In this document: positions 1 through 61,659 of the stretch, one piece after another | How positions within the stretch are numbered: position 1 is the stretch's first letter | Layout: each line of letters opens with the position of its first letter | The notes under the pieces: generated by a model | The model's input: the letters and a program-made list of their open reading frames with translations, nothing else | Database searches by the model: none | What the model was told of the DNA's origin: nothing | NCBI GenBank assembly: GCA_947385425.1 | Contig: CANDKY010000007.1 | Location: forward strand, 1 to 61,659 | Direction: 5' to 3' | DNA: 61,659 nt | Origin: an uncultured Lachnospiraceae bacterium | GTDB lineage: Bacteria > Bacillota > Clostridia > Lachnospirales > Lachnospiraceae | Translations under genes and position numbers: made by a program

Positions 1-54
1 CGGATTGAGATATATGGTCTGCAGCACCCCGGGAAGCTTAAGTTAATGACATTG
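1..54. repeat. MITE-1 family repeat, right end (cut by window start)
   Basis: This stretch matches positions 36582-36635 almost base for base and ends in the same terminal inverted repeat (AAGCTTAAGTTAATGACATT then G). It is the right half of the small palindromic element described at 36447-36635. The left half lies outside the window. Confidence 0.85.
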
Positions 55-56
55 CT

Positions 57-620
57 TCAGGAAAGATACTTGCATTTTTGGATTAGTTTTGTATAGATCA
101 CATCAATCATCCACGGTTCGGTAGGAAGGGTAAGGGCATCAGAGAACGTAAGCCAGGAGACATTTTGATTTTCGTCGGGTTTTATGCGCAGCGGGGCGGA
201 TTCATCCGCAACTGCGAGATAAGTAATATTAAAATGCAAGTGGCATGGAACATAAACCCCCCTTTTGATGTGGCCGTTTACGGTTAAGGTTTCCAGGCTG
301 AAAATATCCGGTTTTAACAGAGATGCTTGTTTTATCCCTGTTTCTTCCTGTAATTCCCGCAAGGCTACAGCACATAAATCAGGTTCCCCGTCCGCATGCC
401 CTCCGACCCAGGACCAGGAATTGAAAATATTATGATACACCATCAGGGTTTTCGTATACGATTGATTCAGTGTCCATACAGAGGCAGAGAAGTGTGCGAT
501 CGGATTTTCGCGGGTCAAGTAATCCGATGTGTGTGACATATACTGAAGCATTTGCATTTGGTCACGGGCTTCCTGCTCATTGTAAGGAGTGTAATTCTTT
601 ATTTGTTCCGTTAAGTGCAT
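57..620 (-). CDS. NUDIX hydrolase
   Basis: A 187-residue cytosolic hydrolase of nucleoside-diphosphate-linked compounds; the substrate cannot be told from sequence. The Nudix box lies at about residues 74-96: GGHADGE, then an REL-x-EETG core holding the metal-binding glutamates. The first box glutamate is displaced by one residue, an arrangement I recall from NUDIX proteins with a GGHADG start. The start is supported by AGGAG eight bases upstream. The gene stands alone, between a MITE-1 end and the divergent aldo/keto reductase. No membrane segment or signal peptide is visible. Confidence 0.9.
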   Translation of the reverse strand: MHLTEQIKNYTPYNEQEARDQMQMLQYMSHTSDYLTRENPIAHFSASVWTLNQSYTKTLMVYHNIFNSWSWVGGHADGEPDLCAVALRELQEETGIKQASLLKPDIFSLETLTVNGHIKRGVYVPCHLHFNITYLAVADESAPLRIKPDENQNVSWLTFSDALTLPTEPWMIDVIYTKLIQKCKYLS

Positions 621-914
621 ATTTCCGATCTCCTGTTAGTTTCTGTAAGGCTGAGCCCGCTATGTGCACGGCTTTGGGTAAATACGTAGTGATTTTGCAC
701 TTTCGAAGAAAAATCCTGCGCTATTGCCGCGTATTATTATCCGGCTTTTTATTATAAAGGAATTGGATAAAATATGCAATAATAAATCCGGCCATCTGTA
801 GTTATTTCCCCGGCTGTATCGTTCCGGGAAGGAACAGAATAGTGGAAAAATATTTATCGCTGTGTTATAATGGCAAAACAGGAAAGATATGAAATATGCA
901 TGGAGGATTCGAAT

Positions 915-2057
915 ATGAAGTACAGGGCATTAGGAAAAACAGGCTTGAATGTCAGCGAGATTGGCCTTGGCGCCGAATGGCTGGAGCGTCATAATGCAGC
1001 GGAAGTTAAGGAAATCATCGATCATTGTGCGCAGGCAGGGATCAACATCCTTGATTGTTGGATGTCAGAACCCAATGTGCGCTCCAACATTGGCGCAGCG
1101 CTGGAAGGGCAGAGGGAACGTTGGATAATCCAGGGGCATATCGGCTCTACCTGGCAGAATGGCCAATACGTGCGTACGCGTGAATTGGGAAAAGTGCGGG
1201 AGGCATTTCAGGATCTGCTAAACCGCCTGCGTACAGATTACATAGACCTTGGGATGATTCATTTTGTGGATGAAGCCGCAGAGTTTAACAAAATTATGGA
1301 CGGCGAATTTATTGCTTATGTGAAAGGGCTGAAACAGAAAGGTCTTATCCGCCATATTGGAATGAGTACGCATAATCCGGATGTCGCAAAGATGGCAGTG
1401 CAGAGCGGTATTGTGGAGATGCTTCTTTTTTCCGTCAATCCGGCTTTTGATATGCTGCCGGCAAGCGAGGATCTGAATGAGTATTTTAAGGATGAATATG
1501 CTGAAAATGTTGGCGGGATAGCGCCGGAACGTGCAGAATTATACCAGCTTTGTGAGCGGAACGGCGTAGGGATTACTGTGATGAAAGGCTATGCCGGCGG
1601 AAGGCTGTTCTCAGCGGAAACTTCCCCTTTCGGCGTGGCCATGACACCGGTCCAATGTCTGCATTATGCCCTGACCAGGCCGGCTGTTGCCAGTGTTATG
1701 GTTGGATATGACACACCGGGGCATGTGGATGCGGCTGTCGCCTATGAGACTGCGTCTGAAGAAGAGAAGGACTATGCCAGTGTCCTCGCCAGTGCGCCGC
1801 GCCATGCCTATGTGGGGCAGTGTACTTATTGCGGGCATTGTGCGCCGTGCCCGTCGGGAATTGATATTGCCATGGTCAATAAAATGTATGACCTGGCGAA
1901 AATGCAGGACACGGTGCCGCCGGCAGTCCGTGCACACTATGAGGGGCTCTCGGCCCATGCTGCGGACTGTATCAAATGCGGGGGCTGTGAATCGCGCTGC
2001 CCGTTCGGGGTACATGTAATAGAACGGATGGAAGCAGCGGCGGAGCTGTTTCGATAA
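915..2057 (+). CDS. Aldo/keto reductase with C-terminal 4Fe-4S domain
   Basis: A 380-residue predicted oxidoreductase with an aldo/keto reductase TIM barrel (about residues 1-285) followed by two ferredoxin-like cysteine motifs, CxxCxxCxxxC at about 303-313 and again at 352-362. These would bind two [4Fe-4S] clusters. The start ATG at 915 has GGAGG eight bases upstream; an in-frame ATG at 870 has no such site. The usual AKR tetrad is not evident: the Asp of NILDCW is followed by no Tyr, and the position after the second strand reads IIQGH rather than a Lys. Its chemistry may therefore differ from classic AKRs. The substrate is unknown. Confidence 0.88.
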   Translation: MKYRALGKTGLNVSEIGLGAEWLERHNAAEVKEIIDHCAQAGINILDCWMSEPNVRSNIGAALEGQRERWIIQGHIGSTWQNGQYVRTRELGKVREAFQDLLNRLRTDYIDLGMIHFVDEAAEFNKIMDGEFIAYVKGLKQKGLIRHIGMSTHNPDVAKMAVQSGIVEMLLFSVNPAFDMLPASEDLNEYFKDEYAENVGGIAPERAELYQLCERNGVGITVMKGYAGGRLFSAETSPFGVAMTPVQCLHYALTRPAVASVMVGYDTPGHVDAAVAYETASEEEKDYASVLASAPRHAYVGQCTYCGHCAPCPSGIDIAMVNKMYDLAKMQDTVPPAVRAHYEGLSAHAADCIKCGGCESRCPFGVHVIERMEAAAELFR

Positions 2058-2061
2058 AAAG

Positions 2062-2127
2062 CGGGAGTGCCATGCAAAAAACGTAGGTGTACCGGGGTAC
2101 ATTGAGGATTTTTGCATGGTGCTCCCG
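2062..2127. terminator. Bidirectional hairpin between convergent genes
   Basis: Arms 2062-2080 and 2109-2127 pair over 17 of 19 positions, ending in an A-run/T-run at the loop side. It sits between the ends of the aldo/keto reductase (+) and the DUF3048 gene (-), so it can terminate both. No long U tail follows it, so termination is inferred from position and strength. Confidence 0.6.
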
Positions 2128-2175
2128 GAGATTTAGAGCAGTAAAGTGGCAAAACATTTTTTTACAGTTCCTGCT

Positions 2176-3387
2176 TTACTGGTATTCAAGATACTCCGCG
2201 TATTCGTCCCATATATTGCAGATCCATGTTTTACCCTGATTAAAAATAATTTCATCTCCTTTTTCGTCATAGAATTTCGCAGGAGTGGCGTCACCGCCGT
2301 ACCGTTCCCATGTCCCTTCTATCACCTTACCGTTTGTAAATACCAGAGCGTCACCTTCACCGTGTACGCCAAAGGCCAGATAGTCTTTCTTATCCCTCAC
2401 CTCGCCATGGCAATACTGGAAAACAACATTGGAGACTGCAAGCTGACTGCTGTCGTATTCGTCGATCTGTTTTTTACCGTCCTGGAAGCGGTAATAAAGC
2501 TGTTTTTCCTCATCATATTCAAAGTACGGATTGTATACGCCATAGCCGCCGGAATTATCTGTGCGCCCGCCCGGGTAAATGGAAACCGCATCCTCTTTAT
2601 CCGCGTATTCCGCGCGGAAGCCTTCGGCGGCAAAAGTAAACGGAGGGACATAGGCGTCGTCATATTCCGTTTCGTACTTTTGGCGCTTGATCGCCTTTTC
2701 CAGACCGTCGATAAATAAATATCCGGTAAATTCCGTGGCATATCCGGGACGTTTCAGCCTTCCGAAAGCTTCGTCCGAAGGGTTGTGGATACCCTCCACT
2801 GCTGCGCTGATATTCTGGACAGTATCTTTGCGGAGCAGTTCTTCCACATAGGGGCGCGCCAGGCCCCAGTTACAGTAGATTGCTTCATATCCCATGGCAA
2901 CATATACAAAATAATCACGGCTGCTCCGAATAGGGCCGATATGATCTAAATCATCATAATTTTCAAAAACGGCCATAAGCCGGGTAATCCGGCCTTCCAC
3001 CGGGGCTTCATAGATAATGGATGCCATGGAAAGCCCATACTGCGGCATGGCGGGAGCATTGTTTGGAATCATTACCGCGACAGGCCTGCGTGTAGCGGTT
3101 TCTTCTGCTACCCACTCGCCTGTGAGATAACTTTGCCTCATACCATTAATTGTTTTCCGTTCTTCTATGACAGGAGGCGGTCCCTGTGTCTGGACATCTT
3201 CTGTAATATCCTCGAGAGAGTCAGGAGCGGAGGGCTGCCCGGGCTCTGCTTCGCCGGGAAGCTCGTCAGGCGCTTCATTTACCTCGCCGAGAGGCACTTC
3301 ATCGGCGGGATTTGCACCGCAGCCGCTCTGAATAGACATTATAATAATGCTAATTATGAGCAGATATTTTATACATTTATTTTTCAT
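2176..3387 (-). CDS. DUF3048 (YerB-like) lipoprotein
   Basis: A 403-residue predicted surface lipoprotein. Residues 1-22 form a signal peptide ending at a lipobox with Cys23 (QSGC). A Pro/Glu-rich linker spans about 24-85, followed by the two-part DUF3048 domain (about 88-230 and 250-395) with the family's RPVAVMI, IGPIRSSRD and AIYCNWG-like segments. The family includes B. subtilis YerB; its molecular function is not established. AGGAAATG lies just upstream of the start. The gene is monocistronic, convergent with the aldo/keto reductase. Confidence 0.88.
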   Translation of the reverse strand: MKNKCIKYLLIISIIIMSIQSGCGANPADEVPLGEVNEAPDELPGEAEPGQPSAPDSLEDITEDVQTQGPPPVIEERKTINGMRQSYLTGEWVAEETATRRPVAVMIPNNAPAMPQYGLSMASIIYEAPVEGRITRLMAVFENYDDLDHIGPIRSSRDYFVYVAMGYEAIYCNWGLARPYVEELLRKDTVQNISAAVEGIHNPSDEAFGRLKRPGYATEFTGYLFIDGLEKAIKRQKYETEYDDAYVPPFTFAAEGFRAEYADKEDAVSIYPGGRTDNSGGYGVYNPYFEYDEEKQLYYRFQDGKKQIDEYDSSQLAVSNVVFQYCHGEVRDKKDYLAFGVHGEGDALVFTNGKVIEGTWERYGGDATPAKFYDEKGDEIIFNQGKTWICNIWDEYAEYLEYQ

Positions 3388-3408
3388 TTCCTTTTCCCCA
3401 TTATTTTC

Positions 3409-3448
3409 CTGCGGTTTATTAGCCGCTGTTACAGCAGATAAACCGCAG
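3409..3448. other. 10-bp perfect hairpin upstream of the DUF3048 gene
   Basis: Arms CTGCGGTTTA (3409-3418) and TAAACCGCAG (3439-3448) are perfectly complementary. It lies in the 5' region of the minus-strand lipoprotein gene and could be an operator or mRNA stem; nothing decides between them. The rest of 3449-3622 is AT-rich and shows no gene. Confidence 0.4.
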
Positions 3449-3622
3449 TATGCTGAAATTTACACAGTTCAGTAACCATTTGTCGATGGGATGAACAGAT
3501 AGCGATAGCAGTGCATAGTCAGCATAATTTTAAGACTGCAAACAGTATAAAATAATCCGCCGCTTTTTGTCTATGTAGTATTTTTCCCATATGAGTAAGG
3601 AATTGTTAAAAAACAGGGATAT

Positions 3623-4141
3623 TTAACTTTTTTCAACATATTTTTCAGCGGTTTTCAAAACAGAGATAACAGGGACAATGAGGATTCCGCAAAAGAAATT
3701 GCTTATACCGTGCATAAAATCCCAGGGAAGCCCTGCCAAAATCCAGGAAATCATCCCTTTAAAGCTTAAGCCGTACAAAATGGCCTGGACAGGGGCATAT
3801 AGAGTGCCGAACAGGAAACCATGCGCAGCACATACCACCATATATATAAAAGGCTGTATTTTTTGGGGAAGCTGCCGGGGCAGAAGCATGGCAGCTCCCC
3901 AGAGAACAGTCCATACATACAGGTATGGAATCCACCAGGACGCAAAGCCGCTGAACATGCCGTTTAAAAAGACATAAATATAGATTGGATATAACGCCTT
4001 TTTCCGGTAAACAACAGTAAAGGAAACTGTAAATACGCCCAGTAAATGGATATTGGGCGCAAATTCCATTAAGATTTTAGATGCATACATAACGGCGCCG
4101 AGCATCGCGAAAATAACGGTTTCCCTGGTAGTAAGCTTCAT
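3623..4141 (-). CDS. ECF transporter S component, probably for a corrinoid
   Basis: A 172-residue integral membrane protein with about six hydrophobic segments and the layout of an energy-coupling-factor substrate-binding (S) subunit. It would work with an EcfA/A'/T module encoded elsewhere. The start at 4141 lies one base after the stop of the upstream DUF4430 gene, whose last codons contain AAGGTGG as its ribosome binding site, so translation is coupled; a more upstream in-frame ATG at 4297 would run through the DUF4430 gene. Substrate assignment to cobalamin or cobinamide is inferred from the riboswitch ahead of this two-gene unit and from the DUF4430 partner. Confidence 0.8.
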   Translation of the reverse strand: MKLTTRETVIFAMLGAVMYASKILMEFAPNIHLLGVFTVSFTVVYRKKALYPIYIYVFLNGMFSGFASWWIPYLYVWTVLWGAAMLLPRQLPQKIQPFIYMVVCAAHGFLFGTLYAPVQAILYGLSFKGMISWILAGLPWDFMHGISNFFCGILIVPVISVLKTAEKYVEKS

Positions 4142-4142
4142 T

Positions 4143-4604
4143 TTATTCCACCTTGAAGGAATAGTGTTCCCCGTCTGTAATCGGTGTGAGGTCAACACCA
4201 GTCTGGGCATATTCCCCATTAATATAAAATGCCCAGTATACACCGTCTTTGTCATAGTCAGCAGTGATGCCGTTGACAGTTTGGACATAAAGCCCATATT
4301 GGCCTTCTTCCCCGGCGATCAGGCCGAGTTCAGCCAAAGCGTCCCCTACAGTCTCCTGATCCGTATGGATTTCAAACTGTGTCTCGTTGCCTTCTTTGTC
4401 CACTACAGTAAAAGTGAATGCAACATTGCCTTCACCCAGCACAGCTCCGTCAGCCTGGACGGCGGTTTCCGTATTGCCGCCGGAGGAAGCATTGCCGCCT
4501 GTATTACCGTTACAGCCAGTTGTAAACAGTGCGATAGCCGCAGTCAGCACGATACAAAGGATGCAGGAGGATAATTTTCTGTTGCTTTTCCATATTTTTT
4601 GCAT
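4143..4604 (-). CDS. DUF4430 lipoprotein (transcobalamin C-domain-like)
   Basis: A 153-residue lipoprotein with a signal peptide and lipobox (TTGC, Cys31), a Gly/Asn/Ser-rich linker, and a DUF4430 domain at about 62-153 including a GVYWAFYINGEYA-like strand. DUF4430 resembles the C-terminal domain of intrinsic factor/transcobalamin. The protein is therefore a candidate extracellular corrinoid-binding partner for the ECF S component encoded immediately downstream. A GAAGGAG site precedes the ATG. Transcription is predicted from the promoter near 4967-4995 through the riboswitch at 4681-4960. Ligand binding is inference. Confidence 0.82.
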   Translation of the reverse strand: MQKIWKSNRKLSSCILCIVLTAAIALFTTGCNGNTGGNASSGGNTETAVQADGAVLGEGNVAFTFTVVDKEGNETQFEIHTDQETVGDALAELGLIAGEEGQYGLYVQTVNGITADYDKDGVYWAFYINGEYAQTGVDLTPITDGEHYSFKVE

Positions 4605-4680
4605 TTCTTGTCTCCTTCGTTTATTTTTTCCCTCAAAAACCGGCGCGCGCAGTTTATTGCTATATGCAAAAAGAGGGTTT

Positions 4681-4960
4681 GGCCTGTCCGGATATTTCGG
4701 CTTGACATTCCAACGGCCGGCCTTCTCGGATTATACCAATGGCTTTTCCCCAAACTGCGGCTTTGGGTAAGGACGATGGCGCTTCTGTCTTTTCTATAGT
4801 TAGCGGCATTAGAAATTTTGCTTTCGGCCCTGCAAGAGTTTTCGTATATGGCTTTTACAGGGGCCGGAGGCAGGAATTTGTTATGCCGTTTACTATATTT
4901 GACTATGTCTCACGGCGACGGGCTCGCACAGGATTTACACCTGTTTCCCCGGACAACCCG
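4681..4960 (-). promoter_or_regulatory. Cobalamin riboswitch (minus strand)
   Basis: On the minus strand, 4950-4909 reads GGGGAAACAGGTGTAAATCC followed by TGTGCGAGCCCGTCGCCGTG. This matches the conserved GGGAA / GGTG-AA-TCC / GCCCGC-ACTGT core of cobalamin riboswitches. Downstream are a variable insertion, a GGGGAAAAGCC segment, and a diverged B12-box-like stretch at about 4705-4681 (AGCCGAAATATCCGG). The element precedes a DUF4430/ECF pair, which fits vitamin B12 control. The B12 box is poor, and the expression platform (4605-4680) was not resolved. Confidence 0.75.
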
Positions 4961-4966
4961 TTTCTT

Positions 4967-4995
4967 ATCATAATTGTTTTAAGAGGACACGTCAA
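4967..4995 (-). promoter_or_regulatory. Sigma-A-type promoter for the cobalamin riboswitch unit
   Basis: On the minus strand, TTGACG (4995-4990) and TATGAT (4972-4967) are separated by 17 bases. Transcription would start near 4960, at the 5' edge of the riboswitch. Confidence 0.65.
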
Positions 4996-5018
4996 TAGCA
5001 GTTTTTCCGGCAATCAGC

Positions 5019-5047
5019 TTTACAAACCTGATATTCTATGATATAAC
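5019..5047 (+). promoter_or_regulatory. Sigma-A-type promoter for the folT riboswitch unit
   Basis: TTTACA (5019-5024) and TATAAC (5042-5047) are 17 bases apart. The predicted start, near 5054, is about 25 bases ahead of the THF aptamer. This promoter is back-to-back with the minus-strand promoter at 4967-4995. Confidence 0.6.
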
Positions 5048-5080
5048 AAACATGTTTGGAACAATTCAATATTTCTAATA

Positions 5081-5183
5081 GCAGAGTAGAAATCTGTGCG
5101 TCAAGGGTTCTATGGACAGGGAGTTGCCATAGAAATGAAAAACATTTCAAAATGTTTGCGTTACAGGCTTCGCATCCCGCTGC
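5081..5183 (+). promoter_or_regulatory. Tetrahydrofolate (THF) riboswitch aptamer
   Basis: The segment begins GCAGAGTAGA and ends GCATCCCGCTGC, matching the conserved start (GGAGAGUAGA) and end (GCAUCCGCUCC) of the folT-type THF riboswitch. GCAG/CTGC close the P1 stem. Internal arms TTCTATGG/CCATAGAA and AAACATT/AATGTTT form the other helices, with the conserved GCGT-AAG and GAA segments in place. It lies directly ahead of a FolT-type transporter gene. Confidence 0.88.
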
Positions 5184-5202
5184 TGCATATAGGTTGTTTA
5201 GG

Positions 5203-5240
5203 CCTCCTTTATGTAGTTAGGAAAACTGCTAGGAAGGAGG
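5203..5240 (+). promoter_or_regulatory. SD-sequestering expression platform of the THF riboswitch
   Basis: CCTCCTT (5203-5209) is the exact complement of AAGGAGG (5234-5240), the ribosome binding site of folT. Pairing would hide the site, so control is predicted at translation initiation. Confidence 0.7.
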
Positions 5241-5247
5241 ATTTTTT

Positions 5248-5817
5248 ATGAAGAAAACATTTCAGGTTTTCAGAGATTCCTGGAGGGAACTTTTTGTTAC
5301 AAAAAATATCGTTTTGTGCGGGCTGATGGCGGCACTGGCGGTGGTTTTAAGTATGGTGGCATCCATAGATATCGGGCCGTATATCCGGATCGGTTTTTCG
5401 GGTTTGCCCAACCGTGTGGTGGAGTGCCTTTTCGGGCCGGTGACAGGCTGCCTTTTTGGCGGTATGCTGGATGTCCTGAAATATATGCTGAAACCGTCAG
5501 GGCCGTTTTTTTTCGGGTTCACGTTTAATGCTATGCTGGCCGGCCTGATTTACGGGATGCTGCTTTATCAGAAGCCCATTACGGTCAGGCGTATCGTAGC
5601 GGCTGAGTTTTTGGTGAAATTGATTGTGAACTGCCTGCTGAATACCCTTTGGATTTCTATGCTGTATGGAAAGGGTTTTTTTGCACTTCTGCCGCTGCGG
5701 ATGTTGAAAAATGCGATTATGCTGCCGATTGACAGTTGTATTTTGTATTTTACTCTGACTTATGTAAAGCGGATTATGAAATATCTGGGCGGATATCATA
5801 TGGGGGTTAATATATGA
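5248..5817 (+). CDS. folT: Folate-family ECF transporter S component (FolT)
   Basis: A 189-residue membrane protein that captures folates for an energy-coupling-factor transporter. About six hydrophobic helices are visible. Family-typical segments include GFTFNAMLAGLIYG (about 91-104), an NCLLNTLW stretch near 131 and a basic LRMLKN segment near 150. AAGGAGG lies seven bases before the ATG and is predicted to be masked by the THF riboswitch. The last bases overlap the prmA start (ATGA). Folate specificity rests on both the protein family and the riboswitch. Confidence 0.9.
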   Translation: MKKTFQVFRDSWRELFVTKNIVLCGLMAALAVVLSMVASIDIGPYIRIGFSGLPNRVVECLFGPVTGCLFGGMLDVLKYMLKPSGPFFFGFTFNAMLAGLIYGMLLYQKPITVRRIVAAEFLVKLIVNCLLNTLWISMLYGKGFFALLPLRMLKNAIMLPIDSCILYFTLTYVKRIMKYLGGYHMGVNI

Positions 5818-6800
5818 AATGGAAAAAATTTAAGGTAAAGATACGGACGGAAGCGGAAGATATTGTGATCAGCGCATTGTATGACATCGGCCTGGAAGGT
5901 GCGCAGATTGAGGATAAAGTACCTCTTACGGCGGCGGAGAAGGAGCAGATGTTTGTAGATATCCTTCCGGAAACGCAGGAAGACGACGGCATTGCATATC
6001 TGAGTTTTTTTGTGGAAGAGCAGGAGGACGGCAGGCTGGCGCTGGACGGCGGGGCGGTATCTGCCGGGGAGATACAGGCAAAAGTGGAGCAGGAGCTGGA
6101 GAACCTCAGGATGTTTATGGATATCGGCGAAGGGACTGTATCGATAGAGGAAACAGAGGATATTGACTGGATAAATAATTGGAAGCAGTATTTTCATCAG
6201 TTTTATATTGATGATGTGCTGGTTATCCCGTCCTGGGAGGAAGTAAAGGAAGAAGACCAGGGTAAAATGATACTTCATATTGATCCGGGAACGGCATTCG
6301 GAACCGGGATGCATGAGACGACCCAGCTCTGCATCCGCCAACTGCGAAAATTTATTACTCCCGAAACAAAACTTCTGGATGTGGGGACGGGCAGCGGGAT
6401 CCTTTCGATCTTATCCCTGATGTTCGGGGCGCAGCAAGCGGTGGGGACGGATCTGGATCCCTGCGCGGCAGAGGCGGCAAAGGAGAATATGGCGGCAAAC
6501 CATATTGGGGAGGATAGATTCCGGGTGATAATCGGCAATATTATCACGGAGAAGAAGGTACAGGATAAGGTTGGCTATGGATGTTATGATATTGTGGCGG
6601 CCAATATCCTGGCGGATGTTTTGGTGCCGCTGACACCGGTTATTTTTCATCAGTTGAAAAAGGGCGGGGTTTATATTACGTCAGGGATTATTGATGATAA
6701 GGAAGAGACGGTTTTGGAAGCTGTCCGTGCTGCGGGGCTTGATGTGCTGGAAGTGGCTTATCAGGGCGAGTGGGTTTGCGTGACGGCGCGCAAGCCGTGA
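5814..6800 (+). CDS. prmA: Ribosomal protein L11 methyltransferase
   Basis: A 328-residue SAM-dependent enzyme that trimethylates amino groups of ribosomal protein L11. An N-terminal L11-recognition domain (about 1-130) is followed by DPGTAFGTGMHETT (about 160-173), the SAM-binding motif LDVGTGSGILS (about 187-197) and the AANIL catalytic-loop motif near 260. The start overlaps the folT stop by four bases, and rsmE follows within 16 bases. The prmA-rsmE pairing is common in Firmicutes. Length is normal. Confidence 0.95.
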   Translation: MKWKKFKVKIRTEAEDIVISALYDIGLEGAQIEDKVPLTAAEKEQMFVDILPETQEDDGIAYLSFFVEEQEDGRLALDGGAVSAGEIQAKVEQELENLRMFMDIGEGTVSIEETEDIDWINNWKQYFHQFYIDDVLVIPSWEEVKEEDQGKMILHIDPGTAFGTGMHETTQLCIRQLRKFITPETKLLDVGTGSGILSILSLMFGAQQAVGTDLDPCAAEAAKENMAANHIGEDRFRVIIGNIITEKKVQDKVGYGCYDIVAANILADVLVPLTPVIFHQLKKGGVYITSGIIDDKEETVLEAVRAAGLDVLEVAYQGEWVCVTARKP

Positions 6801-6815
6801 GAGGTCGGAGACGGT

Positions 6816-7556
6816 ATGTATCATTTTTTTGTGGAACCTTCCCAGATACAGGGGATGGATATTACGATTACAGGCAGCGATGTAAACCATATTAAAAATG
6901 TCCTGCGCATGAAAGCAGGGGAAGAACTGTCCGTGAGCAACGGGATGGACGGGAAAGAGTACCGCTGCGGAATAGAGGAAATCCGGGAGGACAGTATTTT
7001 ATGCAGGCTGCGTTTCATTAAAGAGGATGGGGTGGAGCTTCCGTCAAAGGTATACTTGTTCCAGGGGCTTCCGAAAGCGGATAAGATGGAACTGATTATA
7101 CAGAAAGCTGTAGAACTGGGGGTCTATGAGATCATCCCGGTGGCGGCGGAACGGTCGGTGGTGAAGCTGGACGGAAAAAAAGAAGCGGGGAAGCTGGCGC
7201 GCTGGCAGGCAATCGCGGAGGCGGCGGCGAAGCAGAGCAGGCGGCATATTATTCCGCAGATACATCCGGTAATGTCCATGAAGGGGGCAATTTCCTATGC
7301 ATCCTTTATGGATATCCGCCTGTTTCCCTATGAACTGGCAAAGGATATGGGGAGGACGAAGGAAACGATGGAAGCGCTCCGGCCGGGGCAGTCCATAGCA
7401 GTGTTCATCGGGCCTGAAGGCGGCTTTGGGGAAAGCGAGGTCCGGACGGCTGTGGATGCCGGTATACAGCCAATTACCATGGGCAGGAGAATACTGCGTA
7501 CGGAAACGGCGGGCCTGACGATATTGAGCTGGATAATGTATCAGTTGGAATTATAA
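6816..7556 (+). CDS. rsmE: 16S rRNA (uracil-1498-N3)-methyltransferase
   Basis: A 246-residue SPOUT-class enzyme that methylates U1498 of 16S rRNA. Family features: an N-terminal PUA-like segment ending in DVNHIKNVLRMK, the lipid-independent QGLPKADKMELIIQK region (about 84-98), and the C-terminal knot motifs IGPEGGFGESE (about 199-209) and LRTETAGL (about 228-235). GGAG precedes the ATG. It lies 15 bases after prmA and is likely co-transcribed with it. Confidence 0.95.
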   Translation: MYHFFVEPSQIQGMDITITGSDVNHIKNVLRMKAGEELSVSNGMDGKEYRCGIEEIREDSILCRLRFIKEDGVELPSKVYLFQGLPKADKMELIIQKAVELGVYEIIPVAAERSVVKLDGKKEAGKLARWQAIAEAAAKQSRRHIIPQIHPVMSMKGAISYASFMDIRLFPYELAKDMGRTKETMEALRPGQSIAVFIGPEGGFGESEVRTAVDAGIQPITMGRRILRTETAGLTILSWIMYQLEL

Positions 7557-7646
7557 GGATATCAGGTACCAATCGGAAAAAAGGTCATATAATGAGTATA
7601 TGCAGAGAAAATAGCTTATAGTACACAGAATGTTAGGAGACGAAAC

Positions 7647-8801
7647 ATGGAAGTATATTTAGACAATTCAGCTACTACAAGATGCTTCGACGATGTGGCG
7701 GCTTTCATGGCACAGATTATGTGCAGGGATTATGGCAATCCGTCCAGTCTGCATATGAAAGGCGTACAGGCAGAGAATTATCTGCGGTATGCGAAAGAGA
7801 CCATTGCCAAGACTTTGAAAATAAATGAAAAGGAGATATTGTTTACCTCGGGCGGGACCGAGGCGGATAATATCGCTTTGATTGGTACTGCCATGGCAAA
7901 CCGCAGGGCGGGGAAGCATTTGATTACGACGAAGATCGAGCATCCGGCTGTATTGCAGACTATGCAATATCTGGAGGAGGAGGGGTTCCGGGTAACTTAT
8001 TTGCCGGTGGACGGGAATGGAAGGATACGCCTGGAGGATTTGCAGAAAGCAATGACGAAGGAAACGATCCTTGTATCCATTATGCATACTAACAATGAAA
8101 TCGGCAGTTTACAGCCCATAGCGGAAGCGGGGGCGCTGATAAAGAGCATGAATCCCCGTACCCTTTTCCATGTGGATGCCGTACAGGGATTCGGGAAATT
8201 CCGTATTTACCCAAAGAAAATGGATGTCGACCTGCTGACTGTCAGCGGCCATAAGATACATGGCCCTAAAGGGACCGGTTTCCTGTATGTGAATGAAAAA
8301 GTGAAGATTAAGCCCATTATTTTCGGAGGCGGGCAGCAGAACGGACTCCGTTCCGGTACGGAAAACGTACCGGGGATAGCGGGGCTGGCGAAAGCAGTGG
8401 AAATGGTGTATGCCGATCTGGACAGGGATGTGGAGAGGCTGTATGGCCTGAAGCGGAAGTTCGTGGAAGGAGTCGGCCGGATAGAATATGTGAAAGTCAA
8501 CGGCCTGACCGGAAGGGACAGCGCACCGCATGTGGTCAGCGTATCCATAAGAGGGATCCGCAGCGAAGTGATGCTCCATGCCCTGGAGGATAAGAACATT
8601 TACGTGTCAGCCGGGAGCGCCTGCTCCGCCAGGAAGCCGCAGCCGTCCGCTACGCTGAAGGCGATCGGGGTGGAAAAAGATTTGCTGGAATCTACCCTGC
8701 GGTTTAGCTTTTCTATTTTTACGACGGAGGAAGAAATAGACTATACATTGCAGACGATGTATGATATTATTCCCATGCTGCGGAAATACACAAGGCGCTG
8801 A
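7647..8801 (+). CDS. Cysteine desulfurase (NifS/IscS family)
   Basis: A 384-residue PLP enzyme that converts cysteine to alanine and holds the sulfur as a protein persulfide. The N-terminal YLDNSATT motif, the PLP lysine in TVSGHKIHG (about 199-207) and the active-site cysteine in SAGSACSARK (about Cys325) are all present. The following thiI gene suggests this enzyme supplies sulfur for 4-thiouridine synthesis, as in other Gram-positive desulfurase-thiI pairs. Its TGA overlaps the ATG of a possible 31-codon zinc-knuckle ORF. TTAGGAGA lies ahead of the start. Confidence 0.93.
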   Translation: MEVYLDNSATTRCFDDVAAFMAQIMCRDYGNPSSLHMKGVQAENYLRYAKETIAKTLKINEKEILFTSGGTEADNIALIGTAMANRRAGKHLITTKIEHPAVLQTMQYLEEEGFRVTYLPVDGNGRIRLEDLQKAMTKETILVSIMHTNNEIGSLQPIAEAGALIKSMNPRTLFHVDAVQGFGKFRIYPKKMDVDLLTVSGHKIHGPKGTGFLYVNEKVKIKPIIFGGGQQNGLRSGTENVPGIAGLAKAVEMVYADLDRDVERLYGLKRKFVEGVGRIEYVKVNGLTGRDSAPHVVSVSIRGIRSEVMLHALEDKNIYVSAGSACSARKPQPSATLKAIGVEKDLLESTLRFSFSIFTTEEEIDYTLQTMYDIIPMLRKYTRR

Positions 8802-8896
8802 TGCTTAAGACACGCTCTGGTGCGGATTCGTTTTGCCCCGAATGCGGGGCAAAGCTCCCGCAGAAGGATGAAAACGGGATTTTAAACAGGCTCTAA
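8801..8896 (+). CDS. Possible 31-residue zinc-knuckle microprotein
   Basis: The reading frame starts at the ATG of a TGATG overlap with the cysteine desulfurase stop. AAGG sits five bases upstream inside that gene. The product has an FCPECGAKLP motif, the left half of a zinc ribbon, and a charged tail. It may be a translationally coupled microprotein. It may equally be the remnant end of a larger zinc-ribbon gene. I do not recognise a named family. Confidence 0.35.
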   Translation: MLKTRSGADSFCPECGAKLPQKDENGILNRL

Positions 8897-8987
8897 GGAA
8901 CTGTTCTGCCCGCCCGAAACCGCGTCTGAAAGGAGATGCATGGTTTTGGGGCAGGCAGGGTGCTTAAGTTTATGATATTGGGCTGGT

Positions 8988-9101
8988 ATGGAACTGTATG
9001 AAAATAACCTGGGACAGATGCTGAATAGGTGTGCGGTATGCGGAGCAGGGAAAGCCCGCCTGGCGGGCGGAAAGGTGTTTGGATGTTTACGGCTTTTTTG
9101 A
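8988..9101 (+). CDS. Possible 37-residue cysteine-motif ORF ahead of thiI
   Basis: The frame contains RCAVCGAGKARL and a later Cys, a loose CxxC-x(n)-C pattern. It overlaps the first 19 bases of thiI in another frame. Its own ribosome binding site (GGGCTGG) is weak, so it could be a leader peptide coupled to thiI or chance. Between this and 8896 nothing else is evident except a diverged MITE-1-like end at 8961-8980. Confidence 0.25.
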   Translation: MELYENNLGQMLNRCAVCGAGKARLAGGKVFGCLRLF

Positions 9102-10264
9102 TAAAGTATGCGGAGATAGGTGTAAAAGGCAGGAACCGTTATATTTTTGAAGATGCTTTGGTGCAGCAGATTAAATATGCGGTGAGAAGGTGCGAGGGGG
9201 AATTTAAGGTAACACGGACGCAGGGACGGATTTACGTGGAGGCTGTATCGGGATTTGACTTTGATGAAATTGTGGACAACTTAAAAACAGTGTTTGGAAT
9301 TTCCGGTATCTGCCCGGTAGTTTATGTGAGGGATGAGGGATTTGAAAAATTGGGGGAAGAGATCATCCGGTATGTGGGGGAAGTTTATCCGGAAACGGAT
9401 AAAAGTTTTAAAGTAAACGCGCGCAGGGCAAGGAAAAATTACCCGCTGACTTCCATGGAAATTAACAGCGGGATAGGAAGTATTCTTTTGGATGCTTATC
9501 CTGCTATGAAGGTGGATGTGCATAAGCCGGACATCCTGTTAAACATTGAAATCAGGGAGAAAATATATATCTATTCCGAGACGATCCCGGGGCCGGGGGG
9601 GATGCCGGTAGGGACAGGCGGAAAGGCCATGCTGCTTTTATCCGGCGGTATTGATTCGCCGGTGGCAGGGTATATGATTGCCAAACGCGGTGTAAAAATT
9701 GATGCGGTGTATTTCCATGCGCCGCCGTATACCAGCGAGAGGGCGAAACAGAAAGTGGTGGATCTGGCACGTATCATATCACGTTATACCGGCCCGGTTT
9801 ATCTGCATGTTATCAATTTTACGGACATCCAGTTGTATATATATGACAAATGCCCCCATGAGGAACTGACGATTATTATGCGCCGTTATATGATGCGCAT
9901 TGCAGAACGGATTGCAAAAGAAACGGAATGCCTCGGGCTGATTACCGGGGAAAGCATCGGGCAGGTGGCATCCCAGACGATGCACAGCCTGGCAGCTACC
10001 AATGAAGTATGCACCATGCCGGTCTACCGTCCGCTGATTGGTTTTGACAAGATGGAGATTGTGGATATTTCGGAGAAAATAAATACCTATGAGACTTCCA
10101 TACAGCCGTTTGAGGACTGCTGTACGATTTTTGTAGCAAAACATCCGGTGACAAAGCCGAATCTGAACATTATCCGCAGGCATGAGGAGAATCTGCAGGA
10201 GAAAATTGAAGAAATGGTGGATACGGCTGTCCGCACGGCGGAATTGATTATTGTGCATCAATGA
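9083..10264 (+). CDS. thiI: tRNA 4-thiouridine synthase ThiI
   Basis: A 393-residue enzyme that adenylates U8 of tRNA and transfers sulfur to give s4U; it can also support thiazole synthesis in some bacteria. Order of parts: N-terminal ferredoxin-like domain (KYAEIGVKGRN), THUMP domain (about 60-165), and a PP-loop ATPase with LLSGGIDSP (about 185-193). The C-terminal rhodanese domain of E. coli ThiI is absent, as in many Gram-positives, so sulfur would come directly from the adjacent desulfurase. The start at 9083 opens the conserved region and has GGAAAGG upstream; an earlier in-frame ATG at 9029 adds a non-conserved leader. Confidence 0.93.
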   Translation: MFTAFLIKYAEIGVKGRNRYIFEDALVQQIKYAVRRCEGEFKVTRTQGRIYVEAVSGFDFDEIVDNLKTVFGISGICPVVYVRDEGFEKLGEEIIRYVGEVYPETDKSFKVNARRARKNYPLTSMEINSGIGSILLDAYPAMKVDVHKPDILLNIEIREKIYIYSETIPGPGGMPVGTGGKAMLLLSGGIDSPVAGYMIAKRGVKIDAVYFHAPPYTSERAKQKVVDLARIISRYTGPVYLHVINFTDIQLYIYDKCPHEELTIIMRRYMMRIAERIAKETECLGLITGESIGQVASQTMHSLAATNEVCTMPVYRPLIGFDKMEIVDISEKINTYETSIQPFEDCCTIFVAKHPVTKPNLNIIRRHEENLQEKIEEMVDTAVRTAELIIVHQ

Positions 10265-10289
10265 ACTGGCCACGATCCGGTGCAAAGCA

Positions 10290-10332
10290 AAAAGCATCCG
10301 GTTATCCGAATGCTTCAGGCGCGGATGCTTTT
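10290..10332. terminator. Intrinsic terminator after thiI
   Basis: AAAAGCATCCG (10290-10300) and CGGATGCTTTT (10322-10332) form a perfect 11-bp stem with A- and T-runs at the base, suited to termination in either direction. It lies between thiI (+) and the convergent HPr-like gene (-). Confidence 0.75.
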
Positions 10333-10435
10333 CCTACAGGAAAGCTTCCGCCGTTTGTGACTTTGCATTATGTATTTTGTACGTCTGTATTCTATACATT
10401 TGTATCCATACATTGCAAATGAAGCCGGCGGCCCT

Positions 10436-10666
10436 TTAAATCATGTAGGGCTTTAATGCTTCAAGCACTTCATCCACATCGTCTTCTGCATGGATATTCA
10501 GATCGATCGGCTTAGATAAATCCAGGCTGAAGATGCCCATAATGGATTTGGCATCGATAACATACCTGCCGGATACTAAGTCAAAATCATACTCAAATTT
10601 TGTAATATCGTTTACAAAAGACTTTACCTTATCAATGGAATTTAACGAAATCTGAACTGTTTTCAT
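10436..10666 (-). CDS. HPr-like protein lacking the phosphoryl-transfer histidine
   Basis: A 76-residue protein with the HPr/Crh fold length and pattern. The site where HPr has GLHARPA shows no histidine (LNSIDKVKSFV), so it cannot accept phosphate from PEP via EI. The regulatory-serine region is retained as AKSIMGIFSLDLS. This is the situation of Bacillus Crh, which keeps Ser46 but lacks His15. A role in catabolite regulation is therefore possible but not shown. AAAGGAGG precedes the ATG. It is monocistronic with its own promoter. Confidence 0.8.
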   Translation of the reverse strand: MKTVQISLNSIDKVKSFVNDITKFEYDFDLVSGRYVIDAKSIMGIFSLDLSKPIDLNIHAEDDVDEVLEALKPYMI

Positions 10667-10708
10667 CGCTTTCTACCTCCTTTTGCTTTCATACCTTCTG
10701 CACTTATA

Positions 10709-10737
10709 ATAGTAAAGGCTGGGACGGGAAAAGTCAA
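10709..10737 (-). promoter_or_regulatory. Promoter for the HPr-like gene
   Basis: On the minus strand, TTGACT (10737-10732) and TACTAT (10714-10709) are 17 bases apart, about 40 bases before the gene. Confidence 0.5.
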
Positions 10738-10770
10738 TGCATAAACAGTACAAAAAAAGAAAGGAATCGC

Positions 10771-12108
10771 ATGAAAAGTGTAGCATTACATAACCTGGGG
10801 TGTAAAGTAAACGGATATGAAATGGACGTAATGCAACAAATGCTGCTGGAAAAAGGTTATGAAATTGTACCTTTTGGTAAAAAAGCCGATATATATATCA
10901 TAAATACATGCACGGTAACGAACATAGCAGACCGGAAAAGCAGGCAGATGATCCACCGCGCGCGGAAGATGAACCCGGAAGCGATCGTGGTGGCAGCAGG
11001 GTGCTATGTACAGGCCAGGCAGGAAGACATACTCCGGGATGCAGGCGTTGACCTGGCTGTCGGGAATAACAAAAAGAAGGACTTGCCTTCTATTCTGGAA
11101 GAATTTATAGCCAGGAAGGAGCGGGGGGCTGCCGGGACAGAAAACGGGAAAACACTGGACGGCACGACGGTTATTGATATCAGCCGTACCAAAGAGTTCG
11201 AGAGGATGAGGCTGCGGGAAACGGCAGGGCATACGAGGGTTTATGTGAAGATCCAGGACGGATGCAATCAGTTTTGTTCCTATTGCATTATTCCCTATAC
11301 CAGGGGGCGCGTCAGAAGCCGGGAACAGGAAGACATATTGGAAGAGATACAGGGGATGGCAGAACGGGGCTATCAGGAAGCAGTGCTGACCGGAATCCAT
11401 ATCAGTTCTTACGGCATGGATCGGGGGGAGCCCGGACTGCCGGGGCTGATAGAAGCGATTCATAGGATTGACGGAATACACAGGATACGCCTGGGTTCAT
11501 TGGAACCCAGGATTATTACGGAAGAGTTTGTGGACAGACTGGCAGGACTGGAGAAACTGTGCCCTCATTTTCATTTATCCCTGCAAAGCGGATGCGATGA
11601 TACGTTAAAGCGTATGAATAGGCATTATACGACTGGGCAATACTATGAAAAAGTCAGTCTGCTCAGGGATAATTTCAGCCATCCGGCGATTACTACGGAT
11701 GTAATTGTAGGTTTTCCCGGAGAGACAGAGGAAGAATTTGAAACAACGAGGGCATTTCTGGAAAGGATAAAGTTTTATGAGATGCATGTGTTTAAGTATT
11801 CCCCGAGAAAAGGGACGCGTGCCGCTGTTATGGGGAATCAGGTGCCGGAAGAAGTCAAGGGGCAGCGCAGCAGCCGGCTTTTGGAACTGGAGCGCAGGGT
11901 TTCCAGGGAATACAGGGAGTACTACATAGGGGAAGAAGCGGAGGTATTGTTTGAGGAAGAAAAAATAATAGACGGGACGGTGTTCCAGGTAGGGCATACG
12001 AAACAGTATGTGAAGGCGGCAAAGAGGACGGGGGAGGATTTACGCAACCGGATAGCGGCGGGAAGGGTAGCCGGGCTACTGACGGATGAGGTGCTTCTTT
12101 TGGAATAA
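10771..12108 (+). CDS. mtaB: tRNA t6A37 methylthiotransferase MtaB
   Basis: A 445-residue radical-SAM enzyme that turns t6A37 into ms2t6A37 in tRNAs decoding ANN codons. The UPF0004 N-terminal domain carries cluster cysteines in NLGCKVN (Cys11), NTCTVTN (about Cys47) and AAGCYVQ. The radical-SAM CxxxCxxC is at about 165-172 (CNQFCSYC), and a C-terminal TRAM-like domain follows. The GxKVN motif and overall pattern point to MtaB rather than MiaB or RimO. AAAGGA lies ahead of the ATG. Confidence 0.93.
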   Translation: MKSVALHNLGCKVNGYEMDVMQQMLLEKGYEIVPFGKKADIYIINTCTVTNIADRKSRQMIHRARKMNPEAIVVAAGCYVQARQEDILRDAGVDLAVGNNKKKDLPSILEEFIARKERGAAGTENGKTLDGTTVIDISRTKEFERMRLRETAGHTRVYVKIQDGCNQFCSYCIIPYTRGRVRSREQEDILEEIQGMAERGYQEAVLTGIHISSYGMDRGEPGLPGLIEAIHRIDGIHRIRLGSLEPRIITEEFVDRLAGLEKLCPHFHLSLQSGCDDTLKRMNRHYTTGQYYEKVSLLRDNFSHPAITTDVIVGFPGETEEEFETTRAFLERIKFYEMHVFKYSPRKGTRAAVMGNQVPEEVKGQRSSRLLELERRVSREYREYYIGEEAEVLFEEEKIIDGTVFQVGHTKQYVKAAKRTGEDLRNRIAAGRVAGLLTDEVLLLE

Positions 12109-12109
12109 A

Positions 12110-12170
12110 CCAATGCTGCCGGCAGCAGCCTTCTGTCTGTGCCCGGCAGAGGGCTTAAGCCGGACATTGG
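12110..12170 (+). terminator. Possible hairpin after mtaB
   Basis: CCAATG (12110-12115) and CATTGG (12165-12170) can close a GC-rich structured stretch. A short GCAATATTGC stem with a T7 run follows at about 12180-12198. It is plausible as the end of the mtaB transcript but weak. Confidence 0.35.
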
Positions 12171-12223
12171 GTGTAAACTGCAATATTGCTGTTTTTTTGT
12201 ACGGAAATGACAGAACAGAGTAC

Positions 12224-12252
12224 TTGAAATTTGGCAGTAAATGAGGTATGAT
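12224..12252 (+). promoter_or_regulatory. Promoter ahead of ireB
   Basis: TTGAAA (12224-12229) and TATGAT (12247-12252) are 17 bases apart. The predicted start is about 60 bases before ireB and would drive the ireB-ruvX-DUF1292 series. Confidence 0.6.
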
Positions 12253-12320
12253 AAAAATAAGTATGTAGTTTCGGACAGTAATCAGAGTAGATGAGCAACA
12301 ATGGATAAGGGCGTGATAAT

Positions 12321-12584
12321 ATGCAGGATTTTGGCAGTACACAATTCTTCAGCGTTGAAACAGAACCGGAAACCGGCGTGGAGAGGGTTTTGACAACAGT
12401 ATATGAGGCATTGACGGAAAAGGGGTATAATCCGGTAAATCAGATAGTAGGGTATATTATGTCGGGGGATCCCACTTACATTACCAGCCATAAAAGTGCC
12501 AGGAGCATGATAATGAAAGTGGAAAGGGATGAACTGGTAGAAGAACTGCTTACGAAATATATTGCAAATAAGCATTGGAAGTAG
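12321..12584 (+). CDS. ireB: IreB family regulatory phosphoprotein
   Basis: An 87-residue cytosolic protein of the former UPF0297/DUF965 family. In Enterococcus faecalis, IreB is phosphorylated on N-terminal threonine by the PASTA kinase IreK and influences cephalosporin resistance. Here the N-terminus offers Ser6/Thr7 before FFSVETEPE; the conserved core includes [25 protein letters not shown]. It is first in an ireB-ruvX-DUF1292 series also found in B. subtilis (yrzL-yrrK-yrzB). Confidence 0.93.
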
Positions 12585-12627
12585 GCAAAACGGGGATACG
12601 GCAGCAGAAAAGGAGAACAGGATATCC

Positions 12628-13080
12628 ATGCGGATAATGGGCTTGGATTTCGGGTCGAAGACGGTGGGGGTGGCGATCAGTGATGAATTGCTGCTCACGG
12701 CACAGGGCATTGAAATCATAGAAAGAAAAGAAGAAAATAAGTTACGCAGGACGTTGGCGAGGATTGAAACGCTGATTTTGGAATACGGAGTGGAAGAGAT
12801 CGTTCTTGGGCTGCCGAAAAATATGAACAATTCTTTGGGAGAACGGGCAGAGCTTTCCATGGCTTTTAAGGACAGGCTGGAGCGGAGGACGAATGTCCCG
12901 GTGGTAATGTGGGATGAGAGGCTTACTACCGTTGCGGCGGACAAAGCGATGATAGAGGCCGGGATCAGGCGTGAACACAGGAAAGAGCATGTAGATAAGA
13001 TTGCCGCATGCTTTATTTTGCAAGGGTATCTGGATTACAGGAAAAATAAGGAGAGTTTGGGTGGAGAAGCTGGTATTTGA
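12628..13080 (+). CDS. ruvX: Holliday junction resolvase-like protein RuvX (YqgF)
   Basis: A 150-residue RNase H-fold nuclease. YqgF-family proteins act in pre-16S rRNA 5' maturation and/or Holliday junction resolution. The acidic motifs [16 protein letters not shown] (N-terminal), EIVLGLPKN (about residue 55) and WDERLTT (about 92) are intact. The chosen ATG opens the first strand and has AGGAGAACAGG upstream. The 3' end overlaps the GTG start of the DUF1292 gene by 20 bases. Confidence 0.93.
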
Positions 13081-13324
13081 ATCGGAAAGCGGGGCACCGG
13101 AAGAGTTTTTTGTGGTAGAGGAAACGAAACTCGGCGGCATTGCGTATATCCTTGTAACGGAAAAAGAAGAAGGGGATGGCGAAGCGTTTATTTTAAAAGA
13201 TGTTTCGGCACCGGAGGACACGGAAGCGCTGTATGAAGTCGTGGAGGATGAAACGGAGCTGAGTGCGGTTGCAGAAGTTTTTGGGAGTATACTCGAGGAT
13301 ATCGATCTTACAGGGATGGAGTAA
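13061..13324 (+). CDS. DUF1292 family protein (YrzB-like)
   Basis: An 87-residue acidic protein read from GTG at 13061, with AAGGAG eight bases upstream; the conserved domain starts at once ([21 protein letters not shown]). DUF1292 proteins have no established function but sit next to ireB and ruvX across Firmicutes, as here. The gene begins inside the ruvX 3' end, and its TAA abuts the ATG of the Fur-family gene, so the series is tightly coupled. Confidence 0.87.
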
Positions 13325-13780
13325 ATGGCAGTAGACAGGGAGCAATTTAGACAATTGTTAAAGGAAAAAGGTTTAAAGGTGACGAGCCAGAGGCTAATGG
13401 TACTGGAAGCTCTCGCTGCATGCCCGGATAAACATCTGACTGCGGAAGAAATTTATGAAATGGTAAAGGCAGACTATCCAGAGATAGGACTGGCTACTGT
13501 TTATAGAACGATACAGCTACTTTTGGAATTACACTTGATTGACCGCATCAATTTGGACGACGGGTTTGTACGTTATGAAATCGGGAATGTGGGGCTGGGT
13601 ACGGCAAAACACCACCATCACCATTTGATATGCATAAATTGTGGTAAAGTAATATCCTTCAAGGACGATTTATTGGAGGAGCTGGAAGAAAAGATTACGA
13701 GGACGACCGGATTCCATGTGATGGATCATGAAGTGAAACTCTACGGGTACTGTTCAGAATGTGGAGGAAAAACTGATTGA
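13325..13780 (+). CDS. Fur family metal/peroxide-responsive repressor
   Basis: A 151-residue regulator with an N-terminal winged helix (residues about 1-85; GLATVYRTIQLLLE recognition region) and a C-terminal metal-binding dimer domain. HHHHHLICINCGK, a second CSECG and HVMDHEVKLYGYC supply metal and structural zinc ligands. Whether it is Fur, PerR or Zur cannot be decided by eye. It starts immediately after the DUF1292 stop and overlaps the RNase J start, an unusual position inside the ireB-ruvX block. Its own block may be under metal or oxidative control. Confidence 0.88.
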   Translation: MAVDREQFRQLLKEKGLKVTSQRLMVLEALAACPDKHLTAEEIYEMVKADYPEIGLATVYRTIQLLLELHLIDRINLDDGFVRYEIGNVGLGTAKHHHHHLICINCGKVISFKDDLLEELEEKITRTTGFHVMDHEVKLYGYCSECGGKTD

Positions 13781-15450
13781 AGAAAAAAGAAAACGGAAAT
13801 GTTTCCAAGCTGAAGATTATCCCCCTGGGCGGCTTGGAACAGATTGGAATGAACATTACTGCCTTCGAGTATGAGGACAGTATTGTTGTGGTGGACTGCG
13901 GGCTGTCATTCCCGGATGATGATATGCTGGGAATCGATCTGGTGATACCGGATGTGTCTTATTTGAGGGAAAACATAGAAAAGGTAAAAGGGTTTATGAT
14001 TACTCATGGGCATGAGGATCATATCGGCGCCCTGCCCTATGTACTCAGGGACATTAACGTACCGGTTTACGCCACCAAACTGACAATGGGGATTATTGAA
14101 AACAAATTAAAGGAACACAACTTAACAGGCAATACCAAAAGAAAAGTGGTAAAATTCGGGCAGTCCATCAATCTGGGGCAGTTTCGGATTGAATTTATTA
14201 AAACAAACCACAGTATCGTAGACGCGGCGGCGCTGGCTATATATTCACCGGCAGGAATCGTAATCCATACCGGGGACTTTAAAGTGGATTATACGCCGGT
14301 ATTCGGGGATGCCATTGATCTCCAGCGGTTTGCGGAGATCGGGAAAAAAGGCGTGCTGGCACTGATGTGCGACAGCACCAATGCGGAGAGGCCGGGGTTC
14401 ACGCCGTCGGAAAAGACGGTAGGGAAAACCTTTGATTCCCTTTTTGCGGAACACAGCGATACAAGGATCATTATCGCTACCTTTGCTTCCAATGTGGACA
14501 GGGTCCGGCAGATAATTAATTCGGCCAATAAGTATGGCAGGAAAGTCGTGGTGGAAGGGCGCAGTATGGTAAATATCATAGAGACGGCCACCAGCCTGGG
14601 ATATCTGGAGATACCGGATAAGACTTTGATTGATATTGAGCAGCTTAAAAATTACCCGGATGAAAAAACGGTTATTATTACTACAGGAAGCCAGGGGGAA
14701 AGTATGGCGGCGCTCAGCCGTATGGCGGGGAATGTCCATAAAAAGATTTCCATAGGCCCCGGGGATACGGTTATATTTTCATCCAACCCGATTCCGGGGA
14801 ATGAGAAAGCGGTTACGAATGTAATTAATGAACTGTTAATCAAGGGCGCGGATGTTATCTTCCAGGATGTGCATGTGTCGGGACATGCCTGCCAGGAAGA
14901 GATTAAATTGATTTATACCCTGGTACACCCCAGGTATGCGATTCCGGTACACGGGGAGTACAAGCATCTGAAAGCACAGGCGAGGATAGCGCGGGAGCTG
15001 GGTATCCCGAAGGAAAATATATTCCTTTTAAATTCAGGTGACGTATTGGAGCTTGGAAACGGCGGGGCGAAAGTTGTGGATAAAGTTCCGGTTGGGACAA
15101 TCCTTGTGGACGGCCTGGGCGTCGGGGATGTAGGTAATATTGTGCTGCGTGACAGGCAGCATCTGGCAGAGGACGGCATCTTAATTGTTGTGCTGGCTCT
15201 GGACGGCTATTCGGATCAACTGGTATCGGGGCCGGATATTGTATCGCGCGGGTTTGTTTATGTGCGGGAATCGGATGAACTGATGGAAGAAGCACGGATG
15301 ATAGTGGATGAAGCGGTTCACGGATGCCTGGATAAGGGGATCAGTGACTGGGGAAAAATAAAAGGCGGGATAAAAGATTCGCTGGGTGATTATGTATGGA
15401 AGAAGACAAAACGCCGCCCTATGATATTGCCGATTATTATGGAAGTCTGA
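13777..15450 (+). CDS. rnj: Ribonuclease J
   Basis: A 557-residue metallo-beta-lactamase/beta-CASP exo- and endoribonuclease for mRNA decay and rRNA maturation. The metal motif THGHEDHIG is at about 75-83, with further ligands in HTGDFKVD and VHVSGHA, the beta-CASP region follows, and the C-terminus ends in the family-typical PIIMEV. It starts at TTG (overlapping the Fur-family TGA) with GGAGG eleven bases upstream. Length matches RNase J1/J2. Confidence 0.93.
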   Translation: MKKKENGNVSKLKIIPLGGLEQIGMNITAFEYEDSIVVVDCGLSFPDDDMLGIDLVIPDVSYLRENIEKVKGFMITHGHEDHIGALPYVLRDINVPVYATKLTMGIIENKLKEHNLTGNTKRKVVKFGQSINLGQFRIEFIKTNHSIVDAAALAIYSPAGIVIHTGDFKVDYTPVFGDAIDLQRFAEIGKKGVLALMCDSTNAERPGFTPSEKTVGKTFDSLFAEHSDTRIIIATFASNVDRVRQIINSANKYGRKVVVEGRSMVNIIETATSLGYLEIPDKTLIDIEQLKNYPDEKTVIITTGSQGESMAALSRMAGNVHKKISIGPGDTVIFSSNPIPGNEKAVTNVINELLIKGADVIFQDVHVSGHACQEEIKLIYTLVHPRYAIPVHGEYKHLKAQARIARELGIPKENIFLLNSGDVLELGNGGAKVVDKVPVGTILVDGLGVGDVGNIVLRDRQHLAEDGILIVVLALDGYSDQLVSGPDIVSRGFVYVRESDELMEEARMIVDEAVHGCLDKGISDWGKIKGGIKDSLGDYVWKKTKRRPMILPIIMEV

Positions 15451-15491
15451 GGATACTTTAAGGAATTATAAAGCAGCGGAGGACATTCAGG

Positions 15492-15821
15492 ATGGACAAC
15501 TATATAAGGAAGGCATCGATGGCTTTTGCAAGGGAAGTGAAGCAGTCAGAGGTTTACCAGGAATACGCCAGGCAGCTTACGAGGATCAAGGAGCAGCCGG
15601 AGCTGTATGGGAGTGTGAATGAATTCAGGAAGAAGAATTTTGACATACAGAATAACGGGGCGCCGGAGAATATGATGGAGCGTCTGGAGGAATTGGACAG
15701 GGAGTATGCCTGGCTCAGGGAGAATGCTTTGGTGGAGGATTTTCTGGATGCCGAATTGAAATTTTGCAGGATGATGCAGGAGATAGATGCCTTGATTGTC
15801 GGGGAGCTGGACTTTCAATAG
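15492..15821 (+). CDS. YlbF/YmcA family protein
   Basis: A 109-residue mostly helical protein of the YlbF family. In B. subtilis, YlbF, YmcA and YaaT form an Fe-S Y-complex that steers RNase Y and affects sporulation, competence and biofilm formation. No cysteine cluster other than Cys91 is evident here. It lies 41 bases after RNase J, so an RNA-decay accessory role is plausible. GCGGAGGACATTCAGG precedes the ATG. Confidence 0.82.
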   Translation: MDNYIRKASMAFAREVKQSEVYQEYARQLTRIKEQPELYGSVNEFRKKNFDIQNNGAPENMMERLEELDREYAWLRENALVEDFLDAELKFCRMMQEIDALIVGELDFQ

Positions 15822-15907
15822 TTTAAGAGGAAAAAGAGGGATTGAAGGGGGTTGCGCGCAGCGGGTTTTTTGGCCGGCCGGGTTTTTACGGAAGGATGGT
15901 GGTTGGG

Positions 15908-16456
15908 ATGAAAATAAGCCATATCATAGGCGGTGTGTTGGATACGGTGGTTAAGGTTGTATTAATCGCAGTAATCGTGGTATATGCCTATAAGTATGCA
16001 CTGGAAGCATATAACTTCGGATACCGTGTGTTTGCGGAAGAGCCGGTTTCAAATTCGGGGTCGGCAAAAGTTATAAGCATTTATATCCCGGAAAATGCCA
16101 CTGCTATGGAAATCGGGGAGGTCCTGGAAGAAAATGGCCTGATTAAAGACGCCAGGCTCTTCCTGGTGCAGGAACTTCTGTCGGGGCACCATGATGAGCT
16201 GCGGGAAGGAAAGTATGAGCTGAGCAGCGATATGACGCCGGAAGAGATGATTAAAGTCCTGACTGCGGATACGGGAGAAGGGGAAGAAGAGGCGGCCGGT
16301 ACGTCTGCGGAAAACGGCGGGGCATCCGGGGAGGATGGAACGGAAGATGACGCAGGGGATGGCACAAACGAAGGGACAGAGGATGGGATGGAAGACGGGA
16401 TGGACGGCGGCGATGGGACATTGGAAGGCAATGGGGCCGGAGAGGAGCAGCAATGA
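15908..16456 (+). CDS. Short MltG/YceG-like membrane protein without catalytic domain
   Basis: A 182-residue protein with one N-terminal transmembrane segment (about 10-33) and a LysM-like subdomain of MltG (about 55-120; VISIYIPENATAMEIGEVL). The tail is very acidic, Gly/Asp/Glu-rich (about 122-182). The lytic transglycosylase domain with its catalytic glutamate is absent; full MltG is about 330-350 residues. The gene occupies the yrrL (mltG) position next to trmR, as in B. subtilis, so it descends from or stands in for mltG. It overlaps trmR (ATGA). Several starts are possible; ATG 15908 opens the hydrophobic segment. Confidence 0.75.
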   Translation: MKISHIIGGVLDTVVKVVLIAVIVVYAYKYALEAYNFGYRVFAEEPVSNSGSAKVISIYIPENATAMEIGEVLEENGLIKDARLFLVQELLSGHHDELREGKYELSSDMTPEEMIKVLTADTGEGEEEAAGTSAENGGASGEDGTEDDAGDGTNEGTEDGMEDGMDGGDGTLEGNGAGEEQQ

Positions 16457-17094
16457 TTACGGAAGAACGGCTCCGTGTTTTCCTGAATTCGCTGGATCGC
16501 GGCAATACCGGGTTTTTGAATGAAATAGAGGACGAGTGCAGGAGAACGGACGTGCCTGTTATCCGTACACAGATACAGGAGCTGCTGAAATTTTTGCTGG
16601 CGGTAAACCGGCCGCACAATATTCTGGAGGTAGGGACAGCCATTGGCTTTTCGGCTCTTCTTATGAGCGAATACGCGCCGGAAGGGTGCCATATTACAAC
16701 GATTGAAAAGTATGAAAAGAGGATACCGCTGGCAAGGGAGAACTTCCGGCGGGCAGGCAGGGAAGCGATGATTACCCTTTTGGAGGGGGATGCACTGGAA
16801 ATATTAAGGGATCTGAGGGAAAGCTATGATATGATCTTTATGGATGCGGCCAAAGGGCAGTATATCCGTTTCCTGCCGGATACCCTGAGGCTTCTGCGCA
16901 GCGGGGGCCTTTTGGTGTCGGATAATGTGCTGCAGGACGGGGATGTCCTGGAATCGCGTTTTGCCGTGACGAGACGCAACCGGACGATACACGCGAGGAT
17001 GAGGGATTATCTGTACGAGCTGAAACATAATGAGCAGTTGGAAACAGTAATATTACCGATAGGCGACGGGGTGACGGTGAGTGTGAAACTGTGA
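16453..17094 (+). CDS. trmR: tRNA 5-hydroxyuridine O-methyltransferase TrmR
   Basis: A 213-residue class I SAM methyltransferase of the O-methyltransferase 3 family. Motifs: LEVGTAIGFSALLM (about 57-70), IEKYEKR, and YDMIFMDAAKGQY (about 125-137). B. subtilis TrmR (YrrM) converts ho5U34 to mo5U34. The assignment is supported by gene order: mltG-like upstream with ATGA overlap, and a U32-family tRNA hydroxylase gene immediately downstream, as in yrrL-yrrM-yrrN-yrrO. Confidence 0.85.
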   Translation: MITEERLRVFLNSLDRGNTGFLNEIEDECRRTDVPVIRTQIQELLKFLLAVNRPHNILEVGTAIGFSALLMSEYAPEGCHITTIEKYEKRIPLARENFRRAGREAMITLLEGDALEILRDLRESYDMIFMDAAKGQYIRFLPDTLRLLRSGGLLVSDNVLQDGDVLESRFAVTRRNRTIHARMRDYLYELKHNEQLETVILPIGDGVTVSVKL

Positions 17095-17178
17095 TGCTGC
17101 AAAGAGATCAGGGAAAGCGGTTTTCAAATATGCCCCGATATATAAGTGGCAGCAAAGAGGAAGGGAGAGGCAGTCCAT

Positions 17179-18420
17179 ATGAAGAAACCCGAACTGTTGG
17201 TTCCGGCAGGGAGCCTTGAAGTGCTGCGGACAGCCGTGGTGTTTGGCGCGGATGCAGTGTATATAGGCGGGGAGGCGTTTGGTCTTCGGGCCAAAGCGAA
17301 AAATTTCAGCCGTGCCGATATGGAGGCAGGGATACAGTTTGCACACAGGCACGGGGTGAAAGTACATGTGACGGCGAATATCCTCGCCCATAACCGTGAT
17401 CTGCAGGGGGCAAGGGAATATTTTAAGGAACTGAAGGAATTGAAACCGGATGCGCTGATTATTGCGGATCCGGGGATGTTTGTGATGGCGAAAGAGATTT
17501 GCCCGGAAATTGATATCCATATTTCCACTCAGGCGAATAATACAAATTATGAGACTTTTTTGTTCTGGTATCGCCAGGGGGCGAAGCGCGTTGTATGTGC
17601 GCGGGAATTATCTTTGGAGGAAATCAGGGAAATACGCAGGGAAGTACCGGAGGATCTGGAGATAGAAAGTTTCATCCACGGCGCCATGTGCATCTCCTAC
17701 TCGGGAAGATGCCTGTTAAGCAATTATTTTACCGGAAGGGATGCGAACCAGGGCGCCTGTACCCATCCCTGCCGGTGGAAATATGCGGTGATGGAGGAAA
17801 CAAGGCCGGGAGAATATTTTCCGGTTTATGAGAATGAGCGGGGAACCTTTCTTTTTAATTCCGGGGATTTGTGCATGGTCGGGCATATCCCGGAGCTGAT
17901 AAACGCCGGGATTGACAGTTTTAAAATAGAAGGCCGGATGAAGACGGCACTTTACGCGGCGACTGTTGCAAGGACTTACCGGAAAGCGATTGATGATTAC
18001 ATGGAATCGGAAGAAAAATACCAGGACAGTCTGGACTGGTATCGGAGGGAAATTGCAAAATGTACTTACCGGCAGTATACGACAGGGTTCTACTTCGGCA
18101 GGCCGGATGAAAAAATGCAGATTTATGAGGAAAGCACTTATGTGAAAGAGTATATATACCTTGGCATGGTGCAGGAAGTGGACGGGAGAGGCCGTGCGAA
18201 AATTCAGCAGAAAAATAAGTTCTGTGTCGGCGATACGATTGAGATTATGAAAACGGGCGGGAGCAATGTGGAAACGAAGGTGCTGTCGCTTGAGACGGAA
18301 GAAGGGCAATACGTGGATTCCGCCCCTCATTCCAAACAGGTGCTGTTTGTGGAATTGGCCGGACAGGTATCGCAGTATGATATCCTGCGGATGGCTGCGC
18401 CGGAGAAGGAAGCAGTGTAG
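17179..18420 (+). CDS. trhP: Peptidase U32 family tRNA U34 hydroxylase (TrhP-like)
   Basis: A 413-residue protein of the U32 family, whose TrhP members use prephenate to hydroxylate U34 of tRNA to ho5U. The Fe-S cysteines are at residues 171, 178, 194 and 198, in the HGAMCISYSGRC and ACTHPC segments. The N-terminus (MKKPELLVPAGSLEVL) is family-typical. The product of this enzyme would be the substrate of the adjacent TrmR. The ATG was chosen at the conserved start, with GAAGGGAGAGG upstream. Older annotations would call it a collagenase-like protease. Confidence 0.88.
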   Translation: MKKPELLVPAGSLEVLRTAVVFGADAVYIGGEAFGLRAKAKNFSRADMEAGIQFAHRHGVKVHVTANILAHNRDLQGAREYFKELKELKPDALIIADPGMFVMAKEICPEIDIHISTQANNTNYETFLFWYRQGAKRVVCARELSLEEIREIRREVPEDLEIESFIHGAMCISYSGRCLLSNYFTGRDANQGACTHPCRWKYAVMEETRPGEYFPVYENERGTFLFNSGDLCMVGHIPELINAGIDSFKIEGRMKTALYAATVARTYRKAIDDYMESEEKYQDSLDWYRREIAKCTYRQYTTGFYFGRPDEKMQIYEESTYVKEYIYLGMVQEVDGRGRAKIQQKNKFCVGDTIEIMKTGGSNVETKVLSLETEEGQYVDSAPHSKQVLFVELAGQVSQYDILRMAAPEKEAV

Positions 18421-18550
18421 CCTTTGGCGCGGGGCAGATGCCGGGAAGGGCCTTATTATACCCGGACTGTGCATATTGAACAGTAAACGGCGCGGGAAGT
18501 TATTTTTTTCCGCAATATGTTATAAAAAGGCGGGAAGTGTAAAATTAGGC

Positions 18551-18579
18551 TTGCAATTTTGCGGGAAATGGGTTATTGT
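18551..18579 (+). promoter_or_regulatory. Candidate promoter for the glnN leader
   Basis: TTGCAA (18551-18556) and TATTGT (18574-18579) are 17 bases apart. A start near 18586 would make a leader that contains the terminator at 18631-18659. The preceding 18421-18550 shows no gene. Confidence 0.4.
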
Positions 18580-18621
18580 AAATAAGCAGAGGGAAACCTC
18601 AAGAATAATGAAATCCTGATC

Positions 18622-18659
18622 GGACAAAGGCGTTCCAGTTTTTTGGGGACGTTTTTTTT
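18622..18659 (+). promoter_or_regulatory. ANTAR-type antiterminator hairpin overlapping a terminator, ahead of glnN
   Basis: GGAC-AAAGGC-GTTC (18622-18635) forms a stem with a six-base loop having A at position 1 and G at position 4, the signature of ANTAR-bound hairpins. Its right arm is also the left arm of a terminator: CGTTCC (18631-18636) pairs with GGGACG (18646-18651), is extended by A/T pairs, and is followed by T8 (18652-18659). The two folds are mutually exclusive. A second ANTAR hairpin upstream was not clearly found. The stretch may also simply terminate the trhP transcript. Confidence 0.55.
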
Positions 18660-18764
18660 ATGCACGGCCCTATGCAGAGGAAACACACTCTGGAGCGTGA
18701 TTGCGGGTCGGGATATAGGATAGCAGGATATTATAAATAATAAACATAAAAACAGAAAGGATGT

Positions 18765-20882
18765 ATGGAAATGGGCGAAGTGTTTAACGTAGAGGAGATT
18801 TTTGCAAAAAATGTATTCACGATAGGGAAAATGAAACAGCGTCTCACGCGGAATGTGTATAAGGAAGTCGTAAAGGTAATGGAGCAGGGCGGCGAACTGT
18901 CCCTGGCGGCGGCGGATGTGGTGGCGAAGGCTATGAAGGACTGGGCGGTGGAAAACGGCGCTACCCATTACACCCATTGGTTCCAGCCGCTTACCGGTAT
19001 TACGGCGGAAAAGCATGATTCTTTTATAACGCAGCCCGATGAAGAGGGAAAGATGTTAATGGAGTTTTCCGGAAAGGAGCTGATCAAGGGGGAACCGGAT
19101 GCTTCCTCGTTTCCTTCCGGCGGCCTGCGTGCAACCTTTGAGGCAAGGGGCTATACGGCGTGGGATATTACTTCCCCTGCTTTCCTGAAAGAAGGGGCGA
19201 CGGGCGTTATCCTTTGTATCCCCACCGCGTTTTGTTCCTATAAGGGGGAGGCGCTGGATAAGAAGACGCCGCTGCTGCGTTCCATGGAGGCGGTCAGCGA
19301 ACAGGCCCTGCGTATTGTACGTCTGTTCGGGAATACACAGGCGACGAAGGTAATGGCCAGCGTAGGGCCGGAGCAGGAATATTTCCTGGTGGATAAGGAG
19401 AAATATCTTCAGAGGCCGGATTTGATCTTTGCAGGGCGTACGCTATTCGGGGCGCCCGCCCCCAAGGGCCAGGAGATGGAAGACCATTATTTCGGTGTTA
19501 TCCGGGAACGGATTGGCGCTTACATGAAGGATTTGAATGAGGAACTCTGGAAACTGGGCGTTACTGCCAAAACACAGCACAATGAGGTAGCTCCGGCGCA
19601 GCATGAGCTGGCAACGATTTATGAGAGTGCAAACATTGCGGTAGATCACAATCAGGTAGTGATGGAGACAATGAAGAGGGTCGCTGTGCAGCATAATATG
19701 AGGTGTCTGCTCCATGAAAAGCCTTTTGCGGGCGTAAACGGTTCCGGCAAGCACAACAACTGGTCCCTTGGCACGGATAACGGCGTGAACCTGTTGGATC
19801 CCGGCGATACGCCGAACGAAAATATACAATTTTTGCTTGTACTAGCCTGCATTATGAAAGCGGTGGATACCCATGCGGATCTGCTGCGCCAGAGTGCGTC
19901 GGATGTGGGCAATGACCACAGGCTCGGGGCCAATGAAGCACCGCCGGCGATCATTTCCATGTTCCTTGGCGAACAGTTGGAAGATGTGGTGAAACAGTTG
20001 GTGGAAACAGGCATCGCTTCGACCTGCAAGGAAGGCGGGGTATTGGAGACAGGGGTTTCCACGCTGCCGAACCTGGCAAAGGATGCCACGGACAGGAACC
20101 GCACGTCGCCGTTTGCCTTTACCGGAAATAAGTTTGAATTCCGTATGGTAGGTTCCGCGGATTCGATTGCGAGCCCGAATACCATACTGAATGCGATTGT
20201 GGCGGAGGCTTTCTGCGAGGCAGCGGATATTTTGGAGAAGGCGGAGAACTTTGAGATCGCGGTACACGACCTGATTAAGGAATATATGACAAAGCATCAG
20301 AGAATCATTTTTAACGGCAACGGTTATTCCGACGAATGGGTTGCGGAGGCGGAGAGAAGAGGGCTGCCGAACATTAAATCCATGGTGGAGGCAGTGGAGA
20401 CGCTGACTACGGAGAAAGCGGTCAGGTTGTTCGAAAAATTCCATATTTTCACGGAGGCGGAATTGGAGTCGCGGGAAGAAGTCCTGTATGAAACATATGC
20501 GAAGACTATTAATATTGAAGCACTGACGATGATTGATATGGCGTCCAAACAGATCCTTCCGGCAGTCGTGAAATATACGAAATCCCTCGCGGATACGGTA
20601 ATCGCCGTGAAGGGGGCAGGGGCGGATGCATCTGTCCAGGCGGATTTGCTTGCAAAGGTATCCGGGAAGCTGGCAGAAGCAAAAGCAGCCCTGACTGTTT
20701 TGCAGGAAGAAGAGAACAAGGCAGGGTGCATCGCCGACAGCAAGGGGCAGGCATTCGCTTATAAGGATAAGGTGAAAGCGGCAATGGAAGCGCTCCGTAT
20801 CCCGGTTGATGAATTGGAGATGCTGGTGGATAAAGAAGTGTGGCCTTATCCTACGTATGGGGATCTGATGTTTGAAGTGTAG
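18765..20882 (+). CDS. glnN: Type III glutamine synthetase
   Basis: A 705-residue enzyme making glutamine from glutamate, ammonia and ATP. The length (about 700 residues against about 450 for type I) and the motifs THWFQPLTG, the glutamate-binding region [11 protein letters not shown], the [13 protein letters not shown] segment and a [14 protein letters not shown] segment identify type III. The N-terminal KHDSF extension typical of GSIII is present. ATG 18765 is taken; an ATG at 18771 has better spacing from AAAGG. Expression is probably controlled by the leader at about 18586-18659. Confidence 0.96.
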
Positions 20883-20896
20883 CAGGTTTGTGTTTG

Positions 20897-20933
20897 GATC
20901 TGGCAGGAAAGAGGATTTCTGCCAGATCTTTTT
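20897..20933 (+). terminator. Intrinsic terminator after glnN
   Basis: GATCTGGCAG (20897-20906) pairs perfectly with CTGCCAGATC (20919-20928), followed by T5. It separates glnN from the convergent glycerate kinase gene. Confidence 0.85.
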
Positions 20934-21033
20934 CTGTGTACAGGGGCGCACAGATGAAGTTGCTGCTTGCGCGGCGAGTAGCAGGGAAAGCCTCCCTGAT
21001 TCGAACCAAAGAATGTCCGTATTGCAAGCTCGT

Positions 21034-22179
21034 TTATTCACCCGCTTTCAGGCTCCACAGGCGGAATACCTGTTCCGCGGTGTCTGCCATATTGGCTTTT
21101 GCATTCTGCGGCTCCATGGCTTCTTCCAGGGTAGTTGGGCGGCGCAGAATGGAAAAAAACGCATCGATCCCGTTTTTGTTGCATTCTATGGCTTCTTTTG
21201 TGACACTCCCGGCAAATGCAAGGACTGGTTTGCCATATTTTTTTGCCAGTTTTGCCACTCCGATTGGTGCTTTTCCCATGGCAGACTGCCCGTCCAGGCA
21301 TCCTTCGCCCGTAACAACGATATCAGCCTCTTTTATATAGTTTTCCAGTTTTGTTTCTTCCAATACGATACGGATACCGGACTGTAAGGCAGCGTTGGTA
21401 AAAGTTAAAAATGCAAAACCAAGACCACCGGCCGCTCCGGCTCCGGGCTGCTTCGGATCGGTATGGGGGAATTGGCTCTTAGCCAGGTCTGCATAGGCTT
21501 TAAGCCATTGGTCCATACGGGTAATCATGGAAGGGGTGGCTCCTTTTTGGGGGCCGTATACGGCGCTGCAGCCTTGTGGCCCGCATAGCGGGTTCGTGAC
21601 ATCGCAGGCAACCCTGAATTCGCACAGGGATAGCTCCGGAATTACGCGGCTGCCGTTTATGGAATGGAGCAGTTCCAGGCCGTGTGCGCCGAAAGGGACC
21701 GGATTTTGGTCTTTATCCAGAAAATCAAAGCCCAACGCCTGGAGCATGCCGATTCCGCCGTCATTTGTGGCGCTTCCGCCAATACCTATGATAAAACGCC
21801 TGCAGCCGTTTCTGATGGCGTCGCTTATCATTTCCCCCACACCATACGTGGTGGTACGGAGAGGATTGCGTTTTTGAGCGGGCACCAGCATAATGCCGGC
21901 GGCGGCAGACATTTCCAGAATTGCCGTGTGGTTTTTTTCTATAATGCCGTATTCACAGTCTACCGGATTTCCCAGCGGGCCGGTGACGGTAATGTGCCGT
22001 TTGGTTCCGCCCATGCCATATACCAGTGCATCGACGGTGCCTTCCCCGCCGTCCGCCAGCGGGCGGACAAGGAGGTCTGCATTTGTGTCGGTACGCCGTA
22101 TGCCTTCTGCAATGGCATGGCCTGCTTCCAGGGAAGTGAGGCTTCCTTTGAGCGAGTCGATTGCTATCAGTACTTTCAT
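21034..22179 (-). CDS. glxK: Glycerate 2-kinase
   Basis: A 381-residue kinase of the GlxK/GarK family, phosphorylating D-glycerate to 2-phosphoglycerate. The N-terminus MKVLIAIDSLKGSLTS, the RPLADGGEGTVDAL segment (about 46-59), GIGGSATNDGGIGMLQALG (about 130-148) and the C-terminal VVTGEGCLDGQSAMGK motif are diagnostic. Translation from ATG 22179 uses a GGGGG site seven bases upstream that lies inside a hairpin; a longer frame to 22356 has no support. It is a single-gene unit with its own promoter. Confidence 0.93.
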   Translation of the reverse strand: MKVLIAIDSLKGSLTSLEAGHAIAEGIRRTDTNADLLVRPLADGGEGTVDALVYGMGGTKRHITVTGPLGNPVDCEYGIIEKNHTAILEMSAAAGIMLVPAQKRNPLRTTTYGVGEMISDAIRNGCRRFIIGIGGSATNDGGIGMLQALGFDFLDKDQNPVPFGAHGLELLHSINGSRVIPELSLCEFRVACDVTNPLCGPQGCSAVYGPQKGATPSMITRMDQWLKAYADLAKSQFPHTDPKQPGAGAAGGLGFAFLTFTNAALQSGIRIVLEETKLENYIKEADIVVTGEGCLDGQSAMGKAPIGVAKLAKKYGKPVLAFAGSVTKEAIECNKNGIDAFFSILRRPTTLEEAMEPQNAKANMADTAEQVFRLWSLKAGE

Positions 22180-22186
22180 TTTTATA

Positions 22187-22208
22187 CCCCCGCATATCGC
22201 AAGCGGGG
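22187..22208 (-). promoter_or_regulatory. Hairpin masking the glxK ribosome binding site
   Basis: CCCCGC (22187-22192) and GCGGGG (22203-22208) pair perfectly around a ten-base loop. On the minus strand the GGGGG site of glxK (22191-22187) is in this stem, so translation may be damped or controlled. The rest of the 450-base gap 22209-22631 holds only the two divergent promoter regions. Confidence 0.4.
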
Positions 22209-22303
22209 CCTGCGATACTGCACCAATAAATAGTTTGAGACACTGTATTGTCCCATTAACGGGTTTCTGTTTTGGCTGGCAGTTTGTATCCTTTGCCGTT
22301 TTC

Positions 22304-22333
22304 AGTATACTATAGGGAGCATAATGATTGCAA
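22304..22333 (-). promoter_or_regulatory. Candidate glxK promoter
   Basis: On the minus strand, TTGCAA (22333-22328) and TATACT (22309-22304) are 18 bases apart, about 125 bases upstream of glxK. Confidence 0.45.
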
Positions 22334-22631
22334 GTGTGCCGTTTACCGTTACGCATTTAATCTGTCATGGGTTTACAGTCAACGATGCCGCCGCATCGCT
22401 TCCTTCCTCCGCCTTGCACTGATACAAATATGAGGCATGCTCTAGGCACATAGCCACATCTGCCGGAGAGCATTTTCAAACACGATTTAGGTGAAAACAA
22501 GAATTTATACTTTTTTTATAATCAGATGCTTCGGAATTCCTGCGTATATGATAAAATATTTTAGAATATGCTGTTAAGGGTATTGGATTTACTGTTCGTT
22601 TGGCCGGGAAGCGGGATGGAGGAAAGGTTCG

Positions 22632-23336
22632 ATGGGGGCATTTGTGGAATTTAAGAATGTCAGCAAGACATATCATATGGGTGAGGTTGATATTGAGGCG
22701 CTGCGGGACGTGAACTTTATTATAGAAAAAGGGGAATTTTGTGTCGTGGTGGGGGCATCCGGAGCGGGGAAGACTACGATTTTGAATATCCTGGGCGGGA
22801 TGGACGGGCTTTCGTCAGGGCAGGTGCTGCTGGACGGGGAAGAGGTTTCGGCTTATAACAAAAAACGGCTGACGGCTTACAGGCGCCACGATATCGGTTT
22901 TGTATTCCAGTTCTATAACCTGGTACCAAACCTGACGGCGCTGGAAAATGTGGAACTGGCGGCGCAGATATGTAAAAATCCTCTCGATGCATTGTCTGTC
23001 CTGGAGATGGTGGGATTGAAGGACAGGGCGGGAAACTTTCCGGCGCAGTTATCGGGAGGGGAGCAGCAGAGGGTGGCGATCGCGAGGGCGCTGGCGAAGA
23101 ATCCGAAGTTACTTCTGTGTGATGAACCGACAGGGGCTTTGGATTACAATACGGGCAAGGCAGTTTTGAAGCTGCTGCAGGATGCATGCAGGAAGGATGG
23201 GATGACTGTCGTAGTTATTACGCATAACCAGGCATTGACGGCTATGGCAGATCGGATTATTACAGTGAAGAGCGGGACTGTTTGGAGTATGGAAATAAAC
23301 GGGAATATTGTGCCGGTGGAGGAGATTGAATGGTAG
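22632..23336 (+). CDS. ABC transporter ATP-binding protein (MacB/LolD type)
   Basis: A 234-residue ATPase of the class that partners FtsX-fold permeases. Walker [10 protein letters not shown] (about 40-48), Q-loop [15 protein letters not shown] (about 93-107), signature LSGGEQQR (about 141-148), Walker [10 protein letters not shown] (about 161-169) and the H-loop VITHN are intact. The permease gene follows 125 bases later. Members of this class extrude peptides or lipids or transmit mechanical signals; the substrate is not predictable here. GGAAAGG precedes the ATG. Confidence 0.92.
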
Positions 23337-23461
23337 CAATTTCCGGCGCAGGACGGCAAAGTTTTGGTTACGGTGTACCCGGTTAGGAATCGGATAACGA
23401 TGGGATAAGTATGGGCTAAATATGGAATAAGGAAGGGAAAGGATACGGGAAAAGCGGACGG

Positions 23462-26400
23462 ATGGGCAGCGGAATGTGGAAAACTACAATCAGGGAAATC
23501 AAAGGAAGTTTCGGCAGGTATGCGGCGATCCTGGCGATTGTAATGCTGGGTGTGGGGTTGTTTTCAGGATTGAAAGCGACGACACCGGCGATGATCATAA
23601 CAGAGAACGATTATCTGGAGGACCAGAATTTTTTTGATTTCCGGTTGTTATCGACGATAGGGTTTGAGGAAGAGGATGTGGAGGAACTGGCGCAGGCGGA
23701 GGAAATCGCGGAAGCGGAAGGGGCAGTCTCGGCGGATGCCATATGTACTTTCGGGGATGGCGGCAATGAATCTGTTTATAAGTTCCATACTGTGCCGGCG
23801 GAAATCAACCGGGTGGTCCTGGTGGCCGGGCGGATGCCGGAGAGCGCGGACGAGTGTCTGTTGGATTCGGCCGTGTACGGTGAGGATGCCATCGGCACCA
23901 GGATAACAGTGACGGAAAATAACGGGGAAGATACACTGGAAATGTTTCGGGACCGTACTTTTACGGCGGTGGGAATCGTCCGGTCGCCGTATTATATTAA
24001 CTTTGAAAGGGGGACGGCTTCCATCGGGGACGGGAAGATTACAGCCTTTATTTATGTGTCGAAGGAGGCGTTTGACTGTGATTACCTGACGGAAATTTAT
24101 GTCACGCTGGAACAAAAGTATGATGTTTACACGGATGAATATGAAGATTATATAGATTCTTTCCAGGATGAAATGGAGAATCGGGCCAGGAAACTTGTGC
24201 AGGACAGGTATGAAGGGATTGTGGAGGATGCCTGGGAGAAAATTGACGATGCCCAGGCAGAATTGGAGGAAAAGACGGCAGATGCGGAACGGGAATTGGC
24301 GGATGTCTGGCAGGAGATTCTGGATGGAGAGCAGGAGCTTTTGGATGGGGAACAGGAACTTTCCGACGGGGAGAGGGAGATTGCGGACGGGAAGAAAGAG
24401 ATTGCGGATCATGAGCAGGAAATTTTGGATGCGGAGCGGGAGCTTTCCGAGGGGGAGCGGGAGATACAGGAGAAGGAGGCAGAGATCGGCGATGCGGATG
24501 AGGAGATCCGGTTTCATGAATGGGAAGTATTTGATAATGAAATAAAGCTGGCGGGCGCAAGGGACGAGCTGGAGCAGGGCAGAGAGCTTTTGGATGAAAA
24601 AGAAGCGATGCTGCTGCAGGCGGAAAAGGAACTGCTGGAAACGGAAACGGAGCTGGCCGGGCAGGAAGCGGAATTGGAGGAGCAGGAGAAAGCATTGGCA
24701 CAGCAGGAAGCGGTTATGGAGGAGCAGGAAGCGGCGCTGTCGCAGCAGGAAGGGATATTGAGCGCACAGGAAGAAGCGCTGTCGGGGCAGGAGACGGAAC
24801 TGGCGGAGAAGGAAGCAGAGCTGGCGCGGCAGGAAGAGGCCCTGAGCGGACAGGAAACAGAGCTTGCGGCGCGGGAAGCGGAATTGGCCAGCCAGGAAGC
24901 GGGGCTGATGGCACAGGAAGGGGAACTGAACGGCCGGAAAGAAGAGCTGGAGCAGGCTTATGCCATGCAGGCTATTTCACGGGAACAGTATGAAGAGGGA
25001 ATGGGGCAGGTGCAGGCAGGCATGGAGCAGCTTGCGGAAGGGATGGCGCAGCTACAGGCCGGTAAAGAGCAGCTCCAGGCAGGAAAAGAACAGGTACAGG
25101 CGGCCTGGGGACAGCTCCAGGCAGGAAAGGAACAGCTACAGGCCGGGAGAGAGCAGCTTGCGGAAGGCAAAGCACAGACAGAAGCCGGGAAGGAGCAGTT
25201 ACAGGCAGGAAAGGAGCAGCTTGCGGCCGGGAAGGAACAGTTAGAGGCCGGAAAAGCACAGATACAGGACGGGCTTGACAGGCTTCGGGCAGGGTTAAGC
25301 CAGATCCAGGACGGAAAAGGGGAAATACAGGATGGGAAGGAACAGATTGCGGATGGCCGGGATAAGATTGCCCGTAACGAGGATCTATTAGTATCCGCCG
25401 AGGGGGAGCTGGAGGCGGGAAAAGGGGAAGTGGAAAAAGCGCGGAACGAACTGGAGGACGGAAAGGCAGAACTGGAAAAGGCTAAAACGGAACTGGCGGA
25501 CGGCCGGGCAGAGATGGCAGACGGTAAAGAAGAGCTTGCAAGGGCAAAGACTGATCTGGAAAATGCGCGGACAAAGCTGGAAGAGGGGAAAGCAGATCTT
25601 GAGGAGGGGAAAACGGAGCTGGCGGATGCGAAGGTGGAGTACTGGGATGCGAAAGCCGAATTTGAGGAAGAGGTGGCCGATGCCAGACAGAAAATCCGGG
25701 ATGCACAGGAGGAATTGGCGGATTTGGAGGAACCGGAAGATTATGTGCTGACCAGGAATACCAACGTCGGTTATGCATGTTATGAAAGCGATTCCAATAT
25801 TGTAGCGGCTATTGCCAATGTATTTCCGGTATTTTTTTTCCTGGTGGCGGCACTGATCTGCATGACGACAATGAACCGGATGGTAGAGGAGCAGAGGACA
25901 CAGATAGGTGTCCTGAAAGCGCTCGGCTACAGGAATGGTGCGATTATGGGGAAATATCTGTTTTATGCCGGTTCTGCGGCAGCAATCGGTGCGGCCGTGG
26001 GATGTCTGGGCGGCACCTGGCTGTTCCCGAAAGTCATATGGCTGGGCTACAGCATTATGTACAGTATGGGGGATATCGATTATTTTTTTGATGTCCGGCT
26101 TTCTGTTATAGCGCTGGCGGCGGCACTCCTTTGTTCTATGGGGGCGGCCTGGCTTTCCTGCCGGTATGAGCTGTATAGTGTGCCGGCCAGTTTAATCCGT
26201 CCGAAGGCGCCCAAAAGCGGGAAGCGGATTTTCCTGGAACGGATCACTTTTATCTGGAAGCGGATGAAGTTCCTGCATAAGGTTTCGGTGAGGAATATTG
26301 TGCGGTATAAAAAGCGCTTTTTAATGATGGTGCTCGGCATCAGCGGCTGTACGGCCTTGCTGGTTACGGGCTTTGGTATCAGGGATTCCGTGGCGGATGT

Positions 26401-27397
26401 GGCGGATATGCAGTATGGCGAGGTACAGATATACGATATCGGCATTACGTTTTCCGACGGGGTGCATAAGGCGGATATGGAGCAACTGAAGGCGGAGAGC
26501 GGCGGCAGGCTGTCACGGATCTCCTGCCTTTATGAGCAGAGCGTGGATCTGGATTTTGGCGGCAGGACAAAATCCGTTTATATGGAAATTGCGGAAGATG
26601 AAACGGAAATGGGGGCTTTTGTGAAGCTGCATTCAAAAGACGGGGAAGAAATCCCTTATCCCGGAGAGGGGGAGGCTGTCCTGACGGCGAAAATAGCGGA
26701 AAATATGGGTATTAAGGCGGGGGATGAAGTGGTTTTGCGTGATAACGGGCAAAACCGCCTTACCGTGAAAGTTTCGGCTTTGTGCGAGAATTTCGTTTCT
26801 AATTATATTTATGTAGGAAAAGGAACCTATGAGCGGCAGATGGGCGGGGAACCGGAATATAAGACTGCCTTTGCGGCTGTGGAAGAAGGGGCGGATATCC
26901 ATGAAGCGGCGGCTGATATTGCCGATATGGATAATGTGCTGGCTGTTTCCGTGGCGGAGGATATGCGGCAGCGGATCGGTTCAATGATGGAGAGTATGGA
27001 TTATATTGTGATGCTGATTATTGCCTGTGCGGGGAGCCTGGCTTTCATCGTGCTTTATAACCTGACGAATATCAATATCACGGAGCGTATCAGGGAAATT
27101 GCAACAATTAAGGTCCTTGGATTCTATGCGAAGGAAACGGCAGACTATGTGTTCCGGGAGAATCTGGTGCTGACGGGAATAGGCGCGGCAGCCGGCCTTG
27201 GCCTGGGGAAATGGCTGCACTGGTTTGTCATGTACAATGTAAATATTGACATGATTTCCTTCAAAACGGTGATAAAGCCGGCCAGTTATCTGTGGAGTAT
27301 TTTGCTGACTTTTGTTTTTGCATTGCTGGTGAACGGTTTTATGTATTTCAAGCTGGAGAAGATTAATATGGCAGAAGCGCTGAAATCTATCGAATGA
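23462..27397 (+). CDS. FtsX-fold ABC permease with giant coiled-coil insert
   Basis: A 1311-residue permease. One N-terminal transmembrane helix (about 17-37) is followed by a MacB-like periplasmic-core region (to about 255) and a roughly 500-residue extracytoplasmic coiled coil (about 258-755). Two FtsX-type membrane blocks follow (about 779-905 and 1165-1305). The coil is built of heptads: first QEAELEE/QEEALSG-like units, then LQAGKEQ/LADGRAE-like units with a Gly at the same place in each heptad. This Gly-heptad pattern resembles repeats in YhgE/Pip-type surface proteins. The protein probably spans much of the cell wall. It works with the ATPase just upstream. Confidence 0.88.
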   Translation: MGSGMWKTTIREIKGSFGRYAAILAIVMLGVGLFSGLKATTPAMIITENDYLEDQNFFDFRLLSTIGFEEEDVEELAQAEEIAEAEGAVSADAICTFGDGGNESVYKFHTVPAEINRVVLVAGRMPESADECLLDSAVYGEDAIGTRITVTENNGEDTLEMFRDRTFTAVGIVRSPYYINFERGTASIGDGKITAFIYVSKEAFDCDYLTEIYVTLEQKYDVYTDEYEDYIDSFQDEMENRARKLVQDRYEGIVEDAWEKIDDAQAELEEKTADAERELADVWQEILDGEQELLDGEQELSDGEREIADGKKEIADHEQEILDAERELSEGEREIQEKEAEIGDADEEIRFHEWEVFDNEIKLAGARDELEQGRELLDEKEAMLLQAEKELLETETELAGQEAELEEQEKALAQQEAVMEEQEAALSQQEGILSAQEEALSGQETELAEKEAELARQEEALSGQETELAAREAELASQEAGLMAQEGELNGRKEELEQAYAMQAISREQYEEGMGQVQAGMEQLAEGMAQLQAGKEQLQAGKEQVQAAWGQLQAGKEQLQAGREQLAEGKAQTEAGKEQLQAGKEQLAAGKEQLEAGKAQIQDGLDRLRAGLSQIQDGKGEIQDGKEQIADGRDKIARNEDLLVSAEGELEAGKGEVEKARNELEDGKAELEKAKTELADGRAEMADGKEELARAKTDLENARTKLEEGKADLEEGKTELADAKVEYWDAKAEFEEEVADARQKIRDAQEELADLEEPEDYVLTRNTNVGYACYESDSNIVAAIANVFPVFFFLVAALICMTTMNRMVEEQRTQIGVLKALGYRNGAIMGKYLFYAGSAAAIGAAVGCLGGTWLFPKVIWLGYSIMYSMGDIDYFFDVRLSVIALAAALLCSMGAAWLSCRYELYSVPASLIRPKAPKSGKRIFLERITFIWKRMKFLHKVSVRNIVRYKKRFLMMVLGISGCTALLVTGFGIRDSVADVADMQYGEVQIYDIGITFSDGVHKADMEQLKAESGGRLSRISCLYEQSVDLDFGGRTKSVYMEIAEDETEMGAFVKLHSKDGEEIPYPGEGEAVLTAKIAENMGIKAGDEVVLRDNGQNRLTVKVSALCENFVSNYIYVGKGTYERQMGGEPEYKTAFAAVEEGADIHEAAADIADMDNVLAVSVAEDMRQRIGSMMESMDYIVMLIIACAGSLAFIVLYNLTNINITERIREIATIKVLGFYAKETADYVFRENLVLTGIGAAAGLGLGKWLHWFVMYNVNIDMISFKTVIKPASYLWSILLTFVFALLVNGFMYFKLEKINMAEALKSIE

Positions 27398-27421
27398 CCG
27401 GGAGAGGGCGGGTGCGCTCTG

Positions 27422-27450
27422 TTGCGGCGGGTTGGCAGATGGTATATAAT
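27422..27450 (+). promoter_or_regulatory. Promoter ahead of the MalY-like gene
   Basis: TTGCGG (27422-27427) and TATAAT (27445-27450) are 17 bases apart, 57 bases before the ATG. Confidence 0.6.
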
Positions 27451-27506
27451 ATATTTGGAACTGATGTTGCGGCTATAGGGAGAACAGAGAAAAGAGAGGT
27501 ACAGTT

Positions 27507-28712
27507 ATGAAGTATAATTTTACGGATATTATTGACCGGGGGGATAAGGACGCGATTGCGGCGTCGGTGATCCCCTTCCGGGATGTGCAGGTGAAGGAGG
27601 GGTTCAGCAGGCTGCCTATGTGGGTGGCGGATATGAATTTCGCGACAGCACCGTCGATTCCGCGGAAGATAGCGGAAAGGGTGGCACATCCCCTGTATGG
27701 TTATTTTGAACCGCGGGAAGAGTATTATGATGCGATTATCCGCTGGCAGGAGAAGCGGCATGGGGTGCAGGGGCTGACAAAGGAGTGCATCGGTTATGAA
27801 AACGGTGTGCTGGGCGGGGTGATCAGTGCGCTGAATGTGTTTTGTTCCAGGGGGGATAAGGTAATGCTCCATTCGCCGACTTATGTCGGTTTTACAGGCA
27901 GCATCGAAAATAACGGCTACGATATCGTGCATTCCCCGCTGCGGAAGGATGAGGACGGCATCTGGCGGATGGATTTTGAGGATATGGAGTCGAAACTCAG
28001 GGAGCAGAATATTCATGCGGCAGTATTCTGTTCGCCCCATAACCCGTGCGGCAGGGTTTGGGAACGGTGGGAAGTGGAACGCGCCATGGAACTGTTTGAG
28101 AAGTATCATGTGTATGTAGTGGCGGATGAGATATGGTCGGATATTATTCTTGGGGAAAATACGCATATCCCGGTGCAGTCAGTGTCGGAAGATGCCAGGA
28201 TGCGGACCGTCGCGCTTTATGCGCCGACCAAGACGTTTAACCTTGCGGGGTTAATCGGCAGTTATCATATTATATATAACCCATGGATCAGGGACAGGGT
28301 TATGAAGGAGTCTTCCCTTTCCCATTATAATTCCATGAATGTCCTGTCCATGTATGCTTTGATTGGCGCATACAGTGAAGAAGGGATGGAGTGGGCGGAT
28401 GAGCTGTGTTTGGTATTGGGTGAAAATGTGGAATATGCCTGCCGGTATATCAGGGAAAACTTCCCCGGAGTGGAGGTGGGTACGCCGCAGGGGACTTATA
28501 TGCTGCTTCTGGACTGCAGTGAATGGTGCCGCAGGAACGGAAAGACGATAGATGAAGTACAGAGGGCGGGCGTGGAAGCAGGTGTAATCTGGCAGGATGG
28601 GAGACCGTTCCACAGCCCGTGCGGTATACGTTTGAATGTGGCGCTGCCTAAGGCATTGCTTATGGAGGCGATGGATCGCCTGAGTAAATATGTGTTTGTG
28701 CCTATTTCATAA
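27507..28712 (+). CDS. MalY/PatB family PLP-dependent C-S lyase or aminotransferase
   Basis: A 401-residue fold-type I PLP enzyme of the MalY/PatB group, which usually splits cystathionine or related C-S bonds and may transaminate. The PMWVADMNF N-terminal motif, the CSPHNPCGR substrate/PLP segment (about 174-182), VADEIWSDI (about 204-212) and the PLP lysine in APTKTFNLAG (about Lys243) are present. AGAGAGG precedes the ATG. Its end overlaps the convergent GH172 gene by 11 bases. The exact substrate is unknown. Confidence 0.88.
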   Translation: MKYNFTDIIDRGDKDAIAASVIPFRDVQVKEGFSRLPMWVADMNFATAPSIPRKIAERVAHPLYGYFEPREEYYDAIIRWQEKRHGVQGLTKECIGYENGVLGGVISALNVFCSRGDKVMLHSPTYVGFTGSIENNGYDIVHSPLRKDEDGIWRMDFEDMESKLREQNIHAAVFCSPHNPCGRVWERWEVERAMELFEKYHVYVVADEIWSDIILGENTHIPVQSVSEDARMRTVALYAPTKTFNLAGLIGSYHIIYNPWIRDRVMKESSLSHYNSMNVLSMYALIGAYSEEGMEWADELCLVLGENVEYACRYIRENFPGVEVGTPQGTYMLLLDCSEWCRRNGKTIDEVQRAGVEAGVIWQDGRPFHSPCGIRLNVALPKALLMEAMDRLSKYVFVPIS

Positions 28713-29730
28713 TCATATCCGAATCATCAGGCAATGGTTTCAGCGGTTCATGGGGCAGGGTCTGATACCAGAAGGCCACGGAAGTATAATCGTCATACCG
28801 GGGGCCTGTCCATCCAAGGTTGTCCAGGGTCATCCGGAAGCCGGTTTCGAAATGGATGGGATCCGTGACGTGGAAACGGTACAATAAAAACCGCTGCTGC
28901 CCATTATAGAAAGCGGAATTATCCCCCAGGATGGCGAACATTCCGGTATAGAGGCCGCTGTAGGTCTGATACCTTTTCAGGTGGATATCGTTGCCAAACC
29001 CGTAGGAGCCTCCGAAATAATCTTCCGTGCCGGTGTAATGGATGGAGGGGTATTTATCATCATCGATGTACATCCGCGCCTCGCCTTCTACCCAGCAGGT
29101 ATTGGCGCCGTTCATGCCGGCGGCCAGGGTCAGTCCGGCAAACTGGCCTTTTCCTCTGATTTGGTCAATGACCGTGTAGGAATGCCCTTTCCGGACGGGG
29201 TGTTCCTGGCGGTAGGATGCATGGAAGTAACCGGTATTTTCCGGCAGGGAGCGGTAACAGCCGGTGATAATATAATACAGGGTTTTGGCTTCACTGCTTC
29301 GGTTTTCCATGGAAATCCGGCAATGTTTGTGAAAAGGCATCTGCCAGTAACAGTTTAACCCCCTGCCGGGTGCTGCCAGAATTTTGGCTGAGTTTAAAAC
29401 CGGATATTTTCCGTCCCGGTCTTCAAAGTTTTCGTCGTAGGCGCAGCCGAAAAAAGCGGAAACGGGAGCCTCCACCGACGGGGTTTCATCGTTGTCCCAG
29501 TAAATCCGCAGGATGAAGCTGTGCCCTACATATCCGGTAAACCAGACGCTCTGGATAACGCCCGGGCCATCGGTATCCAGAAGAGTAACCGTTTCGCCGG
29601 GGGCGATGTCTATGCAGGGGCGGAGTTTGGTGCAGTCCCCGCCTCTGGAACCCCCGCTCCTTGCGCCGGTCGGGTTTTCCGTGGAAAAAGCAAAGGTTTT
29701 TATATCCTGAATCAAAGTTAATTCGTCCAT
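28702..29730 (-). CDS. DUF2961 (GH172-type) glycoside hydrolase
   Basis: A 342-residue protein of the DUF2961 family, now recognised as glycoside hydrolase family 172, acting on alpha-fructofuranosyl or D-arabinofuranosyl linkages in characterised members. Family-typical stretches are SRGGDCTKLRPCIDI (about 27-41), GPGVIQSVWFTG (about 55-66), AAPGRGLNCYWQMPF (about 118-132) and HYTGTEDYFGGSYGFG (about 231-246). There is no signal peptide, so it acts in the cytosol or on imported sugars. AGGAGG precedes the ATG. DegV follows downstream. Confidence 0.85.
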   Translation of the reverse strand: MDELTLIQDIKTFAFSTENPTGARSGGSRGGDCTKLRPCIDIAPGETVTLLDTDGPGVIQSVWFTGYVGHSFILRIYWDNDETPSVEAPVSAFFGCAYDENFEDRDGKYPVLNSAKILAAPGRGLNCYWQMPFHKHCRISMENRSSEAKTLYYIITGCYRSLPENTGYFHASYRQEHPVRKGHSYTVIDQIRGKGQFAGLTLAAGMNGANTCWVEGEARMYIDDDKYPSIHYTGTEDYFGGSYGFGNDIHLKRYQTYSGLYTGMFAILGDNSAFYNGQQRFLLYRFHVTDPIHFETGFRMTLDNLGWTGPRYDDYTSVAFWYQTLPHEPLKPLPDDSDMIMK

Positions 29731-29745
29731 GTCAGAAACCTCCTG

Positions 29746-30654
29746 TTAATGTGTGTGTATTCCTTTTTCAATAATCCCGAAACCCAGAGGGTAGGGGCCG
29801 GTGTGTACGCCTATGGTAGCACCGATTTGGTAAACGGGTATTTCCTTTATGTCATAGCCGTTTTCCTGTAAAACGTCCAGGGCATGGTCGCGGAAAGCAA
29901 AGCCTTCCTCCCTGTCATATCCGTATCCGACTGCAATGCTGAAACAGTCGATGCCCAGGCCGCTTTCTTTTAGATATTCCAACAAAAGTTCCAGGGCCTT
30001 TTTTGTTGTGTTTTTCCGTCCCCTGCCAATGCCGGAGGGGAAAATTTCACCCTGCTTTAAGGTGATGACAGGGCGGATGTTCAGGACGCTTCCTGCGAGG
30101 GCGGCGACTTTGCCGATACGCCCTCCATGTTTCAAATATTCCATATCCCCTACGGTGAAGAAGATTCTTCCGGTGCTTTTGATTTCTTCTAAACGTTTTA
30201 CCGTATCCGGATAATTGACGCCGCTGTCCCGGAGGCTTGCCGCTTCCAGGACATATTGGCCCTGCAGCACCGTATTGATTGTGGCGTCAATAACTGTAAT
30301 TTCCGCTTGCGGATATTTTTCCAGCACCAGCGACCGGGCGTTCAGGGCTGACTGCATGGAACCGCTGAATTTGGTGGTGATGCAGATGCAGATTACCGGT
30401 ATCCCTGCCTGTGCGAAGGGCAGGAACGCTTCCTCAAAATCCTGGATGGAGGGCATGGAGGATTTCGGGAATACCCCCTTATTGTCTACCATTTGCTGAT
30501 AAAAATCCCTTATATTGATTTCCACGTTTTCCTTCATATAATGTTCATCGTCAAAGGAAACATAAAACGGCACTACCGTGATCTTTTTTTCGCGCGCCAG
30601 CTCCGGCGGCAGGTCGCAGGAGCCGTCGCTTATAATATGAAATGCTTCGCTCAT
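29746..30654 (-). CDS. DegV family fatty-acid-binding protein
   Basis: A 302-residue EDD-fold protein of the DegV family; characterised members (FakB) bind fatty acids for the kinase FakA. The N-terminal HIISDGSCDLPPELA, the FPKSSMPS segment (about 80-87), the TTKFSGSMQSA segment (about 111-121) and the C-terminal GVHTGPYPLGFG are typical. The start was placed at ATG 30654 with AAAGG upstream rather than at a TTG three codons earlier. The GH172 gene starts 15 bases past its stop on the same strand. Confidence 0.9.
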   Translation of the reverse strand: MSEAFHIISDGSCDLPPELAREKKITVVPFYVSFDDEHYMKENVEINIRDFYQQMVDNKGVFPKSSMPSIQDFEEAFLPFAQAGIPVICICITTKFSGSMQSALNARSLVLEKYPQAEITVIDATINTVLQGQYVLEAASLRDSGVNYPDTVKRLEEIKSTGRIFFTVGDMEYLKHGGRIGKVAALAGSVLNIRPVITLKQGEIFPSGIGRGRKNTTKKALELLLEYLKESGLGIDCFSIAVGYGYDREEGFAFRDHALDVLQENGYDIKEIPVYQIGATIGVHTGPYPLGFGIIEKGIHTH

Positions 30655-30977
30655 ATCAAACAACCTTTCATTTTTGTATTTTCCGGTGTGTAACTACCTC
30701 AGGGATGTGAGATAGGGATGCTGGAATATAGAATACAATACTATGCTTTTGCATAAAAATCAACTGCATTTATGCTGATATATTACAATTTGCAACATTA
30801 TGCTTATTATAAGTAGTTATTGATACCATATATGCGGGGGCACCGTGAGAGGATGTGTGCCCGGATGGTGAAAATGGGATTTAAACAGGTTCTTGAATGG
30901 ACAGGGTGCCGATGGGGAAAAACAGGAAAGTAACAAAAGCAGCCGGTATGTATATATTGGTAAAAAAGGTTTTTATT
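30655..30977. other. Divergent intergenic region, no gene seen
   Basis: This 323-base AT-rich stretch separates degV-like (-) from the SOD-like gene (+). It contains weak promoter-like sequences (TTACAA at 30784 with TTATAA 18 bases on) and a GGGGGCACC/GTGCCC-like imperfect stem near 30836-30872. No convincing ORF or RNA was recognised. Confidence 0.4.
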
Positions 30978-31469
30978 ATGGTTCAGTTTACACCACGTCT
31001 TACCTTCGTTAAAATATTGGAGAAAAACCGCCCTCGGGCTGTAGCATGGGTAACAGGAAATGATATGAACCCGCAGTTAAGCGGCCTGGTAAAATTTTAT
31101 GATACGCCTTATGGCGGTGTTCTTGCGGAGGCGGAGATTTTCGGCCTGCCCAATGCGGCGGAACAGTATGCCACGGATTTCTATGCTATGCATATTCATG
31201 AGAGCGGGGATTGTTCCGGAGATTTTGAAAATACGGGAGGACATTACAATCCGGCCGGGCAGCCGCATCCCCGGCATGCGGGTGATTTGGTCCCGCTGCT
31301 TGGGAATGCAGGCTATGCATGGGCTGCTTTCTATGATAAAAGGTTTTCCATTGACGATATAATCGGAAAAGCCGTGGTTATCCATGCGCAGGCAGATGAT
31401 TTTACTACCCAGCCCTCCGGCGGTTCCGGAGGGAAAATAGGGTGCGGGGAGATACGGGCGGAAGAGTAG
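30978..31469 (+). CDS. Cu/Zn superoxide dismutase-like protein, no export signal
   Basis: A 163-residue protein with the Cu/Zn-SOD fold. Metal ligands are present in order: HIHESGDC (two Cu His), GGHYNP (bridging His), PHPRHAGD (Zn His, His, Asp) and VVIHA (Cu His); the disulfide pair Cys of HESGDC and IGCGE are kept. The substrate-guiding arginine before the last Cys is a lysine (GGKIGCGEI). No signal peptide is visible, so it would be cytosolic, unusual for bacterial Cu/Zn SODs. AAAAAGG precedes ATG 30978; earlier ATGs at 30897 and 30948 are possible. Confidence 0.82.
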   Translation: MVQFTPRLTFVKILEKNRPRAVAWVTGNDMNPQLSGLVKFYDTPYGGVLAEAEIFGLPNAAEQYATDFYAMHIHESGDCSGDFENTGGHYNPAGQPHPRHAGDLVPLLGNAGYAWAAFYDKRFSIDDIIGKAVVIHAQADDFTTQPSGGSGGKIGCGEIRAEE

Positions 31470-31513
31470 CAGCCGCCGCCGGTGCAGGAAAGGGTAAGTT
31501 ATGCCCGAATTGT

Positions 31514-31542
31514 TTGGCATGGGGCAGCAGGTATGGTATAAT
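31514..31542 (+). promoter_or_regulatory. Strong promoter upstream of MITE-2 copy A
   Basis: TTGGCA (31514-31519) and TATAAT (31537-31542) are 17 bases apart. A transcript from here would run through MITE-2 copy A toward the DUF6056 gene. Confidence 0.6.
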
Positions 31543-31574
31543 ACCTGTATGCCCCGATTTGTCTGTTTGGCAAT

Positions 31575-31674
31575 TTATACGGCATACCAGTTAAATTTAC
31601 AGTATGCCCCGACTGCAGACCGCCAGCCAAGTACCTTTCGGGTTGCGTTACTGTAAATTCCGGCGGTCTGCAGT
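31575..31674 (-). repeat. MITE-2 repeat, copy A
   Basis: About 100 bases whose reverse complement matches 40452-40551 at roughly 85-90 percent. The copy has a perfect 13-bp inverted repeat, ACTGCAGACCGCC (31612-31624) with its complement at 31662-31674, and no ORF. It sits between two promoters ahead of the DUF6056 gene. Confidence 0.8.
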
Positions 31675-31731
31675 ATAGTAATGGAAGGGCAGAGGAATAT
31701 TCCGTTATGGCGTGCGGGACGACAATGTTTG

Positions 31732-31760
31732 TTGAAATGCCGGATACATTTTGCTATAAT
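31732..31760 (+). promoter_or_regulatory. Promoter ahead of the DUF6056 gene
   Basis: TTGAAA (31732-31737) and TATAAT (31755-31760) are 17 bases apart, 45 bases before the ATG. Confidence 0.65.
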
Positions 31761-31804
31761 TGTTAATACATGGCCGCGGGGGCGGGAACGGAACGGAGGT
31801 AGAA

Positions 31805-33157
31805 ATGAAAAGGGTATATTTCGGAGACAGGGCGCGGAAAGCCGTTTTTTTTGCGCTGGTTGCGATAAGCTTTGCGGCGATATGGATATATAATTGCCTG
31901 ACACCGCTGATGTCGGATGATTTGCTGTTCCGGCCGTCGGATTACCATTCTGTGCTGGATATCTTCCGTCTGGAATATGAGCAGTACATGACATGGAACG
32001 GGAGATCCGTGCTGCAGATAATTTTGAAAATATTCAGCCTGATGCCGAAATGGGTGTTTAATTTGTGCAATAGCCTGTGTTTTGTTATCTTATCGCTTTT
32101 GATTTATGCGAATGTGAGCGGGGGTAAGAAATACGATGGCTTTCTCTATGTGCTGATCCATCTTCTGCTCTGGAATTTCAGCGTGGAGTTTGACCAGACG
32201 GTGCTTTGGATGGGCGGGGCATGCAATTATTTGTGGGGAATCGTTATACTGCTGGGATTTCTTACCTGTTTCCGCTACTTTTTGGAATGGGAACCCAAGC
32301 CGGGACGGGGATCCTGGATAAGCGTTTTCCTTTTTTTCTTCGGGGTGCTGGCCGGATGGGGGAATGAGAATACCTCTGGAGGCGGTATTTTGATTGCCCT
32401 GCTGTATACGTTCTTTTTTTACATGGAAAGAAAAAAAATTCATCCCTGGACGGCCGCGGGGATTGCGGGGATGGCTGTCGGGTTCCTCTTTCTGCTGCTG
32501 GCTCCGGGGAATAAGGCGCGGGGGGAGCTGATGCTGCTGGACGAATCATACAGTGGAATCATGGCTTATGTGAGCAGGGGGCTGAAGATTAATAAGGCGG
32601 TGAACCGGTATATGATGGTTTATATCGCGGTGATCTGTCTGCTGTGTGCTTATTTCTTTTATAAACGGAAGAAGCTGGCGGAATTAAAGGATACATTTAT
32701 ATTCAGCCTGGCGGGGCTGGCTACGAGTTATGTACTGATTTTAACGCCGGAACCTATGCCGCGGGCATATTTTGGGGCGAATATCTTTTTTGCCGTGGCG
32801 TGTATCCGGCTGATTTGTATGATACCCAGGGAAGAAGTGCTGTTGTATTCACTGAAAACGGGAGGGATTGCGGCTGCGGCCATATGGATGTTTTTCTCTT
32901 ATACAGAGAATGGGGCGAACCTGGCGCGGATTATGCGGGAAGTCAATGAAAGAGAGGCTTATATTCTGGAGCAGACAGGCATGGGCAATACGGATCTGAC
33001 ACTTCCGATGCTGCGGCCGGAGTTTCAGACAGAATATAGTTTCATGTACGAGAATGATATATCTGAGGAAAAGAGCTTTTGGATTAACGAAGTGTTCTGC
33101 CTGAAATATGGTTTGGACAGGATAGAGGCGATACCGCGGGAGGAATGGGATGATTAG
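31805..33157 (+). CDS. DUF6056 family polytopic membrane protein
   Basis: A 450-residue membrane protein with about ten hydrophobic segments. Early acidic motif PLMSDDLLF (about 33-41) and the later GWGNENTSGGG segment resemble GT-C-type membrane glycosyltransferases. The family (DUF6056) is found near surface-polysaccharide genes, and a role in adding sugars from lipid donors is an inference. GGAGG lies six bases before ATG 31805. The stop overlaps the ATG of the ABC transporter by eight bases, so the two are translationally coupled. Confidence 0.75.
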   Translation: MKRVYFGDRARKAVFFALVAISFAAIWIYNCLTPLMSDDLLFRPSDYHSVLDIFRLEYEQYMTWNGRSVLQIILKIFSLMPKWVFNLCNSLCFVILSLLIYANVSGGKKYDGFLYVLIHLLLWNFSVEFDQTVLWMGGACNYLWGIVILLGFLTCFRYFLEWEPKPGRGSWISVFLFFFGVLAGWGNENTSGGGILIALLYTFFFYMERKKIHPWTAAGIAGMAVGFLFLLLAPGNKARGELMLLDESYSGIMAYVSRGLKINKAVNRYMMVYIAVICLLCAYFFYKRKKLAELKDTFIFSLAGLATSYVLILTPEPMPRAYFGANIFFAVACIRLICMIPREEVLLYSLKTGGIAAAAIWMFFSYTENGANLARIMREVNEREAYILEQTGMGNTDLTLPMLRPEFQTEYSFMYENDISEEKSFWINEVFCLKYGLDRIEAIPREEWDD

Positions 33158-34904
33158 GAAGTTAAGGGAGATATTGGACAGGAGGCAGAAGATCCATCTG
33201 TTTCTGCTGGGGATTATGATTTTTGTCGGCGGCATTGTGGAGATTCTGAGTGTCTCGGCGATGGTGCCTGCTATCGCCGTGATTCTGGACAAGGATTCCC
33301 TGCAGAAGTATGAGATAGTGGGCGAGGTCATGGACACCCTTAATATGGACTCCATGCAGACTTTTGCCGTTTTTTTGCTCGGGACGCTGATTGTGGCCTA
33401 TGCGTTTAAAAATGTGTATACGATCTGGCTGGTGTATGAGCAGAACCGTTTCATTACGGTGAACAAGAATAAAATGATCAGCCAGGTTTTGCGGGAATTT
33501 TTAAACAGGCCGTATGAGTTTTATCTGGATGCGGATATACCGACGGTATTCCGCATGACGGATTCCGATATTCCAAATTTGTTCCAATTGTTGATGGTGA
33601 TTCTGCAGGCGTCGTCGGAAGTGGTGGTTTTTTTGTTTTTGGCAGTGGTGCTTGTGGCGACGGACTGGAAGCTGGCTTTTCTGATGGTAGGAGTGTTCGG
33701 TGTTGTAACTTTTCTGATGAACAAGGTGATGAAGCCGAGGCTGAATGCGCTTGGGAAGAAGAACCAGGAAATACAGTCCAGGATTGCAAAGTGGAGGATT
33801 CAGGCTATTTACGGGATAAAGGATGTGAAGGTGCTCCACAGGGAGGAATTTTTCGCCTATAATTATGAAAATTCCGGAAAGTATGGGGCGGGGCTCTCGC
33901 AGAAATATGCGGTGATGAACTGTATCCCGAGAAATTTGATAGAGACGTTGTTTATAGGCTGCCTTGTGGGATATATAATGGCGTATATTGCTTCGGGCAA
34001 CGATACGGGGAAGCTGGTGACGGGGCTCTATATTTACGGCGCGGCGGCCCTGCGGCTGATGCCCTGTATTAACAGGATTAACACTTACCTGACGGAAATC
34101 GCGTATCACCAGCCCTGTCTGGATTATGTGTATGACAATATGTGCGTTAATAAAAGGAGTATGGAGGAAAATAAGCATCTCCAGACAGGGGATTACCGGA
34201 AAAAGATGGGAATTCATGACAGGATTGAACTGGATAATATTACGTTTGCTTATCCGAATACGGAAAAGAAAATATTTGAGCACGCGCATATGGTAATTCC
34301 TTACGGGAAATCGGTGGGCATCATGGGTTCCTCGGGAGCCGGGAAATCAACGGTTGTGGATATCATTCTGGGTCTTCTCCATGTGCAGGAGGGGAAGATA
34401 AGCTGTGACGGGAGGGATATTTTTGAGTGCTATGCATCCTGGCTTGCACAGGTAGGGTATATTCCCCAGAGCATTTATCTGATTGACGAGTCCATACGGG
34501 AAAACATCGGGTTTGGCATTGCCGTGGAGGATATCGATGAGGACAGGATATGGGAGACGCTGGAGGAAGCGCAGTTAAAGGAATTTGTGGAGTCCCTTCC
34601 GGAGGGGCTGGATACCAAAGTCGGCGACCGTGGGATAAGGCTTTCGGGCGGGCAGAGGCAGAGGATCGGCATTGCGCGCGCCCTGTACCATAATCCGGAA
34701 ATCCTGGTCTTTGATGAGGCAACTTCGGCGTTGGACAATGAGACGGAAGCGGCGCTGATGGATGCGATCAACAGTTTTCATGGAAAGAAAACAATGGTTA
34801 TCATCGCACACAGGCTGAATACGATTGAAAACTGCGACATTATTTACCGGGTATCGGACGGGGGGATTGAGGAAGTGGACAGGAACGCTGTTTTTGGCAG
34901 GTAA
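33150..34904 (+). CDS. ABC transporter, PglK-like lipid-linked glycan flippase
   Basis: A 584-residue half-transporter: six-helix membrane domain (about 15-315) fused to an ATPase domain. Walker A GSSGAGKST (about 392-400), signature LSGGQRQRIG (about 499-508), Walker B and DEATSALD (about 522-529) and H-loop IIAHR are intact. The membrane domain resembles PglK-type flippases for undecaprenyl-linked oligosaccharides rather than drug exporters. Coupling to the DUF6056 gene and the glycan locus at 40.8-56.8 kb favours that role. It could also export a lipid or peptide. Confidence 0.82.
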   Translation: MIRKLREILDRRQKIHLFLLGIMIFVGGIVEILSVSAMVPAIAVILDKDSLQKYEIVGEVMDTLNMDSMQTFAVFLLGTLIVAYAFKNVYTIWLVYEQNRFITVNKNKMISQVLREFLNRPYEFYLDADIPTVFRMTDSDIPNLFQLLMVILQASSEVVVFLFLAVVLVATDWKLAFLMVGVFGVVTFLMNKVMKPRLNALGKKNQEIQSRIAKWRIQAIYGIKDVKVLHREEFFAYNYENSGKYGAGLSQKYAVMNCIPRNLIETLFIGCLVGYIMAYIASGNDTGKLVTGLYIYGAAALRLMPCINRINTYLTEIAYHQPCLDYVYDNMCVNKRSMEENKHLQTGDYRKKMGIHDRIELDNITFAYPNTEKKIFEHAHMVIPYGKSVGIMGSSGAGKSTVVDIILGLLHVQEGKISCDGRDIFECYASWLAQVGYIPQSIYLIDESIRENIGFGIAVEDIDEDRIWETLEEAQLKEFVESLPEGLDTKVGDRGIRLSGGQRQRIGIARALYHNPEILVFDEATSALDNETEAALMDAINSFHGKKTMVIIAHRLNTIENCDIIYRVSDGGIEEVDRNAVFGR

Positions 34905-35025
34905 GGCTTCTAAGGAAATCCCCATGCCCGCATATATAGCATCGCCAGCGATAAGGATGGGGCAGAGATTCGGCGCTGGACGGTGCAGGGCCGGACGAAA
35001 CAGAAGGGGATTCTTTTAGTAACTA

Positions 35026-35055
35026 TTGGACTTGCGGCTTATTCTGTGGCATAAT
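35026..35055 (+). promoter_or_regulatory. Promoter ahead of the hemerythrin-receiver gene
   Basis: TTGGAC (35026-35031) and CATAAT (35050-35055) are 18 bases apart, about 46 bases before the ATG. Confidence 0.45.
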
Positions 35056-35101
35056 AGAAAGGTGCCGGAGGGGATATTTTCACTGAATAAGGAGGAAATA
35101 G

Positions 35102-36436
35102 ATGAGTAATCAGTTGGTATGGCAGGATCGGTATAATATAGGAGTAAAAGTTATTGATGAGGAACACAAGAAGCTCTTCAGTATATTAAACAAGCTGTTT
35201 GCGTACAGGAAGCAGGAAGAGAAGAGCCAGTGGGTCTGCCAGGAGGGGATTAAGTACTTTAAGGATCATGCAATGAAGCATTTTACGGAGGAGGAAGCAT
35301 ACATGGCTTCCGTTCATTACATAGGGTTTGAGACACACAGGCGGCTGCATGACAATTTCCGGAAAAAGACGCTTCCGGAATTAGAGAAGGAGCTGAAACA
35401 GACAAATTATGCCGAAGATTCCATCGATCATTTTCTGGGTGTTTGTGTCGGCTGGCTGATGGGGCATACCCTGACGGAGGATCGTGCGATTACGGGAAAT
35501 GTTCTCAGCAAGTGGGGGGAGCTTTTGCCGGAAGAAGAACAGGCGGCCATGAAGCAGGTTATTTTACAGCTTTTGAAAGATATGTTTTTGCTGAATGCGA
35601 AGGTAGTCAGCGAGTGTTATGGAGGGGAGCGGTTCGGCGAGGGGATTTATTACCGCCTGGTTTACGGGAACACGCAGGGGGAAAAGTGGGAAATACTTCT
35701 TGTTTTTGAACAGAAGCTTATTGTCAATACGGTTGGCAGTATGGTGGATACACAGTCTGATAATGTAAATGTGATGCTGATGAATGTGGCAAGGTATATG
35801 GCACGGCAGTTTGTGGACAGTGTCGGAGGGCATTTTCACTCTTCGGCCCAGTATGATATGATAGAGGAAAATCTGCTGACTTATGAGCAGTTCCAAAAAA
35901 TGTTTGAAGGGCAGAGCCCGCAGTTCAGCGTGTTGTTTAACACCGGCGCGGGATATTTTGCATATTGCGTGATAGCGCCGCATCTGATCCAGTTCAGGGA
36001 TGAGACGTCGATCAAGGCAGAGAATGCAATGGCGGAAATTAAGAAATATCTGGACGCGGGGGAAAAGAACAGCAAAAAGAAAGTGCTTGTGGTGGATGAT
36101 TCGGATATGATGCGGCATACGATGAAGAGATTGTTGGAGAAGGATTATGATGTCACTCTTGCCAACTCCGGATTGGCGGCTATCCGCTGTATCACATTGG
36201 ATCGGCCGGATTTGGTTCTGTTAGACTATGAAATGCCGGTTTGCGATGGCCGGCAGGTGTTGGGGATGATACGTTCGGAGGAGGATTTCGCCGATATACC
36301 AGTGGTGTTCCTGACGGGACGGGGCGATAAGGAAAGTATCCAGAAGGTACTCTCGTTAAAACCAAAGGGTTATCTGATTAAGACGTTGGGGGCAGAGGAA
36401 ATTAAGAAAAATATTGACGATTTTATGAAGGGTTAG
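35102..36436 (+). CDS. Bacteriohemerythrin / CheX-like / response-regulator fusion
   Basis: A 444-residue cytosolic signalling protein in three parts. Residues 1-135 are a bacteriohemerythrin with all diiron ligands visible: His22, His60, Glu64, His79, His83, His122, Asp127. Residues about 150-315 are a middle domain that looks like the CheX/CheC-type phosphatase fold, though I cannot confirm its catalytic residues. Residues about 325-444 are a receiver domain with VVDDSD, phospho-acceptor Asp in LLDYEMP (about 375), Thr of FLTG and Lys of PKGYLIK. It would link O2 or iron sensing to phosphorelay output. There is no DNA-binding domain. TAAGGAGG precedes the ATG. It is a single gene followed by MITE-1. 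Confidence 0.83.
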   Translation: MSNQLVWQDRYNIGVKVIDEEHKKLFSILNKLFAYRKQEEKSQWVCQEGIKYFKDHAMKHFTEEEAYMASVHYIGFETHRRLHDNFRKKTLPELEKELKQTNYAEDSIDHFLGVCVGWLMGHTLTEDRAITGNVLSKWGELLPEEEQAAMKQVILQLLKDMFLLNAKVVSECYGGERFGEGIYYRLVYGNTQGEKWEILLVFEQKLIVNTVGSMVDTQSDNVNVMLMNVARYMARQFVDSVGGHFHSSAQYDMIEENLLTYEQFQKMFEGQSPQFSVLFNTGAGYFAYCVIAPHLIQFRDETSIKAENAMAEIKKYLDAGEKNSKKKVLVVDDSDMMRHTMKRLLEKDYDVTLANSGLAAIRCITLDRPDLVLLDYEMPVCDGRQVLGMIRSEEDFADIPVVFLTGRGDKESIQKVLSLKPKGYLIKTLGAEEIKKNIDDFMKG

Positions 36437-36446
36437 TGTTCCAGCC

Positions 36447-36635
36447 CAATGTCATTAACTTAAGCTTCCCGTGGCGCTGCAGACCACATATCTCATCCGG
36501 ACACGCTTTCGCTCAGCGGCAGACGCAACGGCACTAAGGCGCCAAAACACGTCGCCTAAGTGCCGGCGTCTTTCAATGGTCCGGATTGAGATATATGGTC
36601 TGCAGCACCCCGAAAAGCTTAAGTTAATGACATTG
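36447..36635. mobile_element. MITE-1, complete 189-bp copy with 9-bp target duplication
   Basis: Perfect 21-bp terminal inverted repeats (CAATGTCATTAACTTAAGCT plus T) cap a longer imperfect palindrome of about 54 bases per arm, with no coding capacity. GTTCCAGCC occurs directly on both sides (36438-36446 and 36636-36644), a 9-bp target-site duplication. Other pieces of the family are at 1-54, 50551-50584 and 60931-60951. It must be mobilised in trans by a transposase not in this window. Confidence 0.9.
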
Positions 36636-36741
36636 GTTCCAGCCAGAAACACCCTTTGTGGCAGCGTCCGGGGGGACGTATGAGAGAGACGGCGGACAGT
36701 TCCTTAAATCTGCGAAGGCGCTGAGGTGCTTGTAAAGTCGG

Positions 36742-36780
36742 GAAAGAAGGGACATTTGTTTTAATGATGTCCCTTCTTTC
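36742..36780. terminator. Strong hairpin downstream of the Spo0A-like gene
   Basis: GAAAGAAGGGACA (36742-36754) pairs perfectly with TGTCCCTTCTTTC (36768-36780). It lies just past the stop of the minus-strand spo0A-like gene and is a likely terminator. No U-run follows on either strand. Confidence 0.55.
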
Positions 36781-36835
36781 CTGGAGCGTATCTGTAGGGC
36801 GTCCTGATTTGGTTTCTTCCGTTTTGGGATGGTTC

Positions 36836-37213
36836 TCAGACTACCTCCATTTTCTCCCTGCGCATATCGAGGCATATTTTATCTGCAATTTGTGCAATGT
36901 ATTCGCTGTTGGTCGGGCGTCCGGTCCCTGTCAGTGCGGAATAGCCAAACAGTTCTTCAAAAGTTTCGGTATTGCCGCGCAGCCAGGATACTTCTATCGC
37001 ATTCCGAATGGCACGTTCTACTTTCTGTTCCGTCGTCTTAAACTCCTTCGCTATCTCCGGATACAAAAGTTTTGTCACACTTCCGACTACTTCCATATCT
37101 TCTGTCGCCATTATAATCGATGACCTTAGATAATGATAACCTTTCAAATGGGCAGGAACTCCCATTTCCAGCATTACCTTCGTCACATATTGTTCCAGCC
37201 GAGTGTCTTCCAT
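36836..37213 (-). CDS. Stand-alone Spo0A C-terminal (effector) domain protein
   Basis: A 125-residue DNA-binding protein matching the Spo0A effector domain along its whole length: MGVPAHLKGYHYLRSSI, GSVTKLLYPEIAKEF, the recognition-helix region TTEQKVERAIRNAIEVSW, and GRPTNSEYIAQIADK. The receiver domain that controls DNA binding in Spo0A is missing, so it may bind DNA without phosphorylation or act as a competitor of Spo0A. GGGGGCAGG precedes ATG 37213. It is a single gene between a MITE and the MATE gene, with its own palindrome-bearing promoter. Confidence 0.9.
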   Translation of the reverse strand: MEDTRLEQYVTKVMLEMGVPAHLKGYHYLRSSIIMATEDMEVVGSVTKLLYPEIAKEFKTTEQKVERAIRNAIEVSWLRGNTETFEELFGYSALTGTGRPTNSEYIAQIADKICLDMRREKMEVV

Positions 37214-37295
37214 TCTGTCCTGCCCCCATATACCTTTTTTTTCCGGGAATTGAACTGTCCTCCGAAATCTACAAAATACAACATTTCTGTTCCAC

Positions 37296-37325
37296 ATCTT
37301 ACCACAAATTTACAGATTCTGTAAA
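37296..37325 (-). promoter_or_regulatory. Promoter with 17-bp palindrome, Spo0A-like gene
   Basis: On the minus strand, TTTACA (37325-37320) and TAAGAT (37301-37296) are 18 bases apart. The -35 lies inside a perfect palindrome TTTACAG-ATT-CTGTAAA (37309-37325), a plausible operator. Upstream (37326-37437) only a short CTCTAGAGC/GCTCTAG stem is seen. Confidence 0.55.
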
Positions 37326-37437
37326 CTGTAAGGCATCGCGCCGCAGTTCCTAAAGTTAATGGCATTAGTCCACAGGCCGGTGCCGCATCCGCGGAGGCTC
37401 TAGAGCATTTTTCAGACACGCTCTAGTGATGGGGTAT

Positions 37438-38841
37438 CTAAATATGGCGTTTCCGTTTTAATAACCAAAAACAGATAATAAAAAACACAATGCCGTATAC
37501 TGTAGTAATCGGCGTCGCCAGTCCTACCAGCAGCAGCGATGCCTGCGGAAGTCGTGACATAAATATGGAAACAGGGATACGGATGCAAAATGCCGAGGTA
37601 ATCCCCTGCACCATAACAGGAATGCTATTCCCGCTCCCGTTAAAGTAACCGATACTGCTGAACAAAATGCATGTCAGGATGCATTCTGCGGAAAACCCCT
37701 TCAGGTAATCCGCGCTCTGCGCAATTACTTCCGCATCCTTTGTAAATAGGGATGAAAGATAGGAGCCTCCGAAGAATCCGCCGAAGAAAATTAATACACC
37801 GACCGTACAGCCGGCGGCCATTGCTGTAAGAAATCCGCTCCATGCCCGTTTTTCCTTCCCGGCGCCGATATTCTGCGCTACAAAGGCAGATACACTCTGC
37901 ATCACGGATGAAGGCACCAGCATAATGAAGGACACTATTTTTTGTGCCACGCCATATCCGGCCGATGGCATAAGCCCCATTTGATTGATAATGGAATTAA
38001 TGACCAGGAATGAGATCTGCACCATGGTTTCCTGCAGCGCGATCGGTATGCCGACATTCAGAATCTTTTTCAGTTCCAATGGATATATCCGGCATTGCTG
38101 TCTGGAAAACAAAACCGGCATTTTCTGCCTGCGTATTACTCCGACGGAAACAATCACAGAAACCATCTGTGCCAGCACCGTAGCCAGGGCTGCGCCTGCC
38201 ACATCCATGTGGAACGCTCCCACAAACAGTAAATCACATACGATATTGACCATGCAGGCTATGCCTACAAACAAAAACGGAAGGTTTGCATTCCCTACCC
38301 CGCGCAGTACGCCGCTGATTACGTTGTAAGCAATGATAACCAGTATTCCGCCGGAACATATGCGGATATAGGTTACCGCCTTTTCCACGGATGCCTCCGG
38401 CACCTGCAGCATTGTCACGATATTGCCCGCCAGCAATTCCAACAGGACAGTCAAAGCTATCCCTGACACGGCAAACAACAGGATCGTCGTGCCGACCGCA
38501 TCCCCCGCCTCCTTTGGTTTCTTCTCGCCGATGTGCTGCCCAATGACTACTGTGGAACCCATTGCCAGGCTTGTAATGACAAAAGTTACCATTTGCATAA
38601 ACGCGCTTCCTGTCCCGACGGCGGAGATGCTGGACGCATCCCCGAATTGTCCGACTACGAGCAAGTCCACCGCCCCGTATGCTGCCTGCAGCACCAGGGC
38701 GCCGAGTACAGGAAGGGCAAACCGTATCAGGGAACTGAATATCGGGCCGTCCGTGAAAGAATTTTCCTGGCTGTTATCCATACTATCTATGTTTTGCGCT
38801 GCGCTTTGCGTATTTTTCTTTTTTTCCTCCCTGCTTTTCAT
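37438..38841 (-). CDS. MATE family efflux transporter
   Basis: A 467-residue membrane antiporter with twelve predicted helices after a polar 30-residue N-terminus. The two repeat halves show PVLGALVLQAAYGAVDLLVVG (N half) and GIPIALQETMVQISFLVI (C half), typical of the NorM/DinF-like MATE group that exports cationic drugs using H+ or Na+. It lies 116 bases downstream of marR on the same strand and is likely repressed by it. The start is taken at the first ATG; an alternative at residue 21 is possible. Confidence 0.9.
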   Translation of the reverse strand: MKSREEKKKNTQSAAQNIDSMDNSQENSFTDGPIFSSLIRFALPVLGALVLQAAYGAVDLLVVGQFGDASSISAVGTGSAFMQMVTFVITSLAMGSTVVIGQHIGEKKPKEAGDAVGTTILLFAVSGIALTVLLELLAGNIVTMLQVPEASVEKAVTYIRICSGGILVIIAYNVISGVLRGVGNANLPFLFVGIACMVNIVCDLLFVGAFHMDVAGAALATVLAQMVSVIVSVGVIRRQKMPVLFSRQQCRIYPLELKKILNVGIPIALQETMVQISFLVINSIINQMGLMPSAGYGVAQKIVSFIMLVPSSVMQSVSAFVAQNIGAGKEKRAWSGFLTAMAAGCTVGVLIFFGGFFGGSYLSSLFTKDAEVIAQSADYLKGFSAECILTCILFSSIGYFNGSGNSIPVMVQGITSAFCIRIPVSIFMSRLPQASLLLVGLATPITTVYGIVFFIICFWLLKRKRHI

Positions 38842-38957
38842 AATTTATCCGGCATCCTTTCTTTATCATAATTTTACTTTTTTACTGCTGTTCCGGCGCT
38901 GCCGTATCTGTTGTGTCCGGCAATTGCTGTTTAATAATAAGCGCGTGATTCCAACCT

Positions 38958-39401
38958 TTAACCATTCCTGCGCCCGGGCATGGTTTGCTGCAGCTTCTCT
39001 ATGACATTTACGGTTTCCTGTACCTGTTCATCCGTGATTTCCTGTAGTGAGGCCACCCAGTCCCTGTGGAAATCAAATACGTATTTTTTTACGCATTTCT
39101 CGCCTTCCGGTGTCAGATACAATAAAGCGATCCTTTTATCCCTGCTGTCGGTTTTTTTCTCCAGCATGCCAAAGTTTTCCAGTTCGCATATCAGCTTTGT
39201 AACGCTTGGAGCCGTAATATTCAATCTGCTGCTCACATCGCAGACCCTGCATATTTCCTGCCGCTGTCTTATTTCATAAACGGCTTCCAGCACATGGATT
39301 TGCCGCGGTTTCATTCCCTTTGGCAATTCCGGCAGTGTTTCCGTCACGCGCTTTGCCGTGAAACAAACATCCAGCAGTTGCTTTAATCCCTTTCTTGTCA
39401 C
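38958..39401 (-). CDS. MarR family transcriptional regulator
   Basis: A 147-residue winged-helix repressor. It is read from GTG 39401 with GGAGGG five bases upstream; a longer frame to 39476 would run through the promoter and operator. The winged-helix core includes VCDVSSRLNITAPSVTKLI and the wing DSRDKRIALLYLTPEG. It lies upstream of a MATE pump gene in the same direction, the common drug-sensing arrangement. A 36-bp perfect palindrome overlaps its -10 box, indicating autorepression. The effector is unknown. Confidence 0.9.
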   Translation of the reverse strand: MTRKGLKQLLDVCFTAKRVTETLPELPKGMKPRQIHVLEAVYEIRQRQEICRVCDVSSRLNITAPSVTKLICELENFGMLEKKTDSRDKRIALLYLTPEGEKCVKKYVFDFHRDWVASLQEITDEQVQETVNVIEKLQQTMPGRRNG

Positions 39402-39424
39402 GGTGTCCCTCCTGAATATTTCTA

Positions 39425-39483
39425 TATACTTACTATTAGTAATTACTAATAGTAAGTATATCGGGGAAAAGAACATTTGTCAA
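39425..39483 (-). promoter_or_regulatory. marR promoter and 36-bp palindromic operator
   Basis: On the minus strand, TTGACA (39483-39478) and TATACT (39460-39455) are exactly 17 bases apart, a near-consensus promoter. Positions 39425-39460 form a perfect palindrome centred on AATT with half-site TATACTTACTATTAGT, covering the -10 and start point. MarR binding there would block its own and the MATE gene's transcription. Confidence 0.88.
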
Positions 39484-39628
39484 TGGAACAGACCAAAAAA
39501 TACAACTTTTTTTTACAGTGCATTTATGTTAGAGTCATTTTCTGCAGAGCCGGAAACGTTGCGTTTACAGCATTTCGGCCGGATATCCCAGATGAACGGG
39601 AAAAGCAGAAAATAACCGCCGTGCTGAT

Positions 39629-40066
39629 ATGGACAAGGTTGCAAAGTCTGATATAATAAAGGCATCAAGCGTAAAAGAGGGTGTACAGGTGCATCTGATT
39701 GGGAAGATAAACAGGGAAATTTACAAGTGTATAACCGAAGATATTGTTACGGATGAAGTGATCATTACGGATAATCAAATACGGCACATTAAAGATAGGC
39801 ATCCGAATGATTATGAGAGATTTTCAGAATATTTTAGTAAAATTATTGAGGAGCCAGATTATATTTTAGAGGCGAATAAGCCTAACACAGTATTTGTATT
39901 AAAATCTGTCGAAGACCAAGGGGCTAATTTTCAGTTGATTTTAAGGTTAAAAACCTCAGAAGATCCTGAAAATTATAAGAATTCTATTATTACATTTCTT
40001 AAGATTGACCAGAAGAAATGGGAGAAGTATTTACGCAACAAGAAAATCCTTTACAGGCGGGAATAA
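39629..40066 (+). CDS. PBECR-type nuclease domain protein
   Basis: A 145-residue protein whose C-terminal part (about 48-145) matches the PBECR group (phage Barnase-EndoU-ColicinE5/D-RelE-like nucleases). Visible motifs: IRHIKDRHPNDYERF, IIEEPDYILEANKPNT, FQLILRLKTS and SIITFLKI, ending in NKKILYRRE. Such domains occur in phage polyvalent proteins and toxins and probably cut RNA. No immunity or antitoxin gene adjoins it. Its codon use is AT-rich compared with the flanks, and the ribosome binding site is poor, pointing to transfer from a phage. A broken Prp gene follows at 40289. Confidence 0.75.
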   Translation: MDKVAKSDIIKASSVKEGVQVHLIGKINREIYKCITEDIVTDEVIITDNQIRHIKDRHPNDYERFSEYFSKIIEEPDYILEANKPNTVFVLKSVEDQGANFQLILRLKTSEDPENYKNSIITFLKIDQKKWEKYLRNKKILYRRE

Positions 40067-40089
40067 AATTATTATAATAAAACTATGAT

Positions 40090-40213
40090 ATATAGGGGGA
40101 ATACTTGTGGTGGTAAACTTTCGTGTCAACCACGCGCCGCCGGTACTGACAGGGGAAACCCGAGAGATGCAGGAGAATGGCACGCCTGCCAAGTGTTCCC
40201 TCTATATTTTTTT
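40090..40213 (+). ncRNA. Unnamed structured RNA with 18-bp closing stem and U-tail
   Basis: Positions 40090-40107 pair with 40190-40207 over 18 uninterrupted base pairs (two G-U), and a run of seven T (40207-40213) follows. The 82-base interior can form GTGGT/ACCAC (around 40107-40132), GGG-GAAA-CCC-type (around 40152-40161) and GCAGG/CCTGC (around 40169-40189) hairpins. It has no ORF. I do not recognise it as a known riboswitch, ribozyme or sRNA. It lies between the PBECR gene and a Prp remnant. It may be a small RNA with its own terminator or an attenuator. Confidence 0.6.
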
Positions 40214-40288
40214 CTTATCGCATAGCTGGCCACTTAGTATTTGCTGGGTGGTATTTTTATGTCCATTTCCGGGAGGTGAGATATAGTT

Positions 40289-40411
40289 ATGGTTTTAATA
40301 ACGCTCAATAAGATACACGTATCCGGCCACGCAGACGCGGCTTCACGGAACCCTGATATCGTCTGCAGCGCGGTTTCTGCCATTACTCTTACAACTTATA
40401 AGGAGGCTTAA
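40289..40411 (+). pseudogene. Truncated ribosomal-processing cysteine protease Prp remnant
   Basis: A 40-codon frame with GGGAGGTGAG upstream carries both Prp catalytic motifs: the His in VSGHADAA and the Cys in PDIVCSAVSAI. Prp (YsxB) cleaves the N-terminus of ribosomal protein L27; phages carry copies to process head proteins. Normal length is about 105-110 residues. From about 40385 the similarity continues in another frame (LLQLIRRLKEIAC) before a stop, so the gene is broken by an indel. Not being beside rplU/rpmA, it is likely phage-derived. Confidence 0.75.
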
Positions 40412-40451
40412 GGAAATTGCCTGCTGAGGGGATTTTGACTGATTTAGCGAT

Positions 40452-40551
40452 ACTGCAGACCGCCAGAATTTACAGTGACGCAACTCGAAAGGTATCTGGC
40501 TGGCGGTCTACAGCCGGGTTATACTGTAAATTTAACTGATGTGCAGTATAA
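40452..40551 (+). repeat. MITE-2 repeat, copy B
   Basis: About 100 bases matching the reverse complement of 31575-31674. The ACTGCAGACCGCC / GGCGGTCTACAG arms are one base diverged in this copy. It lies just upstream of the glycan-locus promoter. Confidence 0.8.
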
Positions 40552-40597
40552 CTTGTAAAGGCTGAACTTTTCCCATAAACACAGCGTTTGTGATATA

Positions 40598-40626
40598 TTG
40601 TGCTGAACGCGTTTTTATGTTAAAAT
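40598..40626 (+). promoter_or_regulatory. Promoter at the head of the polysaccharide locus
   Basis: TTGTGC (40598-40603) and TAAAAT (40621-40626) are 17 bases apart, giving a leader of about 160 bases before the first glycosyltransferase gene. Confidence 0.5.
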
Positions 40627-40793
40627 AAAAAACATACAGGCTTTCCGGTAAGAAAAGGAACAAAATCAGCGTTCATTTTCCACCGGGTTTTTGGAACTTG
40701 GAACGATGCAAAAAAGCAGATTGGGTATCAGAGCCAGGCACACGGCGGGAGAGCGGGCGGAAACGAATAGAAGAAATATCGGAGAAAAGAAAG

Positions 40794-41723
40794 ATGAAAT
40801 TACTGAGTGTGATAGTACCCTGTTATAACGAGGAAGAAAATATCCGTGACTTTTATGATGAATTAATGAAGAATGCCTCTTTTTTTGAAAGCAACGGGCT
40901 GGAAGCGGAGGTTATTTATATAGATGACGGGTCAAGGGACAGGACTGTGGAGAGGATAAAAGAGGTGGCGGCATCGGATCCACGGGTGCATATGGTTTCT
41001 TTTTCCCGGAATTTCGGGAAGGAGGCGGCGATCTATGCGGGGCTGCAGAAAGCAAAGGGTGATTATGCGGTGCTGATGGACTGTGATTTGCAGGACCCGC
41101 CGGCGCTTCTGCCGGAAATGTTCCGCTATATATGGGAAGGTTATGATTCGGTGGCAACGCGGAGAGTGACAAGGAAGGGTGAGCCGGTGATCCGGTCTTT
41201 TTTTGCACGTATGTTTTACCGGATTATCAATAAGATTTCAAGGACGGAGATTGTGGACGGCGCCAGGGATTACAGGCTTATGACAAGGCAGGTGGTGGAT
41301 TCCATACTGGCAATGGCGGAGTATAACCGTTTTACCAAAGGTATATTCGGATGGGTGGGATATGAGACGAAATGGCTGGAATATGAAAATATAGAGCGGA
41401 AAAAAGGAGAAACAAAGTGGTCTTTCTGGAAATTGTTTCTGTATTCCATTGACGGGATAACCGCATTTTCCACGGTGCCTTTGGCAATAGCTTCTTTTAT
41501 GGGCGTGTTGTTTTGTGTGGTGGCGTTTTTGATGATATTGTTTATTATTGTGAGGAAACTGATGTTTGGTGATCCGACTTCGGGATGGCCGTCCATGGTG
41601 TGTATCGTTTTAATGTGCAGCGGTATTCAATTGTTTTGCCTGGGAATAGTCGGGCAGTATTTGTCTAAGACTTATATGGAAGTGAAACGCCGGCCGCTTT
41701 ATCTTGTGAAGGAAGAGCTATAG
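40794..41723 (+). CDS. Polyprenyl-phosphate glycosyltransferase (GtrB/DPM1-like GT2)
   Basis: A 309-residue GT2 enzyme with a GT-A catalytic domain (VIVPCYNEEENI at about 7-18, YIDDGSRDRT near 42, DCDLQDPP near 99) followed by two transmembrane helices (about 230-300). It would transfer a hexose from a nucleotide sugar to undecaprenyl phosphate on the cytoplasmic face, making a donor for membrane glycosyltransferases such as GT-C or DUF6056-like proteins. The start at 40794 has GGAGA upstream and opens the conserved domain. It is first in the polysaccharide locus. Confidence 0.9.
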   Translation: MKLLSVIVPCYNEEENIRDFYDELMKNASFFESNGLEAEVIYIDDGSRDRTVERIKEVAASDPRVHMVSFSRNFGKEAAIYAGLQKAKGDYAVLMDCDLQDPPALLPEMFRYIWEGYDSVATRRVTRKGEPVIRSFFARMFYRIINKISRTEIVDGARDYRLMTRQVVDSILAMAEYNRFTKGIFGWVGYETKWLEYENIERKKGETKWSFWKLFLYSIDGITAFSTVPLAIASFMGVLFCVVAFLMILFIIVRKLMFGDPTSGWPSMVCIVLMCSGIQLFCLGIVGQYLSKTYMEVKRRPLYLVKEEL

Positions 41724-41809
41724 GAGAGAAACGCCGGGTTGGGCCGGCGTAACTGCGCGGCAGATCTTTTTGACGTGCAGTATAGTAATTTGAAACGGGG
41801 TATGGAATA

Positions 41810-42562
41810 ATGGGCGGGTTGGTCAGTATAGTGACGCCGGTATACAATGCGGGCGTTTATATAGAGGAAACGGTTGCCATGGTGCGCCGCCAGACTTACC
41901 GGGAATGGGAACTCCTGCTGGTGGACGACTGCTCTACGGATGACAGCGCGGAAAGGATTGGGAAGTGGTGCAGGGAGGACGGAAGGGTCCATCTGATAGC
42001 CAGGGAGAAAAACGGGGGCGCGGCAGCGGCGCGTAATTGCGGGATTAGCCGTGCGGCAGGCCGGTATGTGGCTTTCCTGGATGCGGATGATATCTGGATG
42101 GAGGATAAGCTGGAGCGGGAACTGAATTTTATGGAGGAAAAGGGCGCTGCTTTTGCCTTTACTTCTTACGAATTCGGGGATGAGGAGGCGCGGGGCACAG
42201 GGAAAGTGGTCAGGGTGCCGGGGACGCTGGATTATCAGGAGGCGCTGGCAAGGACGGTTATTTTCACGACTACGGTGATGTTTGATTTGGAGAAAATAGA
42301 CAGGGAACTCATAAAAATGCCGGATGTCCCGAGCGAGGATACCGCTACCTGGTGGAAGGTATTGCGAAACGGTTATACTGCATATGGGCTGGATGAGGTT
42401 CTTGCCATATACCGGAGGCCTGCCAGGTCGCTTTCTTCGAATAAGGGGAAAGCAATTGTCCGGATATGGAACCTGTACCGGAAAGTGGAAGGGCTGTCTT
42501 TGGCCTGCAGCCTGCGCAATTTTATCGGATGGGCGTGGCGTGCGGCGTACAGGCGGATGTAG
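41810..42562 (+). CDS. GT2 family glycosyltransferase
   Basis: A 250-residue cytosolic or membrane-associated glycosyltransferase with SIVTPVYNAGVYIEE (about 5-19), LVDDCSTDDS (about 37-46), GAAAARNCGI (about 70-79) and the metal-binding FLDADDIW (about 88-95). It adds one sugar to the growing lipid-linked repeat; donor and acceptor are unknown. The putative catalytic base is likely in the PSEDTATWWKVL segment (about 171-182). It follows the GtrB-like gene and is followed by the MITE-3 repeat. Confidence 0.88.
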   Translation: MGGLVSIVTPVYNAGVYIEETVAMVRRQTYREWELLLVDDCSTDDSAERIGKWCREDGRVHLIAREKNGGAAAARNCGISRAAGRYVAFLDADDIWMEDKLERELNFMEEKGAAFAFTSYEFGDEEARGTGKVVRVPGTLDYQEALARTVIFTTTVMFDLEKIDRELIKMPDVPSEDTATWWKVLRNGYTAYGLDEVLAIYRRPARSLSSNKGKAIVRIWNLYRKVEGLSLACSLRNFIGWAWRAAYRRM

Positions 42563-42648
42563 TTTTGGCCGGATGGAGCACTAGGTATGCAGGTACCGTT
42601 ATGGCTGGTTTGCGTGCCGGATTTGCAGGCGGTAAGAGGATTGATTAA

Positions 42649-42843
42649 GAACTGGCACAAAATAACTTACCAATAGCCCGCAAAATTTTTCTTCGCTGAC
42701 GCCGTTTAAAAATCGGGCGCATAGCGGGCTTTGCCCTAAGGGGGTATCAGAATGGTGGATTCCTTAGGGCTATGTAACTGATTTTTAAGCGGTGATAGCG
42801 GAGAAAAAGGCAAGGAATATGGTAAGTTATTTTGGGACAGTTC
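42649..42843. mobile_element. MITE-3, 195-bp palindromic element
   Basis: The left end GAACTGGCACAAAATAACTT (42649-) matches the inverted right end, GAACTGTCCCAAAATAACTT on the opposite strand from 42843, and the similarity runs about 65 bases inward on each arm with some gaps. There is no ORF and no clear target duplication. Its right end abuts the 5' region of the phosphoglycosyl transferase gene. It lies inside the polysaccharide locus and could affect read-through. Confidence 0.75.
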
Positions 42844-42891
42844 TTTAGTGCGGTGCCGCAGGCTTTGCCTGGGGTACGCGGGGGTAATAAG

Positions 42892-44286
42892 GTGAAACAA
42901 AAGGAATCGAAGAAAAGAGTAATTGTTCTTCTGCTGTCCCTGTTGGGGCTTTGCCTGCAGGCGGCGGTATATACCTATGTCTGGCTGACGGAGTATTATC
43001 CGTATCTGGCTATGCTGGGGAAAGTAAATTATTACAAAAACGGGCATATTGTTATCATAGGAATATATGTGATCCTTCTTTTCTTTTTTGAAAATACGTA
43101 CGGGGGATTTAAAATCGGATATTTGAAAACATCGGAGATTTTCCTTTCGCAGATTTTTTCCTTGCTGGCGGTAAATGTAATTTCTTATGCGCAGATTATG
43201 CTGCTGAGGAACTGGACGGTCCCGGCGGCACCTATTCTTGCCGTGCTTGTGATACAGTTAGCGATTTCAGGCATATGGACGTTGTTCTGCAACTCTTTTT
43301 ACCGGAGGTTTTTCCCGCCGAGGGAACTGCTGCTTATCTATGGGGAACGTTCCATTGATGATATTCTGGGGAAATTTTCAACGAGGAAGGACAAGTACCG
43401 GGTAGAAAAGTGTATGAATATCAGCGAGGGGACAGCGGCCATCGAGGAAGAGGTACAGAAAGGCTATGATGCGATCGTGCTCTGGGACATCCCTACGCAG
43501 GAACGGAATAAGCTGTTAAAATTCTGTTATGGCAGATCGATCCGTGTTTATATGATGCCGAAGATTACGGATGTGCTGATACAGGGGTCGTCGCAGCTGC
43601 ACTTGTTTGATACGCCGATCTTTCTGACAAGGGAATATTCGCTGCGGGTGGAACAGAGGGCGGTGAAGCGCCTGATTGATATGGTGTGCGCGCTGATTCT
43701 TGTGGTTATTACATCGCCGGTTATGCTGGTGACGGCATTGGCCATCAAGCTGTACGACGGAGGGCCGGTGCTGTATAAGCAGGTGCGGTGTACCCTGAAC
43801 CAGAGGGAATTCTACATTATGAAATTCCGCAGTATGCGTGTGGATGCGGAGAAGGACGGTGTGGCAAGGTTGGCTGCAAAAAATGACGCGCGGATTACGC
43901 CGGTGGGAATGTTTATCCGTGCGGTGAGGATTGACGAGCTGCCGCAGCTTTTTAATATTTTATCGGGGGATATGTCTTTTATCGGGCCTCGTCCGGAACG
44001 CCCGGAAATTATTGCGCAGTATGTGGAGGACATGCCGGAGTTTGTATTCCGCATGAAAGTGAAAGCGGGGCTGGCGGGGTATGCGCAGGTTTACGGAAAA
44101 TATAATACGACGCCTTACGATAAACTGAAGCTGGATCTGGCTTATATCGAAAACTATACGGTTTGGCTTGACTTGAAGCTGATGCTGCTGACATTGAAGA
44201 TATTGTTTAAGCCGGAAAGTACGGAGGGTGTGGACAGTAAGCAGGTGACAGCGGTGAAGAAGGAAGAGGACAATCAATCCCTTTAA
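42892..44286 (+). CDS. Polyprenyl glycosylphosphotransferase (WbaP/PssY-type)
   Basis: A 464-residue initiating enzyme that transfers a sugar phosphate to undecaprenyl phosphate. Four or five N-terminal helices (about 10-140) precede a CoA-binding-like domain and the C-terminal catalytic module: KRLIDMVCALILVV re-entrant helix (about 264-277), MKFRSMRVDAE (about 308-318), RIDELPQLFNILSGDMSFIG (about 345-364) and GPRPERPE. The start is set at GTG 42892, with GGGGGT upstream; a longer frame from 42832 would be coded by MITE-3 DNA. It likely primes the repeat unit of this locus. Confidence 0.9.
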   Translation: MKQKESKKRVIVLLLSLLGLCLQAAVYTYVWLTEYYPYLAMLGKVNYYKNGHIVIIGIYVILLFFFENTYGGFKIGYLKTSEIFLSQIFSLLAVNVISYAQIMLLRNWTVPAAPILAVLVIQLAISGIWTLFCNSFYRRFFPPRELLLIYGERSIDDILGKFSTRKDKYRVEKCMNISEGTAAIEEEVQKGYDAIVLWDIPTQERNKLLKFCYGRSIRVYMMPKITDVLIQGSSQLHLFDTPIFLTREYSLRVEQRAVKRLIDMVCALILVVITSPVMLVTALAIKLYDGGPVLYKQVRCTLNQREFYIMKFRSMRVDAEKDGVARLAAKNDARITPVGMFIRAVRIDELPQLFNILSGDMSFIGPRPERPEIIAQYVEDMPEFVFRMKVKAGLAGYAQVYGKYNTTPYDKLKLDLAYIENYTVWLDLKLMLLTLKILFKPESTEGVDSKQVTAVKKEEDNQSL

Positions 44287-44364
44287 AGCAAAGCCGGGCG
44301 CATTTTCCGGATTTGGCGGAAAACATGGCGGGGAATATCCGGAAGGAAGAAGGGGAAAAGGAAG

Positions 44365-45537
44365 GTGGCAGAAATAGAAAATCAGAGATATATGCAGGAG
44401 GGGCTGGATGTCAGGCGTGTGTTCCTGCTGATGAAAAAAAAATTATGGGTGGCTGCGGCGGCCGCTGCCATCGGCGCTTTTGTTTTTGGAGGGATATATT
44501 TGCTGGTACATGTCGTTTTTGCACCGGCGCGGGAATTTCAGTCAGTATCGAAACTATATTTAAATTTTAACTGTGACCCGGAGGACTTTAACGAACTTTC
44601 TTATAATGGCTATACCTGGAACGATTTAATGGCGACGGACCCGATTCTGGATTATACTATGGAGGCGCTTCCGGAAGGTATGGACAGGGAGGTGGTTATC
44701 GGGGCGACTAAGGCTGAAATTCTGTCCGATATCCGTCTTCTGACGATTACGGTTACGGCCAGTGAGCCGGAGATGGCGGCTCAGATTATGGCGGCGACGC
44801 AGAAATCGTTGGTGCATCTTGGCGAAACGGATGTGCTGTTTGACAGCATTGAGGTTTACAGTACAAAGGAGCCGCGGCAGATTGTGTGGGATAACCGGAC
44901 GGTGCAGGCGGCGGCAACAGGGGCTGTTATCGGGTTGGCGGCAGCGCTTATGGCACTGGCTTTTTGTTACGTATTGGATGATTCGGTATATATTGCAGGG
45001 GATGTGGAGAAGCGTTACGGGGTACCTGTATTAGGCATATTTGTGGATGGGAAGGAAGGGAAGGAGCAGCCCTATGGACAGGAATTTGCCTTAAATTACA
45101 GTTACCTGTGCCGGGAGGCGGGGAAAGTCCTTCTGGTTGGGCTGGATGCGGAGGAGGATGCGCAGGCGGCGGCAGAAATGGCCGGAGCGTGCATGGAAAT
45201 TTATTCTTCCGTAAACTGCGGGGTATATCCCGGGGGAAGCAATTCTCAGGCATGCGATGAGGAACCTGCGGAAACGGTGGAGAAGGAACCTGGGGGAATG
45301 GCCATAATGCCCGGCGGATGCCTGGAAGGGGATGCAGATGTTTACCGCCGGATACGGGAAGCGGACGGGGCAGTTATCGCCGTGCGTTCCGGCGGCAGGA
45401 ACGGCAGGCGGCTGGAACGGGCGCTGGGGAATCTGGAGAAACAGGACTGCAGGGTTTTCGGTGCAGTCATTGCAGATGCGGATGAGCGGTTTTTAAGATG
45501 GTATTATATGGGAGACTATAGACATCCGGACAGATAA
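44365..45537 (+). CDS. Wzz-type chain-length protein fused to a degenerate BY-kinase domain
   Basis: A 390-residue membrane protein. Two transmembrane helices (about 27-50 and 184-205) flank an extracytoplasmic Wzz domain. The C-terminal cytosolic part (about 215-390) resembles a CpsD/BY-kinase: VLLVGLDAEEDA at the position of the first strand, and IREADGAVIAVRSGGRNGRRL and VFGAVIADAD near the end. The Walker A loop is absent and there is no tyrosine cluster, so kinase activity is unlikely. It would set polymer length with EpsG. It starts at GTG with AAAAGGAAG upstream. Confidence 0.78.
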   Translation: MAEIENQRYMQEGLDVRRVFLLMKKKLWVAAAAAAIGAFVFGGIYLLVHVVFAPAREFQSVSKLYLNFNCDPEDFNELSYNGYTWNDLMATDPILDYTMEALPEGMDREVVIGATKAEILSDIRLLTITVTASEPEMAAQIMAATQKSLVHLGETDVLFDSIEVYSTKEPRQIVWDNRTVQAAATGAVIGLAAALMALAFCYVLDDSVYIAGDVEKRYGVPVLGIFVDGKEGKEQPYGQEFALNYSYLCREAGKVLLVGLDAEEDAQAAAEMAGACMEIYSSVNCGVYPGGSNSQACDEEPAETVEKEPGGMAIMPGGCLEGDADVYRRIREADGAVIAVRSGGRNGRRLERALGNLEKQDCRVFGAVIADADERFLRWYYMGDYRHPDR

Positions 45538-45569
45538 GGAACTGACGGCCCGGAGGAAAGGGAACACGG

Positions 45570-46349
45570 ATGGGCATACAGATGTTGGTATCTGCAGTCA
45601 ACAAGGACGTGCGTACCATAGCGGAACAGATGAATATAGAAACGGATGCCATTGTCATTAACCAGTGTGAAAGTTTTGGTTATGAGGAATATAAGCACCG
45701 CGGGCATATCATACGCTGTTACAGTTTGAGGGAGCGGGGAGTGGGGCTGTCACGGAACAATGCGCTGATGCGCGCGGAAGAAGAACTGTGTATGTTTGCG
45801 GATGAGGATATTGTGTATGAAGCAGGATATGCCGCGCGTGTGAAGGAAGTGTTTGAACAGCATAAAGGGGTAGATGTGGTGCTGTTCAATGTAAAGGTAT
45901 CGCCGGCCAGGAGGACTTATTGGAATGCAGGGGAAAAGAGGGTCAGATGGTATAATTACGGAAGGTATCCGGCGTACAGTATGGCGGCGCGGACGGCTTC
46001 GCTGCACAGGGCAAATGTGTATTTTTCCCTTTTATTCGGCGGAGGCGCACGGTACAGCAATGGGGAGGACAGCCTGTTTTTGCGGGACTGCTTAAAAGCA
46101 GGGCTGCATCTGATGGCATCGCCGGTTGTCATAGGGGAGGAGAAAGAGAGGGAATCTACCTGGTTCCATGGTTATAATGATAAATTTTTTAAGGACAGGG
46201 GCGTACTGTATCATTTCCTGTATGGGAAAATGGCGTATCTTTTTTCCCTCAGATTTCTTCTGGCGCACAGGGGGGAGATGTGCCGGGAGATTGGATGGAG
46301 AGAGGCATACAGGTTAATGAAGGACGGGATAAAGGAAGGCAAAGGCTGA
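45570..46349 (+). CDS. GT2-like glycosyltransferase
   Basis: A 259-residue predicted glycosyltransferase with an unusual N-terminus (MGIQMLVSAVNKDVRTIAEQM) in place of the usual SIIIPVYN. The rest fits a GT-A fold: GLSRNNALMRAEEELCMFADEDIVY (with DED in the metal-binding position, about 58-82) and a late GEDSLFLRDCLKAG segment (about 161-174) typical of capsule glycosyltransferases. It is in the same orientation within the polysaccharide locus, two bases before the EpsG-like gene. Confidence 0.8.
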   Translation: MGIQMLVSAVNKDVRTIAEQMNIETDAIVINQCESFGYEEYKHRGHIIRCYSLRERGVGLSRNNALMRAEEELCMFADEDIVYEAGYAARVKEVFEQHKGVDVVLFNVKVSPARRTYWNAGEKRVRWYNYGRYPAYSMAARTASLHRANVYFSLLFGGGARYSNGEDSLFLRDCLKAGLHLMASPVVIGEEKERESTWFHGYNDKFFKDRGVLYHFLYGKMAYLFSLRFLLAHRGEMCREIGWREAYRLMKDGIKEGKG

Positions 46350-46351
46350 TT

Positions 46352-47515
46352 ATGGTTTTGTATTTTATGATAGCGGCGGGAACCGTGGTGTTGGCTGCGA
46401 TGGTGCGCAGTATACCGGAGGACAGGCCGGCAGGGAACGGCGGGGCAGCGGCGGGAATGCGGTATACGGGACAGGGGAGGAGAGGGATCAGCAGGCAGCA
46501 GGCATGTAATATGCTGTGCCTGTTTTCTATTTTTACGGTTTTGTTTGCGGTGTCCGCATGCCGGCTGAACGTGGGAAATGATTATGCGAAATATGTGGAG
46601 TTTATGCATCTCATAGCATGTGATGCGTGGAATTATGTACCCACGGAGATCGGTTTTAATGTGCTGGTGGCGCTGCTGTACCGATTGTCCGGAAGCGAGA
46701 ATTTCCTTCTGGTGTTCGCGGTGTTTGCTTTTTTTACTATGGGGCTGTTCCTGAAAGCGATGTATGGACAGAGCGACAGTTTCGGGTGGAGCTTTTTTCT
46801 GTTTATGGCCTTTGGGTTTTATTTTTCTACTTTTAATACGGTGCGGTATTATCTGGCATTGGCATTGGCGTTGTATTCCGTGAAATATGTGCTGAAAGGG
46901 GAGTGGGGGAAATTCCTGCTGGCGGTTTTGGCAGGTTCCGTTTTCCATAAGTCCATGCTGGTAGTGATCCCGCTTTATATTCTGGCGTCGCTTGCGTGGA
47001 AGAAATGGCAGCTTGTGCTGATGGCGTTGTTTTGCACCACTTTCTTTTATTTACAGGATTTTTATTTGAAGGCGGTGGTATTTTTATATCCGTCTTATGA
47101 GGATACGGAATATCTGGAGGGCGGTATCAGTTGGTTTAATATCCTGAGGTGTTTTGGGGTATTGGTCCTGTCCCTGCTGTATTACCGGCAGGCGGTTGCG
47201 GGAAGCAGGCGGAACCGTTTCTACTTTTTCTGCAATCTGGGCGCGTTGGTGTTGTATACCTGCTGTTCGTTCCTGCCGATTATTACACGGATAGGGTATT
47301 ACCTGAATATAACGCAGATTCTTTTTATTCCGGCGGTATTAGGGAAAATAGAAGATAAACGGCAGCGGCGTTTCTGGAGCGCGGCGGTTGCGGCGGCAGC
47401 GGCGGGTTATTTTGCACTGTATCTGATGAGGGCGGGCAATGACGGGATCCGTGTGCTGCCTTACCAGACATTTATGTTCCATGATATGGTGCCGATTCTG
47501 TCGGATGTAAATTGA
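46352..47515 (+). CDS. EpsG-type polysaccharide polymerase
   Basis: A 387-residue membrane protein with about ten hydrophobic helices and the EpsG/Wzy-like pattern: NVGNDYAKYVEFM (about 71-83), GFYFSTFNTVRYYLALAL (about 151-168) and AGSVFHKSMLVVIPLYIL (about 194-211). It would polymerise lipid-linked repeat units outside the membrane, with the Wzz-type protein setting length. ATG 46352 has AAGG upstream and follows the preceding stop by two bases; an earlier in-frame ATG at 46280 overlaps the upstream gene. Confidence 0.87.
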   Translation: MVLYFMIAAGTVVLAAMVRSIPEDRPAGNGGAAAGMRYTGQGRRGISRQQACNMLCLFSIFTVLFAVSACRLNVGNDYAKYVEFMHLIACDAWNYVPTEIGFNVLVALLYRLSGSENFLLVFAVFAFFTMGLFLKAMYGQSDSFGWSFFLFMAFGFYFSTFNTVRYYLALALALYSVKYVLKGEWGKFLLAVLAGSVFHKSMLVVIPLYILASLAWKKWQLVLMALFCTTFFYLQDFYLKAVVFLYPSYEDTEYLEGGISWFNILRCFGVLVLSLLYYRQAVAGSRRNRFYFFCNLGALVLYTCCSFLPIITRIGYYLNITQILFIPAVLGKIEDKRQRRFWSAAVAAAAAGYFALYLMRAGNDGIRVLPYQTFMFHDMVPILSDVN

Positions 47516-47525
47516 GGAAAACGGT

Positions 47526-48329
47526 ATGGTAGAATTCAGTATTATAGTGGTTTGCCTGAATCCGGGGGAGAAGCTGCGGATGACGGTGGAAAGCATATTG
47601 GGGCAGACTTACGGGGATTATGAGATTCTTGTAAAAGACGGTATGTCCGTGGACGGGAGCGTGGAAGCATTGCCGGAAGACGGGAGGATCCGTGTGTTCC
47701 AGAAGGAGGACAGGGGGATTTATGATGCGATGAACCAGGCGGCAGGGGAAGTGCGGGGGAAGTATGTTTATTTCCTCAACTGCGGGGATGTTTTTCATGA
47801 CAGGGATGTGCTGCAGCAGGTGAAGGGGCAGATGGAAAAAAGGAAGGGGGATGGGGAGCGGTGCATTTTTTACGGGGATATTTATGAACGGCTGACCGGG
47901 GAGCGGGTGGCCTCGAACCCTTCTATGGATGATTTCGGGTGTTACCGGAATGTGCCCTGCCATCAGGCGTGTTTTTATGGGGCGGTGCTGATGCGGGAGA
48001 AGGGATTTGATATAGGGTATCGGGTGAGGGCGGATTATGAACATTTTCTCTGGTGTTTTTTACGGGGAGGTGCGGATGCGGTTTATATGCCTGTGCTGGT
48101 GGCTGACTATGAGGGGGGCGGTTTCTCTGAAACGAAGGAAAACCGCAGATTGTCGGCAAAGGAGCACCGTGAGATCGTGGGGAAATATATGTCCAGGGGG
48201 CAGGTGTTTAAATACCGGGCGGTCATGGCGCTTACGCTTGCGCCGCTGCGGACCTGGCTGGCAGGGAACGGAACGACGGCCCATCTGTATAATTGGGTGA
48301 AGGGGAAATTATACCGGAGGGGTATCTGA
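47526..48329 (+). CDS. GT2 family glycosyltransferase
   Basis: A 267-residue enzyme with SIIVVCLNPGEKLRMTVESI (about 5-24), ILVKDGMSVDGSV (about 34-46), RGIYDAMNQAAGEVRGKYV (about 63-81) and the NCGD metal-binding motif (about 85-88). This pattern is typical of WcaA/EpsE-like polysaccharide glycosyltransferases. It follows the EpsG-like gene within ten bases. The sugar is unknown. Confidence 0.88.
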   Translation: MVEFSIIVVCLNPGEKLRMTVESILGQTYGDYEILVKDGMSVDGSVEALPEDGRIRVFQKEDRGIYDAMNQAAGEVRGKYVYFLNCGDVFHDRDVLQQVKGQMEKRKGDGERCIFYGDIYERLTGERVASNPSMDDFGCYRNVPCHQACFYGAVLMREKGFDIGYRVRADYEHFLWCFLRGGADAVYMPVLVADYEGGGFSETKENRRLSAKEHREIVGKYMSRGQVFKYRAVMALTLAPLRTWLAGNGTTAHLYNWVKGKLYRRGI

Positions 48330-48410
48330 AGAACGGCAGGCAGAGGCCTGGCCAGAGAAATATCAGGAGCTGTATGTAAGGAACTGTGACAGTTGCGCGG
48401 GGAGGTAAAG

Positions 48411-50534
48411 ATGGGGAAAGCGGGAAAGAGGAAAAAGAAATATTGGATCTTGGGTTTTCTTCTTGCAGTGTCCATGGGAATGGGATGTGCGGGGGCGGAG
48501 AGCAGTAAGGATGCGGCGGAGGGCGGGAAGCAGCCGCAAACTGCAGGGGAAGAGAGGCAGGACACCGGAGAAACGGAAGAGGAAGGGCCAGAGAGCCGGG
48601 CCGGGGAGAATGGACGCGGGGAAGAAGGGGAGCAGCAGGAGGACTCAGCAGAGGAGAATGGCCAAGAGGAAGGGCTGGGGAGCCGGACAGCGAAAGGCGG
48701 CGAAACGGAAGAGGACGGAAACGGGAATGGCGGAACGCCGTTGTTTGGGAATGCCTTTGCATATATGGACAGTGCGGACTGCCTGTATCTGTGGCAGGAG
48801 GGGAGTGAAGAGCCGGTTTTGCTGACGGATGAATATGTTACTTTTACAACGGATAGCATGGGGCCGGAGTCTGCGGAGAATTCCGATATGGATGTATGGA
48901 ACTGGGTTTCCTATGCTCCGGATAAGAAGGAAATATATTTCCCGTCGCATATAAAAGTGCGGCAGTTTGAGGGCAGCGGAGCGGCGGTAGTTTATGATCT
49001 CTATGGCTATACGGATGAAGGAAGGACGAGGCTGCTGGCAAGGGATATCGCGGCATACCGGCTGGACGGGGACGGCGGTTTGTGGTTTAGCAAGGCAGCA
49101 GATCAGGACGGCATGGTATTATACCGGCTGGAGGGGGAAGAACTGGAGGAGATAGGAGAGATGGGCGCGCCGGCGGAAGCGGAATTCCGGATCAGTGCGG
49201 ACGGCAGTTATGTTGTTTTCCAGGGGAAGGACGGCGGCCTGTACGGCAAGGCACAGGGGGAAACTGCGAGAAAATTGGCAGAAAAGGCGGAAGGAAAGTT
49301 TTTTCTCTCGGCAGATAAAAGCAGATGTGTGTACCGTGACGGGAACCGGATAGGCATTGTGAGTACGCAGGGACAGGGGATAGACGGTACTGTGGAAACA
49401 GACAATGGAGGAAAGGTGTATGTGCTGGATGAGAATGCGGAATATGTGCTGGTGGTCGAAGAAGAGAAAGTAACATATGATAAAGTGCTGGAAAATGATA
49501 TGGGAAAGGAAGGGGCGGCCGGACAGCTTTGGGAACTGTTCGGAGAAGCGGAAGCAGAGTATTATATAAGGAAAGGAAAGCTTCATCTGTATGACGCGGA
49601 GGCGGGCCGGGCGGAAGTGCTGGCAGAGGGCTATTTGATGGACAGCATGGAATATGATCAGATGGAGCCGTTTCGCGGATTTTATTACTTTGAGATGATT
49701 GCGGGGGACGGGAAGCAGAAGATTGCGGCATCCGACTATTGTGCGCCTTATTCGGCCGAAGAAGTGTTGGAATCCTATGGATATCAGGGAAAAACTGCTT
49801 TGGAAGGGAATGAACTTTATTGGTATGAGCAGGCACAGGGCTATCTGATACACGACGGGAAGCTGGAGGTGTTGGAGGGGATAGAGCTAAGCGGCCAAAG
49901 TGAGGTCAGAAGGACTTACAATAAGCAGGATAAGAAGTTCTATGTCAGGATTATCCGTGCCGTACCAAGGTATGAGGGGAAGCTGAATTTTATGGATGCG
50001 GCGGCAGGAGGCGGCGAGGATGTGTATGAGTTCGATGAAGACGGGAATTACCGGAAAGTTGCGGAAGGGGTGCAGCAGGCCCTTGTGATTGGGGACAATC
50101 TTTACTATCTCAGGAATGCAGCATCGGGCAGGTTCCAGAGGCTGTACTGTCTGGACAGTGAGGAGTATCTGGCACAGGCGGATGCGATAAACCTGGATCA
50201 GATGCGTAAGATGGAGAAGACCGGGGAACTTTTCTATTTGACGGGGAGTTATGGGATATACAGTCTGCTCCCGGGGGATTTGAACTGCTACGACGGGACA
50301 GGGAATAAGCGGATAGCAGAGCAGATTTATCAGTTCCGGCTGTATGGGGAGGATTGTGTGGCCGCACTTCAGAATACGTTCGATCCGGACAGCGATGAAT
50401 ATTATGAAATGGTGATTGAGGGAAGCGGCGATTTGTGGAGCAGCAATCCGTGGGGCAGACTGCTGGTTTTTGAAAACGGCAGGAAAAAGACGCTGGCGGA
50501 GGAAGCTTTGTTTTTGATGAAAATCCAGGAATGA
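48411..50534 (+). CDS. Large lipoprotein, possible beta-propeller, in glycan locus
   Basis: A 707-residue lipoprotein: basic N-terminus, hydrophobic segment and lipobox MGC at about Cys26, then a Glu/Gly/Ser-rich acidic linker (about 30-110). The remaining 600 residues carry repeating short motifs such as YLWQEGSEEPVLLTD, LWFSKAADQDGMVLYRL and VVFQGKDGGLYGKA, suggesting a beta-propeller or related repeat fold. ATG 48411 has GGGGAGG six bases upstream. I do not recognise the family. The position inside the polysaccharide locus suggests surface binding or assembly of the glycan. Confidence 0.72.
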   Translation: MGKAGKRKKKYWILGFLLAVSMGMGCAGAESSKDAAEGGKQPQTAGEERQDTGETEEEGPESRAGENGRGEEGEQQEDSAEENGQEEGLGSRTAKGGETEEDGNGNGGTPLFGNAFAYMDSADCLYLWQEGSEEPVLLTDEYVTFTTDSMGPESAENSDMDVWNWVSYAPDKKEIYFPSHIKVRQFEGSGAAVVYDLYGYTDEGRTRLLARDIAAYRLDGDGGLWFSKAADQDGMVLYRLEGEELEEIGEMGAPAEAEFRISADGSYVVFQGKDGGLYGKAQGETARKLAEKAEGKFFLSADKSRCVYRDGNRIGIVSTQGQGIDGTVETDNGGKVYVLDENAEYVLVVEEEKVTYDKVLENDMGKEGAAGQLWELFGEAEAEYYIRKGKLHLYDAEAGRAEVLAEGYLMDSMEYDQMEPFRGFYYFEMIAGDGKQKIAASDYCAPYSAEEVLESYGYQGKTALEGNELYWYEQAQGYLIHDGKLEVLEGIELSGQSEVRRTYNKQDKKFYVRIIRAVPRYEGKLNFMDAAAGGGEDVYEFDEDGNYRKVAEGVQQALVIGDNLYYLRNAASGRFQRLYCLDSEEYLAQADAINLDQMRKMEKTGELFYLTGSYGIYSLLPGDLNCYDGTGNKRIAEQIYQFRLYGEDCVAALQNTFDPDSDEYYEMVIEGSGDLWSSNPWGRLLVFENGRKKTLAEEALFLMKIQE

Positions 50535-50550
50535 CAGCAGGATACAGTTT

Positions 50551-50584
50551 CTAAGTGCCGGTGTCTTTCAATGGTCTGGATTGG
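50551..50584 (+). repeat. MITE-1 internal fragment
   Basis: About 34 bases match 36556-36589 inside MITE-1 at roughly 31 of 34 positions, but no terminal repeats are present. It lies between the two lipoprotein genes and is probably a decayed copy. Confidence 0.65.
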
Positions 50585-50683
50585 GGTGGGAAATGGGAGA
50601 TAGATGGAACATATAGAAATGAGAGATAGATGAAACATAAAGGAATAAGGGATGGGCGGAATAAAAGAAACAGGAAGTGCCAT

Positions 50684-52288
50684 ATGAAGAAAGTAATTTA
50701 TATAATGGGGATTGCCGGGCTGGTTACGTTTTGCTGCGCATGCGGTAACGGCGCGGCAGGGCAGGATAGGACGGCGTCGGATGGGAATGGTATAGTACAG
50801 GAGAGTGCGGATACGGCGGAGGACAGGCAGCCGGAAGAGAAAAATATCAGGGAGGAGCGAAAAACGGAAGAAAACGGGGCGGACGGCGGGGAAGCCGAAG
50901 AAGCGGGAACTTCTTATGCCGATCAGGAATATTGGCAGGATGGGGGGTATGACGAAGATTTCTGGTTTAATGATGACTGGTATGAAGAAGGGTACGAGGA
51001 CGGATATCCCTATGATGAAGACTCGCTGCCTACCGATCCGGCGGCCTATGCAATGTCAACGGAGCCGGGGGCGGAAGGGGAATATCTTGCTCTCAGGGAA
51101 GGGGAGCAGGCCATTTATATCCGCGTGCCGCCGAACCGTACGGAGTACAGTTACCTGGAAAGCGAGGGGGCGTTCCGGTTTGAAATTCCCCATGACTGGA
51201 TCTGGGGGAGCTGTGAACTGGACGAGAGGCTGGACTCTTTTTGGGAGTATGCGGATGTGCCCTGCCTGATATGGGCGGTTGATGATAACGATATGGGCGA
51301 GAATGCTTTTTCCGATGACTGGGAAGGGGTATGCGCCTCCGTGGAGGAAACGGCAAAGACGGTGTTTGGCACGCGGTTTTCCGGGATGCGCAGCGGGAGA
51401 TATACGCTGGAAGACGGGCAGGAGGTGTATGCTTTCTGGTGTACGTTTGAAGGGGAAGACGGGAAAGCGTGGACGGTGAGCGCGGCGTACCGGTTTGGCA
51501 GGAAGAATATGTTAGAGTTTATCAGTATGAATACAGCGGGGGAAAATAAGAATATTGAAAACCTGGCATTGTATACGGCAGCTACTTATGAGGAGTACGA
51601 GGGGGAGCGTTACCGCGAATATGAAGGCGAGGGGCACTACAAGGGAATGAATATATGGGAGTATAAGAAGTTCCATAATCCTTTCGTGCTGGCTTATGAA
51701 CAGGCGAACGGGGAAGTATGGAGGCAGACGGTGGAGATTCCCGAAGAAGAAGATTATGTTGTGGAATGGAAAGAAGATCTTTTACCGGAGGCGCTTCGTA
51801 AGGTATTAGGCATTGAGGGGGAAATCAGGGTAAGTGATTTGCAGAAGATTGAACACCTGGAAGCGGCAGAGGAAGAGATGGAAGACTATTTTGTGATTAA
51901 TGAAGATCGTGTCGGCACAGACTGGGGAACTCTGGAAAACGGGGATGACCTGGTGGAGGACATCGCCAACCTGAAGAATCTGGTTTCCTTATCTTTGCAG
52001 ATCGGGAACATTTCGGATTTCTCACCGATCGGGGAATTGGGATTGCTGGCGGAATTGAACATTGAGGCAGGGAGGACGGTGACGGATATCCGTTTCCTGG
52101 AAAAACTGGAAAATCTGCGTTGGGTAAATCTGGAAAAAGCCAGACAGCAGATATATATAGATTCTCTGGATGAGGATTTATGGGAAAGGACTTGCCGGGA
52201 ACTGGAATATACTACTTTCTCCAAAGAGTATGACGGGGAGAGCGGCAAAGCATTCGATGGGCTGGATCTATCGGGATATATGGAATAA
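50684..52288 (+). CDS. Lipoprotein with C-terminal leucine-rich repeats
   Basis: A 534-residue lipoprotein: signal peptide with lipobox ending CCAC (about Cys20), a very acidic Glu/Asp/Tyr-rich linker (about 30-120), a central globular part (about 130-330; FRFEIPHDWIWGS, YAFWCTFEGEDGKAW) and a C-terminal segment (about 380-515) with leucine-rich repeat character (LKNLVSLSLQIGNISDFSPI, LGLLAELNIEAG). ATG 50684 has AGGAAG upstream. It sits in the glycan locus next to another big lipoprotein and may bind polymer or protein at the surface. The family is not known to me. Confidence 0.72.
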   Translation: MKKVIYIMGIAGLVTFCCACGNGAAGQDRTASDGNGIVQESADTAEDRQPEEKNIREERKTEENGADGGEAEEAGTSYADQEYWQDGGYDEDFWFNDDWYEEGYEDGYPYDEDSLPTDPAAYAMSTEPGAEGEYLALREGEQAIYIRVPPNRTEYSYLESEGAFRFEIPHDWIWGSCELDERLDSFWEYADVPCLIWAVDDNDMGENAFSDDWEGVCASVEETAKTVFGTRFSGMRSGRYTLEDGQEVYAFWCTFEGEDGKAWTVSAAYRFGRKNMLEFISMNTAGENKNIENLALYTAATYEEYEGERYREYEGEGHYKGMNIWEYKKFHNPFVLAYEQANGEVWRQTVEIPEEEDYVVEWKEDLLPEALRKVLGIEGEIRVSDLQKIEHLEAAEEEMEDYFVINEDRVGTDWGTLENGDDLVEDIANLKNLVSLSLQIGNISDFSPIGELGLLAELNIEAGRTVTDIRFLEKLENLRWVNLEKARQQIYIDSLDEDLWERTCRELEYTTFSKEYDGESGKAFDGLDLSGYME

Positions 52289-52309
52289 AGATGGTAAAGG
52301 ATTAATAAG

Positions 52310-53728
52310 ATGAAGGTATTATGGCTGTGCAATATTATGCTTCCTGCTATCGCGGAGGAACTGGGGCTTCCTTACAGTAACAGGGAAGGGTGGCTGACGG
52401 GGATTTACGGGAGGGTTTACGGACTGGATACGGGAGGGAAGGGCAGGAGGGGATCGGAAGGGGAAGCCGCTGCCCGTCCGGGGATAAGCGGGGGGCCGGA
52501 AATCGGTATCTGTTTTCCGGTAGAGGAAATACCGGACCGTATGAAAGAGAAGTGCCATGGGGCGGCCGGGTTCCGGTTGGGGAAGACGGGGGCAGTCTGC
52601 TATGCGTTCCGGGAGAACCTTGCGGCGCCGGAGAAGTATGATGCGGATATGGAAGTGCGTTTCCGGGAGATCCTGGAGGATTTCAGGCCAGATATGGTGC
52701 ATGTTTTCGGAACGGAATTTCCCCATGCATTGGCCATGGTGAGGGCATTCCGGAAACCGGAGCGTACATTGGTCGGTATCCAGGGATTGTGTTTTGCCTG
52801 TGCGGAGGCTTATTTGGCGGATTTGCCTGAATATGTGGTCCAAAGGAGGACATTCCGGGATGTCCTGAAAAGGGACGGTATCCTGCAGCAGCAGGAGAAG
52901 TTCCGGATACGCGGGGAGCGGGAAAAGGAAGTGCTTAAGGGTGTTGGGCATATTACGGGGAGGACGGATTTTGACCGGACGGAGACAGGGAAAATAAATC
53001 CAAAAGCCAGGTATCATTTTATGGATGAGACTATGCGTACTCCTTTTTATGAAGGGGAGTGGAAGGGGGAGGTCTGCAGGAACGCCGGTGCGGGTGTGTG
53101 CCCGGCCGTTGAATCCGGAGCGGGCAGAGGGCGTACAGGAGGAAAGTATGGCATTTTCCTGAGCCAGGGGGACTATCCGCTGAAGGGGTTCCATTATGTC
53201 CTGCAGGCGCTCCCGGAAGTGAGGAAGGAATTTCCGCAGGCTTATGTGATGGTGGCAGGCAACAGTGTGATAGAATACCGTACATGGAAGGACAGGATAA
53301 AGATTTCTTCCTACGGGAAATATTTACGGGAGTTGATAAGTTCCCAGGGGCTGGAGGGGCAGGTGCGTGTGCTGGGGAAACTTTCGGCAGAAGAGATGAA
53401 GGCTGCTTTTCTGGAAGCGGGGATGTTTGTCTGCCCGTCTTCGCTGGAAAACTCCCCCAATTCCATGGGGGAAGCAATGCTGCTGGGGGTGCCGGTAGCT
53501 GCGGCGCGGACAGGCGGCATACCGAGTATGATAGAGGACGGAAGGGAAGGGCTTTTGTTTGAAGCCGGGAATGTGAAGGAACTGGCGGAATGCATAAAGC
53601 GGATATGGAGAGAGCCGGAAAAGGCGGCGGCGCGGGCGGGGAGGGCCAGGGAAAGGGCGTTTTCCACCCACGACGGCGATAAGAATTATGAACGGCTGCT
53701 TGCCATATACAGGGAGATTTGCCAATGA
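52310..53728 (+). CDS. GT4 family glycosyltransferase
   Basis: A 472-residue GT-B enzyme. The N-terminal domain has DMVHVFGTEFPHALAMV (about 126-142). The C-terminal GT1/GT4 domain has FLSQGDYPLKGFHYVLQALP (about 282-301), AGMFVCPSSLENSPNSMGEA (about 367-386) and GVPVAAARTGGIPSMI. It uses a nucleotide-sugar donor in the cytosol. A non-conserved Gly/Arg/Glu-rich loop (about 40-65) and another at about 240-278 lengthen it. It overlaps the next GT4 gene (ATGA). Confidence 0.9.
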   Translation: MKVLWLCNIMLPAIAEELGLPYSNREGWLTGIYGRVYGLDTGGKGRRGSEGEAAARPGISGGPEIGICFPVEEIPDRMKEKCHGAAGFRLGKTGAVCYAFRENLAAPEKYDADMEVRFREILEDFRPDMVHVFGTEFPHALAMVRAFRKPERTLVGIQGLCFACAEAYLADLPEYVVQRRTFRDVLKRDGILQQQEKFRIRGEREKEVLKGVGHITGRTDFDRTETGKINPKARYHFMDETMRTPFYEGEWKGEVCRNAGAGVCPAVESGAGRGRTGGKYGIFLSQGDYPLKGFHYVLQALPEVRKEFPQAYVMVAGNSVIEYRTWKDRIKISSYGKYLRELISSQGLEGQVRVLGKLSAEEMKAAFLEAGMFVCPSSLENSPNSMGEAMLLGVPVAAARTGGIPSMIEDGREGLLFEAGNVKELAECIKRIWREPEKAAARAGRARERAFSTHDGDKNYERLLAIYREICQ

Positions 53729-54906
53729 AAATTACTTTTGTGTCCAATTATATAAATCATCATCAGATCCCTTTTTCCAACGCCTGTTATGGGGAACTGG
53801 GGGACGGCTACCGTTTTATACAGACGGAGCCTATGGAGGAAGAGCGGGTCGCCATGGGATGGGGAAGGGAGGTGGATGGTATTCCCTATGTAAAAAATTT
53901 TTATGAAGAGCCGCAGGTGTGCAGGGATCTGATAATAGACAGCGATGTAGCAATTTTCGGGTGGATCCGGCGGGAGGATTTGCTGGATGTGACGGCGGTT
54001 ATTGAAGAGCGCCTGGAAGAGGGGAGGCCGTCATTGCGTGTCAGTGAAAGGATATACCGGGAGGGGCAGTGGAAGGCGGTTTCACCGAGAGGGCTGGTGA
54101 GGAAATATAGGGATCATACCCGTTTCAGGAAAAAGCAGGTTGGGCTGCTTTGCGCCGGGGCATATGTGGCTTCGGACTTCCATCTTGTGAGGGCTTACCC
54201 GGATAAAATGTTCCGTTTCGGTTATTTCCCGGAGACAAGGCATTATACGGAAGAAGAGTTGGAGGACAGGAAGGAAAGGGACGGGAAAATCCATTTTCTG
54301 TGGGCCGGGCGTTTCATGCCCCTGAAGCATCCGGAATATGCAGTGCGTATCGGGGAGGAACTGCAAAGGGAAGGATGCAGCTTCCATATGCATATGGCAG
54401 GCAGCGGGGAGATGGAGGAAGAATTGAAGCGGCAGGTATTGGAGAAAGGGCTGGCGGAATCCTTTACCTTTTATGGGTATATGGAGCCTGCCAGGGTGAG
54501 GGAGGTTATGGAGAGGTGCCATGTGCATTTGTTTACGAGCAACCATCTGGAGGGGTGGGGCGCTGTGGTGAATGAGGCTATGAACAGCGGATGCGCGGTG
54601 GTGGGCAGTGCGGAGGCCGGAGCGGTGCCGTATCTGATCCGCCATGGGGTGAACGGGATGGTTTACCGCGGTTCTTATGAGGATTTTGCGGAGAAGGTGA
54701 AGGAACTGGTTAGGGACAGAGAGAAGATCCGGCAGCTTGGCCGGGCGGCTTACCGGACAATTTCGGATAAGTGGAACGCAGAGTATGCGGCCGGGGAACT
54801 GCTGCGGTTTTGCAGGGACTGGAAAGAAAAGGGGAGGATGATCCCGGCGGCAGGGGATGGGCCGCTGAGTGCCGCGCCGATTGTTGCGCCGGGGGTTTTT
54901 CACTGA
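53725..54906 (+). CDS. GT4 family glycosyltransferase
   Basis: A 393-residue GT-B enzyme that starts MKITFVSNYINHHQIPFSNA, the pattern of capsule or teichoic-acid GT4 proteins. The C-terminal half has FLWAGRFMPLKHPEYAVRIG (about 192-211), the catalytic-loop region HVHLFTSNHLEGWGAVVNEA (about 271-290) and GCAVVGSAEAGAVPYLI. ATG 53725 overlaps the previous stop (ATGA) with GGAG upstream. It would add a later sugar of the repeat unit. Confidence 0.9.
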   Translation: MKITFVSNYINHHQIPFSNACYGELGDGYRFIQTEPMEEERVAMGWGREVDGIPYVKNFYEEPQVCRDLIIDSDVAIFGWIRREDLLDVTAVIEERLEEGRPSLRVSERIYREGQWKAVSPRGLVRKYRDHTRFRKKQVGLLCAGAYVASDFHLVRAYPDKMFRFGYFPETRHYTEEELEDRKERDGKIHFLWAGRFMPLKHPEYAVRIGEELQREGCSFHMHMAGSGEMEEELKRQVLEKGLAESFTFYGYMEPARVREVMERCHVHLFTSNHLEGWGAVVNEAMNSGCAVVGSAEAGAVPYLIRHGVNGMVYRGSYEDFAEKVKELVRDREKIRQLGRAAYRTISDKWNAEYAAGELLRFCRDWKEKGRMIPAAGDGPLSAAPIVAPGVFH

Positions 54907-55000
54907 GAATGCAACAGCATTGGCAATAGGGATCCGCAGCAGGATACATGGTATTGGCAATAGGAAACGGAGACGGGAAGAAGAGAGGAGATTTCATTTT

Positions 55001-56809
55001 ATGAAACATTATGTGAAGGATTATCCAAGGCCGCAGTTTGTGAGGGATAATTGGGAAAATCTGAACGGAGGCTGGGACTTCCGGTTTGATGACGGCAATG
55101 TGGGGGAAAGGGAAAAATGGTATGAGGGTTTTGAAAAGGAGTATGAGATCCGGGTGCCTTTTACCTATGAAACAAAATTGAGCGGTATTAAAGAAGAGGG
55201 CCGCCATGACCACATCTGGTATGGGAGAAAAATACAGGTTGACGGGGACAGGCTGGAAAAGGAAAAGCTTGTGATTCATTTTGAGGGAAGCGATTTTGCG
55301 ACAACCCTTTGGGTGAACGGGCAGATGGCCGGAAGCCACAGGGGCGGCTATGCCAGGTTTTCTTTTGATATTACCAGCTTGGTACATAACGGGGAAAACC
55401 GGCTTGTTGTTAAAGTGGAGGATTCCTTTGATATGCAGCAGCCCAGAGGGAAACAGCGCTGGTGCAGTGAGAGTTTCCAGTGTTGGTATGTGCAGACGAC
55501 GGGAATATGGAAAACTGTCTGGACAGAGTATGTCCCGGAGGTTGGCCTGAAAGCGGTGAAGATGACTCCGGTGCTGGAGGATTTTTGTCTGGAAGTGGAA
55601 TACCAGGTAGACGCGCCGGAAAGTATGTGGGACGGGAGCCTCAGTATAGAGGCAACGGTTTCTTTTGAGGGGAAATTTATCAACAGGGTTTGTACGGCAG
55701 TCGTATCGGAACATGTGAATACCAGAATCGATATGTCAAAGAAAAACAGTGGTTTTGCATGGATTGTAAAAACGTGGAGCCCGGAGGAACCGAATCTCTA
55801 TGATATTACTTTTCGGGTGATAAGAGATACGGAAGTGACCGATACGGTAGGATCTTATTTTGCCATGAGGGAGATCCGTATAGAGCAGAGAAATATTCTT
55901 CTGAACGGCAGGCCGTTATACCAGCGGCTGATTTTAGACCAGGGTTATTGGAAGGATTCCCATTTGACGCCTCCGAGTGAGGAGGCTTTGATCGAGGATA
56001 TCGATAAGATTCACGCGTTGGGATACAATGGGCTGAGAAAGCATCAGAAGACGGAGGACGAAAGGTTTTTATACTGGTGCGATGTCAAGGGCATGCTGGT
56101 TTGGAGTGAAATGGCCGCGGCCTATGATTTTTCCGATTATGCGGTGGAGGAGTTTACGAAGGAGTGGCTGGAGATTGTGAGACAGAATTACAACCATCCC
56201 TGTATTATTACATGGACGCCGTTTAATGAGTCCTGGGGTGTCAGCCATATAGAGACGAAACAGGCGCAGCAGCATTTCACGGAAGGGATTTATTACCTGA
56301 CCAAGAGTATTGACAGATACCGTCCGGTCATTGTCAATGACGGCTGGGAGCATACGGTTTCCGATATCATTACGCTACATGATTATGAAGAGGCCGGGAA
56401 GATTCTGAAGAAACGTTATGTAGATTTGGAAGAGGAGATTTTCAGTACGGAAGTGTATCACAGTCTTTCTAAGTCCGCTATGGCAAACGGTTATGACTAT
56501 ATTGGGCAGCCGGTTATTATCAGTGAATTCGGGGGAATCGCTTTCAATAATGACGATAAGGGATGGGGCTATGGCAATAAGGTCAATACGGAAGAGGATT
56601 TTATTAAGAGATTTGATAAGATAACTACGGCGGTGAAAGAGATTCCTTATGTATGCGGTTACTGTTATACGCAGGTAACGGATGTACAGCAGGAAATTAA
56701 CGGGTTGATGGATATAGACAGGAATTTTAAGGTGGATGCGAAGATCATTAAAGAAATTAATGAGCGTCAGACAGGGTATTGGAGACGGATAGCTGCGTCG
56801 AGGGACTGA
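55001..56809 (+). CDS. GH2 family glycoside hydrolase
   Basis: A 602-residue enzyme of the beta-galactosidase/beta-glucuronidase family. Order: sugar-binding jelly-roll (about 1-190; ENLNGGWDFRFD, LWVNGQMAGSHRGGYARFSF), immunoglobulin-like domain (about 190-290) and TIM barrel (about 300-590). The acid/base Glu is in TPFNESWG (about 409) and the nucleophile Glu in IISEFGG (about 508). No signal peptide, so it is cytosolic. ATG 55001 has GGAGA upstream. Whether it belongs to the glycan locus or to sugar use is unclear. Confidence 0.9.
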   Translation: MKHYVKDYPRPQFVRDNWENLNGGWDFRFDDGNVGEREKWYEGFEKEYEIRVPFTYETKLSGIKEEGRHDHIWYGRKIQVDGDRLEKEKLVIHFEGSDFATTLWVNGQMAGSHRGGYARFSFDITSLVHNGENRLVVKVEDSFDMQQPRGKQRWCSESFQCWYVQTTGIWKTVWTEYVPEVGLKAVKMTPVLEDFCLEVEYQVDAPESMWDGSLSIEATVSFEGKFINRVCTAVVSEHVNTRIDMSKKNSGFAWIVKTWSPEEPNLYDITFRVIRDTEVTDTVGSYFAMREIRIEQRNILLNGRPLYQRLILDQGYWKDSHLTPPSEEALIEDIDKIHALGYNGLRKHQKTEDERFLYWCDVKGMLVWSEMAAAYDFSDYAVEEFTKEWLEIVRQNYNHPCIITWTPFNESWGVSHIETKQAQQHFTEGIYYLTKSIDRYRPVIVNDGWEHTVSDIITLHDYEEAGKILKKRYVDLEEEIFSTEVYHSLSKSAMANGYDYIGQPVIISEFGGIAFNNDDKGWGYGNKVNTEEDFIKRFDKITTAVKEIPYVCGYCYTQVTDVQQEINGLMDIDRNFKVDAKIIKEINERQTGYWRRIAASRD

Positions 56810-56860
56810 CGGATATGGAGATAGCGGGGGGAGCGGATAGAGTTTTGCATAAATTTTTAT

Positions 56861-56938
56861 ACCTGTGCGGTTGGCACTCTGTTTCCTCCCGGCGGCTCCT
56901 GGCTGCACGGGAGAGGACAGGGCGCCAACCGCACAGGT
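56861..56938. repeat. MITE-4 palindromic repeat, copy A
   Basis: ACCTGTGCGGTTGGC (56861-56875) and its perfect complement (56924-56938) close a long imperfect hairpin, flanked on both sides by short AAATTTTT-type sequence. A related, truncated copy is at 61604-61659. The element also sits where a terminator for the GH2 gene would be. Confidence 0.75.
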
Positions 56939-56981
56939 GGAAATTTTTCTGTTTTAAATTTTCACGGCAAATGGACGTTAT

Positions 56982-57515
56982 TTATGTATTATCATTTAAT
57001 TTGGCATATACATATGTATCTTTCCAAATAGCTTGTCCGGCTTCATCTTTCCAGAAAAACACATTTTTTCTAAAATGGGCTTCACGCTGAAATCTTAAAG
57101 CTTCAAGCAGTTTCCAGGAACTTTTATTGTTAGGGTCACATTCTGCATATATTCTATGTACGCCATTAGAAAATGCCAGCGTAATCAAAGCTTTGCAGCT
57201 TTCGGCAGCATAACCGTATCCCCAATAATTTCGATTAAATACATATCCTATTTCCAGTGCTTCAAAATCACGCTTGCCCATATATACATTTCCAATCATT
57301 TTATGGGAATTTTTCAATTCAACAGCAATCATTTCATCTGTACCAATGCGCCATTCAAGATTTTTTTTTGTTTCGTCAAAAGTTTGCGGTTTATATGGTT
57401 CGTATCTTACAACCTCCTCATCAGATAAATATTCAAATAAATCCTGAATATCTTCTTTTTTGTATCTTCTTAAAATTAACCTTTCGGTTTCCGCTACAAT
57501 TATTTTGTGTTCCAT
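56982..57515 (-). CDS. GNAT family N-acetyltransferase (RimJ/RimL-like)
   Basis: A 177-residue acetyl-CoA-dependent acetyltransferase. TERLILRRYKKEDIQDLFEYLSD-like start (TERLILRRY at about 10-18), GYVFNRNYWGYGYAAESCKA acetyl-CoA-binding region (about 90-109) and AECDPNNKSSWKLLEALRFQ (about 123-142) are typical of RimJ/RimL-type enzymes acting on protein N-termini or small amines. The gene is AT-rich relative to the window, suggesting transfer. The start has a weak CGGAGCG site. Confidence 0.88.
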   Translation of the reverse strand: MEHKIIVAETERLILRRYKKEDIQDLFEYLSDEEVVRYEPYKPQTFDETKKNLEWRIGTDEMIAVELKNSHKMIGNVYMGKRDFEALEIGYVFNRNYWGYGYAAESCKALITLAFSNGVHRIYAECDPNNKSSWKLLEALRFQREAHFRKNVFFWKDEAGQAIWKDTYVYAKLNDNT

Positions 57516-57596
57516 GTTGCACGCTCCGTAAACTAATAATCTTGGGCTTGTCTCTTCTTTGCAAATTTATCAATAACATTGTTGGGCATAAACGGT

Positions 57597-58349
57597 TTAT
57601 TTTAAAATAAGCCCGACCGGGCAGTGGTCGGAACCAAGGATGTCTGTGTAGATGCAGGCATCTTCCAGCCGGTCTTTGAGGCTTTCGGATACAAGGAAGT
57701 AGTCAATGCGCCAACCGGCATTTTTCGCCCTGGCGCTGAAGCGGTAAGACCACCAGGAATAGATGCCTTCTTTGTCAGGGTAAAAATAGCGGAAGGTGTC
57801 GATAAAGCCCGCTTGGGTGAGTATAGTGAATTTTTCCCTTTCCTCATCAGTAAATCCGGCATTTTTGCGGTTGGTTTTAGGGTTTTTCAGGTCAATTTCC
57901 TTGTGTGCAACATTCAGGTCGCCGCAGAAGATAACGGGTTTTGTTTTTTCCAGTTCCTTTATATAACGGAGGAAATCATCCTCCCATTTCATTCTGTAAT
58001 CCAGCCGGGCCAGCTCATTTTGGGAATTTGGGGTGTACACGGTAATCATATAAAAACTTTCATACTCCAGTGTGATAATCCTGCCTTCATGGTCATGTTC
58101 TTCTATCCCTATGCCCATGGAGACAGACAGGGGCTCCTGTTTTGTAAAGACCGCAGTGCCGGAATAGCCCTTTTTCTCCGCATAGTTCCAATATTGAAAG
58201 TATCCGGGCAGATCCAGTGTTATCTGTCCTTCCTGCAGTTTGGTTTCCTGTATGCAGAAGATATCTGCATCCTGCTCTTTAAAAAAATCTGTAAATCCTT
58301 TGCCTATACAGGCGCGGAGCCCATTTACATTCCATGATATTAATTTCAT
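57597..58349 (-). CDS. exoA: Exodeoxyribonuclease III
   Basis: A 250-residue AP endonuclease and 3'-5' exonuclease for base excision repair. [12 protein letters not shown] (N-terminus), [10 protein letters not shown] (about 31-40), CGDLNVAH (about 141-148) and the C-terminal RIDYFLVSE and GSDHCPVGL carry the conserved Asn, Glu, Asp, Asn, Asp and His of the ExoIII family. AAAGGACTGGC precedes the ATG. It is transcribed alone. Confidence 0.95.
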
Positions 58350-58769
58350 ATGCCAGTCCTTTCCTGTTTTTGGGTACGTGTTTTCTTTATATTATTTATG
58401 GCGTTGGGAAATTCGCTTTTGGCTTTGCAAAAGCATCCGTTTGCTGTGCTGTTTACTATAGGAATAGTTTAGCCGGATTTGTGTAATTTGTAAATTGTTA
58501 TTTGCGGATATTCTCTCGGTTATGAATTTTGTACGGTATATTGATTTTTATGCAGAAAGGATTAGTTCATAAAAACTAAAGAAAGTGTTCACATTTTGGT
58601 CACAAATAAGACGTATTATGTTTACAGCCGACGAGGAGAACCTGGCCTGGGAAAGCGCTTATGTCCATCGCCGTATGTATAGGTTTTCAGATTGCGGAAG
58701 ACAGGATGGCTGCCAGGGGATAGGAAGGATTCGGCAGAAACATTATAGAATGTTCAGGAGGAGAGAATT
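58350..58769. other. Intergenic stretch, no gene supported
   Basis: About 420 bases between exoA (-) and the repeat lipoprotein (+). It is AT-rich. A 62-codon frame at 58585-58773 has no ribosome binding site or recognisable content and overlaps the lipoprotein start. No clear -35/-10 pair with good spacing was found. Confidence 0.4.
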
Positions 58770-59195
58770 ATGAAAAAGAAAGTAGTTATGTTATTGACAG
58801 CAGTAGCAACATGTGCAACCCTGATGACGGCTTGCGGGAATACGGAAGATGCTTTGGCAGGAGATACGGCAGTGGAAGCACCTGCAGAGGGTGCGGATAC
58901 GGAAACACCTGCAGAGGATAATACAAATGCGGATGAGGGAGCAGAAGCGCCGGTTGATGATGCAAATGCAGGAGCAGAAGCGCCGGTTGATGATGCAAAT
59001 GCAGGAGCAGAGGCACCGGTTGATGATGCAAATGCAGAAGCAGGGACAGAAACACCGGCTGATGATGCAAATGCGGAAGCAGGGGCAGAAACACCGGCTG
59101 ATGATGCAAATGCGGAAACAGGGGCGGAAGCACCAACTGAAAATGCGGATGCGGCTGCGGATACAGCGGCTGACGCAGAAACCACTGCGGAGTAG
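58770..59195 (+). CDS. Small acidic lipoprotein with tandem repeats
   Basis: A 141-residue lipoprotein: signal peptide, lipobox LMTAC (Cys22), then an acidic Ala/Glu/Asp/Thr-rich chain made of repeated GAEAPVDDANA-type units (11 residues, three times) and 13-residue GAETPADDANAEA-type units. It has no globular domain and no aromatic residues after the signal. It may be a stalk, spacer or decoy on the surface. GGAGGAGAG precedes the ATG. The reverse strand also shows an open frame here, which is only a product of the repeats. Confidence 0.8.
   Translation: MKKKVVMLLTAVATCATLMTACGNTEDALAGDTAVEAPAEGADTETPAEDNTNADEGAEAPVDDANAGAEAPVDDANAGAEAPVDDANAEAGTETPADDANAEAGAETPADDANAETGAEAPTENADAAADTAADAETTAE
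58938..59153 (+). repeat. 33/39-bp tandem repeat inside the lipoprotein gene
   Basis: Three 33-bp units (58938-59036; the first two identical) are followed by three related 39-bp units with a two-codon insertion. All units keep the reading frame, so slippage would change protein length without a frameshift. Confidence 0.88.
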
Positions 59196-59304
59196 TAGTT
59201 ACGGTACATTAGGTAAGGGTGTTGTAAATATCCAATAGAGGATAGGGATTATTTGCGAAACATAAGCGGATCATTGTTTTATACTGAGTTCGTGTAACGG
59301 ATAA

Positions 59305-59342
59305 AATCCCGGAAACGCTGAGAAATGGGCGTTTCCGGGATT
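59305..59342. terminator. Terminator hairpin between convergent genes
   Basis: AATCCCGGAAACGC (59305-59318) pairs perfectly with GCGTTTCCGGGATT (59329-59342). It lies between the lipoprotein (+) and DUF6179 (-) genes. The T-run is better on the minus strand (ATTTTATCC). Confidence 0.7.
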
Positions 59343-59441
59343 GCTTTATGCCGTTTGGCCCAATATTCAGTTTTATCCTTTGCATTATCATTATAAAAGC
59401 AAAGGAAATACGCATAAATAATTTTTAGCATACTTTGAAAA

Positions 59442-60278
59442 TTAAAGCATAAAGACTTTGCTTAATTCTCCATATTGATTTGCTGTATAAATCCTTGTCG
59501 CTATACTATTCGTTTCACAACATAGATATTCAAGCATATCAGTATTATCTTTGTAAAATCGTCTTACCATTTCCTCAATAAAATTTTTCACGATATTTTC
59601 TATATCGGAAATTGATTTCCCTCTAAATACTTCTGATAATTGAAGATATTCTTCATGTAAGAAATAAGCGTCATGAAACGGTTTTTTGACTGCAATATGA
59701 CCGACTGTATTCAGCAGTACAATACCACATATGTTTTCTACCATATCCCGATATTCAGAATTGTGATTCGCTAAAACTGATATGACATAGTTCCTGTCAA
59801 ACAGGCTTAAAAACGACTGCTCAATCTGAATGGCTTGGATATATTTATAAACTGCGTCTGCCCCTGTCAGAGAATTACAGTCTATAAGCAATGGGTAATC
59901 TAAGGTCAGAATTGTATTCTGTGGACAAAATTTTATGTCATACCATTTCAAAAATTGTGGAATACCTTTCTGTACCGTATCATACAGACACTTCACTCCA
60001 AAATCATCAAACCGAAAGGAAACAGCGTTAAAAATTTCCCTAATGCTGTCTACCTTTTCCAATATAATATTTGCGCCTATATTGTATTGCTCTTTTACAG
60101 ATACATTTTTATCAACAAGGCTGTTGGTGCATGAATGACTGTATTCATCTAAACAATACAAAACAGCACCCATAAGCATTTGTGCTTTTTCATACGTGAT
60201 TGATGTACTTTCATAACCAGTATATTTTTGCGCCAGTTCAGAAACGATGGGGAGAAGTTCTTCCATTTCATAATTCAT
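59442..60278 (-). CDS. DUF6179 family protein
   Basis: A 278-residue cytosolic, mainly helical protein that I recall as the DUF6179 family; function unknown. It begins MNYEMEELLPIVSELAQKYT and shows no catalytic motif I can name. ATG 60278 has GGAGG seven bases upstream, located in the last codons of the preceding DUF6323 gene, so the two are translationally coupled. Both are AT-rich compared with the core, indicating transferred DNA. It might act with DUF6323 as a two-subunit system. Confidence 0.7.
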   Translation of the reverse strand: MNYEMEELLPIVSELAQKYTGYESTSITYEKAQMLMGAVLYCLDEYSHSCTNSLVDKNVSVKEQYNIGANIILEKVDSIREIFNAVSFRFDDFGVKCLYDTVQKGIPQFLKWYDIKFCPQNTILTLDYPLLIDCNSLTGADAVYKYIQAIQIEQSFLSLFDRNYVISVLANHNSEYRDMVENICGIVLLNTVGHIAVKKPFHDAYFLHEEYLQLSEVFRGKSISDIENIVKNFIEEMVRRFYKDNTDMLEYLCCETNSIATRIYTANQYGELSKVFML

Positions 60279-60283
60279 ATCGG

Positions 60284-60820
60284 CTACCTCCAACAAAGTT
60301 CTCTTAATGTTTCTAAATACAGTTCCTTATCCCACCTTTGTACAATATCAAATTTTTCAAATTCTCCATAACCCTGCGTTTCTTGATAATCTCTATATCC
60401 TGCTCTGACCGCCTGTGCAAAAATATCTAAACAGGTTTCCGCAAGATAATCTAAATCCCCATAGCATACCGTTTCAAATTGTTCTCTCATAAAATGAATC
60501 AGTTCATCATCTGTAATCTCGTCCTGCATTTCATTCTTATACAGATAAAATATTTCCTGTAACCGTATCAGCGTCTCGACATAATTGTTTTGTGATAAAA
60601 AGGAAGAATCACAAAACTCATAAATAATTTTAGGCAGAATGCTCTGCCCAAATTCTACCCTCCGTTCCGCTTTTAAAGTATTATTTTTTTCTGCAAGTAA
60701 AAGTTCTGTATCTTTTTCTGACAACACAAGCCCAAATTTTTCTGTATATTGATTTGTTTCCTGCACTTGTTTAAGCCATGTCTGACCATTCAAGAGTTCT
60801 AACCAGTTTTGACCGTCCAT
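60284..60820 (-). CDS. DUF6323 family protein
   Basis: A 178-residue cytosolic helical protein that I recall as the DUF6323 family; function unknown. Features: early QNWLELLNGQTWLKQV, an EFCDSSFLSQNNYVETLIRLQEIFY segment in the middle (part of a longer helix run) and a C-terminal WDKELYLETLRELCWR. ATG 60820 has AGGAGG with good spacing; an ATG two codons earlier is too close. It precedes DUF6179 in the same unit. A pair of this kind in an accessory region may be defence, regulation or element maintenance. Confidence 0.68.
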   Translation of the reverse strand: MDGQNWLELLNGQTWLKQVQETNQYTEKFGLVLSEKDTELLLAEKNNTLKAERRVEFGQSILPKIIYEFCDSSFLSQNNYVETLIRLQEIFYLYKNEMQDEITDDELIHFMREQFETVCYGDLDYLAETCLDIFAQAVRAGYRDYQETQGYGEFEKFDIVQRWDKELYLETLRELCWR

Positions 60821-60930
60821 ACACATTCCTCCTTTGGAATATATAGTATAATCTCGAACAGGAAACAGTACAAGTCTTGAATTATAAGGTTTTTTTGGGT
60901 ATAATAGTAATATAGGGAAGTGGTGTGAAC

Positions 60931-60951
60931 CAATGTCATTAACTTAAGCTT
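60931..60951 (-). repeat. MITE-1 end, isolated
   Basis: The 21-base terminal repeat of MITE-1 (CAATGTCATTAACTTAAGCT plus T) occurs here without the rest of the element, just upstream of DUF6323 on the side away from the gene. It is a decayed copy or an insertion junction. Confidence 0.7.
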
Positions 60952-60987
60952 TTTATGACTATATTCTATCATAAACATATCTGATGT

Positions 60988-61270
60988 TCAAATCTTTAAT
61001 TTATTTCGTTCAATCATCATCTGCCTTGCCCGTTCCCTCTGCTCGATGCTGACTGTCCTCGGCTTTCGGTAGCTGACATAGGACTTCGGAAAGGAATAGG
61101 TCTTAGATACCTCGTCCTGTCCTATCAACATATATGTGTCGGGATAATCGGCAACAAGCGTGTCAAGTTTCCGCATGACCGCCTTATCCCTTGTGTAGAG
61201 GGTAGCGGTCTGTTCGTTCTCCTGCATTGTAATTGACAATCGTTTTCTGCTCGTATCGTGAAAGTTTCAT
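60988..61270 (-). pseudogene. Frameshifted small mobile-element protein
   Basis: The minus strand from ATG 61270 reads MKLSRYEQKTIVNYNAGE, then runs out of frame. In the next frame it continues as QTATLYTRDKAVMRKLDTLV and on through SYRKPRTVSIEQRERARQM to about residue 90. The junction shows a four-base GAAC duplication (GAACGAACAGACC on the minus strand), which would explain the frameshift. I recall intact proteins of this shape from integrative and transposable elements of Firmicutes; function unknown. Its start overlaps the preceding frame (ATGA). Confidence 0.6.
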
Positions 61271-61464
61271 AGTGCCATATCCCCTTTCCCTTGCTGTGGG
61301 TTCTGCGCTGTTTTCCCTCGGCAACTGTCAGCTTTTTTGCCTGTTCCTTTGCTTTTGGCTAACCTTGTCTTTATGGAGTGGTCACACTCGGTCAGTTTCC
61401 GTCTTTTGGTGGTGGCAGTCAGTTCCGCACACGTTTCTTCGGACAGAGAATTTAATTTCTCCAA
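61267..61464 (-). pseudogene. Remnant of an unrecognised mobile-element gene
   Basis: An open frame ends KGDMAL with its TGA overlapping the next ATG, the spacing of a real operon neighbour. The visible part (LEKLNSLSEETCAELTATTKRRK) looks like the coiled C-terminal region of a larger recombination or mobilisation protein. No catalytic motif is present and the upstream part toward 61560 degrades. I cannot name the family. Confidence 0.3.
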
Positions 61465-61603
61465 TGTGCCTATCTGCTTTGTATCACTGTTCTTTACCTG
61501 CGGAAGAATAGCGGATCCTCGGTATTATGAAAGAACTGAACAGCAGGCGTTAAGGCGGTCACAGTGTTGGCCGCTTTTGCAATTCTGTAAATTTTTTTCA
61601 CTT

Positions 61604-61659
61604 ATGCGGTTGGCGCCCTGTCCCCTCCCTGTGGCCCCTGGCTGCGCTGGAGAAGAAAA
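61604..61659 (+). repeat. MITE-4 repeat, copy B (cut by window end)
   Basis: TGCGGTTGGCGCCCTGTCCC and the bases that follow match the left half of 56861-56938 at about three quarters of positions, preceded by the same AATTTTTTT-type flank. The right arm is outside the window. Confidence 0.65.

Follow-up and report, generated by a model that had tools for sequence, protein, structure and literature searches.

A skipping-rope RNA beside a PBECR2 nuclease gene

The window, by which we mean the whole stretch of 61,659 nucleotides analyzed here (contig CANDKY010000007.1 of an uncultured Lachnospiraceae bacterium), contains a predicted nuclease gene that is followed on the same strand by a structured RNA and by the remnant of a Prp protease gene. 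The features of this locus are listed below.

39630..39657, + strand: predicted promoter of the nuclease gene (TGGACA, 16-nt spacer, TATAAT; 11/12), a consensus match only, promoter-like sites in the stretch numbering 4 against 2.8 expected in shuffles
39629..40066, + strand: ORF of a predicted RNase of the PBECR2 family, 145 aa as listed
40050..40078, + strand: RNA promoter (-35 TTTACA at 40050-40055, 17-nt spacer, -10 TATAAT at 40073-40078; 11/12 match)
40085..40213, + strand: expected skipping-rope transcript including the U7 tail, with ends predicted from the promoter and terminator
40090..40107, + strand: closing stem (18 bp), 5' strand, from the fold; 10 bp beyond the model
40100..40197, + strand: RF02924 skipping-rope core, 50.5 bits
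40110..40133, + strand: hairpin 1 (stem 40110-40114 / 40129-40133), from the homologue alignment
40122..40128, + strand: kissing strand CGTGTCA in the hairpin 1 loop, pairing with 40178-40184, from covariation
40169..40189, + strand: hairpin 3 (stem 40169-40173 / 40185-40189), with kissing strand TGGCACG at 40178-40184
40190..40207, + strand: closing stem, 3' strand, from the fold; 10 bp beyond the model
40207-40213, + strand: T7 tract, from the sequence
40229..40252, + strand: second terminator-like hairpin with a T tract, a consensus match only (1 found, 0.8 expected)
40291..40410, + strand: Prp protease gene remnant (PF04327, 37.5 bits), a prophage remnant neighbor outside the module

The nuclease matched PBECR2 (PF18810) at 58.6 bits against a curated cut-off of 27.1, and both neighbors that the initial annotation had given the RNA, a PBECR nuclease gene and a Prp remnant, are borne out by these matches. 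We infer that the solo nuclease starts at the GTG at 39689, which is preceded by AAAAGAGGGTG. At five other loci (L017, L187, L209, L283, and L286), too, a Prp-like stretch occurs no more than about 1.1 kb away from the RNA. In the window, a MATE-type efflux ORF and a MarR-like regulator ORF (37438-39476, named by eye) adjoin the prophage remnant, and a THF riboswitch aptamer lies at 5080-5184 (RF01831, 79.5 bits).

PBECR domains, among them the PBECR2 and PBECR3 families, have been described as predicted RNases that occur alone or as fusions with MuF and portal proteins, with mRNA or CRISPR-RNA as proposed targets; the part of that account covered here names no RNA partner (PMC5512222). The active site outlined in the same source, a helix histidine together with a C-terminal serine or threonine, is found in the window nuclease as H53, within model helix 48-57, and S119. 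Both residues were invariant in 51 sequences and are probably catalytic. The window nuclease is a solo ORF with no fused MuF or minor capsid domain, and such a fusion was found in six homologues (L017, L167, L180, L191, L068, and L283).

A sequence-profile search of solved structures with the nuclease gave no credible match (best E 0.29), and Foldseek gave none at E <= 0.001. Toxin entries topped the VIA-align list for the nuclease model at Z < 8, a ranking that suggests a toxin-like fold. PADLOC and NCBIfam returned no family for the window nuclease; in these searches, AbiC was weakly matched (E 0.0037) by one PBECR3 protein. The annotation 'spbA protein' is attached to five Streptococcus prophage copies.

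The RNA was identified as the Rfam skipping-rope family RF02924 (50.5 bits, gathering score 36.7, E 4.4e-9). The initial annotation had been unable to name a class for it, and this match rules out a new or unknown one. The motif probably originates from Weinberg et al. 2017. Skipping-rope motifs appear among the ncRNAs in phage fragments in a phage-host prediction study (PMC8501573), and no function or partner for the RNA was found in the literature searched, a limited collection of partial texts. Our own covariance model, R1, which was built from 30 RNAs, some of them out of loci also counted below, scored the window RNA at 63.3 bits, with the window sequence among the model sequences.

The folding energy of the window RNA was -48.6 kcal/mol, compared to a shuffle mean of -35.75 (z -3.4), and none of 200 shuffles was as good. 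Both the uninterrupted 18-bp closing stem and the U7 tail that had been read from the letters are present. The stem comprises 8 model pairs and 10 more, and it covaried at 6 of 8 pairs in a 23-sequence alignment; the homologue search that had been recommended yielded relatives with compensatory changes in this stem around a fixed core. Three inner hairpins had also been proposed: homologues back hairpins 1 and 3 as well as a short stem in the middle, most of the pairs of these elements being invariant, but a 7-bp kissing interaction had been overlooked. The middle arm is longer in the window RNA than in the family (98 nt vs 80 model positions).

As had been noted, the window holds no second copy of the RNA (next-best match to our model 15.6 bits, E 0.057), but there is one elsewhere in the same genome (G000:C43), likewise 3' of a PBECR2 gene. 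The single window copy and the linkage to a gene rule out a MITE or transposon end, in agreement with the first reading. In another genome, hairpin 3 of one RNA (L112, G418:C11:9502-9590), whose neighbor is a truncated nuclease, contains an internal 10-nt duplication that is missing from L088, the second copy in that genome.

Linkage of the RNA to PBECR2/3 nucleases

Among 30 RNA loci, many had a PBECR-like frame of 120-150 aa ending a few tens of bases 5' of the RNA, and these frames corresponded to Pfam PBECR2 and PBECR3. In protein-first searches, whose sets overlap (for example, L183 with G029:C74 and L241 with G480:C2) and contain near-duplicates, a skipping-rope RNA was present at 16 of the 17 loci over the PBECR2/3 cut-off in 145 relatives, with G136 as the exception, and at 16 of 22 further loci over the cut-off in a phylum sample of 398 genomes, a count that includes one RNA 0.2 bits below the Rfam cut-off (G173) and one detected by our own model alone (G480). 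The six RNA-less loci in the phylum sample were PBECR3 domains, five of them within frames of 693-2356 aa (polyvalent proteins) and the sixth 170 nt from a contig end.

In protein scans, the RNA lay within 300 nt downstream at 78 of 80 PBECR2 genome loci (the best 80 of 295 relatives) and on 46 of 48 viral contigs, a set that includes five loci of another set as well as near-duplicates. The four exceptions were two contig ends, L071, where the RNA is found 2.3 kb on, and L235, a 3'-truncated nuclease that is the only PBECR2 genome locus with DNA but without the RNA among the best 80 of 295 relatives. L071 (3055-5800) carries the end of the nuclease gene in two places, complete within a head fusion and once more 2.1 kb further along, immediately before the RNA; the arrangement looks like the product of a segment insertion or of an exchange of toxin tails.

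Annotated phages carried the RNA in six of seven records, five of the six RNAs sharing score and length; the seventh record, Javan254, ends at the nuclease stop. On plasmids, all 22 nuclease records contained it, including Bacillus subtilis pTA1060 and 7-kb Fusobacterium plasmids, although these records are not all independent, seven being from Fusobacterium, four from Bacillus, three (near-identical) from Enterococcus/Streptococcus, two from Priestia, and two Macrococcus-like, and the count takes one place per record, a second place in three records being left out. On several plasmids, the gene immediately 5' of the nuclease encodes a protein of roughly 300 aa that is annotated as hypothetical (L295 515-1432, L298 265-1167, and L304 211-1092).

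The linkage of the skipping-rope RNA to PBECR2/3 nucleases, both solo and head-fused, is thus established beyond reasonable doubt. Because the RNA is almost always found beside one kind of phage or plasmid nuclease gene, it is probably an antidote to the nuclease. An RNA antitoxin had been one of the options raised at the outset, and the near-obligate linkage supports it well; a general phage regulatory RNA, another of them, is unlikely given that the link is alike in phages, plasmids, and chromosomes. The position of the RNA after head genes at fused loci could be taken to indicate a packaging, head, or general regulatory RNA that has nothing to do with the nuclease. However, the link is equally strong where the pair occurs on small plasmids or behind lysis genes at the ends of prophages, and we regard such a role as very improbable.

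Promoter and orientation of the RNA

In genomes, 32-64 nt (median 34) separated the protein match from the RNA; on viral contigs the distance was 32-83 nt (median 35). A promoter with at least 10 of 12 consensus bases was found in 113 of 115 distinct upstream segments, compared to 3.8% of base-shuffled segments. The spacer was 17 nt in 114 of the 115 segments, and the -35 hexamer was TTTACA in 105, by position within the last nuclease codons at most loci, as in the window. Transcription of the window RNA would be expected to start near 40085. In five plasmids (pTA1060, three from Bacillus velezensis, and one from Planococcus), the RNA lies on the opposite strand and converges with the nuclease gene, and it is also convergent at both G418 loci.

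Because the RNA has its own promoter and a downstream or convergent position, it is best interpreted as an independent transcript that acts in trans rather than as a leader or attenuator. The same layout rules out an attenuator or riboswitch for Prp or the nuclease and disposes of the riboswitch-like attenuator that the initial annotation had considered.

An RNA that adjoins the nuclease gene, and converges with it in five plasmids, might also be a classical type I antitoxin that base-pairs with the nuclease mRNA. The complementarity to the toxin mRNA that marks this type was not found: in the nuclease gene plus 150 nt upstream, counting perfect ungapped Watson-Crick stretches only, the longest complement averaged 7.24 nt, compared to 7.21 nt for mismatched partners (112 loci). 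The RNA is, moreover, mostly on the same strand as the gene and strongly structured. With no excess complementarity to the nuclease gene, type I antisense pairing is disfavored, and we consider it extremely unlikely.

A hypervariable kissing loop

The loop of hairpin 1 pairs with that of hairpin 3, over 7 bp in the window (40122-40128 with 40178-40184). At least five contiguous pairs (G-U allowed) were present in 125 of the 128 unique RNAs from protein-found loci, and these pairs were made from 32 different words. The mean kissing score was 15.7, compared to 10.7 (sd 0.25; maximum 11.4 of 500) after loops were exchanged between RNAs in a permutation that preserves loop-length classes, not relatedness. 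In an alignment of 23 RNAs chosen for equal loop length, with no other gaps (A8; 21 rows kept from the 33-row alignment A7 and two added), the kissing helix was 100% paired, four of six pairs had changed on both sides, and 99.5% of all cells paired, compared to 27-40% in slid versions. Pairs were not counted on A7, in which the kissing strand was split by a gap.

The RNA therefore has a covarying pseudoknot besides its nested stems. The legend of Figure 3 in the Rfam 14 paper shows a skipping-rope pseudoknot (PMC7779021), and the kissing helix is presumably the one drawn there. The window RNA agrees with RF02924 in scoring over the gathering score, in its conserved core, and in this pseudoknot; the nuclease link, the promoter, and the hypervariability of the kissing loop are added here.

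A compact multi-helix fold could imitate a structured substrate, and the RNA might then be a sponge or decoy, for example, a tRNA or rRNA mimic, whose cleavage by the nuclease sets the nuclease level; BECR domains of conflict systems are described as often cutting tRNA or rRNA (PMC5512222). However, the RNA had no tRNA-like match in Rfam, even at a lax threshold, and a decoy seems to us distinctly unlikely.

Orphan RNAs, broken nucleases, and arrays

We also examined 62 loci starting from the RNA (of 32 RNA matches in one set, G028:C17:19461 was left out as a tandem neighbor). A nuclease frame lay within 1.5 kb at 34 of them and none at 28, the latter including four with one flank shorter than 1.5 kb (L008, L012, L102, and L104) and G514, where a nuclease match below both cut-offs lies 1.9 kb away. 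At least 7 of the 34 paired loci had a truncated or interrupted nuclease, and a B. velezensis plasmid carries an intact RNA beside a frameshifted nuclease. Solo nucleases over the cut-off that lack the RNA were nearly absent (G136); three weaker matches below the cut-off were also without it. The occurrence of the RNA without the nuclease, but hardly of the reverse, is expected of an antidote and its poison and less so of a cofactor.

A ribonucleoprotein, too, could account for near-obligate linkage, a stable fold, and a position just 3' of the nuclease; in that case the nuclease would be an RNA-directed RNase that needs the RNA as cofactor or guide, and the RNA would not be its inhibitor. Nevertheless, a cofactor does not explain why RNAs over the Rfam cut-off survive beside broken or missing nucleases, and no variable guide-like end was seen, the variable loops pairing inside the RNA. 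RelE and CdiA-CT, in addition, are active without RNA. We regard a cofactor or guide as unlikely.

For the antidote reading, the condition of the orphan RNAs also matters. They had a mean of 3.7 extra closing-stem pairs, compared to 0.7 in shifted controls, with 4 of the 28 having none, and a strong promoter was kept by 7 of 28 orphan RNAs, compared to 29 of 34 paired ones. Because only a quarter have a good promoter, some orphans may be dead copies, which speaks against taking the asymmetry as a sign of an antidote. Some orphan RNAs lie directly beside conflict genes, namely a ParE toxin (gap 35 nt), a PIN-domain protein (2-nt overlap), nucleotidyltransferases, and Csm6 (L021 831-1465, L154 736-1502, L091, L098, and L028). 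These placements may be due to chance in island-rich DNA, or the RNAs may serve other toxins.

Nuclease similarity correlated with the similarity of the first RNA (115 pairs, Mantel rho 0.33; maximum 0.16 in 500 permutations), a correlation that could be obtained from shared descent alone. More than one RNA was present in the stretch at 15 of 128 loci. In 9 of the 10 arrays compared, the RNAs that accompany the most closely related nucleases resembled the proximal RNA more than the distal one; in the tenth, L189, they did not (0.74 vs 0.75). The resemblance of these arrays to immunity-gene arrays is only suggestive.

Proposed function and relation to known systems

Judging from sequence comparison, we think it probable that the two genes form a two-component module in which an RNA antitoxin neutralizes a PBECR2/3 nuclease. 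The protein, PBECR2 in the window and PBECR3 elsewhere, would be a small BECR-fold RNase harmful to the cell. The skipping-rope RNA, transcribed from its own promoter, would fold into the kissing-loop pseudoknot, bind the nuclease, and block it, as RNA antitoxins of type III toxin-antitoxin systems do. Plasmid-borne and solo pairs may act as a maintenance (addiction) module. Where the nuclease forms the C-terminus of a MuF protein or minor capsid protein 2, the toxin could enter the next host with the phage DNA, and the RNA would shield the producing cell and lysogens. The window copy would be a nuclease-RNA module left in a prophage remnant.

Type III systems (ToxIN, CptIN, and TenpIN) are likewise described as combining a small RNase with a pseudoknotted RNA (PMC12373285). 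In contrast, the RNA studied here is downstream or convergent, has its own promoter, and is mostly single copy, and the toxin family is, by Pfam, a different one. Since the upstream, tandemly repeated, and co-transcribed antitoxin RNA that defines type III is absent, we do not file the pair under that type, yet it may work like one.

The closest demonstrated precedent is AbiF/RCd22 of Clostridioides difficile, in which an RNA with the abiF motif (RF03085) beside a prophage protein, AbiF, has been shown to neutralize that protein by binding it directly (PMC12373285). That RNA, however, is upstream and co-transcribed, and its protein is Abi_2-like, not BECR. The MuF polymorphic toxins of temperate phages, as presented in PMC5576092, resemble the head-fused loci in carrying a toxin domain at the C-terminus of a head protein with immunity encoded downstream, but the immunity proposed there is a small protein, whereas here it would be an RNA. 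It is conceivable, and we put this forward tentatively, that the RNA confers immunity to a virion-delivered head-protein RNase, that the hypervariable kissing loop sets which toxin variant is neutralized, and that tandem or orphan RNAs widen or keep immunity.

If this is true, the Rfam skipping-rope family would find its explanation as immunity by RNA within a polymorphic-toxin system. On pTA1060 and other small plasmids, it would also form a lineage of protein-RNA toxin-antitoxin pairs in its own right. A widespread phage nuclease family gains an RNA partner, and the RNA family, for which we had located neither function nor partner, gains a partner and a proposed function that can be tested. 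The proposal predicts a self-contained module on small natural plasmids, for example, pTA1060 of Bacillus subtilis. It may explain some plasmid stability loci as well as the ability of lysogens to withstand virion-borne RNases when they have no gene for an immunity protein.
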